The notes beneath the pieces are model-generated. The model saw nothing but the letters and a program-made list of their open reading frames with translations, did not search any database and was not told the DNA's origin. From NCBI RefSeq assembly GCF_028368935.1, contig NZ_JAQNDK010000001.1, forward strand, positions 744,001 to 808,000: a DNA stretch of 64,000 nucleotides. The letters run 5' to 3'. Origin of the DNA: Sorangium aterium. Lineage in GTDB: Bacteria > Myxococcota_A > Polyangia > Polyangiales > Polyangiaceae. This document shows positions 1 through 64,000 of this stretch, piece by piece. The position numbers were made by a program, and so were the translations under genes. Each line of letters opens with the position of its first letter. The first letter of the stretch is position 1.

Positions 1-1417
1 TCAGGGTCGCGCGGGCCTCGCCTTGCATCGCGGCGCGCGCGAGCTCCAGGAGCGCGACCGCCCGCTGCCTCGGCTCCTCTATCCTCTCGATGAGGCAGCG
101 GCGCGCCTCGATCGACGCATCGACGTCGCCCGCGGCCTGGTAGAGCCGGCCCAGGCTGCGCAAGACAGCTGTGTCGTCGGGGCGGAGCTCCCGCGCCCGC
201 TCGAGGAGCTCCAGCGCGCGCGCCGGCTCTCCGGCGATGCCCTCCCAGCGCTCCGCGAACTGGACGAGGAACCCGAAGCGATCGCCGTCCCCCTCGACGC
301 GCGTGAGCAGCCGCTCCTCCGCGATGCGCAGCCGGACGAAGTCGCGCCCGGTGAGGTGGAGCTCGACCAGGGCCTCGAGCGCGGGCCGGTGCTCCGGCGC
401 GAGCGCGAGCGCCTTGTCGAAGCTCTCGATCGCCTCGCGGTGCCGCTCCTGGCGCCACCTGGTCTGGGCGATCCGCAGATGCACCTCCGCGCGCGCGTCC
501 CGGTGCGCTACGCCGACGAGCGCGAGCGCCTTCCTGTACGCCGTGAGCGCGCCCTCCAGGTCCCCGGCGGCCGCGAGCATGTCGCCGGCCGCGAGGTACT
601 GCGCGACCGGATCGTCCGGCGCCGGCGCCGGCGTGGTGGCGGCGTCCCGCTCGTCCGCGACGTCCAGCGGCGCGGCCTCGGTCCCCTCCGCCGGGGGCGC
701 GCCCGCGGCGCCGCCGCGAGGGACGAGCACCGAGAAGGAGCCCTGCCCGCCCGTCCGCGCGAAGCACGGGATGGCGCTGGCGAGCTCGGTGTTCCCCTCC
801 ACGCGGCGGAAGATCGCCTCCGCGGTGAGGCCGCGCTCCGGCTCGGCCTCGTCGAGGTGCTCGACGAAAGCGCGGGTGAGCACCGACGGCAGATCCGCGT
901 CGAGCGAGCCGATCGGGTGCGCCGCCACGAGGAGCTCGACCCCGGTCACGGAAGACGCCACCGCCTGCTCCGCGGCGGCGACGACGGCGCGCGAGGTCGC
1001 CCCGGGGCCGTGGTGGCACTCGAGGACGAACAGCACCTCGCCGCGCGCGCGATCGCGGAACACCGCGGCGATGTCGCCCAGCGCGTCGCCCAGGCCGGGG
1101 TTCTCGGGGTCGAGGCAGAGGAAGAGCTCCCCGTCCGGTGACAGCGCGACCGCGCTGGAGGCGTAGAAGAGGAACAGGGTCGATGCATCGTCGCGCGCGG
1201 CGTCCTCCGCGTCGACCAGGGTCCTCCGCGTCGCGACCACCTCATCGAACAGCGCGTCGAGCTGCTCCGCGAGATCCCGGGCGGGATCGACGTCGATCAC
1301 CCGGAAGCCCGCGTCGTCCAGCGAGAGGCGGGCCCGGATGAGATCTCCGTCCAGCGAGCCGGGCGCCGGCCGCTGATCGCGGTGCAGGCTGGGCGTGGCG
1401 ACGATGGCCAAGCGCAT
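1..1417 (-). CDS. Caspase-fold (C14-like, probably inactive) protein with TPR repeats; cut by window edge
   Basis: The frame stays open to base 1, so the C-terminus is missing; 472 residues are visible. The ATG at 1415-1417 follows an in-frame TAG 48 bases upstream, with AGAGG about ten bases before it. Residues 1-235 follow the caspase-like layout: a beta strand LFLFYASSAV (81-90) where active members have a Gly-His-Gly end, then LFVLECHHGPG (129-139), which keeps the Cys (C134) in the place of the usual D-C-H-S-G motif, then a third strand around VELLVAAHP. The catalytic His is absent. After an Ala/Pro linker (about 236-268), TPR-like helices run to the edge. Inference: a signalling or scaffold protein using a dead caspase fold with TPRs for partner binding. 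The FHA-kinase pair lies just upstream on the same strand. Family call is good; loss of activity is predicted from the missing His only. Confidence 0.75.
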   Translation of the reverse strand, partial: MRLAIVATPSLHRDQRPAPGSLDGDLIRARLSLDDAGFRVIDVDPARDLAEQLDALFDEVVATRRTLVDAEDAARDDASTLFLFYASSAVALSPDGELFLCLDPENPGLGDALGDIAAVFRDRARGEVLFVLECHHGPGATSRAVVAAAEQAVASSVTGVELLVAAHPIGSLDADLPSVLTRAFVEHLDEAEPERGLTAEAIFRRVEGNTELASAIPCFARTGGQGSFSVLVPRGGAAGAPPAEGTEAAPLDVADERDAATTPAPAPDDPVAQYLAAGDMLAAAGDLEGALTAYRKALALVGVAHRDARAEVHLRIAQTRWRQERHREAIESFDKALALAPEHRPALEALVELHLTGRDFVRLRIAEERLLTRVEGDGDRFGFLVQFAERWEGIAGEPARALELLERARELRPDDTAVLRSLGRLYQAAGDVDASIEARRCLIERIEEPRQRAVALLELARAAMQGEARATL

Positions 1418-1566
1418 CAGGGCGCCCTCTTCTCGTTGCGTACGCGCATGCAGGCGAGCAATCTACCCAGGGCCGCGCCCGAAGCGAAGCGGGTTGCCAC
1501 GCTGCGCCGCACCACGCCGCAGCGTGAGGTCCCCCGAACGAGAGATCGGCCCGGCAGAGAGCAGGC

Positions 1567-1872
1567 ATGAGCGAAGGCAGGCGTCGTTGGTGGACGGAAG
1601 CACCCGGCAGCGCACGAGCAGCTCGCGCCGCGTCAGCCGCGTCAATTGCGCTCGCGGTCGCCCTCGCGCCCGGCTGCGGGAGCGTGTGCGACGAGGCGAC
1701 GGAGCACACCGAGGAGTGCGGCTTCCACGGCAGCGGCATCTCCGCCGAGGCGTCGTGCGACGGCCGCGCCCGGTGCGCGTCGGCGTGCGCGGCGGAGGCT
1801 CCCTGCGGCGCGTTCGATGGAACCGACGCGGCCGCGTTCGATCGGTACCAGCGCTGCCTCGAAGATTGCTGA
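1567..1872 (+). CDS. Small Cys-rich secreted protein, probable lipoprotein
   Basis: This 101-residue product has an Arg-rich start, a hydrophobic Ala/Val stretch (about 20-35) ending in LAPGC, then a mature part with eight further Cys (V-C, E-C, S-C, R-C, A-C, P-C, R-C, D-C), enough for four disulfides. The lipobox is not canonical because Pro sits at -2, so simple secretion is possible. It lies head-on to the kinase whose stop is 14 bases away. No family is recognised; proteins of this build are common in myxobacterial genomes. The plus-strand choice rests on the signal-like N-terminus and Cys spacing. Confidence 0.6.
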   Translation: MSEGRRRWWTEAPGSARAARAASAASIALAVALAPGCGSVCDEATEHTEECGFHGSGISAEASCDGRARCASACAAEAPCGAFDGTDAAAFDRYQRCLEDC

Positions 1873-1886
1873 GCCCGCCGCGGCGC

Positions 1887-3215
1887 TCAGCGGGCGGCCC
1901 GGACGAGCGCGGCGCCGTCCGGCGGGCGGTCGTCGTCCGGGCCGAGGCACCGCAGCGACAGCTCTTTCCAGGGGGCGAGCCCCTCGCCGCCGAGGGGCTC
2001 GAGGTGGACGAGGACGTCCTCGAGCACGCGGCCGAAGCCGTAGACGTCATCGCGCGGATCGCTCGCCCGCCCGGCGAGCCGCTCGGGTGAGACGTACCCT
2101 GGGCTGCCGCCGGCCGACGGCGCGCCACGGGGCCTGGCCAGCCCGAAATCGGTGAGCACCGGCTCGCCGAGGTTGCGCAGGAGCACGTTGGCCGGCTTCA
2201 CGTCCGCGTGGACGTAGCCGCGCTCATGGATGCGGGCGAGCGCGCGCGCGAGCGGACGCGCCCACCGCGCGATCGGCGCGAGCGCCGCCGCGTCGCCCGC
2301 GCGGAGCACGTCTTTCACCGACCCCCGCGCGATCCACTCGAGCGCGATCCAGCCCTCCTCGGGGTCCGCGTCGAACACCCGCACGACGCCGGGGCCCGCG
2401 AGCGCCGCGGCGAGCCGCACCTCGCGGGTGAGGTGCGCCCGATCGCTGCCCCGCCCGTGGTAGACCTTGAACCCGATGCGCCGGCCGAGCGCCTCGTCCT
2501 CGGCCTCGTAGACCGCGCCAGCGCCGCCGCGCGCCACCTCGCGGAGCAGGCGGAACGGGCTCTTGCCCGCCGAGGGCGCGACCACGGTCGCGTCGTCCAC
2601 GCGGGCGACCGCGGCGGGCCGATCCGCGCCGAGCGCCGCCCGCCAGCGCTGGTGGCGCTCGCGCGCGCCTGGCGCGCCGATCTCCCGGACGAGCACCCGC
2701 TCGATCGCGCCGACCGCGCGCGGGAGCTGCCCCAGCGAGGCGTAGAGATCGGCCGCGAGGACGAGGCCCTCGGTCGAGGACACCGGCTGCGCGCGCGACG
2801 CGCCCCCGCGCTCGCGCGACGCGGCGCCCTCCAGCACGGCGAGCGCGCCCTGCTCGTCGCCCCGAGCCGCCAGCAGATCCGCGCAGGCCACGCGGATCGG
2901 ATCGGGCAGCACCCGCTCCTCCATCGCCGCGACGAGGTGCGCCACGGCCTCGGCCTCCCGGAGCGTCCCGCGCGCCCGCCGGAGCACCGCGATCACCTCG
3001 TCCGTCGAGGGCCCCTCGCGCGCGCCGGAGCTCCGCAGGCGCGCGATGTCGTCGCTCTCGCGCGACGCGCGCGCCTGCGGCCGCTCCGCTCGCGCCGGAT
3101 GCGCGCCGCCCCCGACGTCCGCCCCGCCCGGCGCGCCGCCGCTCGCGTCCGCCGGCGCACCGCCGTCCGCCGCGGCGCCGCCGAGGCGCTCCTTGAGCCG
3201 GCGCCACAGGCTCAC
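1887..3215 (-). CDS. Ser/Thr protein kinase with TPR-like N-terminal half (non-RD)
   Basis: The 442-residue protein starts at GTG 3213-3215, overlapping the stop of the FHA gene by four bases (GTGA), so the two are translationally coupled. Residues 1-55 are low complexity, 60-195 are helical and TPR-like, and 220-442 form a compact Hanks-type kinase domain: Gly loop ARGGAGAVYEA (228-238), Lys250 in IGFKVY, alphaC Glu in LTREV, catalytic loop HADVKPAN (336-343), DFG at 356-358, and SPE for APE. The HRD Arg is Ala, making it a non-RD kinase that may not need activation-loop phosphorylation. There is no membrane segment, so it is probably cytoplasmic. Expected role: phosphorylate substrates recruited by the neighbouring FHA protein (inference). 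Confidence 0.85.
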   Translation of the reverse strand: MSLWRRLKERLGGAAADGGAPADASGGAPGGADVGGGAHPARAERPQARASRESDDIARLRSSGAREGPSTDEVIAVLRRARGTLREAEAVAHLVAAMEERVLPDPIRVACADLLAARGDEQGALAVLEGAASRERGGASRAQPVSSTEGLVLAADLYASLGQLPRAVGAIERVLVREIGAPGARERHQRWRAALGADRPAAVARVDDATVVAPSAGKSPFRLLREVARGGAGAVYEAEDEALGRRIGFKVYHGRGSDRAHLTREVRLAAALAGPGVVRVFDADPEEGWIALEWIARGSVKDVLRAGDAAALAPIARWARPLARALARIHERGYVHADVKPANVLLRNLGEPVLTDFGLARPRGAPSAGGSPGYVSPERLAGRASDPRDDVYGFGRVLEDVLVHLEPLGGEGLAPWKELSLRCLGPDDDRPPDGAALVRAAR

Positions 3216-4435
3216 GCCGGGCCGCCCTCGGCGCCGCCGCGCCGGATCGACGTTGCCTCGCCGGCGGGGGGTAGCCGGAAGACCGCCGTCCCCCCGCGCG
3301 CCGAGGCGATCGCGTCGCCCGCGCAGAGCTCGACCGACGGCGCGAGCTGGTAGTCGCCGAGGAACGGCGGCGGCGCCCCCGGCGGCGTCTTCAGCGCGAC
3401 GAAGGACGATGCCCCCGCCCGATCGAGGCGGATCCGCCAGGGACCGACCGGCAGATCGCCGAGCGGCGCCGTGAAGCGATCGCCGGCGATCTCCACCACG
3501 CACCCCTCCCCGGTCCCCGGCGCGATCGCGCACGGCACCTCCCCGCCGAGCAGGAGCTGCACGCCGCGGCCGACGGGCAGCGGCCCCGTGAGCCGCGCGC
3601 CCGCCAGCGTCGTGCCGTTGCGCGTCCCGAGATCCTCGACCTCGACGCCGGACGGGCCGCGCCGGATCCGCACGTGCGTCCTGCTGACGGCGCGGGACGC
3701 GATGACGATGGTCGCCTCGCCGCGGCCGATCGTGACCTCGTCGCCGAGCGCGCACCGCAGGAGGGCGCCGCCGAGCTCGAGCGAGAGGATCGGCCCCGAG
3801 AGGAGCCGCGCGCGGATCGCGCGCAGGGCGTCGGCCACCTGCTCGCCGCCGCGGTTCCCGGCGATCCAGGCCTCGGCCACCCCGATCGCCTCGCGGCGCT
3901 CCGCCATCCGGTCGAGATCCGCGATCGATCGCAGGACCGCAGCGAGCTCTCGCTGGTCCCTCTCGACGGTCATCGCGGAGCGGAGCCGCTCCTCGAGCCG
4001 CTCGATCGCGCCCGCCGCGGCCAGCACCCGCGTCTCCGACTCGGTGTCGCCCACCAGGGCGTATGCGTCGGCCGCGCGCTCGAGCTCGCCCGCCTCCTCG
4101 AGCTCGCGCGCGACGGCCAGCGCCTCGCTCCGCATCACGCTCGCGCCCCGCGCGCGCACCAGATCGAACGCGAGCAGCGCCTTGCGCCCGAGCGCCGAGC
4201 GCTTGAGCTCGGGGCTCTCCGCCATGCGGGACGCCGACGCGCAGAAGGCGATCCGCTTCTCGACGCTTCGCTCGGCGTCCGCCCGGAGGAGGAGGACCCG
4301 GGCCGCGTCGTCCGGCATCCCGGCGTCGAGGTACAGCTCGACCGCCCCCGCGAGATCGCCGGCGAGCTCCTTGGCCTCGGCCGCCCTGCGTCGGCTGTCC
4401 CCCCGCCTGAGCCCGAACCACTCAAAGAGACTCAC
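3212..4435 (-). CDS. FHA-domain protein with helical repeat N-terminus
   Basis: This 407-residue protein starts at GTG (4433-4435). Residues 1-210 are Ala/Glu-rich helices resembling TPR/SEL repeats. The FHA domain spans about 215-300, with GRGE (237-240), SRTH (251-254) and a T-R-N-G turn (271-274), the residues that normally bind phosphothreonine. A second beta-rich part (about 305-407) is unassigned. The stop overlaps the GTG of the downstream kinase. FHA modules read kinase output, so the pair probably works as kinase plus phospho-reader; the substrate is unknown. Confidence 0.85.
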   Translation of the reverse strand: MSLFEWFGLRRGDSRRRAAEAKELAGDLAGAVELYLDAGMPDDAARVLLLRADAERSVEKRIAFCASASRMAESPELKRSALGRKALLAFDLVRARGASVMRSEALAVARELEEAGELERAADAYALVGDTESETRVLAAAGAIERLEERLRSAMTVERDQRELAAVLRSIADLDRMAERREAIGVAEAWIAGNRGGEQVADALRAIRARLLSGPILSLELGGALLRCALGDEVTIGRGEATIVIASRAVSRTHVRIRRGPSGVEVEDLGTRNGTTLAGARLTGPLPVGRGVQLLLGGEVPCAIAPGTGEGCVVEIAGDRFTAPLGDLPVGPWRIRLDRAGASSFVALKTPPGAPPPFLGDYQLAPSVELCAGDAIASARGGTAVFRLPPAGEATSIRRGGAEGGPA

Positions 4436-4540
4436 GCAGCGCCATCCTCGCCACCATCCGACATCCTACCCTTGATGCGCGCCGGCCCCAACCGCCAGCG
4501 TTGACTCCCTCCCTCGTCACCCGCAGGATTTGCGGCCTCG

Positions 4541-6241
<1,701 letters not shown>

Positions 6242-6245
6242 GCGC

Positions 6246-7385
6246 ATGACCACCGAGCTCGTCGGACAGCAGGAAGGCCTCCGGTACACGCTCCAGCAGC
6301 TCCTCCGCGCGATGGTGGAGAAGGGCGCGAGCGACATGCACATCACGAGCGGCACGCCGCCGCTCCTGCGCATCGACGGCACGGTGGTGCCGCTGAAGCT
6401 CCCGCCGCTCATGCCGAGCGACACGAAGCAGCTCTGCTACTCGGTGCTCAGCGAGGAGCAGGTGGCGGCGTTCGAGCAGCGCAACGAGCTCGATCTCTCG
6501 TTCGGCATGAAGGGGCTCGCCCGCTTCCGCGCCAACATCTACATGCAGCGCGGCGCCGTCGCGGCCGCCTTCCGGCAGATCCCCTTCCGGATCATGAACT
6601 TCGACGAGCTGGGCCTGCCGCCGGTCGTGCTCGACATCACCGCCAAGCCCCGCGGCCTCGTGCTCGTGACGGGCCCGACGGGCTCGGGCAAGACGACCAC
6701 GCTCGCGAGCATCATCGACAAGATCAACGCGGAGCAGCGGCTGCACATCCTCACGATCGAGGATCCGATCGAGTACCTGCACCCGCACAAGCTGTCGCTC
6801 GTGAACCAGCGCGAGATCGGCTCCGACACCGCGTCGTTCAAGGACGCCCTGCGGTACGCCCTGCGCCAGGATCCGGACGTCGTGCTCGTCGGTGAGATGC
6901 GCGACCTGGAGACCGTCGAGTCGGCGCTGACGATCGCCGAGACCGGCCACCTCGTCTTCGCGACGCTCCACACGAACTCGGCGATCTCGACGATCAACCG
7001 CATCATCGACGTCTTCCCGCCGCACCAGCAGTCGCAGGTGCGCCAGCAGCTCTCGTTCACGCTCGTCGCCGTAATGACGCAGCTCCTCCTGCCGCGCGCG
7101 AACGGCCCGGGGCGCGTCATGGCGATGGAGGTGATGATCCCGAACGCCGCGATCCGGAACCTCATCCGCGAGGACAAGCTCCACCAGATCTACTCGCAGA
7201 TGCAGGTGGGCCAGGCCGGCAGCGGCATGCAGACGATGGCCCAGTCGCTCGTGTCCCTCTACCAGCGCCGGATGATCACGATGGAGGAGGCGTTCGCCGC
7301 CGCCGCCGACGCCGACGAGATCCGGGCGATGCTCGAGCCCCGTCAGGCGATGAGCTCACGGAACAACGTCCCGAAGCAGCCTTGA
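6246..7385 (+). CDS. pilT: Type IV pilus retraction ATPase PilT
   Basis: The 379-residue retraction motor depolymerises the pilus and generates pulling force. It has an N-terminal PAS-like part beginning LLRAMVEKGASDMHIT, Walker A GPTGSGKTTT near residue 142, Walker B DPDVVLVGEMRD, and the PilT-specific AIRNLIRE motif near residue 301, which is required for retraction in the family. It starts four bases after the pilB stop, so the two are one transcript. Neither pilC nor the pilus subunit gene follows here; lexA comes next. Confidence 0.96.
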   Translation: MTTELVGQQEGLRYTLQQLLRAMVEKGASDMHITSGTPPLLRIDGTVVPLKLPPLMPSDTKQLCYSVLSEEQVAAFEQRNELDLSFGMKGLARFRANIYMQRGAVAAAFRQIPFRIMNFDELGLPPVVLDITAKPRGLVLVTGPTGSGKTTTLASIIDKINAEQRLHILTIEDPIEYLHPHKLSLVNQREIGSDTASFKDALRYALRQDPDVVLVGEMRDLETVESALTIAETGHLVFATLHTNSAISTINRIIDVFPPHQQSQVRQQLSFTLVAVMTQLLLPRANGPGRVMAMEVMIPNAAIRNLIREDKLHQIYSQMQVGQAGSGMQTMAQSLVSLYQRRMITMEEAFAAAADADEIRAMLEPRQAMSSRNNVPKQP

Positions 7386-7546
7386 CCACAACGGGCCCCT
7401 GCCCTTCGGTTCACCCTGCACGCTCGACGCGCCTCGGGGCTCACGGCGCGGCGCGGCGGGAGGCGGACGGACGGGCGGACGAGCGCCGCTGGCTTCCAGA
7501 AATTCGCAGTGAAATCGAGCCCCTGGCGAGAGGGCTCCACACTTTT

Positions 7547-7575
7547 TTGACATCTACCCAACCGTTCAGTAGGTT
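7547..7575 (+). promoter_or_regulatory. Likely lexA promoter (sigma70 type)
   Basis: TTGACA (7547-7552), a 17-base spacer and TAGGTT (7570-7575) lie directly upstream of lexA. The predicted transcript start, about seven bases after the -10, falls at the ATG (7583), implying a leaderless or nearly leaderless mRNA; no Shine-Dalgarno fits between. The -35 is perfect and the -10 is 3 of 6. Confidence 0.6.
7554..7570 (+). promoter_or_regulatory. Putative LexA operator (autoregulation)
   Basis: CTACCCAACCGTTCAGT occupies the spacer between the predicted -35 and -10. It matches 14 of 17 positions of the Myxococcus xanthus LexA consensus as I recall it (CTRHAMRYBYGTTCAGS), including the whole GTTCAG half-site. 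A bound repressor would block RNA polymerase, the usual SOS autoregulation. Confidence 0.6.
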
Positions 7576-7582
7576 CCGCCCG

Positions 7583-8275
7583 ATGCAGGGGCTCACCGAG
7601 CGACAACAGCAGGTGCTTCACTATATCCGGCAGTCGATCAGCGAGCGCGGGTACCCGCCGACGCTGCGCGAGATCGGCGCGCATATGGGGATTCGCTCGA
7701 CGAACGGGGTGAACGATCACCTCCGAGCGCTCGAGCGCAAGGGCTACCTCACGCGCGAGGACATGAAGTCGCGCGCGCTCCGCCCGCGGGATCTCGATGG
7801 CGCCGGCTCCGGCGGCGGCGCCGATCTCCGCGGCGCGCTCGTGAACGGCGGGAACGACGCCCCCGCGAACGACCAGGAGGACGACCTCGTCGAGATCGCG
7901 GTCGTCGGCCGGATCGCCGCGGGCTTGCCCATCCTCGCCGAGGAGCACGTCCTCGATACGGTCCGGATCGAGCGCACGCTCGTGCGCGGCGGGCGCGAGG
8001 TGTTCGGCCTGCGCGTCACCGGCGACTCGATGATCGAGGCGGGCATCTTCAGCGGCGACTACATCTTCGTGCGCCGGCAGCTCACCGCGCAGCGCGGCGA
8101 CATCGTGGTGGCGCTGATCGGCGACGAGGCGACCGTGAAGTACTTCTTCCCCGAGAAGGACTACGTGCGCTTCCAGCCGGCGAACGCGGCGATGGCCCCG
8201 ATCCTGGTCCGGGCGAGCGACTTCAAGCCCGCGATGCTCCTGGGCGTGGTCGTCGGCGTCTACCGGAAGCTCTGA
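7583..8275 (+). CDS. lexA: SOS repressor LexA
   Basis: The 230-residue protein is a DNA-damage-response repressor that self-cleaves on RecA filaments. A winged-helix HTH covers about residues 1-65 (TERQQQVLHYIRQ; recognition helix near TNGVNDHLRAL). An acidic Gly-rich linker (72-102) is longer than in E. coli. The S24 domain has the cleavage bond A113-G114 in GRIAAGLP, nucleophile Ser149 (GDSM) and general base Lys186 (ATVKY). The start at 7583 gives the family's usual length; the in-frame extension upstream would be non-homologous and would run through the promoter and operator. Confidence 0.95.
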   Translation: MQGLTERQQQVLHYIRQSISERGYPPTLREIGAHMGIRSTNGVNDHLRALERKGYLTREDMKSRALRPRDLDGAGSGGGADLRGALVNGGNDAPANDQEDDLVEIAVVGRIAAGLPILAEEHVLDTVRIERTLVRGGREVFGLRVTGDSMIEAGIFSGDYIFVRRQLTAQRGDIVVALIGDEATVKYFFPEKDYVRFQPANAAMAPILVRASDFKPAMLLGVVVGVYRKL

Positions 8276-8383
8276 CCTCACACTTCCCTTCCCCGAGCCG
8301 GTTGACGTGCGCCGAGCGGCCTTGATAGCGTCGCGACGGCCGGGCAGACGGTCTTAGGTGCCCGCTCCAGAAAGAACGCGATC

Positions 8384-8710
8384 GTGACGACGCACGGGCG
8401 GCGATTCGGGACTTGGATTTCAGGCGCGGGCATGGTGCTCGCGGCGGCCCTCACGGGCGGCTGCGGCGGTACCCTCTACGCGTTCACCGCGAACTCGGCC
8501 TCGAGCAAGCTCGAGACGGCCGAGGCGCTCGGCGCAGAGAAGTATGCGCCGTACGAGTACTACACCGCGCGCGAGCACCTCTGGAAGGCTCGGGAGGAGG
8601 CCGCGGCCGCCGACTACGGCGACGCGATCGACTTCGCCGACGTCGCAGAGGAGTACGCGGACAAGGCGATCACCCTAGCGAAACAGGCGCACGAGGGCGC
8701 GGGTCGATGA
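8384..8710 (+). CDS. Small DUF4398-like lipoprotein
   Basis: The 108-residue product starts at GTG 8384. A signal peptide ends in a good lipobox, ALTGGC (about 22-27). The mature part is one helical hairpin rich in Ala/Glu/Tyr (YAPYEYYTAREHLWKAREEA), typical of DUF4398 proteins, which occur beside OmpA-type proteins in myxobacteria. Its stop overlaps the start of the OmpA gene (ATGA). Probably periplasmic, anchored to the outer membrane; function unknown. Confidence 0.75.
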   Translation: MTTHGRRFGTWISGAGMVLAAALTGGCGGTLYAFTANSASSKLETAEALGAEKYAPYEYYTAREHLWKAREEAAAADYGDAIDFADVAEEYADKAITLAKQAHEGAGR

Positions 8711-9867
8711 GCATTGGAATGACGCGCCGCAGTTCCCGCCGCGCCCGTCGCGCAGGCGCCGTCGCTCTCGTGGCGATCGCCGGGGCCGCCTTCTCGTGCA
8801 CGCAGGTGCCGGTCATGCGCGGCGACATCGAGGCGCTGACCACCATCGCGAAGCAGGCGGAGCGCAACGGCGCGCTCCGCTGCGCGCCGCGCGAGCTGGC
8901 GATGGCGAAGTCGCACCTGTCGTTCGCCTCGGTCGAGCTCGATCAGGGCTTCTTCGTCCGGGCCAAGGAGCACCTCGACATCGCGAAGGCGAACACGCAC
9001 GCCGCGTACGACCTCTCGCCGCCGCAGAAGTGCGCCGAGCGCGGGTTCGTCGAGGAGGCGCCGCCGCCCAAGCCCGGAGACTGCGATGGCGACGGGCTGC
9101 TCGATCCGGACGACAAGAAGTGCCCGTGCGACGCCGAGACCTGGAACGGCTTCCAGGACGATGACGGCTGCCCGGACGATCCGGACACGGACGGCGACGG
9201 CCTGACGGACAGCAAGGACAGCTGCGTGCTCCTGCCCGAGGACAAGGACGGCTACCTCGACGAGGACGGCTGCCCCGAGGTCGACAACGACCTCGACACG
9301 ATCCTCGACGCGAACGACAAGGACAGCACGGGCAAGAACTGCGCGAACGATCCGGAGGATCCGGACGGCTACGAGGACGCCGACGGCTGCCCCGAGCCGG
9401 ACAACGACCAGGACACCGTGGTCGATCTCGAGGACCAGTGCCCGAACGAGCCGGGCGTGGTCGGCGGCGACAAGCCGGGCTGCCCGAAGAAGCCGAGCCT
9501 TGTCATCGTCACCGAGAAGGAGATCAAGATCACGCAGCAGATCCACTTCGAGTTCGACAAGGACAAGATCCGGCCCGAGAGCTTCCCGATCCTCGACGCC
9601 GTGGTGGAGGTCCTCCAGCAGAACCCGAAGATCAAGATCGAGATCCAGGGGCACACGGACAACAAGGGCGCCGCGGCCTACAACAAGAAGCTGTCGGATC
9701 GGCGTGCGGCCTCGGTGAAGAAGTACCTGGTGGCCAAGGGCATCGACGAGGCCCGGCTGACATCGAAGGGGTACGGCATGGAGCAGCCGATCGTGCCGAA
9801 CACGTCCGACCAGAACCGCGCCCTGAACCGGCGCGTGCAGTTCGTCCGCACGGAGGGCGCGCAGTAG
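8707..9867 (+). CDS. OmpA-family lipoprotein with thrombospondin type-3 Ca-binding repeats
   Basis: The 386-residue product starts at ATG 8707, overlapping the previous stop. The signal peptide ends in AAFSC (27-31). Residues 35-110 resemble the neighbouring DUF4398 protein. Residues 124-258 are acidic Asp-rich repeats (DCDGDGLLDPDD, DTDGDGLTDSKD, DDDGCPDD) typical of thrombospondin type-3 calcium-binding units with paired Cys. Residues 275-386 form an OmpA C-terminal domain with the peptidoglycan-binding signature HTDNKG, K-L-S-D-R-R-A. Role: outer-membrane-tethered link to peptidoglycan, with a rigid Ca-stabilised spacer. Confidence 0.92.
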   Translation: MSIGMTRRSSRRARRAGAVALVAIAGAAFSCTQVPVMRGDIEALTTIAKQAERNGALRCAPRELAMAKSHLSFASVELDQGFFVRAKEHLDIAKANTHAAYDLSPPQKCAERGFVEEAPPPKPGDCDGDGLLDPDDKKCPCDAETWNGFQDDDGCPDDPDTDGDGLTDSKDSCVLLPEDKDGYLDEDGCPEVDNDLDTILDANDKDSTGKNCANDPEDPDGYEDADGCPEPDNDQDTVVDLEDQCPNEPGVVGGDKPGCPKKPSLVIVTEKEIKITQQIHFEFDKDKIRPESFPILDAVVEVLQQNPKIKIEIQGHTDNKGAAAYNKKLSDRRAASVKKYLVAKGIDEARLTSKGYGMEQPIVPNTSDQNRALNRRVQFVRTEGAQ

Positions 9868-10002
9868 TCCAGCCGTCACGGGGGCACCGCCTGGCGTGTC
9901 GGGGTCCGGTCGCTCTCGACCGCGCAGTCCAGGGGGCCGGACCCGGCCCCCTCATCCTGAAAGCAAGAGCCCCTCCCCAGCACACCCTGGAGGTCAGAAC
10001 CC

Positions 10003-11766
10003 GTGTTTTTCCGTCGTTCACGCCGCGCTCGCCTCGCGTCTGCACTGACTTCGCTGTGGATCCTCGGCGCGCCGGCGGTCGCCGGCGCCGCCGGCGAAAA
10101 GGACGCGGAGGCGATGAAGCTGCACAACCAGGCGATGGACGATGACTACCTCTCTGTCGAGTTCGACAAGGCGGAGAAGAAGCTCAAAGACGCGCTGAAG
10201 AAGTGCGACAAGAACGCCTGCTCGAAGTCGGTGGTCGGCAAGCTGCACATCGCGCTCGGCACGGTGTACGGCGGCGGCAACAAGCTCGAACAGGCCAAGG
10301 CCGAGTTCGTGCTTGCGCTCCAGGCCGATCCGAAGGCGGCGCTCATCGACGCGCTGACGACGACCGAGCTGGCCCAGGCGTTCAAGGAGGCGCAGAAGGA
10401 GGCGCAGGCCGCCGGGAAGGCCGGGAAGGCGGCGGGCGACGGCGGCGGCAAGGCCACGAAGGCCGCGGCGGGCGACGTTCCCCACACGCCGGTGGCGGAG
10501 CAGGCGGTGAACACGCCGGTGCCCGTGTATGTCGAGATCCCGGACGAGATCGACGCGTCCAAGGCGACGGTCCGCTACAAGCCGTTCGGCTCGCCCAAGT
10601 GGAAGTCGCTCGAGATGAGGCGTCTCGAGAGCGGCTTCGGCGTGGAGATCCCCTGCGAGGATGTCACGACGACCGGCGATATCCGGTATTTCGTCATCCT
10701 GAGGGACGAGGCGGGCGATCCGGTGGGCACCGCCGGCTCGATGCAGGCCCCTCACCGGGTGCCGATCAAGAACGAGATCGAGCACGAGCCGTCGCTGCCT
10801 GGCCAGGAGCCGCCGAAGCGGTGCGCCGCGAAGGAGGATTGCCCGCCAGGCCTGCCTGGCTGCCCCGAGGCCGGCGGCAAGCGCGGGGACAAGACCTGGG
10901 GCGCGGCCTGCGACGCGACCGAGGAGTGCCAGTCGGGGCTCGCCTGCGTGAACGGGACCTGCGAGCAGGGGAGCGACGAGGGGGGCGGGGCGTCGAAGGG
11001 CAAGAGCAAGGGCAACCGCAACGTGGTCGGCGTCTCCGGCCAGCTCGACCTGCTCCTGGTGCGCGGCACGGATTACGTCTGCTCGGGCAGCGACGCCGCC
11101 TACGCCTGCTTCTATCCGGGCGGCGACGGCCGGCAGTTCTACGGCGAGCCCGCGGATCTCGAAGGGACGAACGGGGTCAAGGGCGGCCTGAGCCTCGCTG
11201 GATGGCGGGTGATGCTGTCGTACGATCGGCAGCTGTTCTCGGATCTGTCGCTGCTCCTCGGCGTACGGGTCGGATTCGCGTTCGGCGGCTCGCCCTCTTC
11301 CAAGAACGGGCCGAACCCGTGGTCGGACGGGGCGGGCAATGAGCTGCAGAACCCGCATCTCCAGGCGCTCAGCTTCCTGCCGCTCCATGCGGAGCTCCGC
11401 GCCACGTATTTCCTCCTGGGGGATCGGATTGTCGAGAAGGGCGGGTTCCGCCCCTACGCCTTCGTCTCGCCCATCGGGCTGGCCCAGGTGAACGCCTCGG
11501 TGCCTGTGGATGTGTGCGATCGCCGCACCGAGGAAGGGGATCCTCTGAGCACCAGCAGCAGCAACAGGTGTCCGGCGAACACCCGCTACGTCGAGAATCT
11601 CGATGCCTACCAGATCACCGGGCGGAACTTTTCGGCGCTAGGCGCCGGTGTGGTCTATGGCATCACCCAGAACTTCGGTGTGTCCGCCGAGATGAAGGTG
11701 ATGCTGATGTGGCCAACGCTCGGCCTCGTCCTGGCCCCCACCGTCAGCCCCGTGTTCGCCTTCTAG
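10003..11766 (+). CDS. Secreted outer-membrane protein: TPR-like N-terminus, Cys-rich linker, beta-barrel-like C-terminus
   Basis: The 587-residue product uses a GTG start with GGAGG nine bases upstream. A signal peptide (1-30, ending in AGAAG) is followed by helical repeats (about 35-150), a beta-sandwich part around VPVYVEIPDEIDAS, a Cys cluster (CDATEECQSGLACVNGTC) resembling Dickkopf-type motifs, and from about residue 345 amphipathic strands with aromatic ends closing in a terminal Phe, as in outer-membrane beta-barrels. It follows the OmpA gene by 135 bases on the same strand. No precise family is recognised; the barrel is an inference from the strand pattern. Confidence 0.7.
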   Translation: MFFRRSRRARLASALTSLWILGAPAVAGAAGEKDAEAMKLHNQAMDDDYLSVEFDKAEKKLKDALKKCDKNACSKSVVGKLHIALGTVYGGGNKLEQAKAEFVLALQADPKAALIDALTTTELAQAFKEAQKEAQAAGKAGKAAGDGGGKATKAAAGDVPHTPVAEQAVNTPVPVYVEIPDEIDASKATVRYKPFGSPKWKSLEMRRLESGFGVEIPCEDVTTTGDIRYFVILRDEAGDPVGTAGSMQAPHRVPIKNEIEHEPSLPGQEPPKRCAAKEDCPPGLPGCPEAGGKRGDKTWGAACDATEECQSGLACVNGTCEQGSDEGGGASKGKSKGNRNVVGVSGQLDLLLVRGTDYVCSGSDAAYACFYPGGDGRQFYGEPADLEGTNGVKGGLSLAGWRVMLSYDRQLFSDLSLLLGVRVGFAFGGSPSSKNGPNPWSDGAGNELQNPHLQALSFLPLHAELRATYFLLGDRIVEKGGFRPYAFVSPIGLAQVNASVPVDVCDRRTEEGDPLSTSSSNRCPANTRYVENLDAYQITGRNFSALGAGVVYGITQNFGVSAEMKVMLMWPTLGLVLAPTVSPVFAF

Positions 11767-11877
11767 TATTCCGTCGCCTGAAGGTCGTCCCGGGTTGGGC
11801 GCGCGCTCTTGCCGATCCGCCCGGCCGCCAGCGAGGGTGTTCATCGCGCGGCGCGGCGCGTGGGGCACCCCCCCGCG

Positions 11878-12243
11878 CTAAAGCTCGAAGTGTTCGGTGC
11901 CGAGCAGCTGGTAGAGGCCGTAGAGCGACCCGGCGTCGTGGTGCTCGAAGCGAACGCCCGCGCGCGCCGGCCGGCCCGCCGCACCGCGGCGGATCCAGGC
12001 GATACGACCGCGGAGGCTCAGCGGATCCCACAGGTTCGGGGCGGTGACCTCGAGCGTCACCGACGCCTCGGGATCCAGGAGCTCCGACGCGAGCTGGGCC
12101 TCGGACAGCTCGATGCCGGCGCCGCCCAGCCCCAGATCGCGGATGCGAACGCCGTGCTCCTCGACCGACTGCCGATCGCGCAGCGTCGCCCCAAGATCGA
12201 CGCGTCGCCTCGCGTGAACGCGAAAGTGGTCCCGGACAGCCAT
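11878..12243 (-). CDS. Single-domain PilZ protein with degenerate second motif
   Basis: The ATG at 12241-12243 gives 121 residues; an alternative ATG at 12271-12273 adds ten. The first c-di-GMP motif RxxxR is present as RDHFR, but the second (D/N-x-S-x-x-G) reads D-L-G-L-G-G, with Gly for Ser. Strands continue through VTLEVTAPNLWDP and GRIAWIRR as in PilZ barrels. It may bind c-di-GMP weakly or act as an adaptor. It is divergent from the next PilZ gene, with 268 bases between starts. Confidence 0.7.
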   Translation of the reverse strand: MAVRDHFRVHARRRVDLGATLRDRQSVEEHGVRIRDLGLGGAGIELSEAQLASELLDPEASVTLEVTAPNLWDPLSLRGRIAWIRRGAAGRPARAGVRFEHHDAGSLYGLYQLLGTEHFEL

Positions 12244-12511
12244 CCTGGCGCATTCTCCAGTCGACGCGAACATATCACGAGAGACGCGCGCACACGCTCG
12301 GTTCGCCATGCCCTGCGGCGCAGGGGCGCGGGCTCGGGCGCGGTGACGCGCGCCGCGCGCCGCGCGAACAGCATGCTCGCCCGGTCGCCCATGGCTGCGT
12401 TCGGTAAAGCGACCGTCACGTGTTAGCCTTTGGGCTTCGCGGCGAACCTTGGGTAACATGCGGACCACATCCGCTGGAGCGAGTCGCGAAGTAGACGGGA
12501 GTTCTACCCTG

Positions 12512-14128
12512 ATGGCCCAGGACACACGCAAAGATCCGCGAGCGAGAGTGCTGCAGATGACCGTCCGCTACAAGAGCGCCACGGTCGACGAGTTCATCGA
12601 GCACCACTCGCATGACGTGAGCCGTGGCGGCATCTTCATCAAGACGCCGTCGCCCTTCCCCGCTGGCACGCTGCTCAAGTTCGAGATCCGTCTGCAGGAC
12701 GAGCAAGCCGTGATCGCCGGCGTCGGCCGCGTCGTGTGGAAGCGCGAGCCCGCGCAGGGGAGCGACGCGCACCCGGCGGGCATGGGCGTGAAGTTCATCA
12801 AGATCGATGAGAAATCCAAGGCTGTGATCACCCGGCTCGTCGACGCGCAGGCTGGCGCCGGGTCGGCGTTCGAGGCCGGCATCACCGACCGCGCGGATCT
12901 GGGCGACGACGTGCAGGAGATCACGGCCCCGTCGGCGACCGCGAGCGCACCGCAGGCCGAGCCCGCGCCCGCCAAGGCAGCGCAGGCGCAGGTGAAGCGG
13001 GCGTCGACGATGCTGGGGCTCGGCTCGATCGGGGCGAAGGGCGACGCGGGCAAGGGCGAGGCGAAGAAGGCCGACGCCGCGGAGGGCGGCAGCTTCTTCC
13101 CGCAGACGAACCCCGAGAAGGAGATGCCGCCGCCCGACGAGCGGACGATGATGAAGCAGGCGGCCGAGCTGCTGAAGCAAGCGCTCGCCGACGCCGGCGG
13201 TTCGCTGGACGAGATCGGCCCGTCCAAGGAGCCGCTCATGGCCGCCCCGCCGAAGAAGGCCGAGCCCGCTCCGGCGCCGAAAGAGGAGCATGTCAGGCCG
13301 CTGGCCGAGCCGGCGGCCATACCGGTCCCTGCGGTCGCTCAGCTGGTGAACGAGCGGGAAGCGCGGGAGGACGCGCCCGCGGCCGAGGCGAGACCAGCGA
13401 AGGCGGCCGCGGCCAGGAAGCCGGCCGAGGTCGCGGACAGGGCGCCGGCAGACGATCTGCACGGCAAGGCTGCGCGCCAGGAAGCAAAGGCGCCGGACGA
13501 TCAGGCAAAGGTGAAGCCGACGTCCGCCAGGCCGAAGGAAGACAAGGCGGCCACGGCCAAGCCCGCGCCCGCGGCCCAGGCTCCGCTCGCACAGGAAGAG
13601 GAGAGCAGCGGCACCGGGCGGCTGCTCACGATCCTGCTGGTCGCGGCGGCGCTCTGCGGCGCGCTCTGGCTCGTCTTCGGGCAGAGCGACAAGCCCCCTG
13701 CGACCCCGCCGGCCGCGCCGGAGCAGCCCGCGGCGAAGCCTGCCGCTCCGGCGGAGAAGCCTGCGGCTCCGGCGGAGAAGCCTCAGCCGACGGAGGCCGT
13801 GCCCGCAGCGACGGACAAGGCTCCGCCCACCGGGACGGCGGCGCCCACGACGACCGCCGAACCGCCGGCGGCGCCGGCGGCGAACGCCACCGCGCCCGTC
13901 GGGGCGACGGCGGAGCCTGCGGCGCCCAAGGCGACGGCGGTGCCTGCGGCCCCGGCGACGGCGGAGCCCGCGGCGCCCAAGGCGACGGCGGAGCCTGCGG
14001 CGCCCGCCCCGACGCCAGAGCCCGCGGCCCCCACGGCGACGGCGGCGCCTGCGGCGCCCAAGCCGGCGGCCCCCAGGCCCAGGCCGGCCGCGCCGAAGCC
14101 GCCGAAGAACGACGATCCCTACGGTTGA
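12512..14128 (+). CDS. PilZ-domain protein with single membrane helix and Ala/Pro-rich tail
   Basis: The ATG at 12512 gives 538 residues; in-frame starts at 12449 (TTG) and 12458 (ATG) are possible but extend beyond the family. The PilZ domain (about 1-115) has RKDPR and D-V-S-R-G-G, the full c-di-GMP signature of the myxobacterial PilZ subfamily. A long Ala/Lys/Glu linker follows, then a membrane helix LLTILLVAAALCGALWLVFG (about 370-390), then about 145 residues of Ala/Pro/Thr repeats on the far side. The layout suggests that cytoplasmic c-di-GMP sensing is passed across the membrane to an envelope-spanning tail. Inference only; the partner is unknown. Confidence 0.8.
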   Translation: MAQDTRKDPRARVLQMTVRYKSATVDEFIEHHSHDVSRGGIFIKTPSPFPAGTLLKFEIRLQDEQAVIAGVGRVVWKREPAQGSDAHPAGMGVKFIKIDEKSKAVITRLVDAQAGAGSAFEAGITDRADLGDDVQEITAPSATASAPQAEPAPAKAAQAQVKRASTMLGLGSIGAKGDAGKGEAKKADAAEGGSFFPQTNPEKEMPPPDERTMMKQAAELLKQALADAGGSLDEIGPSKEPLMAAPPKKAEPAPAPKEEHVRPLAEPAAIPVPAVAQLVNEREAREDAPAAEARPAKAAAARKPAEVADRAPADDLHGKAARQEAKAPDDQAKVKPTSARPKEDKAATAKPAPAAQAPLAQEEESSGTGRLLTILLVAAALCGALWLVFGQSDKPPATPPAAPEQPAAKPAAPAEKPAAPAEKPQPTEAVPAATDKAPPTGTAAPTTTAEPPAAPAANATAPVGATAEPAAPKATAVPAAPATAEPAAPKATAEPAAPAPTPEPAAPTATAAPAAPKPAAPRPRPAAPKPPKNDDPYG

Positions 14129-14167
14129 TGACCAGGCCGCGGGTCCTCCGCGGGAGAGGCAGCTGCG

Positions 14168-15130
14168 ATGAGCGGCTCGGTGAGTCACGTCGGTGAATCA
14201 GGGCTGGGCCGCCCGAAGACGGCTGCCACGCTGGCCGCGCTGGGCCTGCTGGCCGCGACCGGGCTCGTCTGCGGCGCGGTAGCGCTGCGCGACCCGACGG
14301 TCGTGACGGCGCTCGAGCGGGACGCCGGTGCCTCGCCGGCCCCTTCGCCGGCCGCTGCACCCAGCAGCAGCGTCCGCGAGAGCAGCAGCGCGCCGGCCCC
14401 CGAGCCGGCGCCGGCGCTCGCGCCCGCGGAGCCCGAGGCCCCGGCGAAGGCGCCGCCTGCCCGCGCTCAGGCCGCGGAGCTCGAGAGCGCCCAGGCCGCG
14501 GGGAGCGCGGCGCTCGGCTCGCTCGCGCAGCGGTATCCGGAAGATCCCGCGGTCCTCCGGGCGCTCGCGGTCGCGCAGGCGCGCGAGAAGGCGATGGCGG
14601 CCGCGCTGCTCACGGCGCAGCGGCTGTTCGAGCTCGCTCCCGAGGAGGCCGGGAACGACGAGCTCAAGCAGATCATCCTGAGGGCGGCGAACGGCACCCC
14701 GGACCTCGCCCTCACGGCGTTCGATCTGATGGCCAAGCACATGGGAAGCCGCGGTCCCGACCTGCTCTACGAGGTGGTGACCGCGCCGAAATTCGGCGAT
14801 TGGCCCAGGGACCACGCGAGCACACGGCTGATCGAGAGCAGCGTACGGCAGCTCGCGTCGCCGGCGCTGCTCGTGGCCGACGATCTGCGCCGCCTCACGG
14901 ACTGCCCCACCAAGGCGATGCTCGCCAGGGTGCGCGAGGAGGGCGATATCCGCGCGCTCCATTACATCAAGGCGCTGGGCACCCCCCAGCCCTGCCGGGG
15001 TCATCGGACGCGCAAGTGCCTCAGGTGCGGCCCCCTCCAGAAGGAGCTTCGCGCGACGGCCAGCGCCATCGAGAAGCGCAGGAACGACAAAGCGGCCGCT
15101 GCGCCGCCCGCAGCGAGCGCCGCTCGCTGA
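14168..15130 (+). CDS. Membrane-anchored helical-repeat protein of unknown function
   Basis: The 320-residue product has one N-terminal membrane helix (about 18-41, TAATLAALGLLAATGLVCGA), a Pro/Ala-rich spacer (55-100), then alpha-helical repeats of TPR/HEAT character (LAQRYPEDPAVLRALAVAQA), and a C-terminal Cys cluster C-R-G-H-R-T-R-K-C-L-R-C with a basic tail. It follows the membrane PilZ gene by 39 bases and is likely co-transcribed, so it may act in the same c-di-GMP envelope function (inference). No family is recognised. Confidence 0.6.
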   Translation: MSGSVSHVGESGLGRPKTAATLAALGLLAATGLVCGAVALRDPTVVTALERDAGASPAPSPAAAPSSSVRESSSAPAPEPAPALAPAEPEAPAKAPPARAQAAELESAQAAGSAALGSLAQRYPEDPAVLRALAVAQAREKAMAAALLTAQRLFELAPEEAGNDELKQIILRAANGTPDLALTAFDLMAKHMGSRGPDLLYEVVTAPKFGDWPRDHASTRLIESSVRQLASPALLVADDLRRLTDCPTKAMLARVREEGDIRALHYIKALGTPQPCRGHRTRKCLRCGPLQKELRATASAIEKRRNDKAAAAPPAASAAR

Positions 15131-15388
15131 CGCCTTCACCTCGCCAACCCCGGAGCGGCCTGCGCCCCTTGCGCCCCTTGCTTCGCCGGCTTCACGCGTC
15201 AACGTGACGGCGCCGAGCGGCCCCGCGCCCGCCACCCCCGCAAGGCTGCCGGCACGAAGGGAATGCCTCGTCACGGCCGCGTGGGCGGCTCAATGCTCCG
15301 AAGGAGCCGCTCAACACCTGATGGGAGCGGCACGGCCACGCAGACAGAGCGACGCGTGGAACCAGCTCACAAGGGGAGCGAATCGGGG

Positions 15389-15460
15389 TGGGCGCAGCAG
15401 GACTTGAACCTGCGACTTCGTCCGTGTGAAGGACGCACTCTACCGCTGAGTTATGCGCCC
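15389..15460 (-). tRNA. tRNA-Val (anticodon CAC)
   Basis: The complement folds as a complete 72-base tRNA: acceptor GGGCGCA/TGCGCCC, D stem ACTC/GAGT, anticodon stem CGTCC/GGACG with loop TTCACAC (anticodon CAC), T stem GCAGG/CCTGC with loop TTCAAGT, discriminator A. CCA is not encoded. Confidence 0.95.
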
Positions 15461-15859
15461 GATGCCAGCCGGTTGTCACCCGGCCGTTTCGGAAAGACGT
15501 GGCGCTTTTAACCCAACCATCGGCGTTCGACAAGAAGAACTCGCTGGCGATGTCGAAGTTCTTCGCGGCGCTCGGTCAGCCCCGTAGCCGGCGGCCCATG
15601 GGGCAAGCCCGGAACTGGCGGGTCGCCGGTGAAGGCGCGTTGGCGACCGCGGTCAGCGAGCCGGCCGCGGGGCCCGCGCGCGCCGATTGCGCGCCAGCCA
15701 TCAGCAACCGGGCAGCGACCGGGGCGTGGAGCCAGGCGGGCTGCCGCGTCCGCGCGGCGTCGCGGTCGAGCGAGCGGGGACGGGCGCCGCTGCCCTTCGA
15801 GCGCGCGTGGGCACCGGCGCAGACCGGCGCAGAGCGACTCGCGCATCGGACGCGCGCGG
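15461..15859. other. Gene-poor interval between tRNA-Val and the aminotransferase
   Basis: About 400 bases. Apart from the tRNA promoter at 15505-15533 I see no supported gene; open frames here lack a start signal and have Arg/Ala-biased shadow composition. Confidence 0.5.
15505..15533 (-). promoter_or_regulatory. Candidate promoter of tRNA-Val(CAC)
   Basis: On the minus strand TTGTCG (15528-15533), a 17-base spacer and TAAAAG (15505-15510) lie about 45 bases before the tRNA 5' end. Neither hexamer is perfect, but this A/T patch stands out in the interval. Confidence 0.45.
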
Positions 15860-17059
15860 TCAGTCGAGCGTCGCGACGGCGCGCCGGAGCGCGGCGAGGC
15901 CTGCTTCGATGTGATCCTCGTCGCAGGCGTACGAAAATCGAAGGTACCCAGGCGCGCCGAAGGGGGTGCCGGCGACCGCGGCCACGTGCGCCTGCTCGAG
16001 CATCCACGTCGCCACGTCCTCGTCGCTCGCGAGCGTCGTCCCCTGGAAAGTGCGCCCGCAGAGCCCGCGCACGTCGGCGAAGGCGTAGAACGCGCCCTCC
16101 GGCATCCTGCAGCGCACCCCGGGTACGGCGTTGAGCCCCTCGACCATCAGCGCGCGCCGCCGGGCGAACGCGGCACGCATCGCGAACACCGCGTCGCGAG
16201 GCCCGTTCAGGGCGGCGACAGCGGCCGCCTGGGAAACGGCCGCCGCGTTCGTGGTGCTCTGACCCTGGACCACGTCGAGCGCCCTCGCGACCTCGGTCGG
16301 CGCGATGCTCCAGCCGATCCGCCAGCCCGTCATGGCGAAGGTCTTGCTGACCCCGTCGACGACGATCACCCGGGGCGCGAGGTCCTCCGCGAGCGCGGGG
16401 AGCGACACGTGCCGGAACCCGTCGTAGGTAAGATCGGCATAGATCTCATCGACGATGATCCAGCAGTCGTGGCGGCGCAGCACGCCCAGCAGCGGGAGCA
16501 GGTGCTCCTCCGCATACGCCGAGCCGGTCGGGTTGGAGGGCGTGCACAGGATGATCGCCTTCACCCGCGGAGAGAGCGCGGCCTGGAGCGCGTCCGCCGT
16601 GAGGCGGAAGCCCATCTCCTCGGTCGTGCTGGCGATGACCGGCGTGGCGCCGACGAGGCGCACCTGCTCCGGGTAGCTCACCCAGTAAGGCGCCGGGATG
16701 ACGACCTCGTCTCCCGGCTCGAAGAGCGCGGTCGCGAGGTTGAACAACGCGTGCTTCGCGCCGCAGCTCACGGTGACCTGGCTCGGCAGCGGCCGCCAGC
16801 CGCGGTGCTGCTCGGTCGCGGCGCAGATCGCCGACTTCAGCTCGGAGATGCCGGACACGGCCGTGTAGTGGGTGGCGCCGGCGTCCAGCGCCGCCTTCGC
16901 CGCGATGCGAATGTGCTCGGGCGTGTCGAAGTCAGGCTCGCCCACGCCGAAGGAGTAGACCCTGTGCCCGTCGGCGCGGAGGCGCGCCGCCCTCGCCGCC
17001 ATGGCGAGCGTTGCACTGGGCGCGACGGCCGACAGACGGTCAGCGAGCTTCGTGGGCAT
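15860..17059 (-). CDS. Class I aminotransferase (aspartate aminotransferase type)
   Basis: This 399-residue PLP enzyme of fold type I transfers an amino group between an amino acid and a 2-oxoacid. PLP-binding signature: Asn of TPSNPTG (173-179), Asp/Tyr in IIVDEIYADL (201-210), Schiff-base Lys239 in DGVSKTFAMTGWRIGW, and the C-terminal Arg in YLRFSYA that binds the substrate carboxylate. N-terminal SFGVGEPDFDTP matches the I-gamma aspartate aminotransferases used in many bacteria for Asp and sometimes aromatic substrates, so exact specificity is open. Monocistronic on its strand. Confidence 0.92.
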   Translation of the reverse strand: MPTKLADRLSAVAPSATLAMAARAARLRADGHRVYSFGVGEPDFDTPEHIRIAAKAALDAGATHYTAVSGISELKSAICAATEQHRGWRPLPSQVTVSCGAKHALFNLATALFEPGDEVVIPAPYWVSYPEQVRLVGATPVIASTTEEMGFRLTADALQAALSPRVKAIILCTPSNPTGSAYAEEHLLPLLGVLRRHDCWIIVDEIYADLTYDGFRHVSLPALAEDLAPRVIVVDGVSKTFAMTGWRIGWSIAPTEVARALDVVQGQSTTNAAAVSQAAAVAALNGPRDAVFAMRAAFARRRALMVEGLNAVPGVRCRMPEGAFYAFADVRGLCGRTFQGTTLASDEDVATWMLEQAHVAAVAGTPFGAPGYLRFSYACDEDHIEAGLAALRRAVATLD

Positions 17060-17143
17060 CGAGACACTGAGAAATAAAGGGCGGACCGAGATAACGCAAG
17101 GCGCTGCCGCTCCGACGCTTGCGCGGGCGGCTCGGATGTGCCG

Positions 17144-18292
17144 CTAGGGCGACGGCGTGGCGCCGCCGACCTGGACCGCGGGCTTCTGCTCGTCCTGCTT
17201 GATCGAGTAGCGCACGAGCGCGCGGAGCACGTCGTTGCGCTGCACGTTGCCGAGGAGGCTCTTCATGTCCTCGTAGATCGACGGATCGACCAGCAGGGCG
17301 CCGAGGGTCCCCTTGCCCGCCCTCATGTCGTGCACGATCGCCCGCAGATCGCCGGTCATCGCCGTCACGTTGGCGAGCGCCTCGGCGCCGTCGCCCTTGC
17401 CGCCGTAGAGCGCGTCGTGCGCGAGGCTGTCGCTCTCGCGGATGCCCCGCAGCGTCATGGCGACCTCGTCCGCCGCGTTCCCGAACTGCTGAACCTGCTT
17501 CTGCGGGCCGTCGCCGTAGATGACGTCGTGCGCGAACCCCGGCCCCTCCTTGACCCGGGACACGACCCCCCGCACCTCGCGCACCGCGCCCGCGAGCTCC
17601 GTGCTGAGGCGGTCGAGGCTCTGCACGGTGCGCGAGATGCGCTCGGCCTCCTCGGGATCGGTCAGGAAGCGGTGCGGGTAGCCTTCCCCCTCGGTCACCT
17701 GCTTCATCAGCGTGTTCGCCGAGGCGACCGTCTCGCGGAGATCCCTGTGCAGCTTCTCGTCGGCGATGCTCTCCGAGACCTTCTGGATGTTGTCGAGCGT
17801 CGCCTCGGCCTTCTCGGCCATGCCGGTGACCTTGCCCATCACGTCGGTCGGCACCTCGCCGGGGATTTGCCCGCCAGGCGGCACCGAATCCGGGCTCTGC
17901 CCCTTCGTGAGCTCCAGCATCTTGTCGCCGAGCAGGCCCTTGTTCGCGATCTGGGCGACGCTGTCCGTCTTGATCCGGCTCGCCTCGCTCTCGACGATCT
18001 CGAGCTTCACATAGATCTTGGTGTCCTTCGGATCAGGGCCGTAACCGACCTCGGCGACGTGACCGATGTCGATGCCTCCCATGCGGATGGGCGCGCCCGG
18101 CTTCAGCCCCTGCACGTCGGCGAAGTTCGTCGTGAAGCTGACGGAGGAGTCGAAGAGCCGCCGCTCGTCACCTATCAGGAAAATGACTACGGCGGAGAGT
18201 ACGAGGCCCGCCAGCACAAAGAGTCCGACCTTCAGATCGCGCGCTCTGCCCATGCAGAAGGGCATCTTGCGCGATCTCGAGGGGATCGTCAC
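17144..18292 (-). CDS. mlaD: MlaD-like MCE-domain lipid-transport protein
   Basis: The 382-residue product starts at GTG 18290-18292, overlapping the mlaF stop by four bases. One N-terminal membrane helix (about 19-42, DLKVGLFVLAGLVLSAVVIF) is followed by an MCE domain (about 48-130, with GLKPGAPIRMGGIDIGHVAEV), then a long helical tail (about 145-360) that in this family forms a channel or coiled-coil bundle. It binds lipids in the periplasm for transport between membranes, with the ATPase encoded upstream. The tail is longer than in E. coli MlaD, closer to mycobacterial Mce/PqiB sizes. Confidence 0.88.
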   Translation of the reverse strand: MTIPSRSRKMPFCMGRARDLKVGLFVLAGLVLSAVVIFLIGDERRLFDSSVSFTTNFADVQGLKPGAPIRMGGIDIGHVAEVGYGPDPKDTKIYVKLEIVESEASRIKTDSVAQIANKGLLGDKMLELTKGQSPDSVPPGGQIPGEVPTDVMGKVTGMAEKAEATLDNIQKVSESIADEKLHRDLRETVASANTLMKQVTEGEGYPHRFLTDPEEAERISRTVQSLDRLSTELAGAVREVRGVVSRVKEGPGFAHDVIYGDGPQKQVQQFGNAADEVAMTLRGIRESDSLAHDALYGGKGDGAEALANVTAMTGDLRAIVHDMRAGKGTLGALLVDPSIYEDMKSLLGNVQRNDVLRALVRYSIKQDEQKPAVQVGGATPSP

Positions 18293-19068
18293 GCGCCGAG
18301 AAGCGTCTGGACGTCCTCGTTCACCGGAGCGGTCCCGGTGATGAAATCGGCGACATGCGGATCGGTGGACGCCCGGAACTCGTCCGGGGTGCCGGTAGCG
18401 ATGACCTCGCCGCGGAAGATCATCGCCATCCGATCCGAGATCGAGAAGGCGCTCTTCATGTCGTGTGTCACCACGATGCTCGTCACGTTGAGCGCCTGCT
18501 TCAGCCCCTTGATGAGGTGGTTGATGCGCTCGGTGTTGATCGGATCGAGGCCGGTCGTCGGCTCGTCGTAGAGCAGCACCTCCGGCTGCACGGCGATCGC
18601 GCGCGCGAGGCCGACGCGCTTCTTCATGCCGCCGGACAGGTCCCCCGGGCGCATCTGCTCGATGCCCGGCAGGCCGACGAGCGACAGCGCCCAGTTGACC
18701 CGATCCGCGATCTGCGCCTCGGTCATCTCCTTGCGGTAGTGCTCGTGCAGGCCGTAAGCGACGTTCTCACCCACCGAGACCGAGTCGAACAGGGCGCCGC
18801 CCTGGAAGAGCATCGCGATGCGCTGACGCACCCCGGCGATGCGCGACTCGCTCAGGCGCGTGATCTCTTCACCGTGAAATTGGATAGATCCATCGTCGGC
18901 GTCGAGCAGACGGATGAGCAGCTTGAGCATGACGCTCTTGCCGACGCCGGAGCCGCCCATGATGGTGATCGTCTCGCCCGGGTACACGTCGAGGTTCAGG
19001 TCGCGGTAGATGACCTTCGGACCGAAGGCCTTGCGCACACGCGAGAACCGGATCAGCGGCTCAGCCAC
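18289..19068 (-). CDS. mlaF: ABC transporter ATPase MlaF/Mkl type
   Basis: The 259-residue ATPase has Walker A GGSGVGKS, Q-loop LFQGGALF, ABC signature LSGGMKKRVGLARA, Walker B LLYDEPTTGLDP and H-loop VVTHD. The GGMKKR signature and FQGGALFDS are typical of the MlaF/Mkl/Ttg2A branch feeding MCE lipid transporters. It is coupled to mlaD through GTGA. No MlaE-type permease gene is adjacent: upstream is recJ, downstream of mlaD an aminotransferase. Confidence 0.93.
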   Translation of the reverse strand: MAEPLIRFSRVRKAFGPKVIYRDLNLDVYPGETITIMGGSGVGKSVMLKLLIRLLDADDGSIQFHGEEITRLSESRIAGVRQRIAMLFQGGALFDSVSVGENVAYGLHEHYRKEMTEAQIADRVNWALSLVGLPGIEQMRPGDLSGGMKKRVGLARAIAVQPEVLLYDEPTTGLDPINTERINHLIKGLKQALNVTSIVVTHDMKSAFSISDRMAMIFRGEVIATGTPDEFRASTDPHVADFITGTAPVNEDVQTLLGA

Positions 19069-19104
19069 GCGATCACGCTAGCACGCCGCGGACGCCCGCC
19101 GCGC

Positions 19105-20865
19105 TCAGTCGGACGCGGCGACGTGCTCGATCCTGATCTCTACGGCGTCCCCGCCGCGCCAGGCGTCGCGCCGGAGGCGGCCCACCACGTCGACGCGCCC
19201 GCCGGTGAACCGCGGCGCGAGCTCGCCCAGCTCGAACCCGAAGCACGAGATCTCGCGGCGGGAGAACGTGAGCTCCAGCTTGAGGTGGCCCTTCAGGTTC
19301 CTCGAGGAGCGCACTGCCGCGCCCGGCACGAGGACGTACGACGGGCGGTTGCCCTCGCCGCACGGCTCGAGCCGCTCGAGATCGCGCGCCACGGCCGCCG
19401 GATCGTCGCGATCGTCGAGCCGGACGTGGGCGGCCGCGGACGCCGCGGCGGCCGGGAGGTCCTGCTCGCGGAAGGCGTCGCACCACGCCGCCCGGAGCGC
19501 CTCGACGCGATCGGCGCGCACCTCGACGCCGGCCGCGGCCTGGTGGCCTCCGAAGCCGACGAGCTCGGCGCGACACCGGGTGAGCGCGTCGTGGAGCCGC
19601 GCGCCCGATGGACCACGCACCGAGCCGCGCCCCTTCACGCCCTCGAGCGCGATCACGATCGTCGGCTTGCCGTAGCGACCCGTGATCCTGCCAGCGACGA
19701 TGCCGACCACGCCGGGGTGGAACCCCTGCCGCGCGATGACGATCGCAGGATCCCGATCGAACCCGGCGCGCTCGATCTCGGCGAGCGCAGAGGTCAGCAT
19801 CTCGTCCTGGATCGCGCGCCGCTTCATCTGCGCCTGCTCCACCGTGGCGGCGAGCGCGGAGGCGGTCACGCCGTCGTGCGCGAGCAGGAGCTCCAGGGAG
19901 ATGTCGGGATCGCCGAGCCGACCGGGCGCGTTGAGGCGAGGCGCGATCCGGAAGGCGACGTCCTCGGCGGACGCGCCGCGCCCGAGATCGAGGTTGGCGA
20001 GCGCCGCGAGCGCGCGGAGCCCTGGACGGGGCCCGGTCTGGAGCACGCCAAGGCCGGCCCGCACGAGCGCGCGGTTGTCGCCGGTCAGCGGAGCGACGTC
20101 GGCGACCGTGCCGATCGCCACGAGGTCGAGGTAGGGGCGGAGATCGAGCGACGAGCCGAGCTTCTTGCGCACGGCGGCCAGGAGCGAGAGCGCGAGCCCG
20201 CACGAGGCGAGCCCCTTGTACGGGAAGCCGCAATCGGCGCGGTGCGGGTTCAGGAACGCGATCGCGGGGAGCGGCTCGGCCGGCACGAGGTGGTGATCGA
20301 TGACGACGCAGTCGATGCCGGCCGCGCGGGCCGCGGCCAGCCGCTCGTGATCGCTGGAGCCGCAGTCGCACGTGATGAGCAGCGTGGGACCTGCGCGCAT
20401 CACGCGCTCGAGCGCGGGCGCCGAGAGCCCGTAGCTGCCTTCGGCCCGCGTCGCGAGGAGCGGCACCACCTGGCCCGAGAGGGCGCGCAGCCCGCCGGTC
20501 ATGATGGCGGTCGCGGTGATCCCGTCGCAGTCGTAGTCGCCGAAGACGGCGATCCGCTCGCCGGCGCGCACGGCGCGCGCGATCCGCTCCGCGCTCGCCT
20601 CGCGATCGGCCATCGCGTCCGGCGACGTGAGGTGCGAGAGCCGCGGGTCGAGGAAGCGCCGGGTCGCCTCGTCAGGCGCCCAGCCGGCCCGGTGCAGGAT
20701 GTCCGCTACCGTGATCGACAGCCCGAGCTGGCGCGCCATCACGAGCGCCTCGGCCGACGCCTCGCCCGGATCCACGACGGGCGCGGCGCCCGGCGCGCCG
20801 GACAAAGCCGACGCTGGCGCCTCGCGCTCGGGGAGCTCCCTCCACGCCTCGGTGGCCGTGCTCAT
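19105..20865 (-). CDS. recJ: Single-strand DNA 5'-3' exonuclease RecJ
   Basis: The ATG at 20863-20865 gives 586 residues; a GTG one codon earlier is possible. A DHH-family phosphoesterase used in recombination and mismatch repair: motif I FGDYDCDGITATAIM (about 108-122), motif with CDCGSSD, DHH motif CVVIDHHLVPA, DHHA1 part with GFGGHQAAAGVEV, and a C-terminal OB-fold part LKGHLKLELTF. Typical length is 560-590. It lies 36 bases upstream of mlaF, possibly in one long minus-strand transcript with secDF. Confidence 0.95.
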   Translation of the reverse strand: MSTATEAWRELPEREAPASALSGAPGAAPVVDPGEASAEALVMARQLGLSITVADILHRAGWAPDEATRRFLDPRLSHLTSPDAMADREASAERIARAVRAGERIAVFGDYDCDGITATAIMTGGLRALSGQVVPLLATRAEGSYGLSAPALERVMRAGPTLLITCDCGSSDHERLAAARAAGIDCVVIDHHLVPAEPLPAIAFLNPHRADCGFPYKGLASCGLALSLLAAVRKKLGSSLDLRPYLDLVAIGTVADVAPLTGDNRALVRAGLGVLQTGPRPGLRALAALANLDLGRGASAEDVAFRIAPRLNAPGRLGDPDISLELLLAHDGVTASALAATVEQAQMKRRAIQDEMLTSALAEIERAGFDRDPAIVIARQGFHPGVVGIVAGRITGRYGKPTIVIALEGVKGRGSVRGPSGARLHDALTRCRAELVGFGGHQAAAGVEVRADRVEALRAAWCDAFREQDLPAAAASAAAHVRLDDRDDPAAVARDLERLEPCGEGNRPSYVLVPGAAVRSSRNLKGHLKLELTFSRREISCFGFELGELAPRFTGGRVDVVGRLRRDAWRGGDAVEIRIEHVAASD

Positions 20866-20953
20866 CACGGAAGCGGGTACACCGGCGGGATGGATGCGTC
20901 CATGGCCTGGGGCGGCTCAGGCCGCGCGTCCACGCGCGGCCACGGCGAGGCGC

Positions 20954-22198
20954 TCAGACGACCGCGTCGGCGCGCTTCTGCGTGCGGACGCGGCTGACCT
21001 TCTTGCTGCGCTTGCCCGCGTTCGAGCCGAAGAACCGGCGGTCGATCCACTCGGTGAGCGGCGCCGCGACGTAGATGGACGAGTAGGTCCCGACGGCGAT
21101 CCCGACCACGAGCGTGAACGCGAAGTCCTTGATGACGCCCGTGCCGTAGAAGAGGAACATGACGAGCGACAGCAGCGTCGTCATCGACACGAGGATCGTT
21201 CGCCCGAGCATCTCGGAGAGCGAGAAGTTGATGACGGCGGCGAAGCTCATGTCGCGGTGCTTCCCCAGGTTCTCGCGTATCCGGTCGTAGACGACGACCG
21301 TGTCCGTGATCGAGTAGCCGACGATCGTGAGCAGCGCGGCGACCGTGGAGAGGGTGATCTCCCGCTGCGTGATCACCATCGCGCCGAGCGCGATGCCCAC
21401 GTCGTGCACGAGCGCGACGATGCCGCCGGGCGCGAACCGGATGTCGAACCGGAACGCGATGTACGCCATGATGAAGAAGATCGTGATGGCGACGCTCTTG
21501 ATGGCCGCGTCGCGCAGCTGCGCGCCGGCCTTCGGGCCGATCCACTCCACCCGGAGCGCCTGCTCGGGCACCTTGTCCGCGCCGAGGTGCTCCCGGAGGC
21601 CATCCATCAGCTGGTCGCCCTTCGACTTCAGGTGGAGCTCGACCTTGTGGTCGCGCTCGCTCACGACGAGCGGGTTGTTCGCGCCGGCCCTGAGCTCGAC
21701 CCCCTCGATGCCCTCGAGCTGCTTCCTGATCCCCTCCAGGTCGGGCGCGACGTCGTAGCGCGTGGAGATCTTGTCGCCGCCGGGGCTGAACTTGACCTCC
21801 GTGGCGCGCACCGCGTGCGGGCAGCGGTCCTCGGGGACGGAGCCGTTCTCCGGCGGCAGGCACATCCGGTCGCGCACCGCGGCCTTCTGCTGCTCCGACA
21901 GGGTCGAGACCTCGTGGACCCGGATGAGGTAGCGGTTCGGGTTGGCCTGATCCGCGACGGACACGATGTCCGGGGAGTCGAAGCCCGACTTGGTGACGGC
22001 CTCGCGGACCTCGGCGCTCGAGACCGGAGCCCGGAAGGCGACCTCGATCTCGGTGCCTCCCTTGAAATCGGTCCCGAGCTTAGGCCCCGGCACGAAGAAC
22101 GAGATGATCGACAGGATGAGCAGCACCGCGCTGAGCCCGATGAAGAGCCAGCGCTTGCTCATGAAGTCGAACTGACGGCCAGGTTTGATGAGTTCCAT
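20954..22198 (-). CDS. secF: Protein translocase subunit SecF
   Basis: The 414-residue inner-membrane protein has six membrane helices and a large first periplasmic domain; with SecD it uses proton-motive force to help pull secreted proteins out of SecYEG. The first helix KRWLFIGLSAVLLILSII is followed by GTDFKGGTEIEVAF, the SecF/SecD D1 motif, and later VGYSITDTVVVYDRIREN, the SecF signature. The periplasmic domain (about 60-200) is larger than in E. coli SecF (323 residues). It starts 74 bases after secD. Confidence 0.95.
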   Translation of the reverse strand: MELIKPGRQFDFMSKRWLFIGLSAVLLILSIISFFVPGPKLGTDFKGGTEIEVAFRAPVSSAEVREAVTKSGFDSPDIVSVADQANPNRYLIRVHEVSTLSEQQKAAVRDRMCLPPENGSVPEDRCPHAVRATEVKFSPGGDKISTRYDVAPDLEGIRKQLEGIEGVELRAGANNPLVVSERDHKVELHLKSKGDQLMDGLREHLGADKVPEQALRVEWIGPKAGAQLRDAAIKSVAITIFFIMAYIAFRFDIRFAPGGIVALVHDVGIALGAMVITQREITLSTVAALLTIVGYSITDTVVVYDRIRENLGKHRDMSFAAVINFSLSEMLGRTILVSMTTLLSLVMFLFYGTGVIKDFAFTLVVGIAVGTYSSIYVAAPLTEWIDRRFFGSNAGKRSKKVSRVRTQKRADAVV

Positions 22199-22272
22199 CG
22201 TCGTGTCTCAATCGGAGAGCCGCTCGCGCGTTCTCCCTCAAAGGTCGGAGATCGGCTCGCGCGCCCTCGTTC

Positions 22273-24426
22273 TCAGCCGAGCGAGAGCGTCTTGATCTTT
22301 CGGCCGCGGACCGCCCAGTCGAACATCAGGCGGGTGCAGACGACCCCGGTGAACAGGCTGATCGCGATGCCGACGATCAGCGTGATCGCGAAGCCCTTGA
22401 TGGGGCCGGTGCCGTACTGCGCGAGGATGAGCCCCGAGAGCAGCGTGGTCACGTGGCCGTCGAGGATGGCGCTGAACGCCTTGTCGTAGCCGACGTCGAC
22501 CGCGGCGCGCGGGCTCTTGCCGGCCCTGAGCTCCTCCCGGATGCGCTCGTTGATCAGCACGTTGGCGTCGACCGCGATGCCCATCGTGAGCACCAGGCCA
22601 GCGATGCCGGGCAGCGTCATCGACGCCCCGAACATCGCGAGGACGGCGACCTGCAGGATGAGGTTGAAGATGACGGCGATGTCCGCGATGAGCCCGGCGC
22701 GGCTGTAGATCACCACCATGAACACGACGACGAGCACGCCGCTCGCGATGGCCCCCTTCATGCTCTGCTGGATCGCGTCCTTGCCCAGCGACGGGCCGAT
22801 GCGCTGCTCGTTCGAGGGCGAGATCGGGGCCGGCAGCGCGCCCGACCGGAGCACCAGCTCGAGCTTGCGCGCGTCCTGGAGCTGCTGATCCGGGTTCTGC
22901 GAGCCCATCGTGATCTGCGCGCGGCCGCCGCCGATCTTCGTCTGGATGACCGGCGCGCTCTCGACCTTCTCGTCGAGGATGATGGCGAACCGCCGCTTGA
23001 CGTTCCTGCCGGTGATGTCCTCGAACCGGTCGGCGCCGGTCGGGGTGAAATCCATCGACACGTACCAGCCGCCGAGGCCGCCGTCGCGCTGATCCGGGAG
23101 CGCCTGCGCGTCGCGCACCATGTCGCCCGTGATCTCGGCCTTGCTGAAGAGGAAGTACGTCCGCCAGCCGATCTCCTCGATGGCGTCCTTCTCCTCGTTG
23201 AACTCGTACAGCTTGCCGTAGCCGACCTCGTTGTCCGCCGGGACCTGGAGCGTCCCGACCCACTCGCGCAGCCGCTTCAGCGTGTCGCGCATCTCCTCGT
23301 GCTCCGCGCGCACCATCCGCGCGAAGTGGACCGGCTTCGTCTTCCCGGGGCCGACCGGCGCGTTCTCGATCGAGAACGTCAGCCCCTTCGGGAGGTCCTC
23401 CTCCTTGGCGCTCCTCGCGATCGGCTCGAAGAAGTCGTGGTCGTCGTCGACCATCTTGAACTCGAGCCGCGCGGTCTGGCTGATGATCTCCCGGATCGTG
23501 GCGAACGCGCTCTCGTCGTCGCCGGGGACCTCGATGATGACGTCCTCGTCGCGCGTGGAGACGCTCGCCTCCTTGAGGCCGAGCCCGTCGACGCGGCGGA
23601 GCACCGTCTCCTTGGCCTGCGATACCGCCCGGTCGCGGATGGTGCTCGAGACCTCGTCGCGGATCCGGAACTTCGCCACGCGGCGATCCGCCGAGCGCAC
23701 GAGCTGCAGCTCGTGCAGGAACTTCGCCAGGAACTCGTCGTTGATCTTCGCGGAGTCCGCCGGGTCGTTGAACGTGATCGCGATCGTGTCCGCCTGCTCG
23801 CGCGACTTCTCGATGCGGAGCTTCGTCTGGAGCTTCTGCATCTCCTCGATCGTCGGCGGCTTGTCGCCCTCGTGGAACCCGAACGACCTCGCGAGCGCCG
23901 CGCGCAGGTCGTCGTAGTACCGATCCCGCTTGTCGCTGATCGCCTCGTCGACGTCGACCGTGTAGACGAGGCGGAGGCCGCCCTTCAGATCGAGCCCGCG
24001 CACCAGGCGGAACGGGATGTTCGACGTCAGGAAGCGGCTGAACCCGAGCTCGCCCGCCCTCGCCTGCGTCTCCTGCTCCGCCACCTCCTCCGAGGAGAGG
24101 CCGGTGTGGACGGGGCGGCCGTACCGCTCGTCGTGGTAGGTCGGGTAGATGGCGAGCGCCGAGCCGAGCGCCAGGAACAGCACGAAGCCCGTCTTTACCC
24201 GCCACGAGAAATCGATCCACGGCCCGACGCAGAACAGCGCCCACGGCACCATCAGGCCGAAGGTCGCGAGGGCCCAGAACACGTGGTAGTGGGCCGCGAT
24301 CGCGGCGGCGCCGGCGGCGAGCGCCGCCCAGGCGAAGACGCTGCGCTTCGATCGGCTGAGCCACGCGCCGAGGACGCACAGGCCGGCGACGCCGGCGAAC
24401 CCGTACTGAAAGATGTTTAGGAGCAT
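22273..24426 (-). CDS. secD: Protein translocase subunit SecD with extra N-terminal membrane helices
   Basis: The 717-residue product has the ATG at 24424-24426. D1 motif GLDLKGGLRLVYTVDVDEA near 145-160, a large periplasmic P1 domain, and the C-terminal RND-like helices with LTMGIAVDANVLINERIREE. Before D1, four hydrophobic segments occur (about 8-24, 29-47, 49-70, 76-94), whereas typical SecD has one N-terminal helix. The extra three helices are in frame with no better downstream start of normal form, so they appear genuine. Part of yajC-secD-secF. Confidence 0.94.
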   Translation of the reverse strand: MLLNIFQYGFAGVAGLCVLGAWLSRSKRSVFAWAALAAGAAAIAAHYHVFWALATFGLMVPWALFCVGPWIDFSWRVKTGFVLFLALGSALAIYPTYHDERYGRPVHTGLSSEEVAEQETQARAGELGFSRFLTSNIPFRLVRGLDLKGGLRLVYTVDVDEAISDKRDRYYDDLRAALARSFGFHEGDKPPTIEEMQKLQTKLRIEKSREQADTIAITFNDPADSAKINDEFLAKFLHELQLVRSADRRVAKFRIRDEVSSTIRDRAVSQAKETVLRRVDGLGLKEASVSTRDEDVIIEVPGDDESAFATIREIISQTARLEFKMVDDDHDFFEPIARSAKEEDLPKGLTFSIENAPVGPGKTKPVHFARMVRAEHEEMRDTLKRLREWVGTLQVPADNEVGYGKLYEFNEEKDAIEEIGWRTYFLFSKAEITGDMVRDAQALPDQRDGGLGGWYVSMDFTPTGADRFEDITGRNVKRRFAIILDEKVESAPVIQTKIGGGRAQITMGSQNPDQQLQDARKLELVLRSGALPAPISPSNEQRIGPSLGKDAIQQSMKGAIASGVLVVVFMVVIYSRAGLIADIAVIFNLILQVAVLAMFGASMTLPGIAGLVLTMGIAVDANVLINERIREELRAGKSPRAAVDVGYDKAFSAILDGHVTTLLSGLILAQYGTGPIKGFAITLIVGIAISLFTGVVCTRLMFDWAVRGRKIKTLSLG

Positions 24427-24481
24427 GGAGTGGGGCGCCGCGGGGGCGGTAAAAAAGCTTCCTGTTGGGCCGAGCGCCGGC

Positions 24482-24916
24482 CTACGACTTCTTTTCCTTC
24501 GCCGCGTCGGCGACCTTGGCGTCCGCCGCCGCGACCTCGCCCGGGTCGGGGCCCTGGATCGCGCTCTTCAGGACCTGCACGTTCACGCCAGCGGCGATCT
24601 CCAGCTTCACCCTGGGCGAGTTCGGGCTGATGTCGACGATCCTGCCGAGGAGCCCGGACTGCGTGACGACCCGGTCGCCCGCCTTGAGGTTCGACTCGAG
24701 CTGCTTCTGCTTCTTGTTCTGGCTCCGCGTCATCACGAAGATGAGCAGCAGCGGCAGCGCCAGGATGAGGAACTGGAAGGCCCCTCCGCCGAACGGCGAA
24801 GAAGGCGGCGCCTCCTGCCCTCCGGACGGCGGCGATTGACCTTCGACCGGCGTCGCGGGCGCGTTGCCCGCTCGTCCGGGGGCGGCGTTCGGCTGGAACC
24901 AGTTTGAGCTTGCCAA
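24482..24916 (-). CDS. yajC: Preprotein translocase accessory protein YajC
   Basis: The 144-residue product has a Pro/Gly-rich N-terminal stretch (1-45) and one membrane helix (about 48-65, FLILALPLLLIFVM), followed directly by RSQNKKQKQLESNLKAGDRVVTQSGLLGRI, the YajC domain. The C-terminal tail is Ala/Asp/Lys rich. It is first in the yajC-secD-secF order seen in most bacteria. Confidence 0.94.
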   Translation of the reverse strand: MASSNWFQPNAAPGRAGNAPATPVEGQSPPSGGQEAPPSSPFGGGAFQFLILALPLLLIFVMTRSQNKKQKQLESNLKAGDRVVTQSGLLGRIVDISPNSPRVKLEIAAGVNVQVLKSAIQGPDPGEVAAADAKVADAAKEKKS

Positions 24917-25121
24917 GGTGACGCGTGTCTCCGGGCCCCGACGGGCTCGCCCGCAAATTGCGGGCCTCTCCCAACCCCCCGGGGCCCGCCTCCATACCCA
25001 GGATCCAAGGGTCGCGCAAGGAGCTAGGCGGGCAGGCTCACCCGGGCGTCCGGGGAATGCAGCCTGGCGGCCTTTTCCGTACCCATTCCGCGGCTGTGTT
25101 CCCTTCCGCTGCCGCGCGGCG

Positions 25122-26264
25122 TCAGCCGTCGCTGCCGAACACGATGTGCCGGCGAGCGCGCTCCCCGCTCGCGATCTCCGCGAGCGAGAGGCGCACGTCG
25201 CGTTCGGTGATGGTGCCGTCGATCGTCGCGAACGTCGCGGAGAGGATCGGCGGGATGCGCCCGACGCCGGGGAAGCCCGGGGCCCAGGTGATCGCGTCCG
25301 CGAACGCCGCCTTCACCCCGGCGGCGACCGGCCCGTACGGCGCGAGCGGCACGTCGAGCGGCTCCAGGACCACGACGGCCTTGGCCCGCCCGAGCGTCTT
25401 CACCACGTCGGCGCCGAAGAACGGGCGGAGCGCGCGCACGCCGACGAGGCCGACGCGGCGGCCCTGCGCGCGCAGGCTGCGCACGACCTCGCGGGCCGCC
25501 GGGAACGCGCAGCCGACGACGACCAGGATCTCCTCCGCGTCCGCGGTCTCGACGCGCTCGATCGCGCCGAGCGGCCTGCCGGTCAGCTCGCAGAGCTCCC
25601 GCATCGCGCTGGCGAGCGCGAACGGGACGCGCGCGCAGAAGCCCCGCTCGGCCCGCTTCCGGACGACGCCGCGGCCTTGCGGGCGAGGCCCGCCGTCGCC
25701 GTCGCTCTCGCCCGGCGCCGCGTCGATGAAGGTCGGCGCGCTCCGCTCGGAGCCGAGGAAGCGCGCCGCGAGCTCGCACGCCCCGCCGAGGGCCGAGACG
25801 TCCGACGGCAGCGCGTCGACGAGGTGCAGGAACGGCGTCTCGCTGTCCTCCGCGGCGCGCCGCGCCACGAGCGTCATGTCGGCCGCCTCCTGGCTGCTCC
25901 AGGTCACGAGCACCCCCGCGCCGACGTCGAGCGCAGGCGCGAGCTCGTCGCGCCCGACCGCGAGCCCGCCGCGCCGCTCGATGACGTGAACGGTGACCGG
26001 CGTCCGCACCGCGGCCGCCTCGCCGAGGGCGGCGAGCGCCCCGACGAGCTCGTGGGCGCCCAGCACGACGCTCGCGCGCTGCCCGCCGCGCGTCCGCGCG
26101 GCGGCGCCGCGGATCGCCTCGCTGGCGCTCGCTGCGCGCTCGATCGGCAGATTGCCGGGCACCGCCGCGTGCGCGGCGAACAGCGCGCTCCCCGCGGCCA
26201 CCTCGACATGCGCGATCACCGCCGCCGGATCCGGCGGCGAGCCTAGACCGTCAGGCCCTGCCAT
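25122..26264 (-). CDS. Stand-alone PFOR-like protein (pyrimidine-domain and C-terminal transketolase-like part)
   Basis: The ATG at 26262-26264 gives 380 residues; the open frame continues upstream but with Arg/Ser-rich shadow composition. The order matches the alpha part of pyruvate:ferredoxin oxidoreductases: AHVEVAAGSALFAAHAAVPGN (domain I start), VTVHVIERRGGLAVG, then WSSQEAADMTLVARRAAEDS and PFLHLVDA, then domain II EEILVVVGCAFPAAREVV and RRVGLVGVRALRPFF. No Fe-S Cys motifs and no TPP-binding beta subunit are encoded here. Catalysis would require partners elsewhere, so activity is unproven. It is separate from the sec genes. Confidence 0.65.
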   Translation of the reverse strand: MAGPDGLGSPPDPAAVIAHVEVAAGSALFAAHAAVPGNLPIERAASASEAIRGAAARTRGGQRASVVLGAHELVGALAALGEAAAVRTPVTVHVIERRGGLAVGRDELAPALDVGAGVLVTWSSQEAADMTLVARRAAEDSETPFLHLVDALPSDVSALGGACELAARFLGSERSAPTFIDAAPGESDGDGGPRPQGRGVVRKRAERGFCARVPFALASAMRELCELTGRPLGAIERVETADAEEILVVVGCAFPAAREVVRSLRAQGRRVGLVGVRALRPFFGADVVKTLGRAKAVVVLEPLDVPLAPYGPVAAGVKAAFADAITWAPGFPGVGRIPPILSATFATIDGTITERDVRLSLAEIASGERARRHIVFGSDG

Positions 26265-26742
26265 CCAATCGTTCGTCGCCCGAGCCGCACGCGAGGTCAA
26301 GCGCGAGCGCGATCGGCGTCCGCGCAGCGGCCGGCCTGAAGTGGCGCGGCGATCGCGATCTTCGGTGTCCGGACGTAACTCCGAGAATTCATGCTCCCAC
26401 CGCGCAATGCGCTTCCGCCGCGCGCGGCTGCCGATGGGTCGCTCGCGCGGCACGTCGCTCGCGCGGCACGTCGAGCGGGAGCGCGCCCTGGAGCCCGCCA
26501 CGATCGGCCTGAGGCTGCCCGCCGGCTCGTCGATTCATCGATGGGACGGTCGACGCCGGCTGCTCGACCAAGCGGCGGGGGCGGGGCGAGTACGGCCGCC
26601 GTCCGAGCCCTTGCACCACGAATCCGTCACCAGGCCGCCACGACAAAAGCGACCCCACGAAACATATCGCTTGACGGACTTCACCCCCCTTGATAGGAGG
26701 CGCTCTCCGTTTCGTCGGCATCGGGCCGAGCGGGCGGGACAT
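26265..26742. other. Gene-poor interval upstream of tRNA-Val(GAC)
   Basis: About 480 bases. It holds a short A/T-richer patch near 26640-26700 with the candidate tRNA promoter and otherwise no supported gene. A tandem pair CTCGCGCGGCACGT lies at about 26445-26472. Confidence 0.5.
26671..26699 (+). promoter_or_regulatory. Candidate promoter of tRNA-Val(GAC)
   Basis: TTGACG (26671-26676), 17 bases, TAGGAG (26694-26699), preceded by an A/T-rich patch (AAACATATC). It lies about 44 bases before the tRNA, the same distance as for the other tRNA-Val promoter. The -10 is poor. Confidence 0.4.
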
Positions 26743-26814
<72 letters not shown>

Positions 26815-26847
26815 CAAATCAGCAGGTGACCTAGCCTGCGAGGTTTC

Positions 26848-27201
26848 ATGGCCCTCGATCAGACAGCCCTGGCCGCCTCGGCGGCCCGCACCACGGTGCG
26901 CAAGGCTCTCGTGGACGACATCGCCAAGAACCACCCCATCCCCGGCGCCCACGTCAAAGGGCGCCTCATCGATCTTCACACACACTTCCTCTGCGACGAC
27001 GTGGCCCGGATCGGGCTGGTCCGGACGAGCAATCCGGATGGCCCTTGCGTCGTGCGGCGCTCGACGGAGCACGTCGTGACCGCCCCCGGGTCGCGCGACC
27101 TCGAGAAGGACCTCGAGGCGATGCCGTTCGAGGAGCTCGCCGACCGGCGAGCCGCAGCGTGGAAGCTCCCCCGGCGCGCCATGAGCGCATCGGGTTCGTG
27201 A
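26848..27201 (+). CDS. Hypothetical protein, 117 residues
   Basis: The ATG at 26848 is preceded by GAGG at a workable distance and lies 33 bases after tRNA-Val. The N-terminal 90 residues have balanced composition (VDDIAKNHPIPGAHVKGRLI, DLEKDLEAMPFEELADR), unlike shadow frames, while the last 25 residues turn Arg/Ala rich. No family is recognised. It might be a small regulatory protein or a remnant. Confidence 0.4.
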   Translation: MALDQTALAASAARTTVRKALVDDIAKNHPIPGAHVKGRLIDLHTHFLCDDVARIGLVRTSNPDGPCVVRRSTEHVVTAPGSRDLEKDLEAMPFEELADRRAAAWKLPRRAMSASGS

Positions 27202-27439
27202 CCTCCCGCTCCGGCCGGCCCCTCTCGCCCGGCAGGCCCTCCCCCACCCCCGTCCAGCCGGGCACGCCACGGCCCGGAGCGCCCATGCGCCGCGGCGCTC
27301 GTCCTGCTTGCCGCCGTTGCCTGCGGCGCAGAGTCGGGCGACATTGTCGTGGTGATGGACGCCACGACCGGGCTCGGTCGCGGAGCGGCGGCCCGTCGCT
27401 TTCAAGAGCACAGAACACAAGGAGGCAGCGAAATATCAC

Positions 27440-28165
27440 ATGGCGATGAGACGCTTCGACCCTCGGCAGGCCCAGCGGGGGCCGCAGATCCGCATCAACC
27501 AGCGCATCCGCGTCCCGGAGATCCGCGTCATCGGCGATGATGGCGAGATGCTCGGCATCATGCAGACCCACGAGGCGCTGCGCCGAGCACAGGAGAAGGG
27601 GCTCGACCTCGTCGAGGTCAACCCGAAGGCGGATCCCCCGGTCTGCAAGATCCTCGACTTCGGCAAGTACAAGTACGACGAGAAGAAGAAGGCCCGCGAG
27701 GCGAAGCGCAAGCAGAGTGTGGTGGAGATCAAGGAGATCAAGCTCCGTCCCAAGACGGACGACCACGATCTCGAGTTCAAGACCCGGGCTGCGCATCGAT
27801 TCCTCGGCGCAGGCCACAAGGTGAAGTTCACGGTGCGCTTCCGCGGCCGCGAGATCACCCACCCGGAGAAGGCGCAGGAGCAGCTCGACTGGATCGTCCA
27901 GCACTGCGAGGAGATCGCGAACGTCGAGGTGCGCCCCATGATGGAGCAGCGCACGATGACGCTGATGATGGCGCCCAAGCCGGCGATCCTGCAGAAGGTG
28001 GCCCAGGCCCGCGCCGCCGCGGAGAAGGCTCGCCAGAAGGCGATCCAGGAAGGGCGCGCCGCTCCTGCCCAGGACGACACGGAGGACGAGGAGATCGAGA
28101 AGCTCGAGAGGGAGCTCGAGGAGCAGGACGACGACGACGACGACGAGGCGGAGGGGACCGAGTAA
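27440..28165 (+). CDS. infC: Translation initiation factor IF-3 with long C-terminal extension
   Basis: The 241-residue protein binds the 30S subunit and proofreads the initiator tRNA and start codon. The N domain (from PQIRINQRIRVPEIRVIGDDG, about 14-85), basic linker (KKKAREAKRKQ) and C domain (to about residue 180, RPMMEQRTMTLMMAPK) are complete. A further ~55 residues end in a strongly acidic tail with a run of Asp. Myxococcus xanthus IF3 (DsgA) also carries a C-terminal extension reported to matter for development. The start is plain ATG rather than the AUU/AUC often used; GGAGG lies unusually far upstream (14-base spacing). rpmI and rplT do not follow. Confidence 0.95.
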   Translation: MAMRRFDPRQAQRGPQIRINQRIRVPEIRVIGDDGEMLGIMQTHEALRRAQEKGLDLVEVNPKADPPVCKILDFGKYKYDEKKKAREAKRKQSVVEIKEIKLRPKTDDHDLEFKTRAAHRFLGAGHKVKFTVRFRGREITHPEKAQEQLDWIVQHCEEIANVEVRPMMEQRTMTLMMAPKPAILQKVAQARAAAEKARQKAIQEGRAAPAQDDTEDEEIEKLERELEEQDDDDDDEAEGTE

Positions 28166-28239
28166 CGCATCCGGCGAGAGAGCGCGCCACGACGCCGATC
28201 ACGGTGCGGCGCGCCTCGCAGGGGCGGCGTGTCATCGTG

Positions 28240-28279
28240 TGTTGAGGCGTGTTGACGCGTCTTGACGCGCGCTGAGATG
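28240..28279. repeat. Four 10-bp tandem units between convergent genes
   Basis: TGTTGAGGCG, TGTTGACGCG, TCTTGACGCG and CGCTGAGATG run head to tail at exactly 10-base spacing, with shared TTGA/CTGA cores. It lies between the 3' ends of infC and the minus-strand kinase. Confidence 0.55.
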
Positions 28280-28364
28280 CGCCGGGCACCTCGCCGCCGC
28301 GCGGCACGCAGCGCGCCCATGGCTCGGCCGTGGGCGCCGCAGGGAGCACGCTCCCTTCGCCGGG

Positions 28365-29903
28365 TCAGTGCGGGATCAGGCCGCCGAACCACGCGCCTGC
28401 GGCGAGGGCGGCGAGCGTGGCGACGAGCAGCACGGCCTTCACCGCGCCGCCCCCGGTCCTGGCTGGAGGGGCCGGATCCGGCTCCAGGTCGCGCGGCGTG
28501 GCCGGTACGAGCGGCGCGAGCGGCGGCGGCAAGGGCGGCGCAGGGCGCTGCATCTCGGGTACTGGCTGCGGGGAGGCCAGGGTCGGCACGGCTCGCCTCT
28601 CGAGCGGCGGATGCGCCAGCGCAGGCGGCGCGAGCAGCGGCCCCGCGGGCCTGGACGAGGGACCTCCGGATGAAGGGGCAAGCGGAAGGCCGAACCCCGT
28701 CTCCTCGAGCGCGGCGAGGTTGCCCTCCTCGACCGACACGGTGGCGAGGGACCGCCGCATGACGTCCTCCCCCGGCGCCGAGAGCTTGTCCCCCGGCGCC
28801 GAGAGCTTGATCTCGTCGGCCCATTTGCCGATGTCCTCGAAGGCCGAGATCTTGAGCGGCTCGTTCAGGCGCGTGGTGCTCGGCGCCGCCTTGTCGTCCG
28901 GGAGCGACGTGAACTCGAGCAGCGTCTCCTCGATGAGCCTGTCGATGAACGACGCCTTGTCCGACGTGGGGGCCCGCTTCCGGAGCGCCATGGCGCTGCG
29001 GACGTGCTCGGCGATGTCGTAGGCGCTGACGGGCCTACCGAACCTGTACAGGAAGGTCGTGAGATCCCGGCCGAGCTCGCGCGCCGAGGCGTAACGTTCC
29101 CCGGGATCGCGGGCCAGCGCGCGGGCGATGATGCGATCGAGCTCGGGGGGAACCGCCCTGTTGCTCTCGGAGAGCGTCGGGATCTGGGCCTGCTGCACGA
29201 GCTTGACCGTCTGGTAGTCGGTGTCGCCGAGGAAGAGCCGCTTCCCGGAGAGCATCTCCCAGAGGATCGCGCCGAGCGCGAAGATGTCGGTGCGGTGATC
29301 GACCTCCTGGCCCTGCGCCGCCTCGGGCGAGAGGTAGCTGAACTTGCCCTTGATGATCCCGGCCTCGCTCTTCTCGAGCTGGCTCGTCGCCTTGGCGAGG
29401 CCGAAGTCGACGATCTTCACCTCGCCGTACTTCGTGATGAGCACGTTCGGAGGCGACATGTCCCGGTGGACGATCTGGAGCGGATGCCCGTCGGCCCCCT
29501 TGAGCTCGTGGGCGTACGTGAGCCCCTCGCAGAGCTTCGCCGTGATGAACACGGCGGACTCGACCGGGAGGGTGCGGCCGGCCTTGCGCATCGACTCGAG
29601 GACCGCCTTGAGGTCGGCGCCGTCGACGTACTCCATCACGATGAAGTACGCGTTGTCGCCGACGCCGATGTCGAACACCTGCGCGACGTTGGAGTGGGAG
29701 AGGTGCGCAGACAGCCGCGCTTCGTCGAGGAACATCGCGATGAAGCGCTTCTTCTCGCTGAGGTGCGGGAGCACGCGCTTGATCGCGACCTGCTTCTTGA
29801 ACCCCTCGATCCCGGCGCTCTCCGCCAGGAAGACCTCGGCCATGCCGCCCGAAGCTAGCCGCTCGATGACCCGGTAGCGCTGCTGCTGGTGGGCATCCGT
29901 CAT
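28365..29903 (-). CDS. Membrane-anchored Ser/Thr protein kinase
   Basis: The 512-residue product has its kinase domain at 8-275: Gly loop LASGGMAEVFLA, Lys42 (VAIK), Glu of LDEARL, catalytic loop HRDMSPPN (146-153), DFG 166-168, and SPEAA for APE. The usual Lys two residues after the catalytic Asp is Ser, a variant frequent in myxobacterial kinases. A long Pro-rich linker with a doubled DKLSAPG follows (about 370-385), then one membrane helix near the C-terminus (about 485-507) and a five-residue tail. The short far-side tail argues against a sensor domain, so input is probably cytoplasmic or through partners. Confidence 0.92.
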   Translation of the reverse strand: MTDAHQQQRYRVIERLASGGMAEVFLAESAGIEGFKKQVAIKRVLPHLSEKKRFIAMFLDEARLSAHLSHSNVAQVFDIGVGDNAYFIVMEYVDGADLKAVLESMRKAGRTLPVESAVFITAKLCEGLTYAHELKGADGHPLQIVHRDMSPPNVLITKYGEVKIVDFGLAKATSQLEKSEAGIIKGKFSYLSPEAAQGQEVDHRTDIFALGAILWEMLSGKRLFLGDTDYQTVKLVQQAQIPTLSESNRAVPPELDRIIARALARDPGERYASARELGRDLTTFLYRFGRPVSAYDIAEHVRSAMALRKRAPTSDKASFIDRLIEETLLEFTSLPDDKAAPSTTRLNEPLKISAFEDIGKWADEIKLSAPGDKLSAPGEDVMRRSLATVSVEEGNLAALEETGFGLPLAPSSGGPSSRPAGPLLAPPALAHPPLERRAVPTLASPQPVPEMQRPAPPLPPPLAPLVPATPRDLEPDPAPPARTGGGAVKAVLLVATLAALAAGAWFGGLIPH

Positions 29904-30085
29904 GGTCCACCTAGTACACCACGTCCCACGCTTCGCGCGGAAACAACCGGCTCGTCTTCATCGGAGCCCGCGGTCGAAGCGCGCAAAGAGTGCGGTCTGC
30001 GATGATCGCGCACGAGCGCGCCCTGGTCGCGGGACGCAGCCTTACGCGGGCGTCGCAGCGGCCGGGCTCGGGGGGCGAGGCTCGC

Positions 30086-30772
30086 TCAGCCGGTGAGCGC
30101 GCTCCGCAGGAGCGGGCGAGGTGCAGGTGTGAGCGGCACCGCCACCGCGCGCACGCGGCTCCGCGACGCGACCGCGCCGCGCGCGAGCGCCGCGGGCTCG
30201 ATCTGCGCGACGGCGCGCCTGCGGCGATCGTCCAGCTCCGCGGCGAGCATGTCCTTCACCATGTCGAGGAGCTCCGGGAAGCCCGACAGGCGCAGCCCGA
30301 CGTCGTTCGTCCAGAGGATGATCTCGAGCTCTCCGTCAGGCGTCCTCGCCTCGGGATCCCACGCGAAGACCGTCTCGGCCGCCGCGTCGATGCCGAACGG
30401 GACGAGCGCGCTCCGCGCGCCATAGCGGCCGCGCACGGTCGCCGACGCGCCGTCGCGCTCGCCCGCGCCGCGCACCTCTTCGCCCTCGCAGTGCTCGAGC
30501 ACCATCCGCCCGACGTCCATGTACGAGCCGCGCGCGAGCGCGCGCACCCCGAGCAGGTTGGCGCCGGCGAACAGCTGCGGCCAGCCGTCGTGCCGCGAGA
30601 GCAGCTCCCGATAGCTCGGCGGCAGCGCCATCCCGAGGCGCCGCTCGACGCCGGCGATCGCCTCCTCGGAGGCCCCGGCCGGCGGCGCGATCGGCATTCC
30701 CCGCCGTGGATCCATCCGCGCGAGCTCCAGCTTGAGCGCGCGGATGCGGTGCATCGACTCGAGCCACTCCAT
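30086..30772 (-). CDS. SMI1/KNR4 (SUKH) family protein
   Basis: The ATG at 30770-30772 gives 228 residues. The SUKH signature is clear: ASEEAIAGVERRLGMALPPS followed by YRELLSRHDGWPQLFAGANL, then a central acidic part and FGIDAAAETVFAWDPEAR. SUKH proteins include immunity proteins of contact-dependent toxin systems and general adaptors. No polymorphic toxin gene is visible next to it, so an orphan immunity or adaptor role is possible. The C-terminal Arg/Ala tail (from about 185) is unassigned. Confidence 0.8.
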   Translation of the reverse strand: MEWLESMHRIRALKLELARMDPRRGMPIAPPAGASEEAIAGVERRLGMALPPSYRELLSRHDGWPQLFAGANLLGVRALARGSYMDVGRMVLEHCEGEEVRGAGERDGASATVRGRYGARSALVPFGIDAAAETVFAWDPEARTPDGELEIILWTNDVGLRLSGFPELLDMVKDMLAAELDDRRRRAVAQIEPAALARGAVASRSRVRAVAVPLTPAPRPLLRSALTG

Positions 30773-30899
30773 GCGCGCGACCCTACGCGCGCGGCGCCGG
30801 AAGGAGCAAAAAACGAGCGACGCTCCGCCCCGCCGCGCAGGCGCAACCCGGGGGACACACGCGCTTGACAGTCATTGGGGTCAGCGGCACGGTGCTTGC

Positions 30900-31163
30900 G
30901 TGGCTGGCTTGGGCTCCTGGGCATCGCTTCGCTCCGCGTTCGTCGTGGCGGGCGCCACGTTCGTCGTCGCGTCGCTCGCGACCGCGTGCCTCGACTACGC
31001 GGGCGAGGAGCTGTTCGATCAATGCGACACGCCGGCGGCGCCGCTCCCCGGCTCGGGGTCCGGCTCGGGCGCCACCACGAGCGCCGGGGCGGCCACCGTG
31101 GATCAGCCGGACTGCGGCGCGCCGACGCACGCGCCCGGCTCGGGATCCGGCTCGGGCTCGTGA
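30900..31163 (+). CDS. Small putative lipoprotein with Gly-Ser tail
   Basis: GTG at 30900 gives 87 residues; earlier starts in the same frame give Arg-rich N-termini. The hydrophobic SAFVVAGATFVVASLATAC ends in a lipobox-like LATAC; the mature part has Cys at F-D-Q-C-D and P-D-C-G plus two Gly-Ser runs. Its stop overlaps the GTG of the glycosyltransferase (GTGA), which supports real translation. Function unknown. Confidence 0.5.
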   Translation: MAGLGSWASLRSAFVVAGATFVVASLATACLDYAGEELFDQCDTPAAPLPGSGSGSGATTSAGAATVDQPDCGAPTHAPGSGSGSGS

Positions 31164-32776
31164 GGGAGGAGCGGCGCGAGCTCGCCGCGCTCGCCGCGCT
31201 CACCGCCGCCGCGCTCGCCTCGCGCCTGCTCTTCCGCATCGATCACGACGAGGACATCGACGCGCTCCGGTTCGCGCTCGGCGTGGAGCGGTTCGACGTG
31301 GCCGAGCTCCGCCCGCACGCGCCGTACTACCCCGTGTTCGTCGCGGCGGCGAAGGGGCTCGCGCTGCTCGGCGCGACGCCGCGCGCGGCGCTCGCCCTCG
31401 TCAGCGCCGCGTCGGGCGCGGCCACCGTCGCCTTCACCGCCCTGCTCGCGCGCGACGTCGCCGGGCCGCGCGCAGCGGTGTTCGCCGGGGTCCTCGCGCT
31501 CGCGTCGCCGTTCCTCTGGCTGTCGTCCGAGAAGCTCCTCAGCGACATGGCCGGCACCGCGACGGTGACCGCGGCGCTCTGGCTGTGCGCCCGCGCGAGG
31601 CGCCTCCGCGGCGCGCAGATCGCCGCCCTGGCCGCGCCGCTGGAGACCGCCGCGGAGGCGCGCGCGGCGCGCACGCGCACCTGGGCGCTCGTGCTGCTCG
31701 GCGTCGGGCTCGGCGTGCGGCTCTCGTACTTCCCGTTCGCGCTGGCTTGCCTCGCCGTCATCGCCCGCGGCGAGGGCGGCCGCCTCGCGTGGCTCGCGCG
31801 CGGCCGCGACCTCGCGGCCGGCGCGCTCGCGTGGCTCGTGCCGCTCGTGCTGATGGCGACGCCGCGCGACCTCGTCGCGACGACGTGGGTCCAGGGGCTC
31901 GGGCACTTCACCCGCTGGGGAGGGACGGCGATCACCGTCTCGTCGCCGCTCGATCGCCTCCGCGGCGTGATCTGGGGGATCTGGGCCAACGGGCTCGGCG
32001 GCGCGTGGCCTGACGCGCCGGCAGCGCGGTGGCTCGGCGCGCCGCTCCTGATCGCGCTCCTCGCCGCCGGCGCGCTCCGCGTCGCGCCGCTCCGGCGGGC
32101 CGCGCGCGCGCTGCGCGAGCAGCCCGAGCTCTGGGCCTCCGCGTTCGCTTATTTCCTCTGGGCGCTCCTCGGGCAAAACATCGCCTACAAGCCGCGGCAC
32201 TGGCTCCCGCTCGTCCCGCTCCTCCTCGTCGCCATGGCCGCCGGCGCAGCGGCCCTGTCGGCGGCGCGCCCCGCGGCAGAGGGCGCTCCGCGCCGGCGCG
32301 CGCTCCACGGCGCCGCGCCCTTCGCCGTCGTCGCGGCCCTCGCGGCGCAGTGGCTCGCCGACGCGATCTCGCTCGCTCGCCAGCACGAGGAGCCCTCGCC
32401 GGCGGCCGCGATCGTGCGCTTCCTCCGCGACGCCGGCGCGCCGCCGCGCCCGGTGCTCACGCGCGACCTGGACCGGATGATCCAGGAGGGCGCGCCGGGC
32501 CGGTTGCCGGTGCGCGTCCGCGACGACGCCGCGCTCGTCCGCGGCGTCGAGCAGGCCGGGCCGGGAGGCGCGCTCATCACCAGCGAGGCGCTGTCGCAGG
32601 AGGCGCGCGACGCGCTCGCACGCCGCGGCTACACGATCGCGATCCGCTTCGCGCGCCCGCGCTCGCGCTACGTCGACGCGCTCTGGAGCGACCTCGCCCT
32701 GCTCGAGGCGCTGCCCGCCGGACCTCCGACAGGCGGCGCGCTCTCACGCGCGCCGCGCGGCGCGCCCCCTCGCTGA
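31160..32776 (+). CDS. GT-C type membrane glycosyltransferase (ArnT/PMT-like)
   Basis: GTG at 31160, overlapping the lipoprotein stop, gives 538 residues. There are about ten hydrophobic segments. The first extracytoplasmic loop carries FRIDHDEDIDALRFAL (about 25-40), an acidic pair in the place where GT-C enzymes have the catalytic Asp. Later landmarks are LSSEKLLSDM and AYKPRHWLPLVPLLLVAMAAG. GT-C enzymes transfer sugars from polyprenyl-phosphate donors on the periplasmic face; donor and acceptor are unknown. The neighbouring lipoprotein could be a helper (speculative). Confidence 0.7.
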   Translation: MREERRELAALAALTAAALASRLLFRIDHDEDIDALRFALGVERFDVAELRPHAPYYPVFVAAAKGLALLGATPRAALALVSAASGAATVAFTALLARDVAGPRAAVFAGVLALASPFLWLSSEKLLSDMAGTATVTAALWLCARARRLRGAQIAALAAPLETAAEARAARTRTWALVLLGVGLGVRLSYFPFALACLAVIARGEGGRLAWLARGRDLAAGALAWLVPLVLMATPRDLVATTWVQGLGHFTRWGGTAITVSSPLDRLRGVIWGIWANGLGGAWPDAPAARWLGAPLLIALLAAGALRVAPLRRAARALREQPELWASAFAYFLWALLGQNIAYKPRHWLPLVPLLLVAMAAGAAALSAARPAAEGAPRRRALHGAAPFAVVAALAAQWLADAISLARQHEEPSPAAAIVRFLRDAGAPPRPVLTRDLDRMIQEGAPGRLPVRVRDDAALVRGVEQAGPGGALITSEALSQEARDALARRGYTIAIRFARPRSRYVDALWSDLALLEALPAGPPTGGALSRAPRGAPPR

Positions 32777-32801
32777 AAACGAGGTTGACCTCCGTTTTCA
32801 G
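32773..32801. repeat. 29-bp imperfect palindrome over the glycosyltransferase stop codon
   Basis: CTGAAAACG at the left and CGTTTTCAG at the right flank a centre AGGTTGACCTC that is itself nearly palindromic. The left arm includes the TGA stop. There is no T-run, so it may be a Rho-assisted terminator or an operator for the porin gene 43 bases downstream. Confidence 0.6.
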
Positions 32802-32843
32802 GGGCGCGAAGACTCCCGCCCCTCCGGGCTCCCGGTCCTCGTC

Positions 32844-34307
32844 ATGAAAGCGATCTCGTCCTTGTGGCCTCGCTCCGCGGGCGTCGTCCTCGGCGCGCTG
32901 CTGCCTTTCGCCGCCGCTGCGCAGCCCGCGCCTGCCACGCAGCCCGCGCCTGCCACGCAGCCCGCGCCTGCCGCGCAGCCGGCGCCCGCCACGCCGCCCG
33001 CGCTTGCCGCGCAGCCGGCGCCCGCCGCCCAACCCGCGCCCACCGCCCAGCCCGCGCCGGACGGCCCGGTCCTCGACCTGCCGCCCGAGCACGCCGCCCC
33101 GCCGCCGGAGCCCGGGAAGCCCGCCGTCGGTCTCGGCGCCGGAGAGGCGCCCGAGCACGAGCTCGTCCGCGGCCTGACCGAACAGCGGTTCCGAAGCGCC
33201 GGAGCGAGCGCCAGCAGCACCTCCGTCGGCGGCTACGGCGAGGTGCATGTCCGCGGCACGACGACCGGCCGCGAGGGCGAGCGCGCGTGGGTCGCCGACA
33301 TCCCCCGGCTCGTGCTCTTCGTGGCGCACGAGTTCACCGCCGACATCCGGTCCTATGTCGAGCTCGAGGTGGAGCACTCGATCTCCTGCGCGAGCTGCCC
33401 GGGCGCCGCGGAGCTGGAGCAGGCCTACATCGAGTGGAACGCCGTAGGCCGCGCCCTCGGGCTGCGCGCGGGCCTCGTGCTCGTCCCAATGGGGATCATC
33501 AACCAGTGGCACGAGCCGCCGGTGTTCCACGGCGTGGCCAGGCCCAAGGTCGACACCCTCGTCATCCCCTCGACGTGGCGCGAGATCGGGATCGGCGCGT
33601 TCGGGCAGCCGCTCGACTGGCTGCGCTTCGAGGCCTACGCCATGACCGGCCTCGATCCGCTAGGCTTCCGCGCGGGCGGCCTCGCCGGCGGGCGGCAGAA
33701 CGGCGGGCTCGCCCGCGCCAACGCGTGGGCGGCCGTCGCGCGCGTCGAGGCCGAGCCGCTGCTCGGCGTCGTCGCAGGCGCGTCGGTGTACGCGAGCGAC
33801 GCTGGCCCGAACGGCGAGGGCAAGTTCTTCCTTCGCGATGGCACCCCGGTGGATCTCTCGGTCCCGGTCCTCGGCTGGTCGCTCGACGCGCGCTGGCGCA
33901 GGAGCGGCCTGGAGACGCGGGTCCTGTTCGCCGAGTGGCACCTGCCCGAGGCGCGCGCCCTGATGGTCTCGTTCAACGAGAGCGGCGCGCCGAACTTCAT
34001 CGACCCCACGAGCCCCGTGGCCACCCGGATCCGCGGCGGCTATGTCGAGGCCGCGTTCGACGTGCTCCGCCCGCTCGGCGTGGGCCACGAGCTCCTGCCG
34101 TTCGCGCGCGTCGAGGCGTACGACACGCAGTCGGCGGTGCCCGAGGGCTACAAGGCCAACGCCTCGTACGGCGTCCGCGAACTCACGCTCGGCGCGTCGT
34201 ACCGGCCGACCCAGGGGGTCGTCGTGAAGGCCGACTACCAGCTGCGCGACCGCACGCTCGGGTTCGATCAGACGCAGCTCAACCTCGGCCTCGGGTTCAT
34301 GTACTGA
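32844..34307 (+). CDS. Outer-membrane porin-like protein with Pro/Ala-rich linker
   Basis: The 487-residue product has a signal peptide (1-25) followed by about 50 residues of Q-P-A-P-A repeats, a spacer that may cross peptidoglycan, then (from about 130) GGYGEVHVRG and strands like VLFVAHEFTADIRSYVELEV and RVEAEPLLGVVAGASVYASD, ending in LNLGLGFMY with an aromatic C-terminus, the signature of outer-membrane barrels. It resembles phosphate-selective porin O/P relatives. Next are an FAD oxidoreductase and an FMN-binding protein, so it may serve a periplasmic redox process (inference). Confidence 0.75.
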   Translation: MKAISSLWPRSAGVVLGALLPFAAAAQPAPATQPAPATQPAPAAQPAPATPPALAAQPAPAAQPAPTAQPAPDGPVLDLPPEHAAPPPEPGKPAVGLGAGEAPEHELVRGLTEQRFRSAGASASSTSVGGYGEVHVRGTTTGREGERAWVADIPRLVLFVAHEFTADIRSYVELEVEHSISCASCPGAAELEQAYIEWNAVGRALGLRAGLVLVPMGIINQWHEPPVFHGVARPKVDTLVIPSTWREIGIGAFGQPLDWLRFEAYAMTGLDPLGFRAGGLAGGRQNGGLARANAWAAVARVEAEPLLGVVAGASVYASDAGPNGEGKFFLRDGTPVDLSVPVLGWSLDARWRRSGLETRVLFAEWHLPEARALMVSFNESGAPNFIDPTSPVATRIRGGYVEAAFDVLRPLGVGHELLPFARVEAYDTQSAVPEGYKANASYGVRELTLGASYRPTQGVVVKADYQLRDRTLGFDQTQLNLGLGFMY

Positions 34308-34327
34308 GCGCCGGACGCGGGCACGCC

Positions 34328-35702
34328 ATGTCACTCCGCCCAGACGACGCCGGGCCCGAGCGCCTCGTGGTCGGCGCCGGCATCTCCGGCCTCTACGCCG
34401 CGCTGCTGCTCGCGCGGGCCGGCCGGCGCGTGCGCCTCCTCGAGCGCGCGGCGCGGGCCGGCGGGCTCGCCGGCGCCGAGACGTTCCGCGGCCTGCCGTG
34501 CGATCTCGGCTCGCACCGGCTCCACCCTGCAGCCCTCGATCAGCCTCTCTTCCGCGAGGTGCACGCGCGCTCCCCGTTCCTCTCGCGCCCGCGACGCGGG
34601 GTGCTCGTGCTCGGCGAGCGCCACGTCCCCTACCCGCCGAGCGCGCCCTCGATGCTCCGCGCGCTCGGCCTCCGCGCCGGCGCCGCCATGGGCCTCGGGT
34701 TCGTGGCGCAGCGCGGCCGCCGCGCGGCCTTCGCCCGCTGGGAGCACGACCGCGCCCGCGCCGGCGACGACGTCGGCTTCGAGCGGTTCGTGCGCGACCG
34801 CGTCGGAGCGGCGGCCTACGCGTCGTTCTACCGGCCGTACGCCGAGAAGGTCTGGGGCATCCCGCCGTCGGAGCTCTCCCAGACCGTCGCGAAGAAGCGG
34901 ATCAGCACGACGAGCCCGCTCGCGCTGTTCAAGGGGCTCGCCCGCGGTCGCGGCGGCGCCGCGGCGGATCTCGCGCGGTTCATCTACCCGCCGGCGGGCA
35001 TCTCGTCCCTCATCACGTACCTCGAGGCGCGCCTCGCCGAGGCCGGCGTCCGGGCCGAGTGCGGGACCGCCCTCGGCCTGGCCGGGGCGGGCGCGCGCGC
35101 CGGCGCGGCGCCGATCCTGTTCGCCGGTGATCTCGCGGATCTCGTGCCCGACGCGCCCCTCGAGCACCGCGGGCTCTACCTGGTCTACCTGGCGTATCCG
35201 CGTGCGCGGCTCGGCGCCCCGGAGACGTACTACTGCCCCGACCCGCGCTTCTGGTTCGGCCGCGTCTCCGAGCTGCAGAACTACGCGCCCGATCTCCGCC
35301 GCCCGGGAGAGACGGTGCTGTGCGTCGAGATTCCCGAGGGGGCCTGGGGGAGCGGGCGCGACTTCGCCTCGGGCCCGCCGCTCGAGGCGCTGCTCGATCA
35401 GCTCGTACGCGCGGGCATCGCCCCGCGCGGGGGTGGCGCCGCTCGAGGCCCGGCAGCGCTTCGTGCCCCGCGTGTACCCGCTCTACCGGCGCGGCTGGCT
35501 GCGGGACTGGCGAGCCGCGATGCGCCGCGCCGCCGCGCTCGGCGTGGTCCCCTTCGGACGGCAGGCGCTCTTCCTGCACTGCAACCTCGATCACTGCGCC
35601 GCGATCGCGGCCGACGCGGTGGCGCACGTCGAGGCCGGCCGCAGCCCGGAAGCGTGGGCGCTGAACGCCGAGCGCTACCTGGACGTGCAGGTGCGCGACT
35701 GA
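34328..35702 (+). pseudogene. FAD/NAD(P)-binding oxidoreductase (protoporphyrinogen-oxidase/UGM-like), frameshifted
   Basis: ATG at 34328. The N-terminus has a Rossmann dinucleotide motif LVVGAGISGLYAALLLARAG with LLERA about 20 residues on, then GGLAGAETFRGLPCDLGSH and YAEKVWGIPPSELSQ, as in amine-oxidase-type FAD enzymes acting on porphyrins or carotenoid/sugar substrates. The frame breaks at a G5 run (35429-35433): after GIAPRG the true continuation, GVAPLEARQRFVPRVYPLY to AERYLDVQVRD, lies one frame over and ends at 35702. Removing one G restores a ~457-residue protein. It could be a recent pseudogene, a phase-variable tract, or a sequencing error. It sits 20 bases after the porin gene. 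Confidence 0.75.
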
Positions 35703-35778
35703 CGCCCGCGCCGCCGGATCCGCCGCCCAAACGCCGTTGACTTTGACTTTCACGAATGACAGCTTCGTCGGAGCCTTG

Positions 35779-36345
35779 ATGCGTCCTTCTCGTGACCTTC
35801 GCACCGCCCACTTCGCCGCAGCGGCGGCGCTCACGTTCATCCTGGCGGCGCTGCCCGCCCACGGCGCGACGTACTGGACGGTCCCCGCTGTCCTGAAGAG
35901 CTTCTTCGCGAGCTCGAAGAAGGTCGGTTATCGCAAGGTCGTCCTCGGCGACGGGGAGGCGCAGGAGCTCGGCAAGAAGCTGGGTGCGCCGGTCAAGCGC
36001 GAGTGGGTGGTGTACGTCGCGGAGTCCGACGGCAAGATCGACGGCTACGCGATCAAGGACGAAGAGAAGGGGATGCACGAGCCGATCGACTTCGCCGTGC
36101 AGTTCTCGACGGCCGGCGCGGTGGAGCGCATCGAGATCCTCGAGTACCGCGAGGCGTACGGTGACGAGGTCCGCGGCGATCGCTTCCGCGCCCAGTTCCG
36201 CGGCAAGACGGCGGGCGACCCGATCACCGCGGGCAAGGACATCGACATCGTGTCGGGCGCATCCATCTCGTCCCGCTCCGTGGCGCTCGGCGTCAAGCGC
36301 GACGCGCTCGTCCTCCAGCTCGCGCTGAAGCGCGGCGGTCTGTGA
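35779..36345 (+). CDS. FMN-binding (RnfG/NqrC-like) periplasmic protein
   Basis: ATG 35779 with GGAG about nine bases upstream gives 188 residues and a clean signal peptide (to about PAHGA); an in-frame TTG start 42 bases earlier lacks this. The FMN-binding domain ends in DIVSGASISSRSV, equivalent to the S/D-G-A-T motif whose Thr carries covalently bound FMN in RnfG/NqrC; here the third position is Ser. The stop overlaps the next GTG. It probably passes electrons in the periplasm. Confidence 0.82.
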   Translation: MRPSRDLRTAHFAAAAALTFILAALPAHGATYWTVPAVLKSFFASSKKVGYRKVVLGDGEAQELGKKLGAPVKREWVVYVAESDGKIDGYAIKDEEKGMHEPIDFAVQFSTAGAVERIEILEYREAYGDEVRGDRFRAQFRGKTAGDPITAGKDIDIVSGASISSRSVALGVKRDALVLQLALKRGGL

Positions 36346-36965
36346 GGGATTTCACAGCTTCAGCCGGTCGGCTGAGGTCGCTCTCGCTCGGCGCGAAGCT
36401 CCTCTACTCGGCGTTCGCGCTCGCGTCGGTCATCGGGCTGCTCGTGTCGTGGCGCCTCTACGGGGCGATGGTGCAGGACGCGGGGGCTGCCGCCTACTAC
36501 GCGGGCGCGGCGATCGCCGCGCCGCCGCCTGCCCCGACCCAGGCGCCCGCCGCGGCCGGGGGGCCCGCGCTCGATCTGGGCCCGGAGCTCGAGCTCCCTG
36601 GAACGCCGGAGCCGCCGCGCGTCCTGGTCGAGCAGATCTCCGAGCGGAAGCTGCTCGAGGTGACCCATTTCCACCTCTTCTCCGTGCCGGTGTACGTGCT
36701 GATCCTCGCGCACCTCTGGCTGCTCGCGCGCCTGCCGTCGTGGCTCCACACCGCGGGCGTCGCGGCGGCCGTCGTCGCGAGCGGGCTGCACATCGCGGCG
36801 CCCTGGCTCATCCGGAGCGCGCCCGGCGCCGCGGCGCTGATGCCCATCTCTGGCGTGGCGATGCTGCTGTCGCTCGGCGCCATGGCGGTCGTCTCGACCG
36901 TGGACATGTGGCTGCCAAGGCGCTCGCGGCGAGGCGAGGCAGCGCCGGCGGACGAGGCCCAGTAA
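36342..36965 (+). CDS. Four-helix inner-membrane protein paired with the FMN-binding protein
   Basis: GTG 36342 overlaps the FMN gene stop (GTGA). The 207-residue product has about four to five hydrophobic segments (about 19-38, 113-130, 136-155, 163-185) with a Pro/Ala-rich periplasmic loop after the first. Several His lie in or beside helices (VTHFHLFSVPVYVLILAHLW, SGLHIAAPW), possible haem or quinone ligands. Tight coupling implies joint function, perhaps an electron entry point for the FMN protein. Unrecognised otherwise. Confidence 0.65.
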   Translation: MRDFTASAGRLRSLSLGAKLLYSAFALASVIGLLVSWRLYGAMVQDAGAAAYYAGAAIAAPPPAPTQAPAAAGGPALDLGPELELPGTPEPPRVLVEQISERKLLEVTHFHLFSVPVYVLILAHLWLLARLPSWLHTAGVAAAVVASGLHIAAPWLIRSAPGAAALMPISGVAMLLSLGAMAVVSTVDMWLPRRSRRGEAAPADEAQ

Positions 36966-37029
36966 ACAGGCGCGCGGAGCGCGCTCGCTCCGATCGTTGG
37001 GTACTTTGGCTGAAGGTGGGGTCGTTTGA

Positions 37030-37097
37030 ACCGCCAAGACGCCAAAAGACGCCAAGATTTTTGTGGTTTTCTTGGCGTCTTTCGGCGTCTTGGCGGT
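37030..37097. repeat. Long intergenic palindrome built from CGCCAAGA units
   Basis: Arms at 37030-37057 and 37070-37097 are 28 bases with one mismatch, loop of 12 T/G-rich bases. Each arm holds three tandem variants of GACGCCAA. It resembles REP/REPIN-type intergenic hairpins and lies between the convergent membrane-protein gene and glgB; it could also serve as a bidirectional terminator. Confidence 0.85.
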
Positions 37098-37168
37098 CGC
37101 ATCATTCCGCCACGACCTTCGCTCCGACGAGCGAAGGCGCCCTGGGTGCCAGGGCGCCGGATGAGGCC

Positions 37169-39415
37169 TCAACCCGGCGCGTCGTGCTCGGGGACGAGCC
37201 AGAGCACCCCGAGCGGCGGGAGCGACAGCACGATGGATTGCGGGAACCCGTGGCTGGGGACGTCCTCGACCTGGACGCGACCCAGGTTGCCAACGCCGCT
37301 GCCGCCGTACTGGACCGCATCGGTGTTGAGCACCTCCAGGTAGGCGCCGCGCCGCGGGACGCCGATCCGGTACGAATGGCGCGGGACCGGCGTGAAGTTG
37401 CCGATGAACACGACGTGCGTGCCCGAGGGCGACATCTGATCTCCCGCGCCGTCGCCGTAGCGGATGAACGAGATCACGGTCTGCATGTGGTCAGTGCAGT
37501 CGATCCACCGGAAGCCGTGGTGCTCGTCGTCGAGCTCGTACATCGCCGGATACTTCTTGTAGAGCGCGTTGATCTCCGTCACGAGCCGCTTGAGCCCGGC
37601 GTGCTCGGGCACCGAGAGCAGGCCCCAGTCGAGCTCCGTCTTCTCGCTCCACTCGGCGAACTGACCGATCTCGCCGCCCATGAAGAGCAGCTTCTTGCCC
37701 GGGTGCGCCCACATGTAGCCGTAGAGCGCGCGCAGGTTCGCCAGCATCTGCCAGTAGTCGCCGGGCATCTTCGAGAGCAGCGCCCGCTTGAGGTGCACGA
37801 CCTCGTCGTGGCTCAGCGGCAGGAGGAACTTCTCGGAGAAGGCATAGATGAGCCCGAACGTGAGCTGGTGGTAGTGGAAGGCGCGGTGGATGGGCTCGTG
37901 CTTGAAGAAGTCGAGCGTGTCGTGCATCCACCCCATGTTCCACTTGAAGTCGAAGCCGAGCCCGCCGACGTACGTCGCGTGGGTCACCGACGGCCAGGCG
38001 GTGGACTCCTCCGCGCAGAGGATCGCGCCCGGACAGCGCTCGTGCACCCGGTTCGACAGCTCCCGGATGAAGTCGATGGCCTCGATGTTCTCGCGGCCGC
38101 CATACCGGTTCGGCACCCAGTCGCCGCCCTGCGCGGCGTAGTCGAGGTAGAGCATCGAGGCGACGGCGTCGACCCGCAGGCCGTCGATGTGGAACTCGTC
38201 GAGCCAGTAAAGCGCGTTGGCCACAAGGAAGTTCCGCACCTCGTGGCGGCCGTAGTTGAAGATGTACGTGTTCCACTCGCGGTGCTCGCCGAGGCGCGGA
38301 TCGAGGTGCTCGTAGAGCGCCGTGCCGTCGAACCGCCCGAGCGCCCACGCGTCCTTCGGGAAGTGCGCGGGGGTCCAGTCGAGGATCACGCCGATCCCCC
38401 GCTGGTGGCAGCGGTCGATGAAGTAGCGGAGGTCGTCGGGATCGCCGAAGCGGCTGGTCGGGGCGAAGTAGCCCGCCACCTGGTAGCCCCACGATCCGTC
38501 GAAGGGGTGCTCCATGACCGGCATGAGCTCGATGTGCGTGAAGCCGAGCTCGGCCACGTACTCGACGAGGTGATCGGCGAGCTCGCGGTACGTCATCCAG
38601 CGCATCCCGCCCTCGTACGGCGGGCCGTCGCCCGGAACGCGCCGCCAGGAGCCGGCGTGGACCTCGTAGATCGTGATCGGCTTCTTGCGGGAGTCGAGCT
38701 TGCCGCGCTCCTGCATCCAGTCGCCGTCCTGGAACGAGTAGCGGCTCGTGTAGACGCGCGAGGCGGTGGCCGGCCGGAGCTCCATCGCCTGGGCGACGGG
38801 ATCGGTCTTCACCGTGATGTGCCCCTCCGGCGTCTTGATCTCGTACTTGTAGAGCGCGCCCTCGCCGAGGCCCGGGATGAAGATCTCCCAGAAGCCCTCG
38901 CCCATCCGGCGCATCGCGTGGCGGCGGCCGTCCCATTGGTTGAAGTCGCCGATGACGCTCACCCGCCGCGCGTTCGGGGCCCAGACGGCGAACGACGTCC
39001 CGGAGACCCCGTCCACCTCGCGCACGTGCGCGCCGAGGACGCGGTAGAGCTCCCAGTGCCGCCCCTCGGCCAGGAGGTGGCGATCGATGTCCCCGAGCGT
39101 CGGCGGCATGGAGTACGGGTCGAGCTCCACCGAGGAGTTGCCGTCCGCGAAGCGGAGCTCGAGCTGGTACCTGAAGCGTCCGTCCGCGGGGTAGGACACG
39201 CCGGAGAAGCGCGCCTCGAAGAGGCCCGCGGGGTGGACGCGCTCCATCGGCTGCTTCCGGAGCCTGGGGTCGGCCGGGACCACCGCGATCTCGGTGGCGT
39301 CCGGTCGAAAGACGCGGACCACCAGGTCGTCCTCGTCTTCGTGCGCGCCGAGCACGTGGTGCGGATCCGGATGCTCGACTGCCGCGATGAGATCGAGTTC
39401 TCGTTGTTCCAACAT
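37169..39415 (-). CDS. glgB: 1,4-alpha-glucan branching enzyme GlgB
   Basis: The 748-residue GH13 enzyme introduces alpha-1,6 branches into glycogen. N1 and CBM48 domains (about 1-210, with FAVWAPNARRVSVIGDFNQWD) precede the TIM barrel: nucleophile Asp in HIDGLRVDAVASML (about 414), acid/base Glu in ILCAEESTAWP (about 468), and Asp in PLSHDEVVHLK (about 536). A C-terminal beta domain ends at LGVLWLVPE. Length is typical (730-750). No other glg genes are adjacent. Confidence 0.97.
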   Translation of the reverse strand: MLEQRELDLIAAVEHPDPHHVLGAHEDEDDLVVRVFRPDATEIAVVPADPRLRKQPMERVHPAGLFEARFSGVSYPADGRFRYQLELRFADGNSSVELDPYSMPPTLGDIDRHLLAEGRHWELYRVLGAHVREVDGVSGTSFAVWAPNARRVSVIGDFNQWDGRRHAMRRMGEGFWEIFIPGLGEGALYKYEIKTPEGHITVKTDPVAQAMELRPATASRVYTSRYSFQDGDWMQERGKLDSRKKPITIYEVHAGSWRRVPGDGPPYEGGMRWMTYRELADHLVEYVAELGFTHIELMPVMEHPFDGSWGYQVAGYFAPTSRFGDPDDLRYFIDRCHQRGIGVILDWTPAHFPKDAWALGRFDGTALYEHLDPRLGEHREWNTYIFNYGRHEVRNFLVANALYWLDEFHIDGLRVDAVASMLYLDYAAQGGDWVPNRYGGRENIEAIDFIRELSNRVHERCPGAILCAEESTAWPSVTHATYVGGLGFDFKWNMGWMHDTLDFFKHEPIHRAFHYHQLTFGLIYAFSEKFLLPLSHDEVVHLKRALLSKMPGDYWQMLANLRALYGYMWAHPGKKLLFMGGEIGQFAEWSEKTELDWGLLSVPEHAGLKRLVTEINALYKKYPAMYELDDEHHGFRWIDCTDHMQTVISFIRYGDGAGDQMSPSGTHVVFIGNFTPVPRHSYRIGVPRRGAYLEVLNTDAVQYGGSGVGNLGRVQVEDVPSHGFPQSIVLSLPPLGVLWLVPEHDAPG

Positions 39416-39752
39416 GTCGGGGTCCGGCTATAGCGGCTCCTCTCGCCGACGTCATGCCGAGAGTCCGCCCGAGACGCCGACCCGGCTCACCCGGGCACAC
39501 CGGCGCGGCCCGCGGCGCCGGTCCCCCCTGGCGCAACCACGGTGTGCTCACCATTTGTCCGCAACGCAACAGCGGACGTCGCGGGGCTGGATCGACGGCG
39601 CGCATGCCGGAGAATCGCCGGGATTCATCGGGAAACAGCGCAAATGCTCATTTGCTGTACCTTCTCGGGAAGGGTAGGGTCCCGGCGTCGAGCAGCGCGC
39701 CACGGAGGCCATCTCGCAAGCGACGCGGGCTCGACAGGCGGAGGGATCGAAC
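39416..39752. other. Intergenic region between divergent glgB and aldehyde dehydrogenase
   Basis: About 340 bases between divergent starts, so it must hold both promoters. Relatively A/T-rich patches at 39540-39560 and 39630-39665. No gene seen. Palindrome at 39640-39655 is listed separately. Confidence 0.5.
39640..39655. promoter_or_regulatory. Candidate operator palindrome upstream of aldehyde dehydrogenase
   Basis: GCAAATG CT CATTTGC is a perfect 7-base inverted repeat about 100 bases before the aldehyde dehydrogenase ATG, in the A/T-rich patch. No regulator gene is adjacent. Confidence 0.4.
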
Positions 39753-41333
39753 ATGGGTCAGGTGGTGAGCGAGCGCCCGATCGGGGGCAACGGCAGCGGT
39801 CCTGGCATGAACGGGCACGGGGGCGGGGCGATCCGCAGCTACGCGCCCGCGACCGGGGAGCTCCTTGGAGAGGCCCCGAACACGAGCGCCGAGGAGGTGC
39901 GGGCCGCGGTCGCCCGGGCGCGGCGCGCGCAGGAGGCGTGGGGCGCGCTGCCCGTGGAGGAGCGCTGCCAGCGGGTCCTGCGCTTCCGCGACGCCATCGT
40001 CGATCGGACGGACGAGATCGTCGATCTGCTCTCGCGCGAGTGCGGCAAGCCGCGCCACGAGGCGCTCTTGCACGAGGTCCTTGTCGCGGCCGACATGGCG
40101 ACGTACTTCGCGCAGGTCGCCCCGAAGGCGCTCGAGCCGCACGAGATCAAGCTCCACCTCTTCAAGCACCGGCGCAGCTGGGTCCACTACGTCCCCCGCG
40201 GCGTGGTCGGCGTGATCTCGCCGTGGAACTTCCCGTTCCAGCTCGCGCTGCGCGACGTGCTCTCGGCGATCGTCGCCGGCAACGCCGCCGTGCTCAAGCC
40301 GAGCGAGGTGACGCCGCTCATCGCGCTCAAGCAGAAGGAGATCTGGGACGGCGCGGGCATGCCCGAGGATCTCTTCCAGGTCGTCACCGGCTACGGGCCG
40401 ACCGGCGCGGCGCTCATCGACAGCGGCATCCAGATGCTCCTGTTCACCGGCAGCGTCGGCACCGGCAGGAAGGTCGCCGCCGCCTGCGGCGAGCGCCTGA
40501 TCCCGTGCGTGATGGAGCTCGGCGGCAAGGCGCCGCTCATTGCCTGCGCGGACGCGGACATCGAGCGCACGGCGCAGGCGATCGTCTTCGGCGGCTTCGC
40601 GAACGCCGGGCAGGTGTGCGTCGCGGTGGAGCGGGTCTATGCGCACCGAGAGATCCACGACCGGCTGCTCGAGCGGACCGTCGAGATCACGAAGGGGCTG
40701 AACCAGGGCGATCCGGGCAAGGAGTTCGTCGACGTGGGGGCGATCATTTTCCCGCCGCAGATCGACGTCGCCGAGCGGCACATCAAGGACGCTGTCGACA
40801 AGGGGGCGACCGTGAAGGCCGGCGGCAAGCGCGCGCCGGGGCAGGGCCAGTTCTTCGAGCCGACGGTCCTCGCCGGCTGCGATCACGCGATGACGGTGAT
40901 GACCGAGGAGATCTTCGGGCCGGTCGTGCCCTTCATGCAGGTCGCGACCGAGGAGGAGGCGATCCGCCTCGCGAACGAGTCGCACCTCGGCCTCAACGCC
41001 TATGTCTTCTCGGAGGACACCGATCACGCCCGCCGGCTCGCCGAGCGCCTGCAGGCCGGCAGCGTGCTGGTGAACGACGTGCTCATGAACGGCGCCCTCC
41101 CCGACGCGCCGTTCGGCGGCGTCAAGCAGAGCGGCTTTGGCCGGGTGATGGGCGAGGACGGGCTCCGGCAGATGTGCGACGTCAAGCACATCAACGCGGA
41201 CCGCATCGCGCTGGGATCGAAGGACCCGACCTGGTTCCCCTACACCGCGTCGTCGTACAGCTGGTTCAAGCGGGGCATGCGCGCGCTCTTCTCGAGCGGC
41301 AGCTTCCTCCGGCGCATCGGGGAGCTCTTCTAG
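39753..41333 (+). CDS. NAD(P)-dependent aldehyde dehydrogenase
   Basis: The 526-residue product oxidises an aldehyde to the acid. ALDH landmarks: ISPWNFPFQLALRD (154-167), cofactor loop LKPSE and FTGSVGTGRK, general base Glu255 in MELGGKAP, nucleophile Cys289 in NAGQVCVAVERVY, and EEIFGPVVPF. The C-terminal PYTASSYSWFKRGMRAL tail resembles members acting on long-chain or succinate-type aldehydes, but substrate cannot be assigned. The start is chosen at the ATG preceding MGQVV; the Gly-rich first 25 residues are poorly conserved, and an internal start is possible. An 83% identical fragment of a relative lies at 45082-45171. Confidence 0.93.
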   Translation: MGQVVSERPIGGNGSGPGMNGHGGGAIRSYAPATGELLGEAPNTSAEEVRAAVARARRAQEAWGALPVEERCQRVLRFRDAIVDRTDEIVDLLSRECGKPRHEALLHEVLVAADMATYFAQVAPKALEPHEIKLHLFKHRRSWVHYVPRGVVGVISPWNFPFQLALRDVLSAIVAGNAAVLKPSEVTPLIALKQKEIWDGAGMPEDLFQVVTGYGPTGAALIDSGIQMLLFTGSVGTGRKVAAACGERLIPCVMELGGKAPLIACADADIERTAQAIVFGGFANAGQVCVAVERVYAHREIHDRLLERTVEITKGLNQGDPGKEFVDVGAIIFPPQIDVAERHIKDAVDKGATVKAGGKRAPGQGQFFEPTVLAGCDHAMTVMTEEIFGPVVPFMQVATEEEAIRLANESHLGLNAYVFSEDTDHARRLAERLQAGSVLVNDVLMNGALPDAPFGGVKQSGFGRVMGEDGLRQMCDVKHINADRIALGSKDPTWFPYTASSYSWFKRGMRALFSSGSFLRRIGELF

Positions 41334-41637
41334 AGCGACGGTCACCCGCTTCGGAGACGGGCCCACCTCGACGTTTTCGGTGCTCAGCGCACCGGAGTGC
41401 GCTTGCGCGCCGAAAACGTCGAGGTGGGCCCGTCTCCTGTGCGGGAGACCGCCGCTCGCAGAGGTGGGCGGAAACCGCGGTAGAGCGGCGCGCTGTCGGC
41501 GGCGTGGCGGGGAAACCTCGAGGCCGTCAGCTCGCCAGACGCCAGCTGGACGTCCACCAGGCGGGCACAGATCCTGCGCTTCGCGCCGGGCGCGCACGCC
41601 CTTGCGTCCCTGCCCGCTTGTGATCCAGGCTGAACCC
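41334..41637. other. Interval after aldehyde dehydrogenase, dominated by a large palindrome
   Basis: About 300 bases. The first third is the palindrome at 41353-41437. The remainder (to the antitoxin start) shows no gene I can support. Confidence 0.5.
41353..41437. repeat. Perfect 28-bp inverted repeat with nested hairpin
   Basis: Arms 41353-41380 and 41410-41437 are exact complements (28 of 28; begins GGAGACGGGCCCACC). The 29-base loop contains a second hairpin GCGCAC-CGGA-GTGCGC. It lies 20 bases after the aldehyde dehydrogenase stop. Possible roles: very strong terminator, mRNA 3' stabiliser, or palindromic mobile repeat. Confidence 0.9.
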
Positions 41638-41841
41638 ATGTCTACCCGGCCCGGTTCCTTGCCGAGCGACCCCATCCTCGCGGCCATCGATCGCGCGCCG
41701 CGTGTGCAGAGGCTCACGCCGGAGCAGCGCGCCGAGCTCGATCAGGATGTCGCCGACATTGCGGCGGGCCGTGCGCGCCTCGTCGCTCACGAGGATCTGC
41801 CGCAGGCCCTGGAGGAGCTGGCCCGCGAGCAAGGCGGATGA
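41638..41841 (+). CDS. Small antitoxin-like protein (type II TA)
   Basis: ATG 41638 gives 67 residues; GTG 41620 would add six. The sequence is helical and acidic (LTPEQRAELDQDVADIAAGR, LPQALEELAREQGG), as in antitoxins of RelE/ParE modules. The stop overlaps the next start (ATGA), the usual antitoxin-toxin coupling. No Shine-Dalgarno stands out. The call rests mainly on the adjacent toxin-like frame. Confidence 0.55.
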   Translation: MSTRPGSLPSDPILAAIDRAPRVQRLTPEQRAELDQDVADIAAGRARLVAHEDLPQALEELAREQGG

Positions 41842-42071
41842 GCTTCCACGTCGCCTGGAACTTCCCTGCGCTGGTCACGTTTTACAGGCTGCCGATGCAC
41901 TCGGCCTTCATGATCGACTGAGCGGTCGTTCGCTTCGCGGAGACAGGCGAAGGCGAGCTCGTGTGGGAGGCGCCCTATCACCTCCTCAGCGCGGGATTCC
42001 ACGATGTGGTGCTCGCGATCGAGCGTGAGACGCGGACGATCACCGTGCTCCGCATCTACCGCGCTCGCTGA
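41838..42071 (+). pseudogene. RelE/ParE-like toxin with in-frame TGA
   Basis: Reading from the ATG that overlaps the antitoxin stop gives 77 codons ending at 42071, broken by TGA at codon 28 (41919-41921). After the stop the frame continues FAETGEGELVWEAPYHLL and AGFHDVVLAIERETRTITVL ending RIYRAR, the strand pattern of RelE/ParE toxins. TGA differs from the Arg codon CGA by one C-to-T change, so a recent inactivating mutation is likely. Too short for standard frame searches because of the break. Confidence 0.65.
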
Positions 42072-42144
42072 GCGCCTCGGCGCCGCAGGGAGCGCCGCCC
42101 GATGGAGCGGGCCCCTCGATCACGACCGGCCCCGCGCTGCGGCG

Positions 42145-43458
42145 TCACAGCAGGCTCCCCTGGAGGATGACCTGCGCGACGTTGAAGTAGATGACGAGCC
42201 CGGAGACGTCGACGAGGGTCGCGACGAACGGCGCGGACGCGCTGGCCGGGTCGAATCCCAGCCGGCGGATCACGAAGGGCAGCATCGCGCCGGCGAGCGT
42301 CCCCCACGCGACGATGCCGACCAGGCTCGCGGCGACGGTGGCGGCCACCTGCAGGTAGTGCTCGCCGTACGTGTGGAAGATGGCCTGCCACACGAGGATG
42401 CGGACCAGGCCGATCGTGGCGAGGATGAGGCCGAGCGAGAGGCCGGCGGTGAGCTCGCGGCGGACGATGCTCCACCAGTCCTTGATGGTGACCTCGCCGA
42501 GCGCCATCGCGCGGATGATCAGCGTCGTCGCCTGGGATCCGGAGTTGCCGCCGCTCGAGATGATGAGCGGAACGAAGAGCGCGAGCACGACCGCCCTCGC
42601 GATCTCGTCCTCGTAATGCCCCATCGCGCTCGCGGTGAGCATCTCGCCGAGGAAGAGCGCCGAGAGCCAGCCGGCGCGCTTCTTCACCAGGGCGACCATG
42701 CCGGTCTTCATGTAGGGCGTGTCGAGCGCCTCCATGCCGCCGAGCTTCTGGATGTCCTCGGTCGCCGCGCTCTGGACGACGTCGACGATGTCGTCGACGG
42801 TGACGATGCCCTTGATCCGGCCCTCGGCGTCGACGACCGGAATCGCGTTGAGGTCATGCTGCGCGATGACGCGCGCGACCGCCTCCTGGTCCAGCGTATC
42901 GGGCACCGAGATGACGTCCCGCCGCATGACCTCGGACAGGGCCTTGTCGCTGCGCGCGGTGATGAGGTCCCGGAAGGACACCACGCCCAGGAGCCGCTGC
43001 TCCTGGTCGAGCACGTACGCGTAGTAGATGGTCTCGAGCTTCGCCTGGGCCTGCCGCTGGAGGTACCGGATCGCCTCTCCGACCCTCATGTCGGGCCGCA
43101 GCCGCGCGAACCGTGGGCTCATGAGCCCGCCGGCCTCATCCTCGGCGTACGCCATGAGCGCCGCGACCTCGCGCCGCGTCGGCTCGTCCAGCATCTCCAG
43201 GAGCGAGGCGCGGAGCTCCTGGGGAACGAGCTGGATCACGTCCGCGGCGTCGTCGGGCGCGAGGAGCCGCATCCAGAGCCTGCGCTCGCCGGCCTTCATC
43301 GCGAGGAGGACGGCGGCCTGCTCCTGCTCGGCGAGGCCGAGGAAGAAGCTGTGCGCCTCGCCCCGCTCGAGGTGCTCGACGCCGTCGGCGCGCTCTTCGG
43401 GGGACAGCACCGCCCAGATCTCGCCGAGCTCTGCGGCGGTAAGACGGTCGTCGGACAT
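42145..43458 (-). CDS. mgtE: Magnesium transporter MgtE
   Basis: The 437-residue homodimeric Mg2+ channel has an N domain (about 1-125, with LLAPDDAADVIQLVP), two CBS domains (about 128-255, e.g. AIPVVDAEGRIKGIVTVDDI) that gate by Mg2+ binding, then five membrane helices (about 280-437) with PLIISSGGNSGSQATTLIIR, the pore signature. ATG at 43456-43458 follows a near-perfect Shine-Dalgarno GGAGGTGA five bases upstream. No riboswitch-like leader is evident. Confidence 0.96.
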   Translation of the reverse strand: MSDDRLTAAELGEIWAVLSPEERADGVEHLERGEAHSFFLGLAEQEQAAVLLAMKAGERRLWMRLLAPDDAADVIQLVPQELRASLLEMLDEPTRREVAALMAYAEDEAGGLMSPRFARLRPDMRVGEAIRYLQRQAQAKLETIYYAYVLDQEQRLLGVVSFRDLITARSDKALSEVMRRDVISVPDTLDQEAVARVIAQHDLNAIPVVDAEGRIKGIVTVDDIVDVVQSAATEDIQKLGGMEALDTPYMKTGMVALVKKRAGWLSALFLGEMLTASAMGHYEDEIARAVVLALFVPLIISSGGNSGSQATTLIIRAMALGEVTIKDWWSIVRRELTAGLSLGLILATIGLVRILVWQAIFHTYGEHYLQVAATVAASLVGIVAWGTLAGAMLPFVIRRLGFDPASASAPFVATLVDVSGLVIYFNVAQVILQGSLL

Positions 43459-43609
43459 GGGTCACCTCCACGACGAGGTAGCGGGCGAGGAATGCTGGAT
43501 CGAGGATGTCGAGGCGCGCGACCTGAGGTCCCGCTGCAACACCATGCCCCGGCGCGCCGAGCATCTACCGGCGAGCTCGGCATGCGCAACGGGGATTTTT
43601 CGGCTCAGA

Positions 43610-44132
43610 TCAGACCGGCACGGGCTCGGCGGGCTTGACCTGGACGGGCGCGGGCTCAGGCAGCGCAGGCTCGTCCGGTGTGGCGGCGCTCCCCCGGCGC
43701 TTCGGACGGAGCCTTCGCAGCGCGTTGCGGAACGAGGCGGGGCTGAACGAACGCCTTGAGCCGCGCGCCAGGGCCGGCTCGCCTTGATCAGCTGGTCGAC
43801 CGATCGCACCTGATACGCCCGGTGCGCCTGCCCTCGCCGAACCAGAGGTTCGCGGTGTCGAGGAGCTGGATGGCGCCGCGGAGCAGCGCGCGCCGCTCGG
43901 GGCCGTACGCCTTGCTCGCGAGCGGCGCCTCGTACTGGACGACCGCCAGGTAGAGGTCCCGGAGCTCCGTGAGGGTGGTCGAGATGGGCTGACTCGGCTC
44001 CATGACCTCGCGGACGATGCGGTCGAGCTCTGGACGCGCTTGTTCGAGGAGGGTCTGAAACTCCGCGGGGGTGCCCACCGCGCGGGTCTCCTTCCGGACC
44101 ACGAGTCGCTCTTGTGACAGCTCGATTCCCAT
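43610..44132 (-). pseudogene. Degraded hypothetical gene with several frameshifts
   Basis: The ATG at 44130-44132 has a good GGAGG upstream. The first ~100 codons read cleanly (RLVVRKETRAVGTPAEFQTL, LRDLYLAVVQYEAPLASKAY, LLDTANLWFGEG) and then the frame fails at about 43815. A second frame continues QAHRAYQVRSVDQLIKASRP, and a third frame from about 43750 gives FSPASFRNALRRLRPKRRG with a Pro/Val-rich end stopping at 43610-43612. At least two frame changes are needed, so this is decay rather than one error. Unknown family. Confidence 0.6.
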
Positions 44133-44172
44133 AACCTACCTCCAGGTGGGGTGGTGGCCAGTGTGGACATCG

Positions 44173-44771
44173 TGGCCAAAGGGCGGTCGTAGCACGACAG
44201 CAAAGCTCGGTGCGGCCCAGCGTCTCCTGGCACACCAGAAAGCAGGGGTGCGCCGCCGGGGAGTTGCACCGGCGCTTCTGGGATGCGGCCCGGCGGAGGT
44301 GGGGAATGGGATCAGCGGGTCGGGAGCGCGGCCAGCAGCGCGGAGGAGCTACAGCAGCAGATCGGAGGGCGAAGAAGCGCGAGCCAGGCCTATACCGCTG
44401 TCCCGCTACCTTCGCTGGGGTCGGCAGCTTTGCCTCTCAGCGCCGATTTCACGTGGTCGTGAGAGGTGCGCAGCAAATCGCCCAGCTTGTCGAGATCATC
44501 GATCGACTCCATCGTTACGCACGACCAGCCGAGCTGGGGGATGGTGACCGGAAGCGAGGCAGCGAGGGGGCCCCCCCTGTCGAGCGGCGGAGGCACCCAG
44601 ATGCACGGCTTCTTACGGCCGGCCAGCAGTCTGCAGAACACCGCCGTCCGCTTCTCCTGAAGGTGCATCTTGAAATAGGACACGGTGTCCTCGTAGGCGA
44701 TCGACCGTTCGGGCCCAAGCAGGCGCTGAGCCGCTGCAAAGGCACTGAGCTCTTTCAACGCCCTTTGGCCA
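44173..44771. repeat. ~0.6-kb segment bounded by ~13-21-bp inverted repeats
   Basis: TGGCCAAAGGGCG at 44173-44185 recurs inverted at 44759-44771; with one gap the similarity extends about eight bases outward (GGACATCG versus GGCACCGT). The right copy coincides with the left edge of repeat R1. Inside lies the orphan gene fragment 44390-44790. It could be the ends of a decayed small element. Confidence 0.45.
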
Positions 44772-44790
44772 ACGGTGCCCACAAGACAAC
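44390..44790 (-). pseudogene. 3' fragment of a gene truncated at repeat R1
   Basis: The open frame has protein-like composition: ALKELSAFAAAQRLLGPERS, SYFKMHLQEKRTAVFCRLLA, LGWSCVTMESIDDLDKLGDL, LLRTSHDHVKSALRG. It loses this character exactly at the R1 border, where it continues into repeat sequence with no plausible start. The layout (short helix, beta strands, then a helix after SIDDLDKLGDLL) is reminiscent of DUF5655-like domains, but I cannot confirm it. Probably the C-terminal part of a gene cut by R1. Confidence 0.5.
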
Positions 44791-45061
44791 GTGAGCGCCG
44801 GCGGGGGGCTGTGCGCGGCGGCGCGCGGGTGGGCGCGGCGAGCACCGAAACGAGGTGCCATAAGGTCTCAGAAGGCTCTACGTCCCAGGCGCGCCTTGTG
44901 TGGCGCGCGACGAGGCGTCTCAGGGGGCATGGCCCGAAGTGAGACATGCCGGGCGGTGTTCTCAGCGCAAGCTCTCCCGTCCCCGTCTTGGCGGATGGCC
45001 GAGCGCTCACCCGCGCGCCGCCGCGCACAGCCCCCCGCCGGCGCGTGCGGCTCGGCTCAGC
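44759..45061. mobile_element. Repeat R1: MITE-like element with 42-bp terminal inverted repeats
   Basis: The core 44795-45044 (250 bases) is bounded by inverted repeats 44795-44836 and 45003-45044 that match at 41 of 42 positions (start GCGCCGGCGGGGGGCTGTGC). Inside is another hairpin, GCGCGCC-TTGTGT-GGCGCGC. Homology to R2 extends beyond the core to about 44759 and 45061. There is no coding capacity for a transposase, so it would be non-autonomous. Same orientation as R2. Confidence 0.8.
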
Positions 45062-45081
45062 GATCCACGATCGCGGCGCGC

Positions 45082-45171
45082 CAACAGGACGATCCAGGCA
45101 AGGAGTTCGTCGACATAGGCGCGATCATCTCCCCGCCGCAGATCGACGCCGCGGAGCGGCACACGAAAGAT
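45082..45171 (+). pseudogene. Aldehyde dehydrogenase remnant (~30 codons)
   Basis: These 90 bases align without gaps to 40701-40790 in the intact aldehyde dehydrogenase with 15 mismatches (83%). The frame reads PGKEFVDIGAIISPPQIDAA, matching residues about 321-340 there. Flanks show no further similarity. It begins about 20 bases from the right edge of R1 and ends about nine bases before the monooxygenase stop. Confidence 0.8.
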
Positions 45172-45180
45172 CCCCCCGCA

Positions 45181-46434
45181 TCACGGCCCGCCCGCGAGGA
45201 CAGCAGGCTGGCGGACCGCCGTCGGCGCGCGCGCGTACTCGTTGAGCGCGATCGAGTCGTGCAGCCGGACCCCATGGCTGCTCAGCTTGGCCAGCGCGCG
45301 CGACACCCCGCGCGGCGCCACGCTGACCAGGCGGCCGATCTGCGCCAGCGCCCACAGCTCGAACTGGCTACCCGGGACCAGGCGCCTGGCGGCGTTCAGC
45401 GCGAACACCCGGCTGCGGCGCACGTAGTCGGCCAGCTTGCGCTCGCAGGCCTGGAACGCGCGCGCGTGGTCGCCGCCGGCCGCGGCCAGCTCACCGGCGA
45501 GGACATAGGCGCCCACCACCGCGAGGCTGGTGCTGCCGCCGACCGCCGGCCCCGGCGAATAGCCGGCGTCGCCGGTCAGGGTGACGCGCCCGCGTGACCA
45601 CGAGTCCATGCGCAGCTGCGTGATCGAGTCGAAGTAGAACGCCGGGGTCCGATCGAGCTCGGCCATCAGCCGCGGCACCTCCCAGCCGGCCCCGGCAAAC
45701 GCCTCGCGCAGCAATTGCTTCTGCCGCGCGACGTCTCGGTGGTGGACGTCGAGCTCGCGCGGGCTGCGGAACAGGAACACCGCGCGCGCGTCGTCGATCG
45801 TGTGCGAGCCATAGATCGCCGCCATCCGCCCGACCCCGCCGAGCACGACCGCGTGGTCGTGCAGCTGCAAGTAGTTGGGGATCGAGATCACCGCGAGGTA
45901 GGCGCCGATGAAACGCGCGAACTGCCGCTCCTCGCCGAACACCAGCCGCCGCACGTTCGAGTGCAGCCCGTCGGCGCCGATCACCAGATCGAAGCGCCGC
46001 GGCGCGCCGCGCTCGAACGTCACGTCGACACCGGCCTCGTCCTCGGCGAGCGAGGCGATCGAGTCGCCGAACACGTACTCGACATCGTCCCGGGTCGCGT
46101 CGTGGAAGATCTCGCTGAGATCGTCGCGCATGATCTCGACGTGGCGGTCGGACACCGCGTGCATCAGCCGGCCGACGTCGACGTCGACCTGCCTTTGCAC
46201 CCCCTCGCGCAGCAGCGTCATGCGCTCGGTGCCCGTCTTCTTGGCCTCGACCCGCGCCAGCACGCCCATCCGCTCGACGATGTCCATCGCCGGCCGAAAC
46301 AGATCCACCGCGTGGCCGCCCGTCTTGCGCAGCGTCGGCGCGCGCTCCACCACCGTCGGCCGAAACCCGTGCCGCTTGAGCCAGTAGGCCAGCACCGGAC
46401 CGGCGATGCTGGCCCCCGAAATGAGGATCTCCAT
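45181..46434 (-). CDS. FAD-dependent monooxygenase (PHBH/TetX-like)
   Basis: ATG 46432-46434 with AAGGAGG nine bases upstream gives 417 residues. Group A flavoprotein hydroxylase motifs: N-terminal ILISGASIAGPVLAYWLKR (GxGxxG relaxed to G-A-S-I-A-G), DG motif FDLVIGADGLHSNVRR, and GD motif RVTLTGDAGYSPGPAVGGS. Such enzymes hydroxylate aromatics, antibiotics (tetracyclines, rifamycins) or polyketides with NAD(P)H and O2. Divergent from a TetR gene sharing two operators, so expression is probably induced by a ligand. The whole pair lies between repeats R1 and R2, suggesting acquisition. Confidence 0.9.
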   Translation of the reverse strand: MEILISGASIAGPVLAYWLKRHGFRPTVVERAPTLRKTGGHAVDLFRPAMDIVERMGVLARVEAKKTGTERMTLLREGVQRQVDVDVGRLMHAVSDRHVEIMRDDLSEIFHDATRDDVEYVFGDSIASLAEDEAGVDVTFERGAPRRFDLVIGADGLHSNVRRLVFGEERQFARFIGAYLAVISIPNYLQLHDHAVVLGGVGRMAAIYGSHTIDDARAVFLFRSPRELDVHHRDVARQKQLLREAFAGAGWEVPRLMAELDRTPAFYFDSITQLRMDSWSRGRVTLTGDAGYSPGPAVGGSTSLAVVGAYVLAGELAAAGGDHARAFQACERKLADYVRRSRVFALNAARRLVPGSQFELWALAQIGRLVSVAPRGVSRALAKLSSHGVRLHDSIALNEYARAPTAVRQPAVLAGGP

Positions 46435-46447
46435 GGGCCCCTCCTTA

Positions 46448-46463
46448 CTTACCGATAGGTAAG
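46448..46463. promoter_or_regulatory. TetR-type operator 1
   Basis: CTTACCGATAGGTAAG is a near-perfect 16-base palindrome 14 bases before the monooxygenase ATG, overlapping its likely promoter or leader. Confidence 0.8.
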
Positions 46464-46487
46464 CACGCGACCCCACCTCGCACAAGG

Positions 46488-46503
46488 CTTACCGATCGGT
46501 AAG
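46488..46503. promoter_or_regulatory. TetR-type operator 2
   Basis: CTTACCGATCGGTAAG is a perfect 16-base palindrome, 40 bases centre-to-centre from operator 1 and 20 bases before the tetR GTG, so one dimer pair could control both divergent genes. Confidence 0.85.
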
Positions 46504-46522
46504 TAACCGCTACACTGCGCGG

Positions 46523-47068
46523 GTGACCCGAGCCCGGCCCTCCGACACCAAGGCGCGAATCCAGGCGGTGGCGCGCGAGCTGTTCGCGCGCCAGGGAGTC
46601 CAGCGGACCAGCCTGCGCGAGATCGCCGATCACCTCGGCATCACCAAGCCTGCGCTCTACTACCACTTCGACTCGCGCGAATCGCTGGTCGCCAGCATCG
46701 TCGAGCCGCTGCTCGCGGACGTGGACGCGTTCATCGCCGAGCGCGAGGGCGGCCCGCAGCCTGACCCCCGCGTCCTGCTCGCCGACTACTTCGATCTCCT
46801 GCACCGCCACCGCGACACCCTCACGATGGTGGTCCGCGACCTCGCAACGCTCGCCTACCTCGACCTCGGCATGCGCATGATCGAGTGGCGCCGCCGCCTG
46901 ATGCGCCTTCTCATCGGCCCCCGCCCCTCGCTCGCCGCCCGCGCCCGCGCCGTCGTCGCCATCGGCGGCCTCTCCGACTGCGTCATCGAGTTCACCGACG
47001 TACCGATGGAGAAGGTCAAGTCGCTCGCCGTCGAGGCCGCCTTGGCCGCCCTCGGACCAACGTCATGA
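46523..47068 (+). CDS. TetR-family repressor of the monooxygenase
   Basis: GTG 46523 gives 181 residues. The HTH (about 10-55) reads IQAVARELFARQGVQRTSLR followed by EIADHLGITKPALYYHFDSR, a textbook TetR recognition region. The C-terminal ligand domain is short. It is divergent from the monooxygenase, with twin palindromic operators between. Likely autoregulated and released by the substrate of the monooxygenase or a related compound. Confidence 0.93.
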   Translation: MTRARPSDTKARIQAVARELFARQGVQRTSLREIADHLGITKPALYYHFDSRESLVASIVEPLLADVDAFIAEREGGPQPDPRVLLADYFDLLHRHRDTLTMVVRDLATLAYLDLGMRMIEWRRRLMRLLIGPRPSLAARARAVVAIGGLSDCVIEFTDVPMEKVKSLAVEAALAALGPTS

Positions 47069-47104
47069 ATCGCGTACCCACGCATTACTGCCGTGCAGCT
47101 CGGC

Positions 47105-47400
47105 GCCCTTTGACTGGCGCTCACAAGACAACGTGAGCGCCGGCGGGGGGCTGTGCGCGGCGGCGCGCGGGTGGGCGCGGCGAGCACCGAACGAGGCGCC
47201 ATAAGCTCCCAGGAGGCTCCACGTCCCAGGCGCGCCTTGTGTGGCGCGCAACGAGACGTCTCAGAAGGCATGGCCCGAAGTGAGACATGCCGGGCGGTGT
47301 TCTCAGCGCAAGCTCCCCGGCCCAGTCTTGGCGGATGGCCGAGCGCCCACCCGCGCGCCGCCGCGCACAGCCCCCCGCCGGCGCGGCGGCTCGGCTCAGC
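47105..47400. mobile_element. Repeat R2: MITE-like element with perfect 42-bp inverted repeats
   Basis: Core 47137-47384 (248 bases). Inverted repeats 47137-47178 and 47343-47384 are identical complements. The interior matches R1 closely with scattered substitutions and short indels. The left edge lies about 36 bases after the tetR stop and the right edge 17 bases before the lon stop codon. Confidence 0.8.
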
Positions 47401-47417
47401 CCCTCTCTCCCTGTCCG

Positions 47418-49817
<2,400 letters not shown>

Positions 49818-49987
49818 GCGAACTCCTGTGGCAGCGGTCGGCTCGCGCCATCCGTGCCGGATCGGTGGAAGGTTCGGTTGACTGCGTGGACAGCGCGCCG
49901 CACCTCCGCCCGTGAGGGCGGCGCGGCGCGCGGATGGGCTCACGTAGACCGCCGCGAGCAACCGCTCGGGCGAGCTCCATGAATCGA

Positions 49988-50022
49988 TGAACGAAAAGTA
50001 AATTCGTTCACGCGCCCGTCAA
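49988..50022 (-). promoter_or_regulatory. Putative lon promoter with embedded palindrome
   Basis: On the minus strand TTGACG (50017-50022), a 16-base spacer and TACTTT (49995-50000). A perfect inverted repeat TGAACGAA-N7-TTCGTTCA (49988-50010) overlaps the -10 and spacer, a good place for a repressor. The predicted mRNA leader would be about 170 bases. Confidence 0.45.
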
Positions 50023-50052
50023 CCCGCCCCGCCAGCGAGCGCGACGGCTGGA

Positions 50053-51870
50053 TCAGAACGCCTGGACGCCGAGCACGACGCCGGGCCAGGCGCGCTCGGT
50101 GCTGCTGGCGTCGGAGCCGAGGGGGGCGCTGCCGTAGGGGCTGAGCTGGGCGTCCTTCGGGGTGCCGCTGAACGCGACGTTGACGCTGGGGCCTCCGAAG
50201 ATCGCGAGCTCCGGGAAGAGGCGGAAGCCGAGGAGCGCGCGCGCCTGCGCGATCGTGGCCGCGGGCTTGAGCGTCGAGGGCTCGTGGAGCGTGTACCCGA
50301 GCACGTCGAGGTCGATATAGGCGCGCTGGTGGATGGAGATGCGGCCGCCCAGGCCGAGCGCGGAGACCAGGAGAGGGCGGTTGCCGATCGTGCGAAGGCC
50401 GACGCCGTAGATGTTGTGGATGTGGTCGCTCCCGTTCTTGAGGCCGGCCACCACGATGCCGGACTCGAGCCCCCAGACGTCGACGTGCAGGCGGCCCTTG
50501 CGGATGAAGTTGAACAGCCCGAGCGAGAACGGCGATTCGTCGGCGTAGTTGACGAGGCCGATCTGCGCGCCCCCCACCTTGCCGGTCGCGACGTTCAGGA
50601 GCCCGATCTGCAGGCCTGTCGACTCGCCCGCTGCCACGTTGGCCACGCTGATCTGCGTGCCGGTCGACTTGCCCGCGGCCACGTTGGCGACGCCGACCTG
50701 CACGTCGGTCGCTGCGCCCGCGGCGACGTTGGCCACGCCGACCTGCACGTCGGTCGCGTCGCTCACGGCGACGTTGGCCATGCCGACCTGCAGGTCGATC
50801 GAGGCGCCCGCCGCGACGTTGGCCGCGCCGAGCTGCGCCCCGTCCACGGCGCCGATGGCGACGTTGAACACGCCGCCCTGCGCGCCCGTGACCGGACCTG
50901 CGGCGACGTTGAGCGAGCCGACCTGCGCGCCCTGGAGCGAGCCGGCGACGTTGAGCCCCATCGTGATCTGCGCGCCGCGCGCCGGACCGAGCACGAGGTT
51001 GGCGACGGACGAGAGCTGCGCGCCGCACAGGAACGACGACGCGATGTTGACGCCGAGGCCGAGCTCGAGGCCCGCGACGCCCGCCGTGTACCCGGCGATG
51101 AGGTTCAGCGAGTAGCGGCGGACGACGTTCGTGCCGTCGAAGGTCGAGGTGCCGACGAGCGGGAGGACGTCGGCGCCGAGGAGGACGGCCTTCGCGCCGG
51201 GGAGCGCGCACCGAGGAGGCTTCGGGGCCGCGGCGCGCGCGGCCTGCGCGCCGCGTCCGGCCTGCGCGGGGCGCGCGCCGCGGGGAGGCGCGGACTTCTC
51301 GCCTGCAGCGGGCGGCGCCGGGCGCGCCGCGGTCTCCGGCTGCGCGGCGGGCGGGGCCTCGGGCGGGCGCTTGCCGAACGCCGCCGCGAGCTCCGCCGCC
51401 TCGTCCCGGACGAGGTTGCCCGCGAGCAGGGCGATCGCCTCGGCGGCGCGATCGGGCTCCGCGGGGACGTCGATGGTGCGCTCGATGCGGCGGCCGTCCG
51501 CGGCGCTGTAGCTCAGCGTGACGCGGCCGTCGGGCTCGCCGCGAAGGACGAGCGTGGGGCGCCCGGCGGTCGCCGCGGGGGCCAGCGTCACGCCGGCGCC
51601 GAGCTCGCTCCCGATGGCGGCGCGCACCGCGTCGGGATCGAGCGTCCACGGCGCGCCGTCGACGACGAGATCGACGCCCGAGGCGCTCGGCTCCTCGGCG
51701 AGCGCAGGCGCGGGAGGCGCGGTGACCGCGGCGAGCGCGCCCGCCGCCGCGAGCGCATGCAGAAGGAGGACGCCCGCGCGGAGGCCTGCGCCGCGCGCGG
51801 ACGTCTTCCGGTCACCGCGCGGCGAGCCCCGCGGCGGCGCGGGGAGAGGTGCGAGGGCGGGTGTGTTCAT
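50053..51870 (-). CDS. Surface repeat protein (LA_2272 type) with PA-rich linker
   Basis: The 605-residue product has an N-terminal signal-like helix (about 28-57), a conserved N domain (65-150, VDLVVDGAPWTLDP), an Ala/Pro linker (165-215), then at least nine units of about 20 residues with the core G-A-Q-x-G-x-x-N-V-A-A-G (about 290-465), as in LA_2272 surface-repeat proteins, and a C-terminal beta part ending in an aromatic (VVLGVQAF), suggesting an outer-membrane barrel. It lies 50 bases downstream of the sigma/TPR pair and is likely its target or partner. Confidence 0.8.
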   Translation of the reverse strand: MNTPALAPLPAPPRGSPRGDRKTSARGAGLRAGVLLLHALAAAGALAAVTAPPAPALAEEPSASGVDLVVDGAPWTLDPDAVRAAIGSELGAGVTLAPAATAGRPTLVLRGEPDGRVTLSYSAADGRRIERTIDVPAEPDRAAEAIALLAGNLVRDEAAELAAAFGKRPPEAPPAAQPETAARPAPPAAGEKSAPPRGARPAQAGRGAQAARAAAPKPPRCALPGAKAVLLGADVLPLVGTSTFDGTNVVRRYSLNLIAGYTAGVAGLELGLGVNIASSFLCGAQLSSVANLVLGPARGAQITMGLNVAGSLQGAQVGSLNVAAGPVTGAQGGVFNVAIGAVDGAQLGAANVAAGASIDLQVGMANVAVSDATDVQVGVANVAAGAATDVQVGVANVAAGKSTGTQISVANVAAGESTGLQIGLLNVATGKVGGAQIGLVNYADESPFSLGLFNFIRKGRLHVDVWGLESGIVVAGLKNGSDHIHNIYGVGLRTIGNRPLLVSALGLGGRISIHQRAYIDLDVLGYTLHEPSTLKPAATIAQARALLGFRLFPELAIFGGPSVNVAFSGTPKDAQLSPYGSAPLGSDASSTERAWPGVVLGVQAF

Positions 51871-51919
51871 CGACCGTGCTGTGCCCGCTCGCGTCGCGTT
51901 CGTTCACGCGCCGCGACGT

Positions 51920-52798
51920 TCACTCGTCCGCGCCGCGCATCGCCTCGAGCAGCGAGCGCGACTCGGTCTGGCGGTAGCCGCCGAAGGCGCCCTGCGCGAA
52001 CGGCTCGAGCGCCCGCCGCGCCTCGTCCGCGCGGCCGAGGCGCACCAGGCAGAGGGCGCGGTTGTACTGGGCCTCCACCGCGAAGCGGCCGCGCGGGGCG
52101 GCGGCCAGGTACGCGTTCCACGCGGCGAGCGCGGCCGCCGGGCTGCGCTCGACGAAGTGCGCGCGGTGCGCCGCCTGATAGAGCGCGTCCGCGTCGGGGC
52201 CGGCCGGCGGGCGCTCGATGGCCTGCGGATCGCCCGCGGCCGGCCGCGGCGCGGCTGGCAGGCGCGCGACGCTCGGCGCGACGGCCGCAACCTGGCGCGA
52301 CGCCGACCGGACCGGCGCGACCGCCAGCACCGGCGCGCGCGGCGACGCGGGGGCGATCGGGGGCTCCGCGATCGGCGCAGGCAGCGGCGGCTGCTCCGGC
52401 GCGACCGCCTCCGCGTTCGCCTCGGCCTCCGGCGGCGCGGGCGCCTCGGCCTCCGGCGGCGCAGGCGCCTCGGCCGCGTGCCGCGGTCCGGACAGCGCGC
52501 GGTGCGGCGGCGGCGCGGGCGGCATGCTGGGCGCCTCGGAGACGCGCAGCCCGAGCCGCGACGCGACGTCGTCCCAGCCGCCTGGAAACCAGCGCGCGGC
52601 CGAGGCCCACGCGACCGAGCCGACGAGCACGGCGGCCAGCGGGACCACCACGCGGACCATCGCGAGGCGACGGGCGCGCTGGGCCTTCAGGCTCCTCATC
52701 ACGCGGGCGCGCGTCTCGTCGCGGCGGCCGCGCGACGCGTCTGCCTCCGTGCGCAGCGCGCGCGCGGCGTCGCGGAGCACGTCGTCCTTCTCCTTCAC
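51920..52798 (-). CDS. Membrane TPR protein, probable anti-sigma partner
   Basis: GTG 52796-52798 overlaps the sigma-factor stop by four bases. The 292-residue product has a cytoplasmic helical N-terminus (1-35), one membrane helix (about 39-58, RVVVPLAAVLVGSVAWASA), a Pro/Ala-rich stretch (85-190), and C-terminal TPR-like helices (ALYQAAHRAHFVERSPAAAL). Its position and topology match anti-sigma or FecR-like partners of ECF factors, but no zinc-binding HxxxCxxC motif is present. Confidence 0.65.
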   Translation of the reverse strand: MKEKDDVLRDAARALRTEADASRGRRDETRARVMRSLKAQRARRLAMVRVVVPLAAVLVGSVAWASAARWFPGGWDDVASRLGLRVSEAPSMPPAPPPHRALSGPRHAAEAPAPPEAEAPAPPEAEANAEAVAPEQPPLPAPIAEPPIAPASPRAPVLAVAPVRSASRQVAAVAPSVARLPAAPRPAAGDPQAIERPPAGPDADALYQAAHRAHFVERSPAAALAAWNAYLAAAPRGRFAVEAQYNRALCLVRLGRADEARRALEPFAQGAFGGYRQTESRSLLEAMRGADE

Positions 52799-53397
52799 GG
52801 CGCCCTCTCTTCCAGCAGCGTCCGGAGCTTCTGCTTGGCGTGGAACAGCCGCGTGCGCACGGTGGCCTCGGGCACGCCCATGATCTCGGATGCCTCCCGC
52901 GCGCTGCGCTCCTCGACCTCGCAGAGCACGAACGCCACGCGCTGCGCCGTCGGCAGCGCGTCGAGGGCGCGGTTCAGGGCCTGGGCGAGCGCGGCGCGGC
53001 CGGCCTCCCGCTCGGGGCTCGACGCCTGCTCCTCGTCCGGCTCCAGGGCGAGCCGCTCCATGGCCGCGCGGCGCCGCGCCGCCGAGCGGAGGTGGTGGCG
53101 GGCGTGGTTGACCGCGATCGCGATGAGGAACGTCTTGAGCGACGAGCCGCCGCGGAACCGCTGCGCGGCCTGCGGCAGGCTGAGGAAGACGTCGTGGGCC
53201 AGGTCCTCGGCGGACGCGTCGTCGCCGGTGAGGCGGCGGGCGAACCCGCGCACAGCGCCGTAGTGCTTGTCGTACGCCTCGCCGACCGCCGCGGCGTCCC
53301 CGCGCCGCAGCCGCTCGACGAGGTCCTCCTCCGCGTCCTGCGCGCGCTCGGCGCCGCGGGCGAAGAAGAACGGCATGAGGAGCGCCATGGTCTTCAT
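52795..53397 (-). CDS. ECF-type RNA polymerase sigma factor
   Basis: ATG 53395-53397 gives 200 residues (a second Met lies three codons on). Sigma region 2 (about 30-100) includes YDKHYGAVRGFARRLTGDD and AEDLAHDVFLSLPQ; region 4 (about 130-185) includes LDALPTAQRVAFVLCEVEER, then EASEIMGVPEATVRTRLFHA. The unusual hydrophobic start MALLMPFFFARG is notable. Region 3 is lacking, as in ECF factors. First gene of a coupled sigma - membrane TPR - surface repeat operon. Confidence 0.93.
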   Translation of the reverse strand: MKTMALLMPFFFARGAERAQDAEEDLVERLRRGDAAAVGEAYDKHYGAVRGFARRLTGDDASAEDLAHDVFLSLPQAAQRFRGGSSLKTFLIAIAVNHARHHLRSAARRRAAMERLALEPDEEQASSPEREAGRAALAQALNRALDALPTAQRVAFVLCEVEERSAREASEIMGVPEATVRTRLFHAKQKLRTLLEERAP

Positions 53398-53916
53398 CGG
53401 TCGCCACCTCTCCCCGGCGCGCGGGGGCTCGACGTCGCCGGACGGCTCTGCCCCCGGAAAACCCGCTGCTCGCTCCGTCCCATCTCGGTCCATCCCTGCG
53501 CCATCATCGTTACACCCGAACGCGCCCGGCGGCGTTGCCCGTTTGCCATCAACAAGCGTCGGAGAGCCCGGGGCGACATGAGGCACACCCCGTCGTGCCC
53601 GGCGTGGAGGAGAGCGTTCATGGTCGGCGCGTCGGTTTCGTGCCCGGAGGGGTCCGGAACGTTCAACGCCGGTCGGCAAAATCGACCGCCGGGGTCCGGA
53701 CGGCTGAAATCGACGGCCAGGGGGCGCGATCGACCGCCGGGGTCCATCCCGCCGCCCGGGAGCTCCGGACCGGCGGCCGTCGAGATCGTGCGCAGGGGCG
53801 CGACCCGTTGAACGGACCGCGTAGCAGCGGGCACGCAGCTCCGAGTGGGCAGAGGGCGCCGCGCCGACGAGCCGCGCCGCTGCCCTGGATCCATCGCTGA
53901 TCAGGAGTGATGACAC
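53398..53916. other. Intergenic region between the sigma operon and a Cys-rich lipoprotein gene
   Basis: About 520 bases between divergent genes. It contains direct repeats of ATCGACCGCCGGGGTCC at 53681-53697 and 53729-53745, with a degenerate third copy near 53709. No convincing gene. Promoters of both genes must lie here, but I cannot pick them out. Confidence 0.5.
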
Positions 53917-54405
53917 ATGAACATGCGCACGGCCTTCGAATGGGGTCTCGGTCTCTCTTTGTCCTTTATCTCGATGACGACGGTCGGTTGCTACATCGAG
54001 ACTGGCGACGACTGCGACTGGAGCGATGACTGTATCGACCAGCCCGGCGCCCCCGACGCTCCCGACTTCGAGCGCCCGGATCCGGACGAGGACACCGACG
54101 GTGAGGACGGTGCGAGCAGCAGCGGTGGTGAGAGCAGCGCGAGCGGCGGCGAGAGCAGCGCGAGCGGCGGCGGCGAGAGCTCACCAGGGACCCCGGGCGC
54201 CTGCCAGGCGTCGTGCGACTGCCCGAGCGGCGACGTGTGCGTCGAAGGGACCTGCAAGACGCCGTGCGCGGCCTCGTGCGAGTGTCCCGAGGGCGACTCG
54301 TGCGAGGGTGGCTATTGCGCGCCCCCGCCGGAGCCGGCCATCTCCTGCGAGGCGAACTGCGATTGCCCGAGCGGCAGCGAGTGCGTCGAGGGCGTCTGCA
54401 GCTGA
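53917..54405 (+). CDS. Cys-rich lipoprotein with CDCPSG repeats
   Basis: ATG 53917 with AGGAG upstream gives 162 residues. The signal peptide ends in TTVGC (lipobox-like, about 21-25), followed by an acidic segment, a Gly/Ser run (65-90), and three Cys modules of the form C-x3-C-x-C-P-x-G-x2-C-x2-G-x-C (CQASCDCPSGDVCVEGTC; CAASCECPEGDSCEGGYC; CEANCDCPSGSECVEGVC). Typical myxobacterial secreted Cys-rich protein; function unknown. Upstream divergent sigma operon suggests possible envelope-stress regulation. Confidence 0.75.
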   Translation: MNMRTAFEWGLGLSLSFISMTTVGCYIETGDDCDWSDDCIDQPGAPDAPDFERPDPDEDTDGEDGASSSGGESSASGGESSASGGGESSPGTPGACQASCDCPSGDVCVEGTCKTPCAASCECPEGDSCEGGYCAPPPEPAISCEANCDCPSGSECVEGVCS

Positions 54406-54461
54406 GCCGAACTGGTGAATCCTGCGAAGCGGGGCGATGAGCGCAGCGGGGGAGCCCAGGC

Positions 54462-55112
54462 TCACCGCGACGGGATGAGCCGCTCGAGCCGGGATATGTA
54501 CCCCGGCAGCTCCGCCGCCAGCGCTCCCGGCAGCGCCCGGTCCGCCTCGAACAACATCGCCAGGTTGCCGTAAAGCGCCGCGTCCGCGAGGCTCGGGGCC
54601 TCGCCAAACAGGAACGGCGCTCGCTTCAGCGTCCTGACGGTCGGCGCGAGCAGGGTCCGCGCGCGATCGAGCAGCGCCGGCGTGTCACGCTCCCACTGCT
54701 CGATACAGCCGGCGCCGAACTTGCGCTCCTTGATCAGCGTGTACAGAGCGCGCTGACCCGGCCGCTCCCAGGCGTCGCGGATGCGCGGCGACGCGATCCG
54801 AAACAGCACGTCCTCGAGCGGTCCGTCGCAGAAATCCGCGTACGCCCAGACCGGCCCCTCGAGGGCGTCCAGCGTCAAGCGCCTGGCGGCAGGGTCCTCG
54901 AGCAGGAGCTCGCAGATCCGCCGCGACTCGACCGTCACCTGGCCGTCGTCGCCGACCAGCACGGGCACGTAGATATAGCCGCCGGTCACGCGGGCCAGCT
55001 CGTCGCGATCGTCGTACGGCACCTCGACCAGCTCGTACGGGCGAGCCAGGAGGTCGAGAAGCATCTGAACTTTGCGGGCGAAGGGGCTATATCGGAGTCG
55101 GTAGAGCTTCAT
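54462..55112 (-). CDS. Glutathione S-transferase family protein
   Basis: ATG 55110-55112 gives 216 residues. Thioredoxin-like N domain (MKLYRLRYSPFARKVQMLLD, with cis-Pro VPVL and E-S-R-R-I loop around 60-70) and helical C domain (FLFGEAPSLADAALYGNLAM). The active Ser/Cys position near S9/P10 fits the GST fold; whether it uses glutathione is unknown. Divergent from a LysR regulator, so probably under its control. Confidence 0.88.
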   Translation of the reverse strand: MKLYRLRYSPFARKVQMLLDLLARPYELVEVPYDDRDELARVTGGYIYVPVLVGDDGQVTVESRRICELLLEDPAARRLTLDALEGPVWAYADFCDGPLEDVLFRIASPRIRDAWERPGQRALYTLIKERKFGAGCIEQWERDTPALLDRARTLLAPTVRTLKRAPFLFGEAPSLADAALYGNLAMLFEADRALPGALAAELPGYISRLERLIPSR

Positions 55113-55168
55113 GGCTCCCGGGATACCCCGGCGCAGCAGGACGAGCGAACGAATGTTTTCCATGAACC

Positions 55169-55183
55169 ATGAGAAATTCTCAT
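55169..55183. promoter_or_regulatory. Candidate LysR operator overlapping the lysR start codon
   Basis: ATGAGAA-A-TTCTCAT is a perfect inverted repeat with one central base; its last bases are the ATG of the LysR gene. CCATGA occurs twice just upstream. It lies in the short divergent region to the GST gene. Confidence 0.5.
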
Positions 55184-56117
55184 GACCGGCCCCGCCCCGG
55201 GGGATCGCCCTCCGCCGCTGCCTTCGCTCACCGCCCTGCAGGCGTTCGAGGCCGCGGCGCGCCATTCGAGCGTCACCCACGCGGCGCGCGAGCTGGGCGT
55301 GACCCAGACAGCCGTCAGCCACCAGATCCGCGCCCTCGAGGACACGCTGGAGACGGCGCTGTTTCGGCGCTCGCCGCACGGCATCAGCCTGACGGAGGAC
55401 GGCGAGCGCTGGGCCGCGGAGCTGGGCGTCGTGTTCGCCCGGCTGCGCGAGGCGAACGCCCGCTTGCGGCGGCCCGCCGCGGACGCGCGGCCCGCCGTAT
55501 CGGTCAGCGTCACGCCGTCGTTCGGGGCGCGCTGGCTCGTGCCGCGGCTCGGGCAGTTCCTTGTGACCCACCCGGAGGTGGACGTGCGCATCTCCGCCAC
55601 CGAGCGCCTCATCGATCTCGCGAGAGAGCCGGTGGACATCGGCATCCGTTATGGCCTCGGCAGCTACCCGGGCCTGGTCACCGTCAAGCTGGCGGACGAC
55701 GCCCTCATCGTGGCCGCCGCGCCGAGCGTCGCGAGCAAGCGCGCGCGCTGGCGCGTCGAGGACCTGAGCCACGAGGTGTTGCTCGGCGACGACCACCCCG
55801 ACGCCTGGGGCCGCTGGTTTCGCGAGCGCTCGCGCCGCCTCCCGGCCCGGGTGCGCCAGAGCCAGCTCACCGACTCGTCGATGCTCGTGGATGCGGCGGT
55901 GCGCGGCCAGGGGGTGGCGCTCGCGCGCTGGTCGCTCGCGGCCGCAGAGCTCGATCTCGGCCGCCTGATGCTGCTCTTTCCCAGGCTCCCGGCGCTGCCG
56001 ACGGGCCTCGCCTACTACCTCGTGAGCACGCGCGCGAGCCTGCGGCGAAAGCCGGTGGCCGCCTTCAGGGACTGGGTCGTATCCGAGGCCGCGAGCCTGC
56101 GCAGGCCCGGAGGCTGA
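55182..56117 (+). CDS. LysR-family regulator (GcvA-like)
   Basis: The 311-residue product has an N-terminal HTH (LTALQAFEAAARHSSVTHAA then RELGVTQTAVSHQIRALEDT, about 17-57), a linker helix, and a two-lobed effector domain (about 98-300, SVSVTPSFGARWLVPRLGQF). Close to the GcvA/AmpR branch by the PSFGARWLVPRL motif. Divergent GST is the likely target. Confidence 0.92.
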   Translation: MTGPAPGDRPPPLPSLTALQAFEAAARHSSVTHAARELGVTQTAVSHQIRALEDTLETALFRRSPHGISLTEDGERWAAELGVVFARLREANARLRRPAADARPAVSVSVTPSFGARWLVPRLGQFLVTHPEVDVRISATERLIDLAREPVDIGIRYGLGSYPGLVTVKLADDALIVAAAPSVASKRARWRVEDLSHEVLLGDDHPDAWGRWFRERSRRLPARVRQSQLTDSSMLVDAAVRGQGVALARWSLAAAELDLGRLMLLFPRLPALPTGLAYYLVSTRASLRRKPVAAFRDWVVSEAASLRRPGG

Positions 56118-56127
56118 CGGCGCGGAC

Positions 56128-56760
56128 TCAGCGCTCGGGCTTGCGGGCGGCGCGGGCAGGCTCGCGGCCGACGAGGCCGTAAAGGACGATCCGGTGGACC
56201 GCGGACAGCATCGCCTCCACCTCTTCACGGGAGCTCTGGAACAGCCACGGAGGCGCGAAGCTCGCATAGGCGCGCAGGAGGGCGCGCGCGGTGAGCTCGG
56301 GGTCGGCGGCGTCGAGCTCGCCGGCGCCGGCGCCGCGCGCGACGAGATCGCGGAGGAGCGCGCGCTCCTCGTCGAGGAAGCGGGCGTGGGCTGCCTTCAC
56401 GGCGCGGCTCTGGCAATGCACGAGATCGCACGCGTGCGCGCCCGAGCCGGCGAGCTCAAGGAAAGCGCGCGCGCGGGCGTCGAACACCGCCCGCAGCCGG
56501 TCGCAAAAGGGCACGTCGTCCCTGGCCGCGGCGGCGCGCATCGCGGCCATGACGGCGCGGTGCTCGCCCTGGGAGAGCTCCTCGACGATGGCGTCCTTCG
56601 AGGCGAACTCCAGGTACACGGCGCCGACCGCGATCTCGGCCTCGCGCGCGATATCGGCGACCGTGGTCTTGGCAGGCCCGTACCGGCGGAGGAGCCGCTC
56701 TGTCGCCTCGAGGATCCGCTGGCGCCGCTCACTGGCGCCGCCGGGGTAACCGTGCTCCAT
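56128..56760 (-). CDS. TetR-family regulator
   Basis: The 210-residue product has an HTH at about 15-60 (RILEATERLLRRYGPAKTTV then ADIAREAEIAVGAVYLEFAS). The ligand domain is unassigned, with Cys and His in SGAHACDLVHCQSRAV that might bind metal or thiol ligands. It ends 10 bases from the LysR stop (convergent). Target not evident. Confidence 0.9.
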   Translation of the reverse strand: MEHGYPGGASERRQRILEATERLLRRYGPAKTTVADIAREAEIAVGAVYLEFASKDAIVEELSQGEHRAVMAAMRAAAARDDVPFCDRLRAVFDARARAFLELAGSGAHACDLVHCQSRAVKAAHARFLDEERALLRDLVARGAGAGELDAADPELTARALLRAYASFAPPWLFQSSREEVEAMLSAVHRIVLYGLVGREPARAARKPER

Positions 56761-57094
56761 GAGGTGAGCGATGTTCTCCCGGATTCACGGCCGGGGGAAG
56801 CGTCCTGGCGGGAGGACGGGAGGGACCATGGGGACGCCACGGCGCGCGGGCACGGGGATGCGGCGCGCCGGCAGGGGCGGCGGCGCGCCGGCGCCGGCGC
56901 GGGCGCGGGCGCGGCGGCGCGCTGGTGATGGCACGAACCCGACGGCGCGCGGGCCACGCCGGCGCGGCGGAGCCAAGCCCCGAGATTGATTGCCGTCCGT
57001 CCGGCGGCTATCGTTGGCTGGCTTTGCACCAGATTTTCCGCGAAGATCGTGCTGTTCACGGGGTCCGCGGTCCGGCGCGCGAAGGGACCGAGCC
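56761..57094. other. Intergenic region upstream of the kinase gene
   Basis: About 330 bases between divergent TetR and kinase genes. It includes a GC-only stretch near 56870-56920 with CGCGCCGGCG and CGGCGGCG repeats that is low complexity. No gene supported; the kinase promoter is presumably in the less GC-rich part near 56990-57060. Confidence 0.45.
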
Positions 57095-58576
57095 ATGACG
57101 ACCACCGCGCCGACACACGACGAAGCCGAGGGGCTGGTGCGACCGGGGCAGGTCATCGCCGAGAAGTACCGCGTCGAGCGGGTGATCGGCGCCGGCGGGA
57201 TGGGCGTCGTCGTCGCCGCCACCCACCTCCAGCTGGAGGAGCGGGTCGCGATCAAGCTGCTGCTGCCGGAGGCGGCGAAGTCGCGCACGCTCGCCGAGCG
57301 CTTCGTGCGCGAGGCGCGCGCCGCGGTGAAGGTCAAGAGCGAGCACGTGGCGCGCGTGACGGACGTCGGGACGCTCGAGTCCGGCACGCCGTACATGGTG
57401 ATGGAGTACCTGTCGGGCAGCGATCTCGCCGACGCGCTCCGCGCGGGCGGGCCCATGACCCCGCAGGCGGCCGTCGAGTACGTCCTCCAGGCCTGCGAGG
57501 CGCTCGCCGAGGCGCACGCAGCGGGCATCATCCACCGCGACCTCAAGCCCGCGAACCTGTTCCTCACGCGGCGCGCGGACAGCTCCCCGTGCGTGAAGGT
57601 GCTCGACTTCGGGATCTCGAAGGTGGCGACCGGCGGCTCCGACCCGCGGATCACCGACACGAAGGCCATCATGGGGTCGCCGCTCTACATGTCGCCCGAG
57701 CAGCTCAAGTCCTCGCGCGACGTCGACGCGCGCACCGACATCTGGTCGCTCGGCGTCATCCTGTTCGAGCTGCTCACCGGCGCGCCGCCGTTCGACGGCG
57801 CGACGATGCCGCAGCTCTGCGTGGCGATCATGCAGGGGATCCCGAGCCCCCTCGCCGCGTTCCGCTCCGACGTGCCCCGGGCGCTCGAGGCGGTGATCCG
57901 CAAGTGCCTGGAGAAGCTGCCGGAGCAGCGGTTCCGCCACGTCGGGGAGCTGGCCGAGGCGCTCGCGCCGTTCGCGACCGGGCGGGCCCGGCTCTCCGTC
58001 GACCGGATCAGCGGGATCTCGCGGAGCTCGGGGCCCCCGCGGCCGGAGCTCCCTTCGGCGAGCGGGGTGACCTCGCCGACCGTGGTGAACACGTCGCTGA
58101 ACACCTCGCCGACGTGGAGCGGGACGGTCGTGACGCGAAAGCGGCCGGTGGGGCTCGCCGTCGCGGCCGGCGCCGGCGTGTCGCTGATCGCCGCAATCGC
58201 AATCTTCGCGTTCCTGACGTCCCGCGCGCGCGGCGACGGCGCAGCGACCGAGCCGACCGCCAGCGCCTCGGCCGCGCCGTCGCCGGCGGACGCCGCGGCA
58301 CAGCCGCCGACCGCGCCCGCGTCGCTCTCGCCGACCGTCACGCCCGGCGGCGCCGAGGCCCCGGCGCCGACGGACGACCGCACGGCGGCGCCGGCCCCGG
58401 CCGAGATCCCCCCCGCGGCGACGGCCAGCGGCAAGCCCGCCGCGCCGCGCCGGCCGAGCGCCGCGCCGCGACCCCCGGCCGCGGCGCACGCCACGCAGCA
58501 GGCTCCGGCCACCCGGCCGCCCGCCTCCCCGGCCGCTGCGCCGCCCGGCGGCAACCTGTTCGACGATCGCAAGTGA
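57095..58576 (+). CDS. Membrane-anchored Ser/Thr protein kinase
   Basis: ATG 57095 with AAGGGA upstream gives 493 residues. Kinase domain about 25-292: IGAGGMGVVVAA (31-42), Lys54 (VAIK), HRDLKPAN (147-154), DFG 171-173, SPEQL, and DARTDIWSLGVILFELLTG. One membrane helix (about 352-374, VGLAVAAGAGVSLIAAIAIF), then about 115 residues of Ala/Pro repeats outside. All catalytic residues present. The next gene is a TPR/PEGA-like protein, a pairing frequent in Sorangium. Confidence 0.94.
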   Translation: MTTTAPTHDEAEGLVRPGQVIAEKYRVERVIGAGGMGVVVAATHLQLEERVAIKLLLPEAAKSRTLAERFVREARAAVKVKSEHVARVTDVGTLESGTPYMVMEYLSGSDLADALRAGGPMTPQAAVEYVLQACEALAEAHAAGIIHRDLKPANLFLTRRADSSPCVKVLDFGISKVATGGSDPRITDTKAIMGSPLYMSPEQLKSSRDVDARTDIWSLGVILFELLTGAPPFDGATMPQLCVAIMQGIPSPLAAFRSDVPRALEAVIRKCLEKLPEQRFRHVGELAEALAPFATGRARLSVDRISGISRSSGPPRPELPSASGVTSPTVVNTSLNTSPTWSGTVVTRKRPVGLAVAAGAGVSLIAAIAIFAFLTSRARGDGAATEPTASASAAPSPADAAAQPPTAPASLSPTVTPGGAEAPAPTDDRTAAPAPAEIPPAATASGKPAAPRRPSAAPRPPAAAHATQQAPATRPPASPAAAPPGGNLFDDRK

Positions 58577-58586
58577 GGACACCACG

Positions 58587-59708
58587 ATGACGAGCCTGCC
58601 CGTGCAGCACCTCGGGCGCCTGCTGGCGCTCGCGATGTTCCTTGCCGCCCTGCTGGGCGGCCGCGATGCGAGGGCCGACACGGCGGCCGCGCAGGCCCTG
58701 TTCGACGCGGCCAAGCAGCTGATGGCCCAGGGGAAATACGCCGACGCGTGCCCCAAGCTCGAGGAGAGCCAGCGGCTCGACCCGGGCATCGGCACGCAGT
58801 TCAACCTCGCGGCCTGCTACGAGCAGCTCGGCCGGACGGCGAGCGCCTGGTCGATGTTCCTCGAGGTGGCCGGCGCGTCGAAGGCCGCCGGCCAGCTGGA
58901 GCGCGAGAAGGTCGCCCGGCAGCGCGCCGCCGCGCTCGAGCCGCGGCTCATCCGGCTGACGATCACGGCGCCGGCCGACTCCCCGGCCGACCTCCAGGTG
59001 AAGCGCGACGGCGCCCTCGTGGGGCGCGCGCAGTGGGGCACGCCGGTGCCCGTGGATCCCGGGAAGCACACGGTCGAGGCCTCCGCCGCCGGCCGAGCGC
59101 CGTTCGCGAGGTCCGTGGAGCTCAGCCGGGCGGGCGCCTCGGAGACGCTGGCCATCCCGCCGCTGCCCCCGGGCGCGCCGGCGCGCGACGCCGCGCTCCC
59201 GCCGAGCGGCCCCCCCGCGCCGGCGCGCGCCGCCGGGCCTCCGCCGAGCGCCGTGGTGGCACCCGCAGGCGCCGCCGCGCCGCGAGCGAGCGGCGCCCCG
59301 TTCGCGCCGGTCGCCGCGCATGCGCCGGCGCCCCCGGCTGCGCCGCTGACCAAGCGCCGCAGCAAGGGGATGATGGTCACGGGCATCGTCCTGACGAGCC
59401 TCGGCACCGTCGCCCTCCTGGGCGGGGGCCTGGTGCTCGCCTCGTCCACCTCGTGCTCCGGCGACAGCTGCGGGTACGACTCCAGCGACCCGTTCGCCGA
59501 CGAGGTCTACGAGGAAGACGACACGGAAGGCGCCGGGGCCGGGCTCATCATCGGCGGGCTCGTCCTCGCCGGCGTCGGCATCCCGCTGGCCATCGTCGGC
59601 GGCCGCAAGGTGCCGGTGCAGCCCGAGAAGCAGGCCGCCTCCGCGCCGGCGCCGCCGCCAGAGCTCGTCATCGGCCCGCGCTACGCCGGGCTCCGCTGGT
59701 CCATGTGA
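58587..59708 (+). CDS. Secreted/membrane TPR protein, kinase-linked
   Basis: The 373-residue product starts 10 bases after the kinase. Signal peptide (1-30, ending ARA); TPR-like helices (about 32-115, QALFDAAKQLMAQGKYADAC, FNLAACYEQLGRTASAWSMF); a PEGA-like beta sandwich (about 118-185, LIRLTITAPADSPADLQVKR); an Ala/Pro linker; and two hydrophobic segments at about 262-283 and 308-330 with a Cys-containing acidic loop between. Likely a periplasmic output or input partner of the kinase (inference from position). Confidence 0.75.
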   Translation: MTSLPVQHLGRLLALAMFLAALLGGRDARADTAAAQALFDAAKQLMAQGKYADACPKLEESQRLDPGIGTQFNLAACYEQLGRTASAWSMFLEVAGASKAAGQLEREKVARQRAAALEPRLIRLTITAPADSPADLQVKRDGALVGRAQWGTPVPVDPGKHTVEASAAGRAPFARSVELSRAGASETLAIPPLPPGAPARDAALPPSGPPAPARAAGPPPSAVVAPAGAAAPRASGAPFAPVAAHAPAPPAAPLTKRRSKGMMVTGIVLTSLGTVALLGGGLVLASSTSCSGDSCGYDSSDPFADEVYEEDDTEGAGAGLIIGGLVLAGVGIPLAIVGGRKVPVQPEKQAASAPAPPPELVIGPRYAGLRWSM

Positions 59709-59774
59709 AGGCCGGCGCCACGCTGCGCCAGCGCGGCGCCCGTGGTCGTGCGCCAGCGCGGCGCGGCGAAGGGG

Positions 59775-59814
59775 CCGTGAGCGCTCACTCCGGACCGTGA
59801 GCGCTCATTCCGGA
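59775..59814. repeat. Tandem 20-bp duplication across the PQQ-dehydrogenase stop
   Basis: CCGTGAGCGCTCACTCCGGA and CCGTGAGCGCTCATTCCGGA are adjacent. Each contains GTGAGCGCTCAC, a perfect 12-base palindrome (one change in the second). The right copy covers the stop codon of the minus-strand gene. Confidence 0.8.
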
Positions 59815-61319
59815 TCGATGCGGTACACGGTGCCGCCGAGATCGACCACGTAGACCTCGCCGGCCCCATCCTGCCCGAAGCTGGCGATGTGGAAGCCGAA
59901 CGACCCGAGATCGTCCGTCCGGTCGACGGGCGCCGAGGCCACCCCGCCCTCATAGGTGAGCGTCCAGATCCTGCCGCTGCAGTAATCGCCGTAGAAGTAG
60001 CTCCCCCGGAGCCACGGGATCCTGCTGCCCCGGTAGACGTAGCCGCCGGTGACCGAGCAATCCTCGATGACCTGCCCGGCATGGCCGTACTCGACGGCGG
60101 GGAGCGTGATGGTCCCGTCGAGATCGCAGCTCTCCGCGGGAATGAAGCAGTGCGCGCCCTCCATCCGGCGCCAGCCGTAGTTCTTCCGTCCCTGCCCGGC
60201 CGGCTCGATGTCGATCTCCTCCCAGAGGCGCTGACCGACGTCCGCGATGTAGAGATCGCCCGTGCACGCGTCGAAGCTGAAGCGGTACGGGTTCCGCAAG
60301 CCATAGTCCCAGATCTCGGGCAGGACGCCTTCGCCCGTCATGTTCCCTTCCGGGATGCCGTACGGGTGTGTCGAGACGTCGAGGCGAAGGATCTTCCCGA
60401 GCAGCGTCGTGAGCGCCTGGCCATTGCCGATGTCCGCGTGGCCGGGGCCGGCGTCATTGTTGTCCCCTCCGTCGCCGAGCCCGAGATAGAGGAAGCCGTC
60501 GATCGGGCTGAACTCGAGCGAACCGCCGTTGTGGTTCCGATGTAGATCCACGACCTCGAGGTACGTGGCCACCGGGTCTGGACTGGCCACGTCCGGTCGC
60601 TCTCCCCGCGCGAACTCGACCACATGCGCGTTGCCGCCCGTCGCCTTGTCCGTGTAGTGGACGAAGAAGCGACCGCCGTCCTCGTAATCCGGGTGGAAGG
60701 CGAGCCCGAGCAGACCGCGCTCGCCGTTGTCATTGAACAGGACGCGGTCCCGGATATCGAGAAACACCTTGGGCTCCGCCGCTCCGTCGTCGAGGACGAG
60801 GATCTGGCCAGGCTGCGTCAGGATGAAAAGCCGCGTGGGGTCGCCCGGCGCGGATTTCACGAGGAGCGGGTGATCGAGGCCGGAGACGACCGTCGTGAGC
60901 TTCAGCGCGCCCTCGTCCTCGCTCGGCGGCGCACAGCTGAATCCCTCCGCGGGCTCACCGCCGCCGCTGCCGCCAGCGGCGCTGCCGCCGCTTCCGTCAG
61001 CGCCGCTGCCGCCAACCCCGCTCGCGGCAGCGCCGCTCGCGCCAGCCCCGCTGCCGCCAGTCCCGCTCGCGCCAGCCCCGCTGCCGCCAGTCCCGCTCGC
61101 GCCAGCCCCGCTGCCGCCAGTCCCGCTCGCGCCAGCCCCGCTGCTGCCACCCCCACTCGCGTCCGCTCCGCCGGCTGCGGCCGATGAGGCCCCGCCGGTC
61201 GTGCCGGGCGGCAGCGGAGAGATCGACTCCTCGCGCGAGCAGGCGATGAACGCGAGCTCGGCCGCCAGAACAAGCGCGAGCACCGGAAGGGACGACAGGG
61301 CTGAGCTCGACGGCCTCAT
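59805..61319 (-). CDS. Lipoprotein PQQ-dependent sugar dehydrogenase (GSDH family)
   Basis: The 504-residue product has a signal peptide ending in LAFIAC (about 22-27, lipobox), then ~110 residues of Gly/Ser/Ala repeats, then a six-bladed propeller (about 140-504): LKLTTVVSGLDHPLLVKSAP, GERGLLGLAFHPDY, HRNHNGGSLEFSPIDGFLYL, LGDGGDNNDAGPG, and GLRNPYRFSFDACTGDLYIA, with His and Arg matching PQQ-contacting residues of soluble glucose/aldose dehydrogenases. It oxidises a sugar in the periplasm or at the cell surface; whether PQQ is bound is unproven. Confidence 0.85.
   Translation of the reverse strand: MRPSSSALSSLPVLALVLAAELAFIACSREESISPLPPGTTGGASSAAAGGADASGGGSSGAGASGTGGSGAGASGTGGSGAGASGTGGSGAGASGAAASGVGGSGADGSGGSAAGGSGGGEPAEGFSCAPPSEDEGALKLTTVVSGLDHPLLVKSAPGDPTRLFILTQPGQILVLDDGAAEPKVFLDIRDRVLFNDNGERGLLGLAFHPDYEDGGRFFVHYTDKATGGNAHVVEFARGERPDVASPDPVATYLEVVDLHRNHNGGSLEFSPIDGFLYLGLGDGGDNNDAGPGHADIGNGQALTTLLGKILRLDVSTHPYGIPEGNMTGEGVLPEIWDYGLRNPYRFSFDACTGDLYIADVGQRLWEEIDIEPAGQGRKNYGWRRMEGAHCFIPAESCDLDGTITLPAVEYGHAGQVIEDCSVTGGYVYRGSRIPWLRGSYFYGDYCSGRIWTLTYEGGVASAPVDRTDDLGSFGFHIASFGQDGAGEVYVVDLGGTVYRIDPE
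61051..61140. repeat. Three identical 30-bp tandem repeats within the PQQ-dehydrogenase gene
   Basis: Units at 61051-61080, 61081-61110 and 61111-61140 are identical (begin CTGCCGCCAGTCCCGCTCGC) and encode the Gly/Ser/Ala spacer, ten residues per unit. A partial fourth lies at 61021-61050. Perfect identity suggests recent slippage and length variation between strains. Confidence 0.9.
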
Positions 61320-61573
61320 GGCCGGACGATATCGTAGATCGAAGCCCAGGGCGGCGAAGATCCGGTGTTGGAGGCGCCCTCACGCCCCGCGCGCGTTCGA
61401 GGACGCCCGCCGCGCGCGCACGCCGGACGGCGCCGCTGCGGCCTCCCCCTGACGCGCCTACGCCGGCGTTCGGGGCGTGGCGAGATCGCGAAACGAGCCC
61501 TGCGATCCACGCATCGATATCGATGGAGCTGGCCCCATCGCCGCACCTCGAGCGAGGCCAACCACACGAGAGC

Positions 61574-62224
61574 ATGGCATCCGTTTTTCCGCGCTGGAGC
61601 AACACCGCTTTCCGACTCGCCATCGCCGCCGTCCTCCTCGGCGGCACGGCGGCCGTGGCAGCGCCGATGATCTACGTGCGCACGGACTGGAACACCGGGC
61701 GGCACCTGCCCGTGCAGCAGCCCGTGCAGTTCGACCACAGGCACCACGTGCAGGACGACGCCATCGAGTGCCGGTTCTGCCATTACACGGTCGGGCGGAC
61801 GGCCACGGCGGGCATGCCATCGACAGCGGTCTGCATGGGCTGTCACAGCCAGATCTGGAATCAGAGCCCCAAGCTCGAGCTCGTCCGGAACAGCTATTTC
61901 TCGGGCACGCCCATCGTCTGGAACCGCGTCAACGACGTGCCCGACTTCGTCTATTTCAACCACGCGATCCACGTGAACAAGGGCGTCGGCTGCGTGACGT
62001 GCCACGGCCGCGTGGATCAGATGCCCGAGGTCCGGCAGGCGACGCCGATGACGATGGGCTGGTGCCTCGAGTGCCACAGGGCGCCGGAGCGCCACCTCCG
62101 CCCGCTCTCGGCGATCACGGACATGGACTGGGACCCGGGCCCCGACGCGGAGCGGATCGGCCGGCAGATCGCGCAGCAGCTCGGCGTGCGGCACCTCGTC
62201 CACTGCTCGGCCTGCCACAGGTGA
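61574..62224 (+). CDS. actA: Alternative Complex III pentaheme cytochrome c subunit ActA
   Basis: ATG 61574 gives 216 residues; the frame is open further upstream but without a better start. One N-terminal membrane anchor (about 10-32), then five CxxCH haem motifs: CRFCH, CMGCH, CVTCH, CLECH and CSACH (the last at the C-terminus). Methionine or His distal ligands are not assigned. ActA of Alternative Complex III (quinol:electron acceptor oxidoreductase) is a pentaheme cytochrome in this order with ActB next. Confidence 0.9.
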   Translation: MASVFPRWSNTAFRLAIAAVLLGGTAAVAAPMIYVRTDWNTGRHLPVQQPVQFDHRHHVQDDAIECRFCHYTVGRTATAGMPSTAVCMGCHSQIWNQSPKLELVRNSYFSGTPIVWNRVNDVPDFVYFNHAIHVNKGVGCVTCHGRVDQMPEVRQATPMTMGWCLECHRAPERHLRPLSAITDMDWDPGPDAERIGRQIAQQLGVRHLVHCSACHR

Positions 62225-62379
62225 GCGCGCGCGGGCGCGAACGGAGCGACACACAGGGGATCATCGAGGAGCGACCAGGACACCTACGAGAGCGCGAGAG
62301 GACGAGGGGCCATGGGCGGCCAGCAGCGGAGCGCCGTCAGGGCGGCGGCGCGGATCCAACGATGACCTGAAGAGGGACG

Positions 62380-64000
62380 ATGGCTGATCAGAAACAGATC
62401 CCGTGGAGCGCCGCGCTCGACGGCAAGACGGGTAAAGCGTACTGGCGCAGCCTCGCGGAGCTCCTCGAGTCACCAGAGCTCGTCGAAGCCGCGGCGCGGG
62501 AGCTCCCGCCAGGCGTGGGCGATCCGGCCGCGATGAGCCGGCGGCGCTGGCTCGAGCTCCTCGGCGCGGGCATGGCGCTCGCCGGCGTGTCCGGGTGCAG
62601 ATCGAGGGCTGGGGACAACATCGTCCCTTACGTGACGACGCCGCCCGAGGTGACGCCGGGCGTGCTCCGGTATTACGCCACCAGCCTGGATCTCGACGGG
62701 TTCGCGACGGGCGTCCTCGTCGAGAGCCACGAGGGGCGGCCGACGAAGGTCGAGGGCAATCCGCAGCACCCGGCGAGCCTCGGCTCGACCGGCGTCTACG
62801 AGCAGGCGTCGGTGCTCGGCCTCTACGATCAGCACCGCGCGCGCGCGGCGCGCCGCGGCGCGGCCCCGGCGACGTGGCGCGCGTTCGTCCAGCAGTTCGA
62901 GGGCGCCCGGAGCGATCGCGGCGCCGGGCTCCGGTTCGTCCTTCGGCCCACCGGCTCTCCGCTCCTCCTCGACCTCATCGGCCGCGTCCAGGCGCGCTAT
63001 CCGGCGGCCCGGTTCACGTTCTACGCGCCCGCTCGGTCGGCGCACCCGGCGCGCGGGGCCGAGCTCGCCTTCGGCGCTCCGCTCCAGGCGCAGTACGACT
63101 TCCGGACAGCCGACGTCATCCTCGCGCTCGACGCCGACTTCCTCGCGTCGATGCCGTTCAGCGTGCGGTATGCGCGCCAGTTCGCGGAGCGCAGGCGCGT
63201 CGGCTCGCCGACAGGCACCATGAACCGGCTCTATGTGATCGAGCCCGGGCTGACCCCGACGGGGAGCATGGCCGATCACCGCCTGCGCAAGCGGCCGAGC
63301 GACGTGCCGGCGATCGCCGCGGCGATCGCGGCCGAGCTGCTCCTGATCGAGGGCGCTCGCCCGGGGCTGATCCCTCCCCAGGCGCTCGGCGCGCTCGATC
63401 CGCTCCGGGCGCGGGTCAGCGAGGCGGAGCGGCGCTTCGCCCGGGCGGTGGCGCGCGACCTCGCGCGCGGGGGCGCGGCGAGCGTCGTCGTCGCGGGGGA
63501 GCGGCAGCCTCCCGGGGTGCACGCGCTCGCGCACCTCATGAACGCGGCGCTCCGCAACGACCGCGCGGCGTGGACCACCGCGGGGACCTTGATCACGGCA
63601 GGCGCCGCCGAGCAGGACCTCACGGCGCTCGCCGAGGAGCTCCGCCGCGGCGCCGTCGATACCCTCGTGCTCCTCGAGAACAACGTGGTTTACACGGCGC
63701 CCGCGGATCTCGAGCTCGCGGCGCTGCTCCGCGCCGTCCCGAGCCGGGTCTACCTCGGGCTCTACGAGGACGAGACCGCCGCGGGCTGCGACTGGTTCGT
63801 GCCCGCAGCGCACGATCTCGAGGCCTGGGGAGACGCGCGCGCGTACGACGGCACGAGCTCGCTGATCCAGCCGCTCATCGAGCCCCTCTTCCAGGGCAGG
63901 ACCGCCGCCGAGGTGCTCGCGGTGTTCGCGGGCGAGACGCAGAAGAGCGCGCGCGACCTCCTGCGCGACGCCTGGGCCGCGCGCCGGGGCGGCGCCGACT
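62380..64000 (+). CDS. actB: Alternative Complex III molybdopterin-like/Fe-S subunit ActB; cut by window edge
   Basis: ATG 62380 with AGAGGGA upstream; 540 residues are visible and the frame is open to the edge. An internal Tat-like signal MSRRRWLELLGAGMALAG is followed by a lipobox-like VSGC (about 46-70). The molybdopterin-oxidoreductase-like fold follows (LVESHEGRPTKVEGNPQHPA, LASMPFSVRYARQFAERRRV), degenerate as in ActB, which lacks the cofactor; the Fe-S part would lie beyond the edge. It follows actA by 155 bases. Confidence 0.9.
   Translation, partial: MADQKQIPWSAALDGKTGKAYWRSLAELLESPELVEAAARELPPGVGDPAAMSRRRWLELLGAGMALAGVSGCRSRAGDNIVPYVTTPPEVTPGVLRYYATSLDLDGFATGVLVESHEGRPTKVEGNPQHPASLGSTGVYEQASVLGLYDQHRARAARRGAAPATWRAFVQQFEGARSDRGAGLRFVLRPTGSPLLLDLIGRVQARYPAARFTFYAPARSAHPARGAELAFGAPLQAQYDFRTADVILALDADFLASMPFSVRYARQFAERRRVGSPTGTMNRLYVIEPGLTPTGSMADHRLRKRPSDVPAIAAAIAAELLLIEGARPGLIPPQALGALDPLRARVSEAERRFARAVARDLARGGAASVVVAGERQPPGVHALAHLMNAALRNDRAAWTTAGTLITAGAAEQDLTALAEELRRGAVDTLVLLENNVVYTAPADLELAALLRAVPSRVYLGLYEDETAAGCDWFVPAAHDLEAWGDARAYDGTSSLIQPLIEPLFQGRTAAEVLAVFAGETQKSARDLLRDAWAARRGGAD

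Follow-up and report, generated by a model that had tools for sequence, protein, structure and literature searches.

A short uninterrupted gene overlapping a second frame that is closed early by a single stop codon raises the question of whether a chromosomal addiction module has been caught shortly after the loss of its toxin. Such a locus is located at 41638–42071 of the window, a stretch of 64,000 nucleotides from Sorangium aterium, whose genome assembly comprises 7 contigs (13.47 Mb; completeness 99.4%). A sequence-only reading had proposed that an antitoxin-like gene is followed here by a RelE/ParE-like toxin frame that was recently disarmed by an in-frame TGA. The features of the locus are listed below.

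39753–41333, + strand: presumed aldehyde dehydrogenase gene, left neighbour; position kept in the relatives carrying the pair
41638–41841, + strand: antitoxin-like gene, intact; 67 amino acids; weak match to PF09720 (Unstab_antitox); 80–85% identity to the antitoxins of four relatives
41838–41841, + strand: ATGA overlap of antitoxin stop and toxin start; identical four-base overlap in 10 of 12 wider-family relatives
41838–42071, + strand: putative RelE/ParE-like toxin frame, interrupted; 77 codons; intact homologues L003, L004, L005 and L006/L018; profile-profile match to PF05016 proteins
41919–41921, + strand: in-frame TGA at codon 28; CGG (Arg) in all four intact homologues
42145–43458, − strand: presumed mgtE-like transporter gene, right neighbour; adjoins the pair in this genome only and is absent there in the fetched flanks of the relatives

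The interrupted frame and its orthologues

The antitoxin-like ORF is uninterrupted from the ATG at 41638 to the TGA at 41839–41841, and the second frame runs from the ATG at 41838 to the TGA at 42069–42071 with a sole internal stop, at codon 28. The coordinates given earlier were exact, and both the break in the toxin frame and the integrity of the antitoxin were confirmed. From their sequences, we take the two flanking genes to encode an aldehyde dehydrogenase and an mgtE-like transporter. When the toxin frame was searched against 97 genomes of relatives (own genome counted), matches at E ≤0.01 were obtained in 7. Full-length, stop-free copies, 83–90% identical, were found in four of the five other Sorangium genomes (the records of these four carry the name Sorangium). 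All four copies lie directly downstream of the same dehydrogenase gene as in the window, and each is preceded by an antitoxin 80–85% identical to that of the window. In the fifth genome (G003), the dehydrogenase is present (~90% identical), different genes stand behind it, and the pair was not found. A scan of a wider contig collection, from which near copies of the own genome were possibly excluded, returned the same four loci and none further. Judged by its open counterparts in four other genomes, the interrupted frame is real and not a product of chance.

The sequence-only reading had suggested aligning homologues to see Arg at codon 28, and all four copies found at the locus encode Arg there (CGG). 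Its proposal that the TGA lies one C-to-T change from CGA holds only with CGA as an intermediate, as the CGG of the relatives differs from TGA at two bases and could have been converted through either CGA or TGG. The stop is known from a single genome, in which an assembly error is indistinguishable from a mutation by sequence alone, and one miscall would be enough if the true codon were CGA. An error of sequencing or assembly within an intact toxin gene is nevertheless very unlikely as the source of the TGA, given that the codon is two bases removed from that of the relatives, that the adjoining genes are full length, and that broken toxins with differing lesions recur across Sorangium (see below). 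The counts of CGAGCG do not support the idea that C is systematically miscalled as T there, since this hexamer is abundant in the window (355 CGAGCG against 66 TGAGCG); in the relative L016, the counts are 33 and 10.

The age of the stop was assessed from the substitutions in the toxin gene. Among intact copies (six pairs), dN/dS is 0.21–0.30, which indicates purifying selection on the gene in the relatives, and between the broken copy and the four others, with codon 28 excluded, it is 0.18–0.25. The changes private to the broken copy comprise 5 synonymous and 5 non-synonymous substitutions, compared with 6 and 5 for the intact copy of G001, counts that come from a small sample of 77 codons; the branching order in a dehydrogenase tree is poorly resolved. 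Neither measure reveals relaxation or an excess of amino acid changes in the broken copy. Because such an excess is missing, the stop is probably young, the gene having probably evolved like a working one over most of its separate history; the description of the toxin as recently disarmed agrees with this lack of any sign of long decay.

Relationship of the frame to RelE/ParE toxins

The HMM search suggested earlier for the joined frame was negative: with X at the stop, and with E values up to 10 allowed, neither Pfam nor NCBIfam gave a match. Three of the four intact orthologues were likewise without a Pfam match at E 10, the fourth matched only an unrelated model (E 0.088), and searches of the orthologues against NCBIfam and PADLOC gave nothing useful. 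A direct match to PF05016 above its cut-off is absent for the joined frame and all four orthologues. Searching 183 genomes of the order with the four orthologues yielded 17 places in 14 genomes at E 0.01 (orthologues and window counted). Twelve remoter places were read as frames; an upstream ORF ends at +1 of the toxin start in 10 and within five bases of it in the other 2. Ten of the remoter proteins were compared with Pfam, of which two (L023 and L025) passed the PF05016 cut-off, three matched below it, and five had no match.

With hhalign, a profile of nine family members, from which L023 and L025 were excluded, aligned with five PF05016-positive proteins at 97.0% (E 9.7e-11) over 74 columns, a match to a reference set that was obtained through the wider-family search and is thus biased toward matching; controls answer this bias in part, in that none of 100 column-shuffled profiles reached the value and the reversed profile likewise fell short. 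The four orthologues alone scored a weak 8.5% against the strict PF05016 set, a value nonetheless higher than those of the 100 shuffles, and 92.7% when L023 and L025 were part of the reference set. In each of four profile comparisons, the real score was unmatched by 100 shuffled profiles. Comparison with the four heterogeneous ParE hits of the own genome gave no match.

Solved structures were not matched in a single-sequence search, and a close profile gave a chance hit only. A wide profile reached a toxin-like protein, Rv2866 and RelE at E 0.075–0.14, hits that are not taken as proof because repeat-protein and oxidase hits, apparently spurious, ranked better by E-value. An AlphaFold2 model built from four near-identical rows was of low confidence (mean pLDDT 58.9).

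RelE is a ribosome-dependent nuclease in which conserved basic residues act in the active site. The reference RelE/ParE set keeps R54, R56, R61, R81 and Y85 (L053 numbering). In the profile alignment, R54, R56 and R61 are replaced by Leu, Ser and Asp in the intact orthologues, which carry one Arg near R81, end before the position of Y85, and do not keep most positions invariant in the reference set. The C-terminus, described earlier as typical of a toxin, is without several arginines invariant in that set. Because of the three replacements and the early end, RelE-type nuclease activity is doubtful even for the intact copies, and with the conserved arginines missing the toxicity of these orthologues is not assured; a ParE-like action is still conceivable from the sequence. 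We take the frame to be a remote, uncatalogued branch of RelE/ParE, the earlier family label being supported by the profile-profile match and the PF05016-positive intermediates but not by any direct model match.

Against PF09720, the window antitoxin scored 17.3 bits (E 0.0049), below the curated cut-off of 23.3, and the best orthologous antitoxin, at 21.0 bits, was under the same cut-off. The window pair has the adjacency, overlap and antitoxin-first order of type II toxin-antitoxin pairs. The missing model match and the loss of most invariant RelE/ParE positions might be taken to mean that the product is no toxin but some other small protein, coupled to a short helical one, and that its disappearance is unrelated to addiction; we regard this as unlikely in view of the profile-profile match, the gene layout shared with PF05016-positive relatives and the PF09720 match of the antitoxin, weak as it is. 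A chromosomal type II toxin-antitoxin pair in which a RelE/ParE-like toxin was inactivated by a nonsense codon is the likely explanation. The original interpretation as a toxin-antitoxin pair is thus upheld by the layout, the intact homologues and the remote RelE/ParE homology, with a family link of the putative toxin weaker than had been stated.

In the intact pair of the four relatives, the two genes would probably be translationally coupled through the ATGA overlap and, judging from the behaviour of the family, the antitoxin would be produced ahead of the toxin, which it would bind and keep inactive. Translation of the window copy would end after 27 residues, limiting any product to the first strand plus a portion of the helical N-terminus, with no sheet core; the ancestral protein was presumably toxic, and the truncated product is presumably inert. 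The cell would no longer be held by this pair. The antitoxin may still be open because the stop is recent and antitoxin loss would be neutral once the toxin is dead. Compared with known type II RelE/ParE (PF05016) systems with a PF09720 or RelB-like antitoxin, the locus shares the antitoxin-first order, the stop/start overlap and a small toxin aligning over 74 columns; it differs in that the window toxin is broken, the intact orthologues lack several of the reference-invariant arginines, and curated models find no match.

Antitoxins without an intact toxin

Of 108 genomes of the family searched for PF09720 antitoxins, 53 have at least one at the threshold of E 1e-6. The DNA behind 135 antitoxin places, all of those found but one, was examined, and the downstream toxin was classed with a profile built from intact toxins; one place classed as intact (L072) has seemingly lost the usual overlapping start. 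The window pair was left out of the counts because its antitoxin scores under the threshold. In the six Sorangium genomes, an intact toxin stands behind 16 of 36 antitoxins and is missing behind 20 (3 stop, 3 frameshift, 5 partial, 9 none found). For the rest of the family, the toxin is intact in 68 of 99 cases and not in 31 (2 stop, 3 frameshift, 14 partial, 12 none found), the class of none found possibly concealing toxins of other families in both sets. The difference (Fisher p = 0.015) is a hint only, because the copies are mutually related and the genomes unequal in assembly quality; in Sorangium, the toxin half of such pairs seems unusually prone to breakage.

In the own genome, two of the four PF09720 antitoxins precede a broken toxin, one with a TGA and one with a frameshift. 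At L085 (G000:C4:546195-546356), a second module of the own genome, an intact PF09720 antitoxin precedes a ParE-like toxin cut by an in-frame TGA, at which, by eye, the related toxin L078 has Arg. A group of nearly identical antitoxins from five genomes (L098, in the own genome at C5:1041416-1041577, with L070, L073, L075, L076, L082, L092 and L094) is without an intact toxin in 7 of 8 copies, the lesions differing. Among remote relatives of the window module, L060 (G148) has a toxin cut by a TGA and an open antitoxin, and L030 (G004) has a frameshifted toxin and an antitoxin that is apparently shortened too.

The Sorangium toxin lesions are diverse, comprising TGA, TAG, TAA, frameshifts and deletions, and the accompanying antitoxins are conserved. 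The diversity of lesions bears on the idea that the window TGA is read through or recoded, or that translation restarts at GTG codon 42 (41961), so that a functional product persists. No decay has accumulated beyond the stop, and the GTG is private to the own genome and preceded by GAAGG. Recoding of TGA was rejected, however, because TAG, TAA, frameshift and deletion lesions are beyond its reach; the relatives carry Arg at codon 28, and a restart would produce a 36-residue fragment lacking the N-terminal strand and helices. The chance that a functional product persists is accordingly slight in the extreme, and inactivation of the toxin by the nonsense codon remains the preferred reading.

When an addiction module decays, the toxin is expected to be lost first, since the opposite order would harm the cell. 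The reverse situation was sought among 24 PF05016 matches in the six Sorangium genomes. An upstream PF09720-like antitoxin (E 1e-5 or better across most of the profile) was present for 15, and one (L115) has a partial antitoxin and a toxin match that is partial too. The remaining 8 are without a PF09720-like antitoxin at E 1e-4; by eye, 7 of these have an ORF for an antitoxin of another type ending at the toxin start, and L112, a doubtful partial PF05016 match, has none there. None of these 24 matches clearly combines an intact toxin with a broken antitoxin, and the asymmetry of toxin-first loss in Sorangium is that expected from theory.

Selection on lone antitoxins was examined by dN/dS. In the largest antitoxin group (7 of 8 copies without an intact toxin), the value between toxin-less pairs is 0.29, and in the group of L085, L086 and L088, whose toxin is broken or missing in all three carrier genomes, it is 0.13 at dS 0.44. 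Two further groups gave 0.39 and 0.55 between two toxin-less copies, and groups with intact toxins gave 0.18–0.35. These values would fit selection after toxin loss and, equally, losses too recent to show. It is conceivable, if rather improbable, that Sorangium systematically disarms RelE/ParE modules and keeps the antitoxins under selection as an antidote stock (anti-addiction) or as regulators, the window pair being a fresh entry. If orphan antitoxins were indeed selected, Sorangium would be a good place for testing anti-addiction.

Orphan antitoxins are already well described, and the window locus is a further case and one of ordinary gene decay. In a survey of the Klebsiella pneumoniae complex, 2253 orphan antitoxins are counted, with degraded pairs and anti-addiction as possible reasons (PMC7192599). 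The retention of an antitoxin beside a lost or degraded toxin is common to both; the window locus differs in its genus, in the single nonsense codon within an otherwise complete toxin frame, and in the intact orthologues that relatives carry at this locus. The notion that chromosomal antitoxins can act in anti-addiction is established, with CcdA of Erwinia chrysanthemi as an example (reviewed in PMC7354431). By analogy, the window antitoxin might neutralise an incoming toxin, a putative role; unlike in that case, no toxin that is a close sister of the window toxin was found in the own genome. A literature search on Sorangium and toxin-antitoxin systems returned no such survey among the matches listed, by title and abstract opening, and one on inactivated toxins with intact antitoxins returned no related case. 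The window locus apparently captures the first step of decay early, with intact orthologues at the same place, and the survey quantifies the asymmetry in one genus, with many antitoxins lacking an intact toxin and no clear case of the reverse.

Flanking sequence

Two observations concern the DNA on either side of the pair. The segment at 42098–43621 (~1.5 kb), in which the mgtE-like gene lies, is missing from the equivalent position in the flanks fetched for the four relatives, and homology restarts at 43622–43640 in three of them; the segment may have been either gained in the own genome or moved. Between the dehydrogenase gene and the antitoxin, an inverted repeat with arms of ~28 bases occupies 41353–41437. 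Its core, GGGCCCACCTCGACGTTTTCGG, occurs in 59 copies in the own genome (two or fewer mismatches) and in all six Sorangium genomes, with 8 to 67 copies each, and the same pattern written backward, used as a control, has 0 copies in all six. The inverted repeat belongs to a dispersed repeat family.

Follow-up and report, generated by a model that had tools for sequence, protein, structure and literature searches.

A Sorangium family of palindromic repeats behind gene ends, with a conserved core and locus-variable, mutually matched arms

Two direct repeats in the genome of Sorangium aterium belong to a dispersed family of elements with a unit of about 280 bp, in which arm sequences vary among loci, the two arms of a copy stay complementary to each other, and the core is conserved. 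The pair, R1 (44759-45061) and R2 (47105-47400), is 93% identical and lies in the window, the whole 64,000-nucleotide stretch of DNA that was analysed. On balance we favor the view that R1 and R2 are copies of a Sorangium-specific palindromic repeat of gene 3' ends, a variant of the REP, REPIN and YPAL kind. An earlier note had described them as same-orientation repeats with 42-base inverted arms and no transposase, all of which was borne out. It had also likened them to miniature inverted-repeat transposable elements (MITEs) that bracket a composite cassette, and neither part of that interpretation is supported by the evidence below.

By "sense" we mean the reading direction of the gene typically found in front of the element, which in the case of R1 and R2 means the minus strand of the window. 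Read in this way, in the lon direction, the full R2 element spans 47129-47404, its outer limits being set by a flank profile built on 83 copies. Its 5' arm (47343-47384) is complementary at 42/42 positions to its 3' arm (47137-47178), and between them lies the core of about 165 nt (47179-47342), identified by its conservation across 82 copies. R1 has the same orientation and spans 44787-45064, with a 5' arm (45003-45044) complementary at 41/42 positions to the 3' arm (44795-44836) and a core placed at 44837-45002 by the alignment of copies. As a correction to the earlier note, the conserved unit reaches past the arms, ending about 20 nt beyond the 5' arm and 5-9 nt beyond the 3' arm in the 83-copy flank profile, and relative to the genes the minus strand gives the better reading. 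When folded, the element is far more stable than its dinucleotide shuffles (z -9.8).

The genes between the repeats are as originally described. Closest to R1 is a 79-bp relic of an aldehyde dehydrogenase (ALDH) gene (45085-45163, plus strand), 88.6% identical to window positions 40704-40782 within the ALDH gene. An FAD-dependent monooxygenase follows (45181-46434, minus strand; FAD_binding_3, Pfam PF01494, E 1.2e-17), and then a TetR-family regulator (46523-47068, plus strand; TetR_N, PF00440, E 3.7e-16). The intergenic region of these two divergent genes holds two 16-bp operator-like palindromes, CTTACCGATNGGTAAG, at 46448-46463 and 46488-46503 (span 46448-46503), where 0.05 matches would be expected by chance. 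Beyond R2 lies the lon protease gene (47418-49961, minus strand; Pfam Lon_C and others), with its stop codon 33 nt before the R2 arm. No transposase was found inside R1 or R2.

The earlier note had suggested counting copies, and the count reveals a dispersed family with variable copy number across Sorangium. A genome search recovered nine full copies in S. aterium itself. With a covariance model of the core, there are likewise 9 copies in S. aterium, 8 in So0157-2, 12-13 in So ceGT47 (one of the 13 is weak), 59 in So ce26 (a few of them partial), and at least 3 in So0008-312 and at least 1 in a Sorangium metagenome-assembled genome (MAG), the last two being fragmented assemblies. Of the 98 genomes of the host family that were searched, these six Sorangium genomes alone matched and the other 92 lacked the element. 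Moreover, across 84,980 species genomes the exact core motif had no match outside Sorangium; it was also absent from viral contigs, so a viral origin was rejected. Rfam gave no credible match at E values up to 1, and we found no published description of the family in Sorangium or myxobacteria within the literature open to our search, which stopped short of subscription papers. This agrees with the earlier note, which knew of no described myxobacterial family with these ends.

Copies are present at some loci in one species and missing in another. R2 has orthologues behind lon in So0157-2 and So ce26, and lon of So ceGT47 has no element. We also searched the other Sorangium genomes with the joined flanks of six So ce26 sites. 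The site behind the elongation factor EF-G gene was one continuous match without the element in the Sorangium MAG, So ceGT47, So0157-2 and So0008-312. Coding similarity at such empty sites reaches the stop codon and no further, and the sequences behind it are unrelated between species; because these intergenic tails are too diverged, target duplications cannot be read there. The flank profile of the copies likewise shows no target duplication. Dispersal, presence and absence between species, expansion in So ce26 and restriction to the genus are all direct observations.

The element sits in a fixed orientation relative to its upstream gene. With genes called by a simple codon-usage script and not drawn from a curated annotation, the upstream gene was co-directional in 66/86 copies, and in 62 of these 66 the distance from stop codon to arm was 5-79 nt (median about 28 nt). 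The 136 nt that separate R1 from the monooxygenase stop fall outside this usual range. Many of the 86 copies are orthologues, and the cleanest figure comes from the additional 42 copies of So ce26: a gene end at a distance of up to 50 nt lay on the 5' side alone in 24, on the 3' side alone in 0 and on both sides in 7 (sign test for the 5' excess, p = 1e-7). The upstream genes are diverse and have no common theme, judging from lon and 20 sampled others; they include EF-G, pheT, malate dehydrogenase (mdh), ATP synthase gamma, gcvP and regulators. A role for the hairpin at transcript ends seems probable. An intrinsic terminator was rejected, since no T-run is present at the element. On the So ce26 replichores a weak strand trend of the copies was apparent by eye.

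Alignment of 44 copies, to which 42 more from So ce26 were then added, showed that complementarity is kept in the arms and sequence in the core. Across 84 copies, 3584/3599 arm pairs (99.6%) are Watson-Crick and 2 are G-U; 108/165 core columns are at least 90% conserved across 82 copies. Arm identity is 83% between loci versus 92-100% within a locus. The mean arm distance is 0.04 among orthologous loci of different genomes and 0.175 between loci, the corresponding core values being 0.127 and about 0.15. Between orthologous loci, 55 differences in arm base pairs are two-sided and 6 are one-sided, a tally made over pairs of copies in which not all events are independent. The outer stem is thus strongly compensated by paired arm changes. 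Copies from the same genome have cores slightly more alike than chance (permutation p 0.02) and arms that are not (p 0.66). In addition, one core site is G in 12/12 So ceGT47 copies, A in all copies of S. aterium, So0157-2 and So0008-312, and mixed in So ce26. The core likeness within genomes and this genome-linked site together suggest that exchange among the loci of one genome involves the cores and not the arms.

Selection on RNA alone should leave many G-U intermediates in the arms, and almost none are present, which is why we prefer DNA-level copying; the arms have probably been re-matched in situ by template switching. Template switching between the arms of an inverted repeat is known to homogenize them (PMC8604942), and template-switch mutations have been observed in E. 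coli (PMC7202029). The same process could also invert the spacer, but frequent inversion is not evident, since the flanking end motifs agree with the orientation of the core in the copies seen. Most partial copies retain the 5' sense part, which may mean no more than that deletions begin at the end distal to the gene.

Under the explanation we favor, each copy would form a hairpin with a near-perfect stem of about 42 bp around the conserved core of about 165 nt, and the transcript of the upstream gene (lon in the case of R2) would carry the element at its 3' untranslated end. Copies would spread by a route that is possibly trans-acting or recombinational, and at each site the match between the two arms would be restored repeatedly, with template switching within the inverted repeat as the likeliest means. 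Copies might persist either because gene ends tolerate a very stable stem or because the stem helps to end or protect transcripts.

An unlikely alternative is that the family is a short mobile element of a new kind, which would insert in a fixed direction immediately after stop codons, where its targets might be exposed single-stranded DNA or sites at which transcription ends. Its second arm would be recopied from the first during spread, so that the ends could vary freely and the core of about 165 nt would carry the information for movement.

We likewise consider it improbable that the element is a cis-acting structured RNA located in 3' untranslated regions, where it would serve a specific regulatory function and be retained by selection at chosen genes. 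The strict sense orientation 3' of genes, the conserved core, the perfect stem and the retention of orthologous copies across species would all fit such an RNA. However, the upstream genes share no theme, and orthologous genes in other species lack the element. Moreover, compensatory changes occurred at 0/50 predicted core pairs on the sense strand and at 1/39 on the antisense strand, the latter a single cell, which lends no support to a conserved RNA fold of the core, as opposed to the outer stem itself. The near absence of G-U pairs from the arms again argues for copying of DNA.

The MITE interpretation, in which a transposase would move the repeats in trans and R1, the cassette and R2 would form a composite non-autonomous element, seems to us quite doubtful. 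Prokaryotic MITEs such as Correia, QMITE2 and Chunjie are shorter than 500 bp, with inverted ends and no transposase, and are intergenic (PMC10969869). The Sorangium element shares all four properties, and its dispersed copies, its expansion in one strain and its presence or absence between species would also agree with a MITE. In contrast, variable arms around a conserved core are the reverse of what recognition ends require, and the orientation is locked to the upstream gene. Reported MITEs have terminal inverted repeats of about 4-30 bp and direct repeats, and are usually AT-rich (PMC10969869), whereas the Sorangium arms are 42 bp long, GC-rich and locus-variable, with no readable direct repeats. 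Our searches found no parent element. As for the composite, R1/R2 homology passes the ends of the element, a fragment of ALDH lies beside R1, and the cassette was found at no other place in the genus, where the best other match to the monooxygenase is 50% identical and a close homologue is missing. For these reasons a composite transposon was rejected for R1/R2. Neither our searches nor fetched stretches of the S. aterium genome turned up a copy that contained a coding insert; those partial copies that we examined were truncations.

Very unlikely, in our judgment, is a REPIN-like or single-strand (IS200/IS605-like) element with the hairpin as transposition intermediate. A hairpin, compensatory arm changes and a location at gene ends have all been reported for REP and REPIN sequences (PMC3116915, PMC3733652). 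Nevertheless, Y1_Tnp (PF01797) matched in 0/6 Sorangium genomes with positive controls matched, and the genus would accordingly have no RAYT. In addition, the ends are the conserved part of a REPIN, and those of the Sorangium element vary.

Group IIC introns insert after terminators and so, like this element, directionally just behind genes. The Sorangium element is far too short for such an intron, Rfam revealed no intron domains in it, and a reverse-transcriptase link was rejected: RVT_1 loci exist, and 0/30 of them have a copy within about 1.5 kb.

The earlier note had proposed that local duplication would be indicated if R1 and R2 were found only here. They are not confined to this locus, and the dispersed copies rule out local duplication for the family as a whole; all the same, the R1/R2 pair itself resembles the relic of an old tandem duplication at this locus. 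The homology of R1 (44759-45061) to R2 (47105-47400) extends past the arms on both sides, by short shared flanks of about 36 and 17 bp. The ALDH relic lies 23 bp beyond this homology, and its source, the ALDH gene, is 4.4 kb to the left. A tandem duplication running from the ALDH gene to the element would explain both the homology past the arms and the piece of ALDH beside R1. In So0157-2, parts of 43622-44692 lie between the ALDH region and the lon element, an arrangement that makes a succession of ALDH region, B region, element and lon likely to be ancestral. In So ce26, the region up to window position 42086 is followed directly by the element and lon, and the MgtE gene, R1 and the cassette are missing. 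A fresh insertion of R1 is disfavored by its 136-nt distance from the monooxygenase stop. By our account of the pair, R1 would derive from the ancestor of R2 by an old tandem duplication that started inside the ALDH gene and ended at the element; the interior of the second copy would then have been lost, and the monooxygenase-tetR pair would have come between R1 and R2. Three agreeing facts of sequence suggest this account; against it, the shared flanks are short and the entry of the cassette is left unexplained.

Among known systems, the family looks most like the gene-end palindromic repeats. Its copies are dispersed, intergenic, palindromic and close behind genes, as befits a gene-3'-end interspersed palindromic repeat. 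REP and REPIN (BIME) sequences are likewise palindromic, intergenic and mostly close downstream of genes; most REPs are found downstream of coding sequences (PMC3733652), and compensatory changes have been reported in REPIN hairpins (PMC3116915). Compared with REPs of 20-40 bp, the Sorangium element is much longer and has few copies, its arms vary around a conserved core, and RAYT/Y1 is missing from the genus. YPAL and other stem-loop families, interspersed palindromes of 130-170 bp, have been catalogued in bacterial genomes (PMC2267715). Set against YPAL of Yersinia, the Sorangium family is longer and lives in an unrelated host; its own orientation is locked to the upstream gene. Most small palindromic repeats are recognized by conserved ends, whereas the Sorangium family conserves its core and the pairing of its ends and is direction-locked behind genes. 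This inverse conservation, the orientation lock and the missing RAYT appear to set it apart. Should the copies spread by defined machinery, they would represent a new mobility route; should there be no such machinery, the family would be a natural record of in-place arm matching, as seen in the 55 two-sided versus 6 one-sided differences between orthologues. Families of gene-end palindromes are relevant to the annotation of the very large Sorangium genomes, in which at least one further such family is abundant.

Palindromes at gene ends may be general across Sorangium, since the tails found 3' of stop codons at the same gene ends in other species (L171-L200) carry long inverted repeats that are unrelated, as exemplified by CGTGGTCGTGG... 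and CACAGAGGGCACAGAGG.... Within the window, a second palindromic repeat (41333-41457) starts at the stop codon of the ALDH gene. It has arms of 54 nt (87%) separated by a 17-nt spacer, and its relatives are numerous in all six Sorangium genomes, with at least 16-80 matches per genome, both strands counted. A further inverted repeat lies at 37030-37097, with 28-nt arms of 96% complementarity (CCAAGACGCC...); weaker relatives were seen at two loci.

Truncated copies of the hairpin element itself (L274-L280 and L084) mostly retain the part that is 5' in the sense of the preceding gene and are without the 3' part. On the chromosome of So ce26, judged by eye, copies lie mostly on one strand from ~2.9 to 7.7 Mb and mostly on the opposite strand from 7.7 to 13 Mb. 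At one locus of the window's own genome (L088) and one of So ce26 (L063), the same two conserved genes are convergent, and an element copy stands at each gene end. The DNA enclosed by the paired elements at L088 differs from that at L063, and at each locus this cargo resembles sequence that, in other species, flanks solitary copies.

As for local gene content, the window's MgtE-type transporter gene (42145-43458) is missing from the corresponding place in both So ce26 and So0157-2. The monooxygenase and tetR genes are divergent, and the stretch separating them holds the operator-like palindrome CTTACCGATNGGTAAG twice (46448-46463 and 46488-46503), as would be expected of a self-regulated TetR pair.
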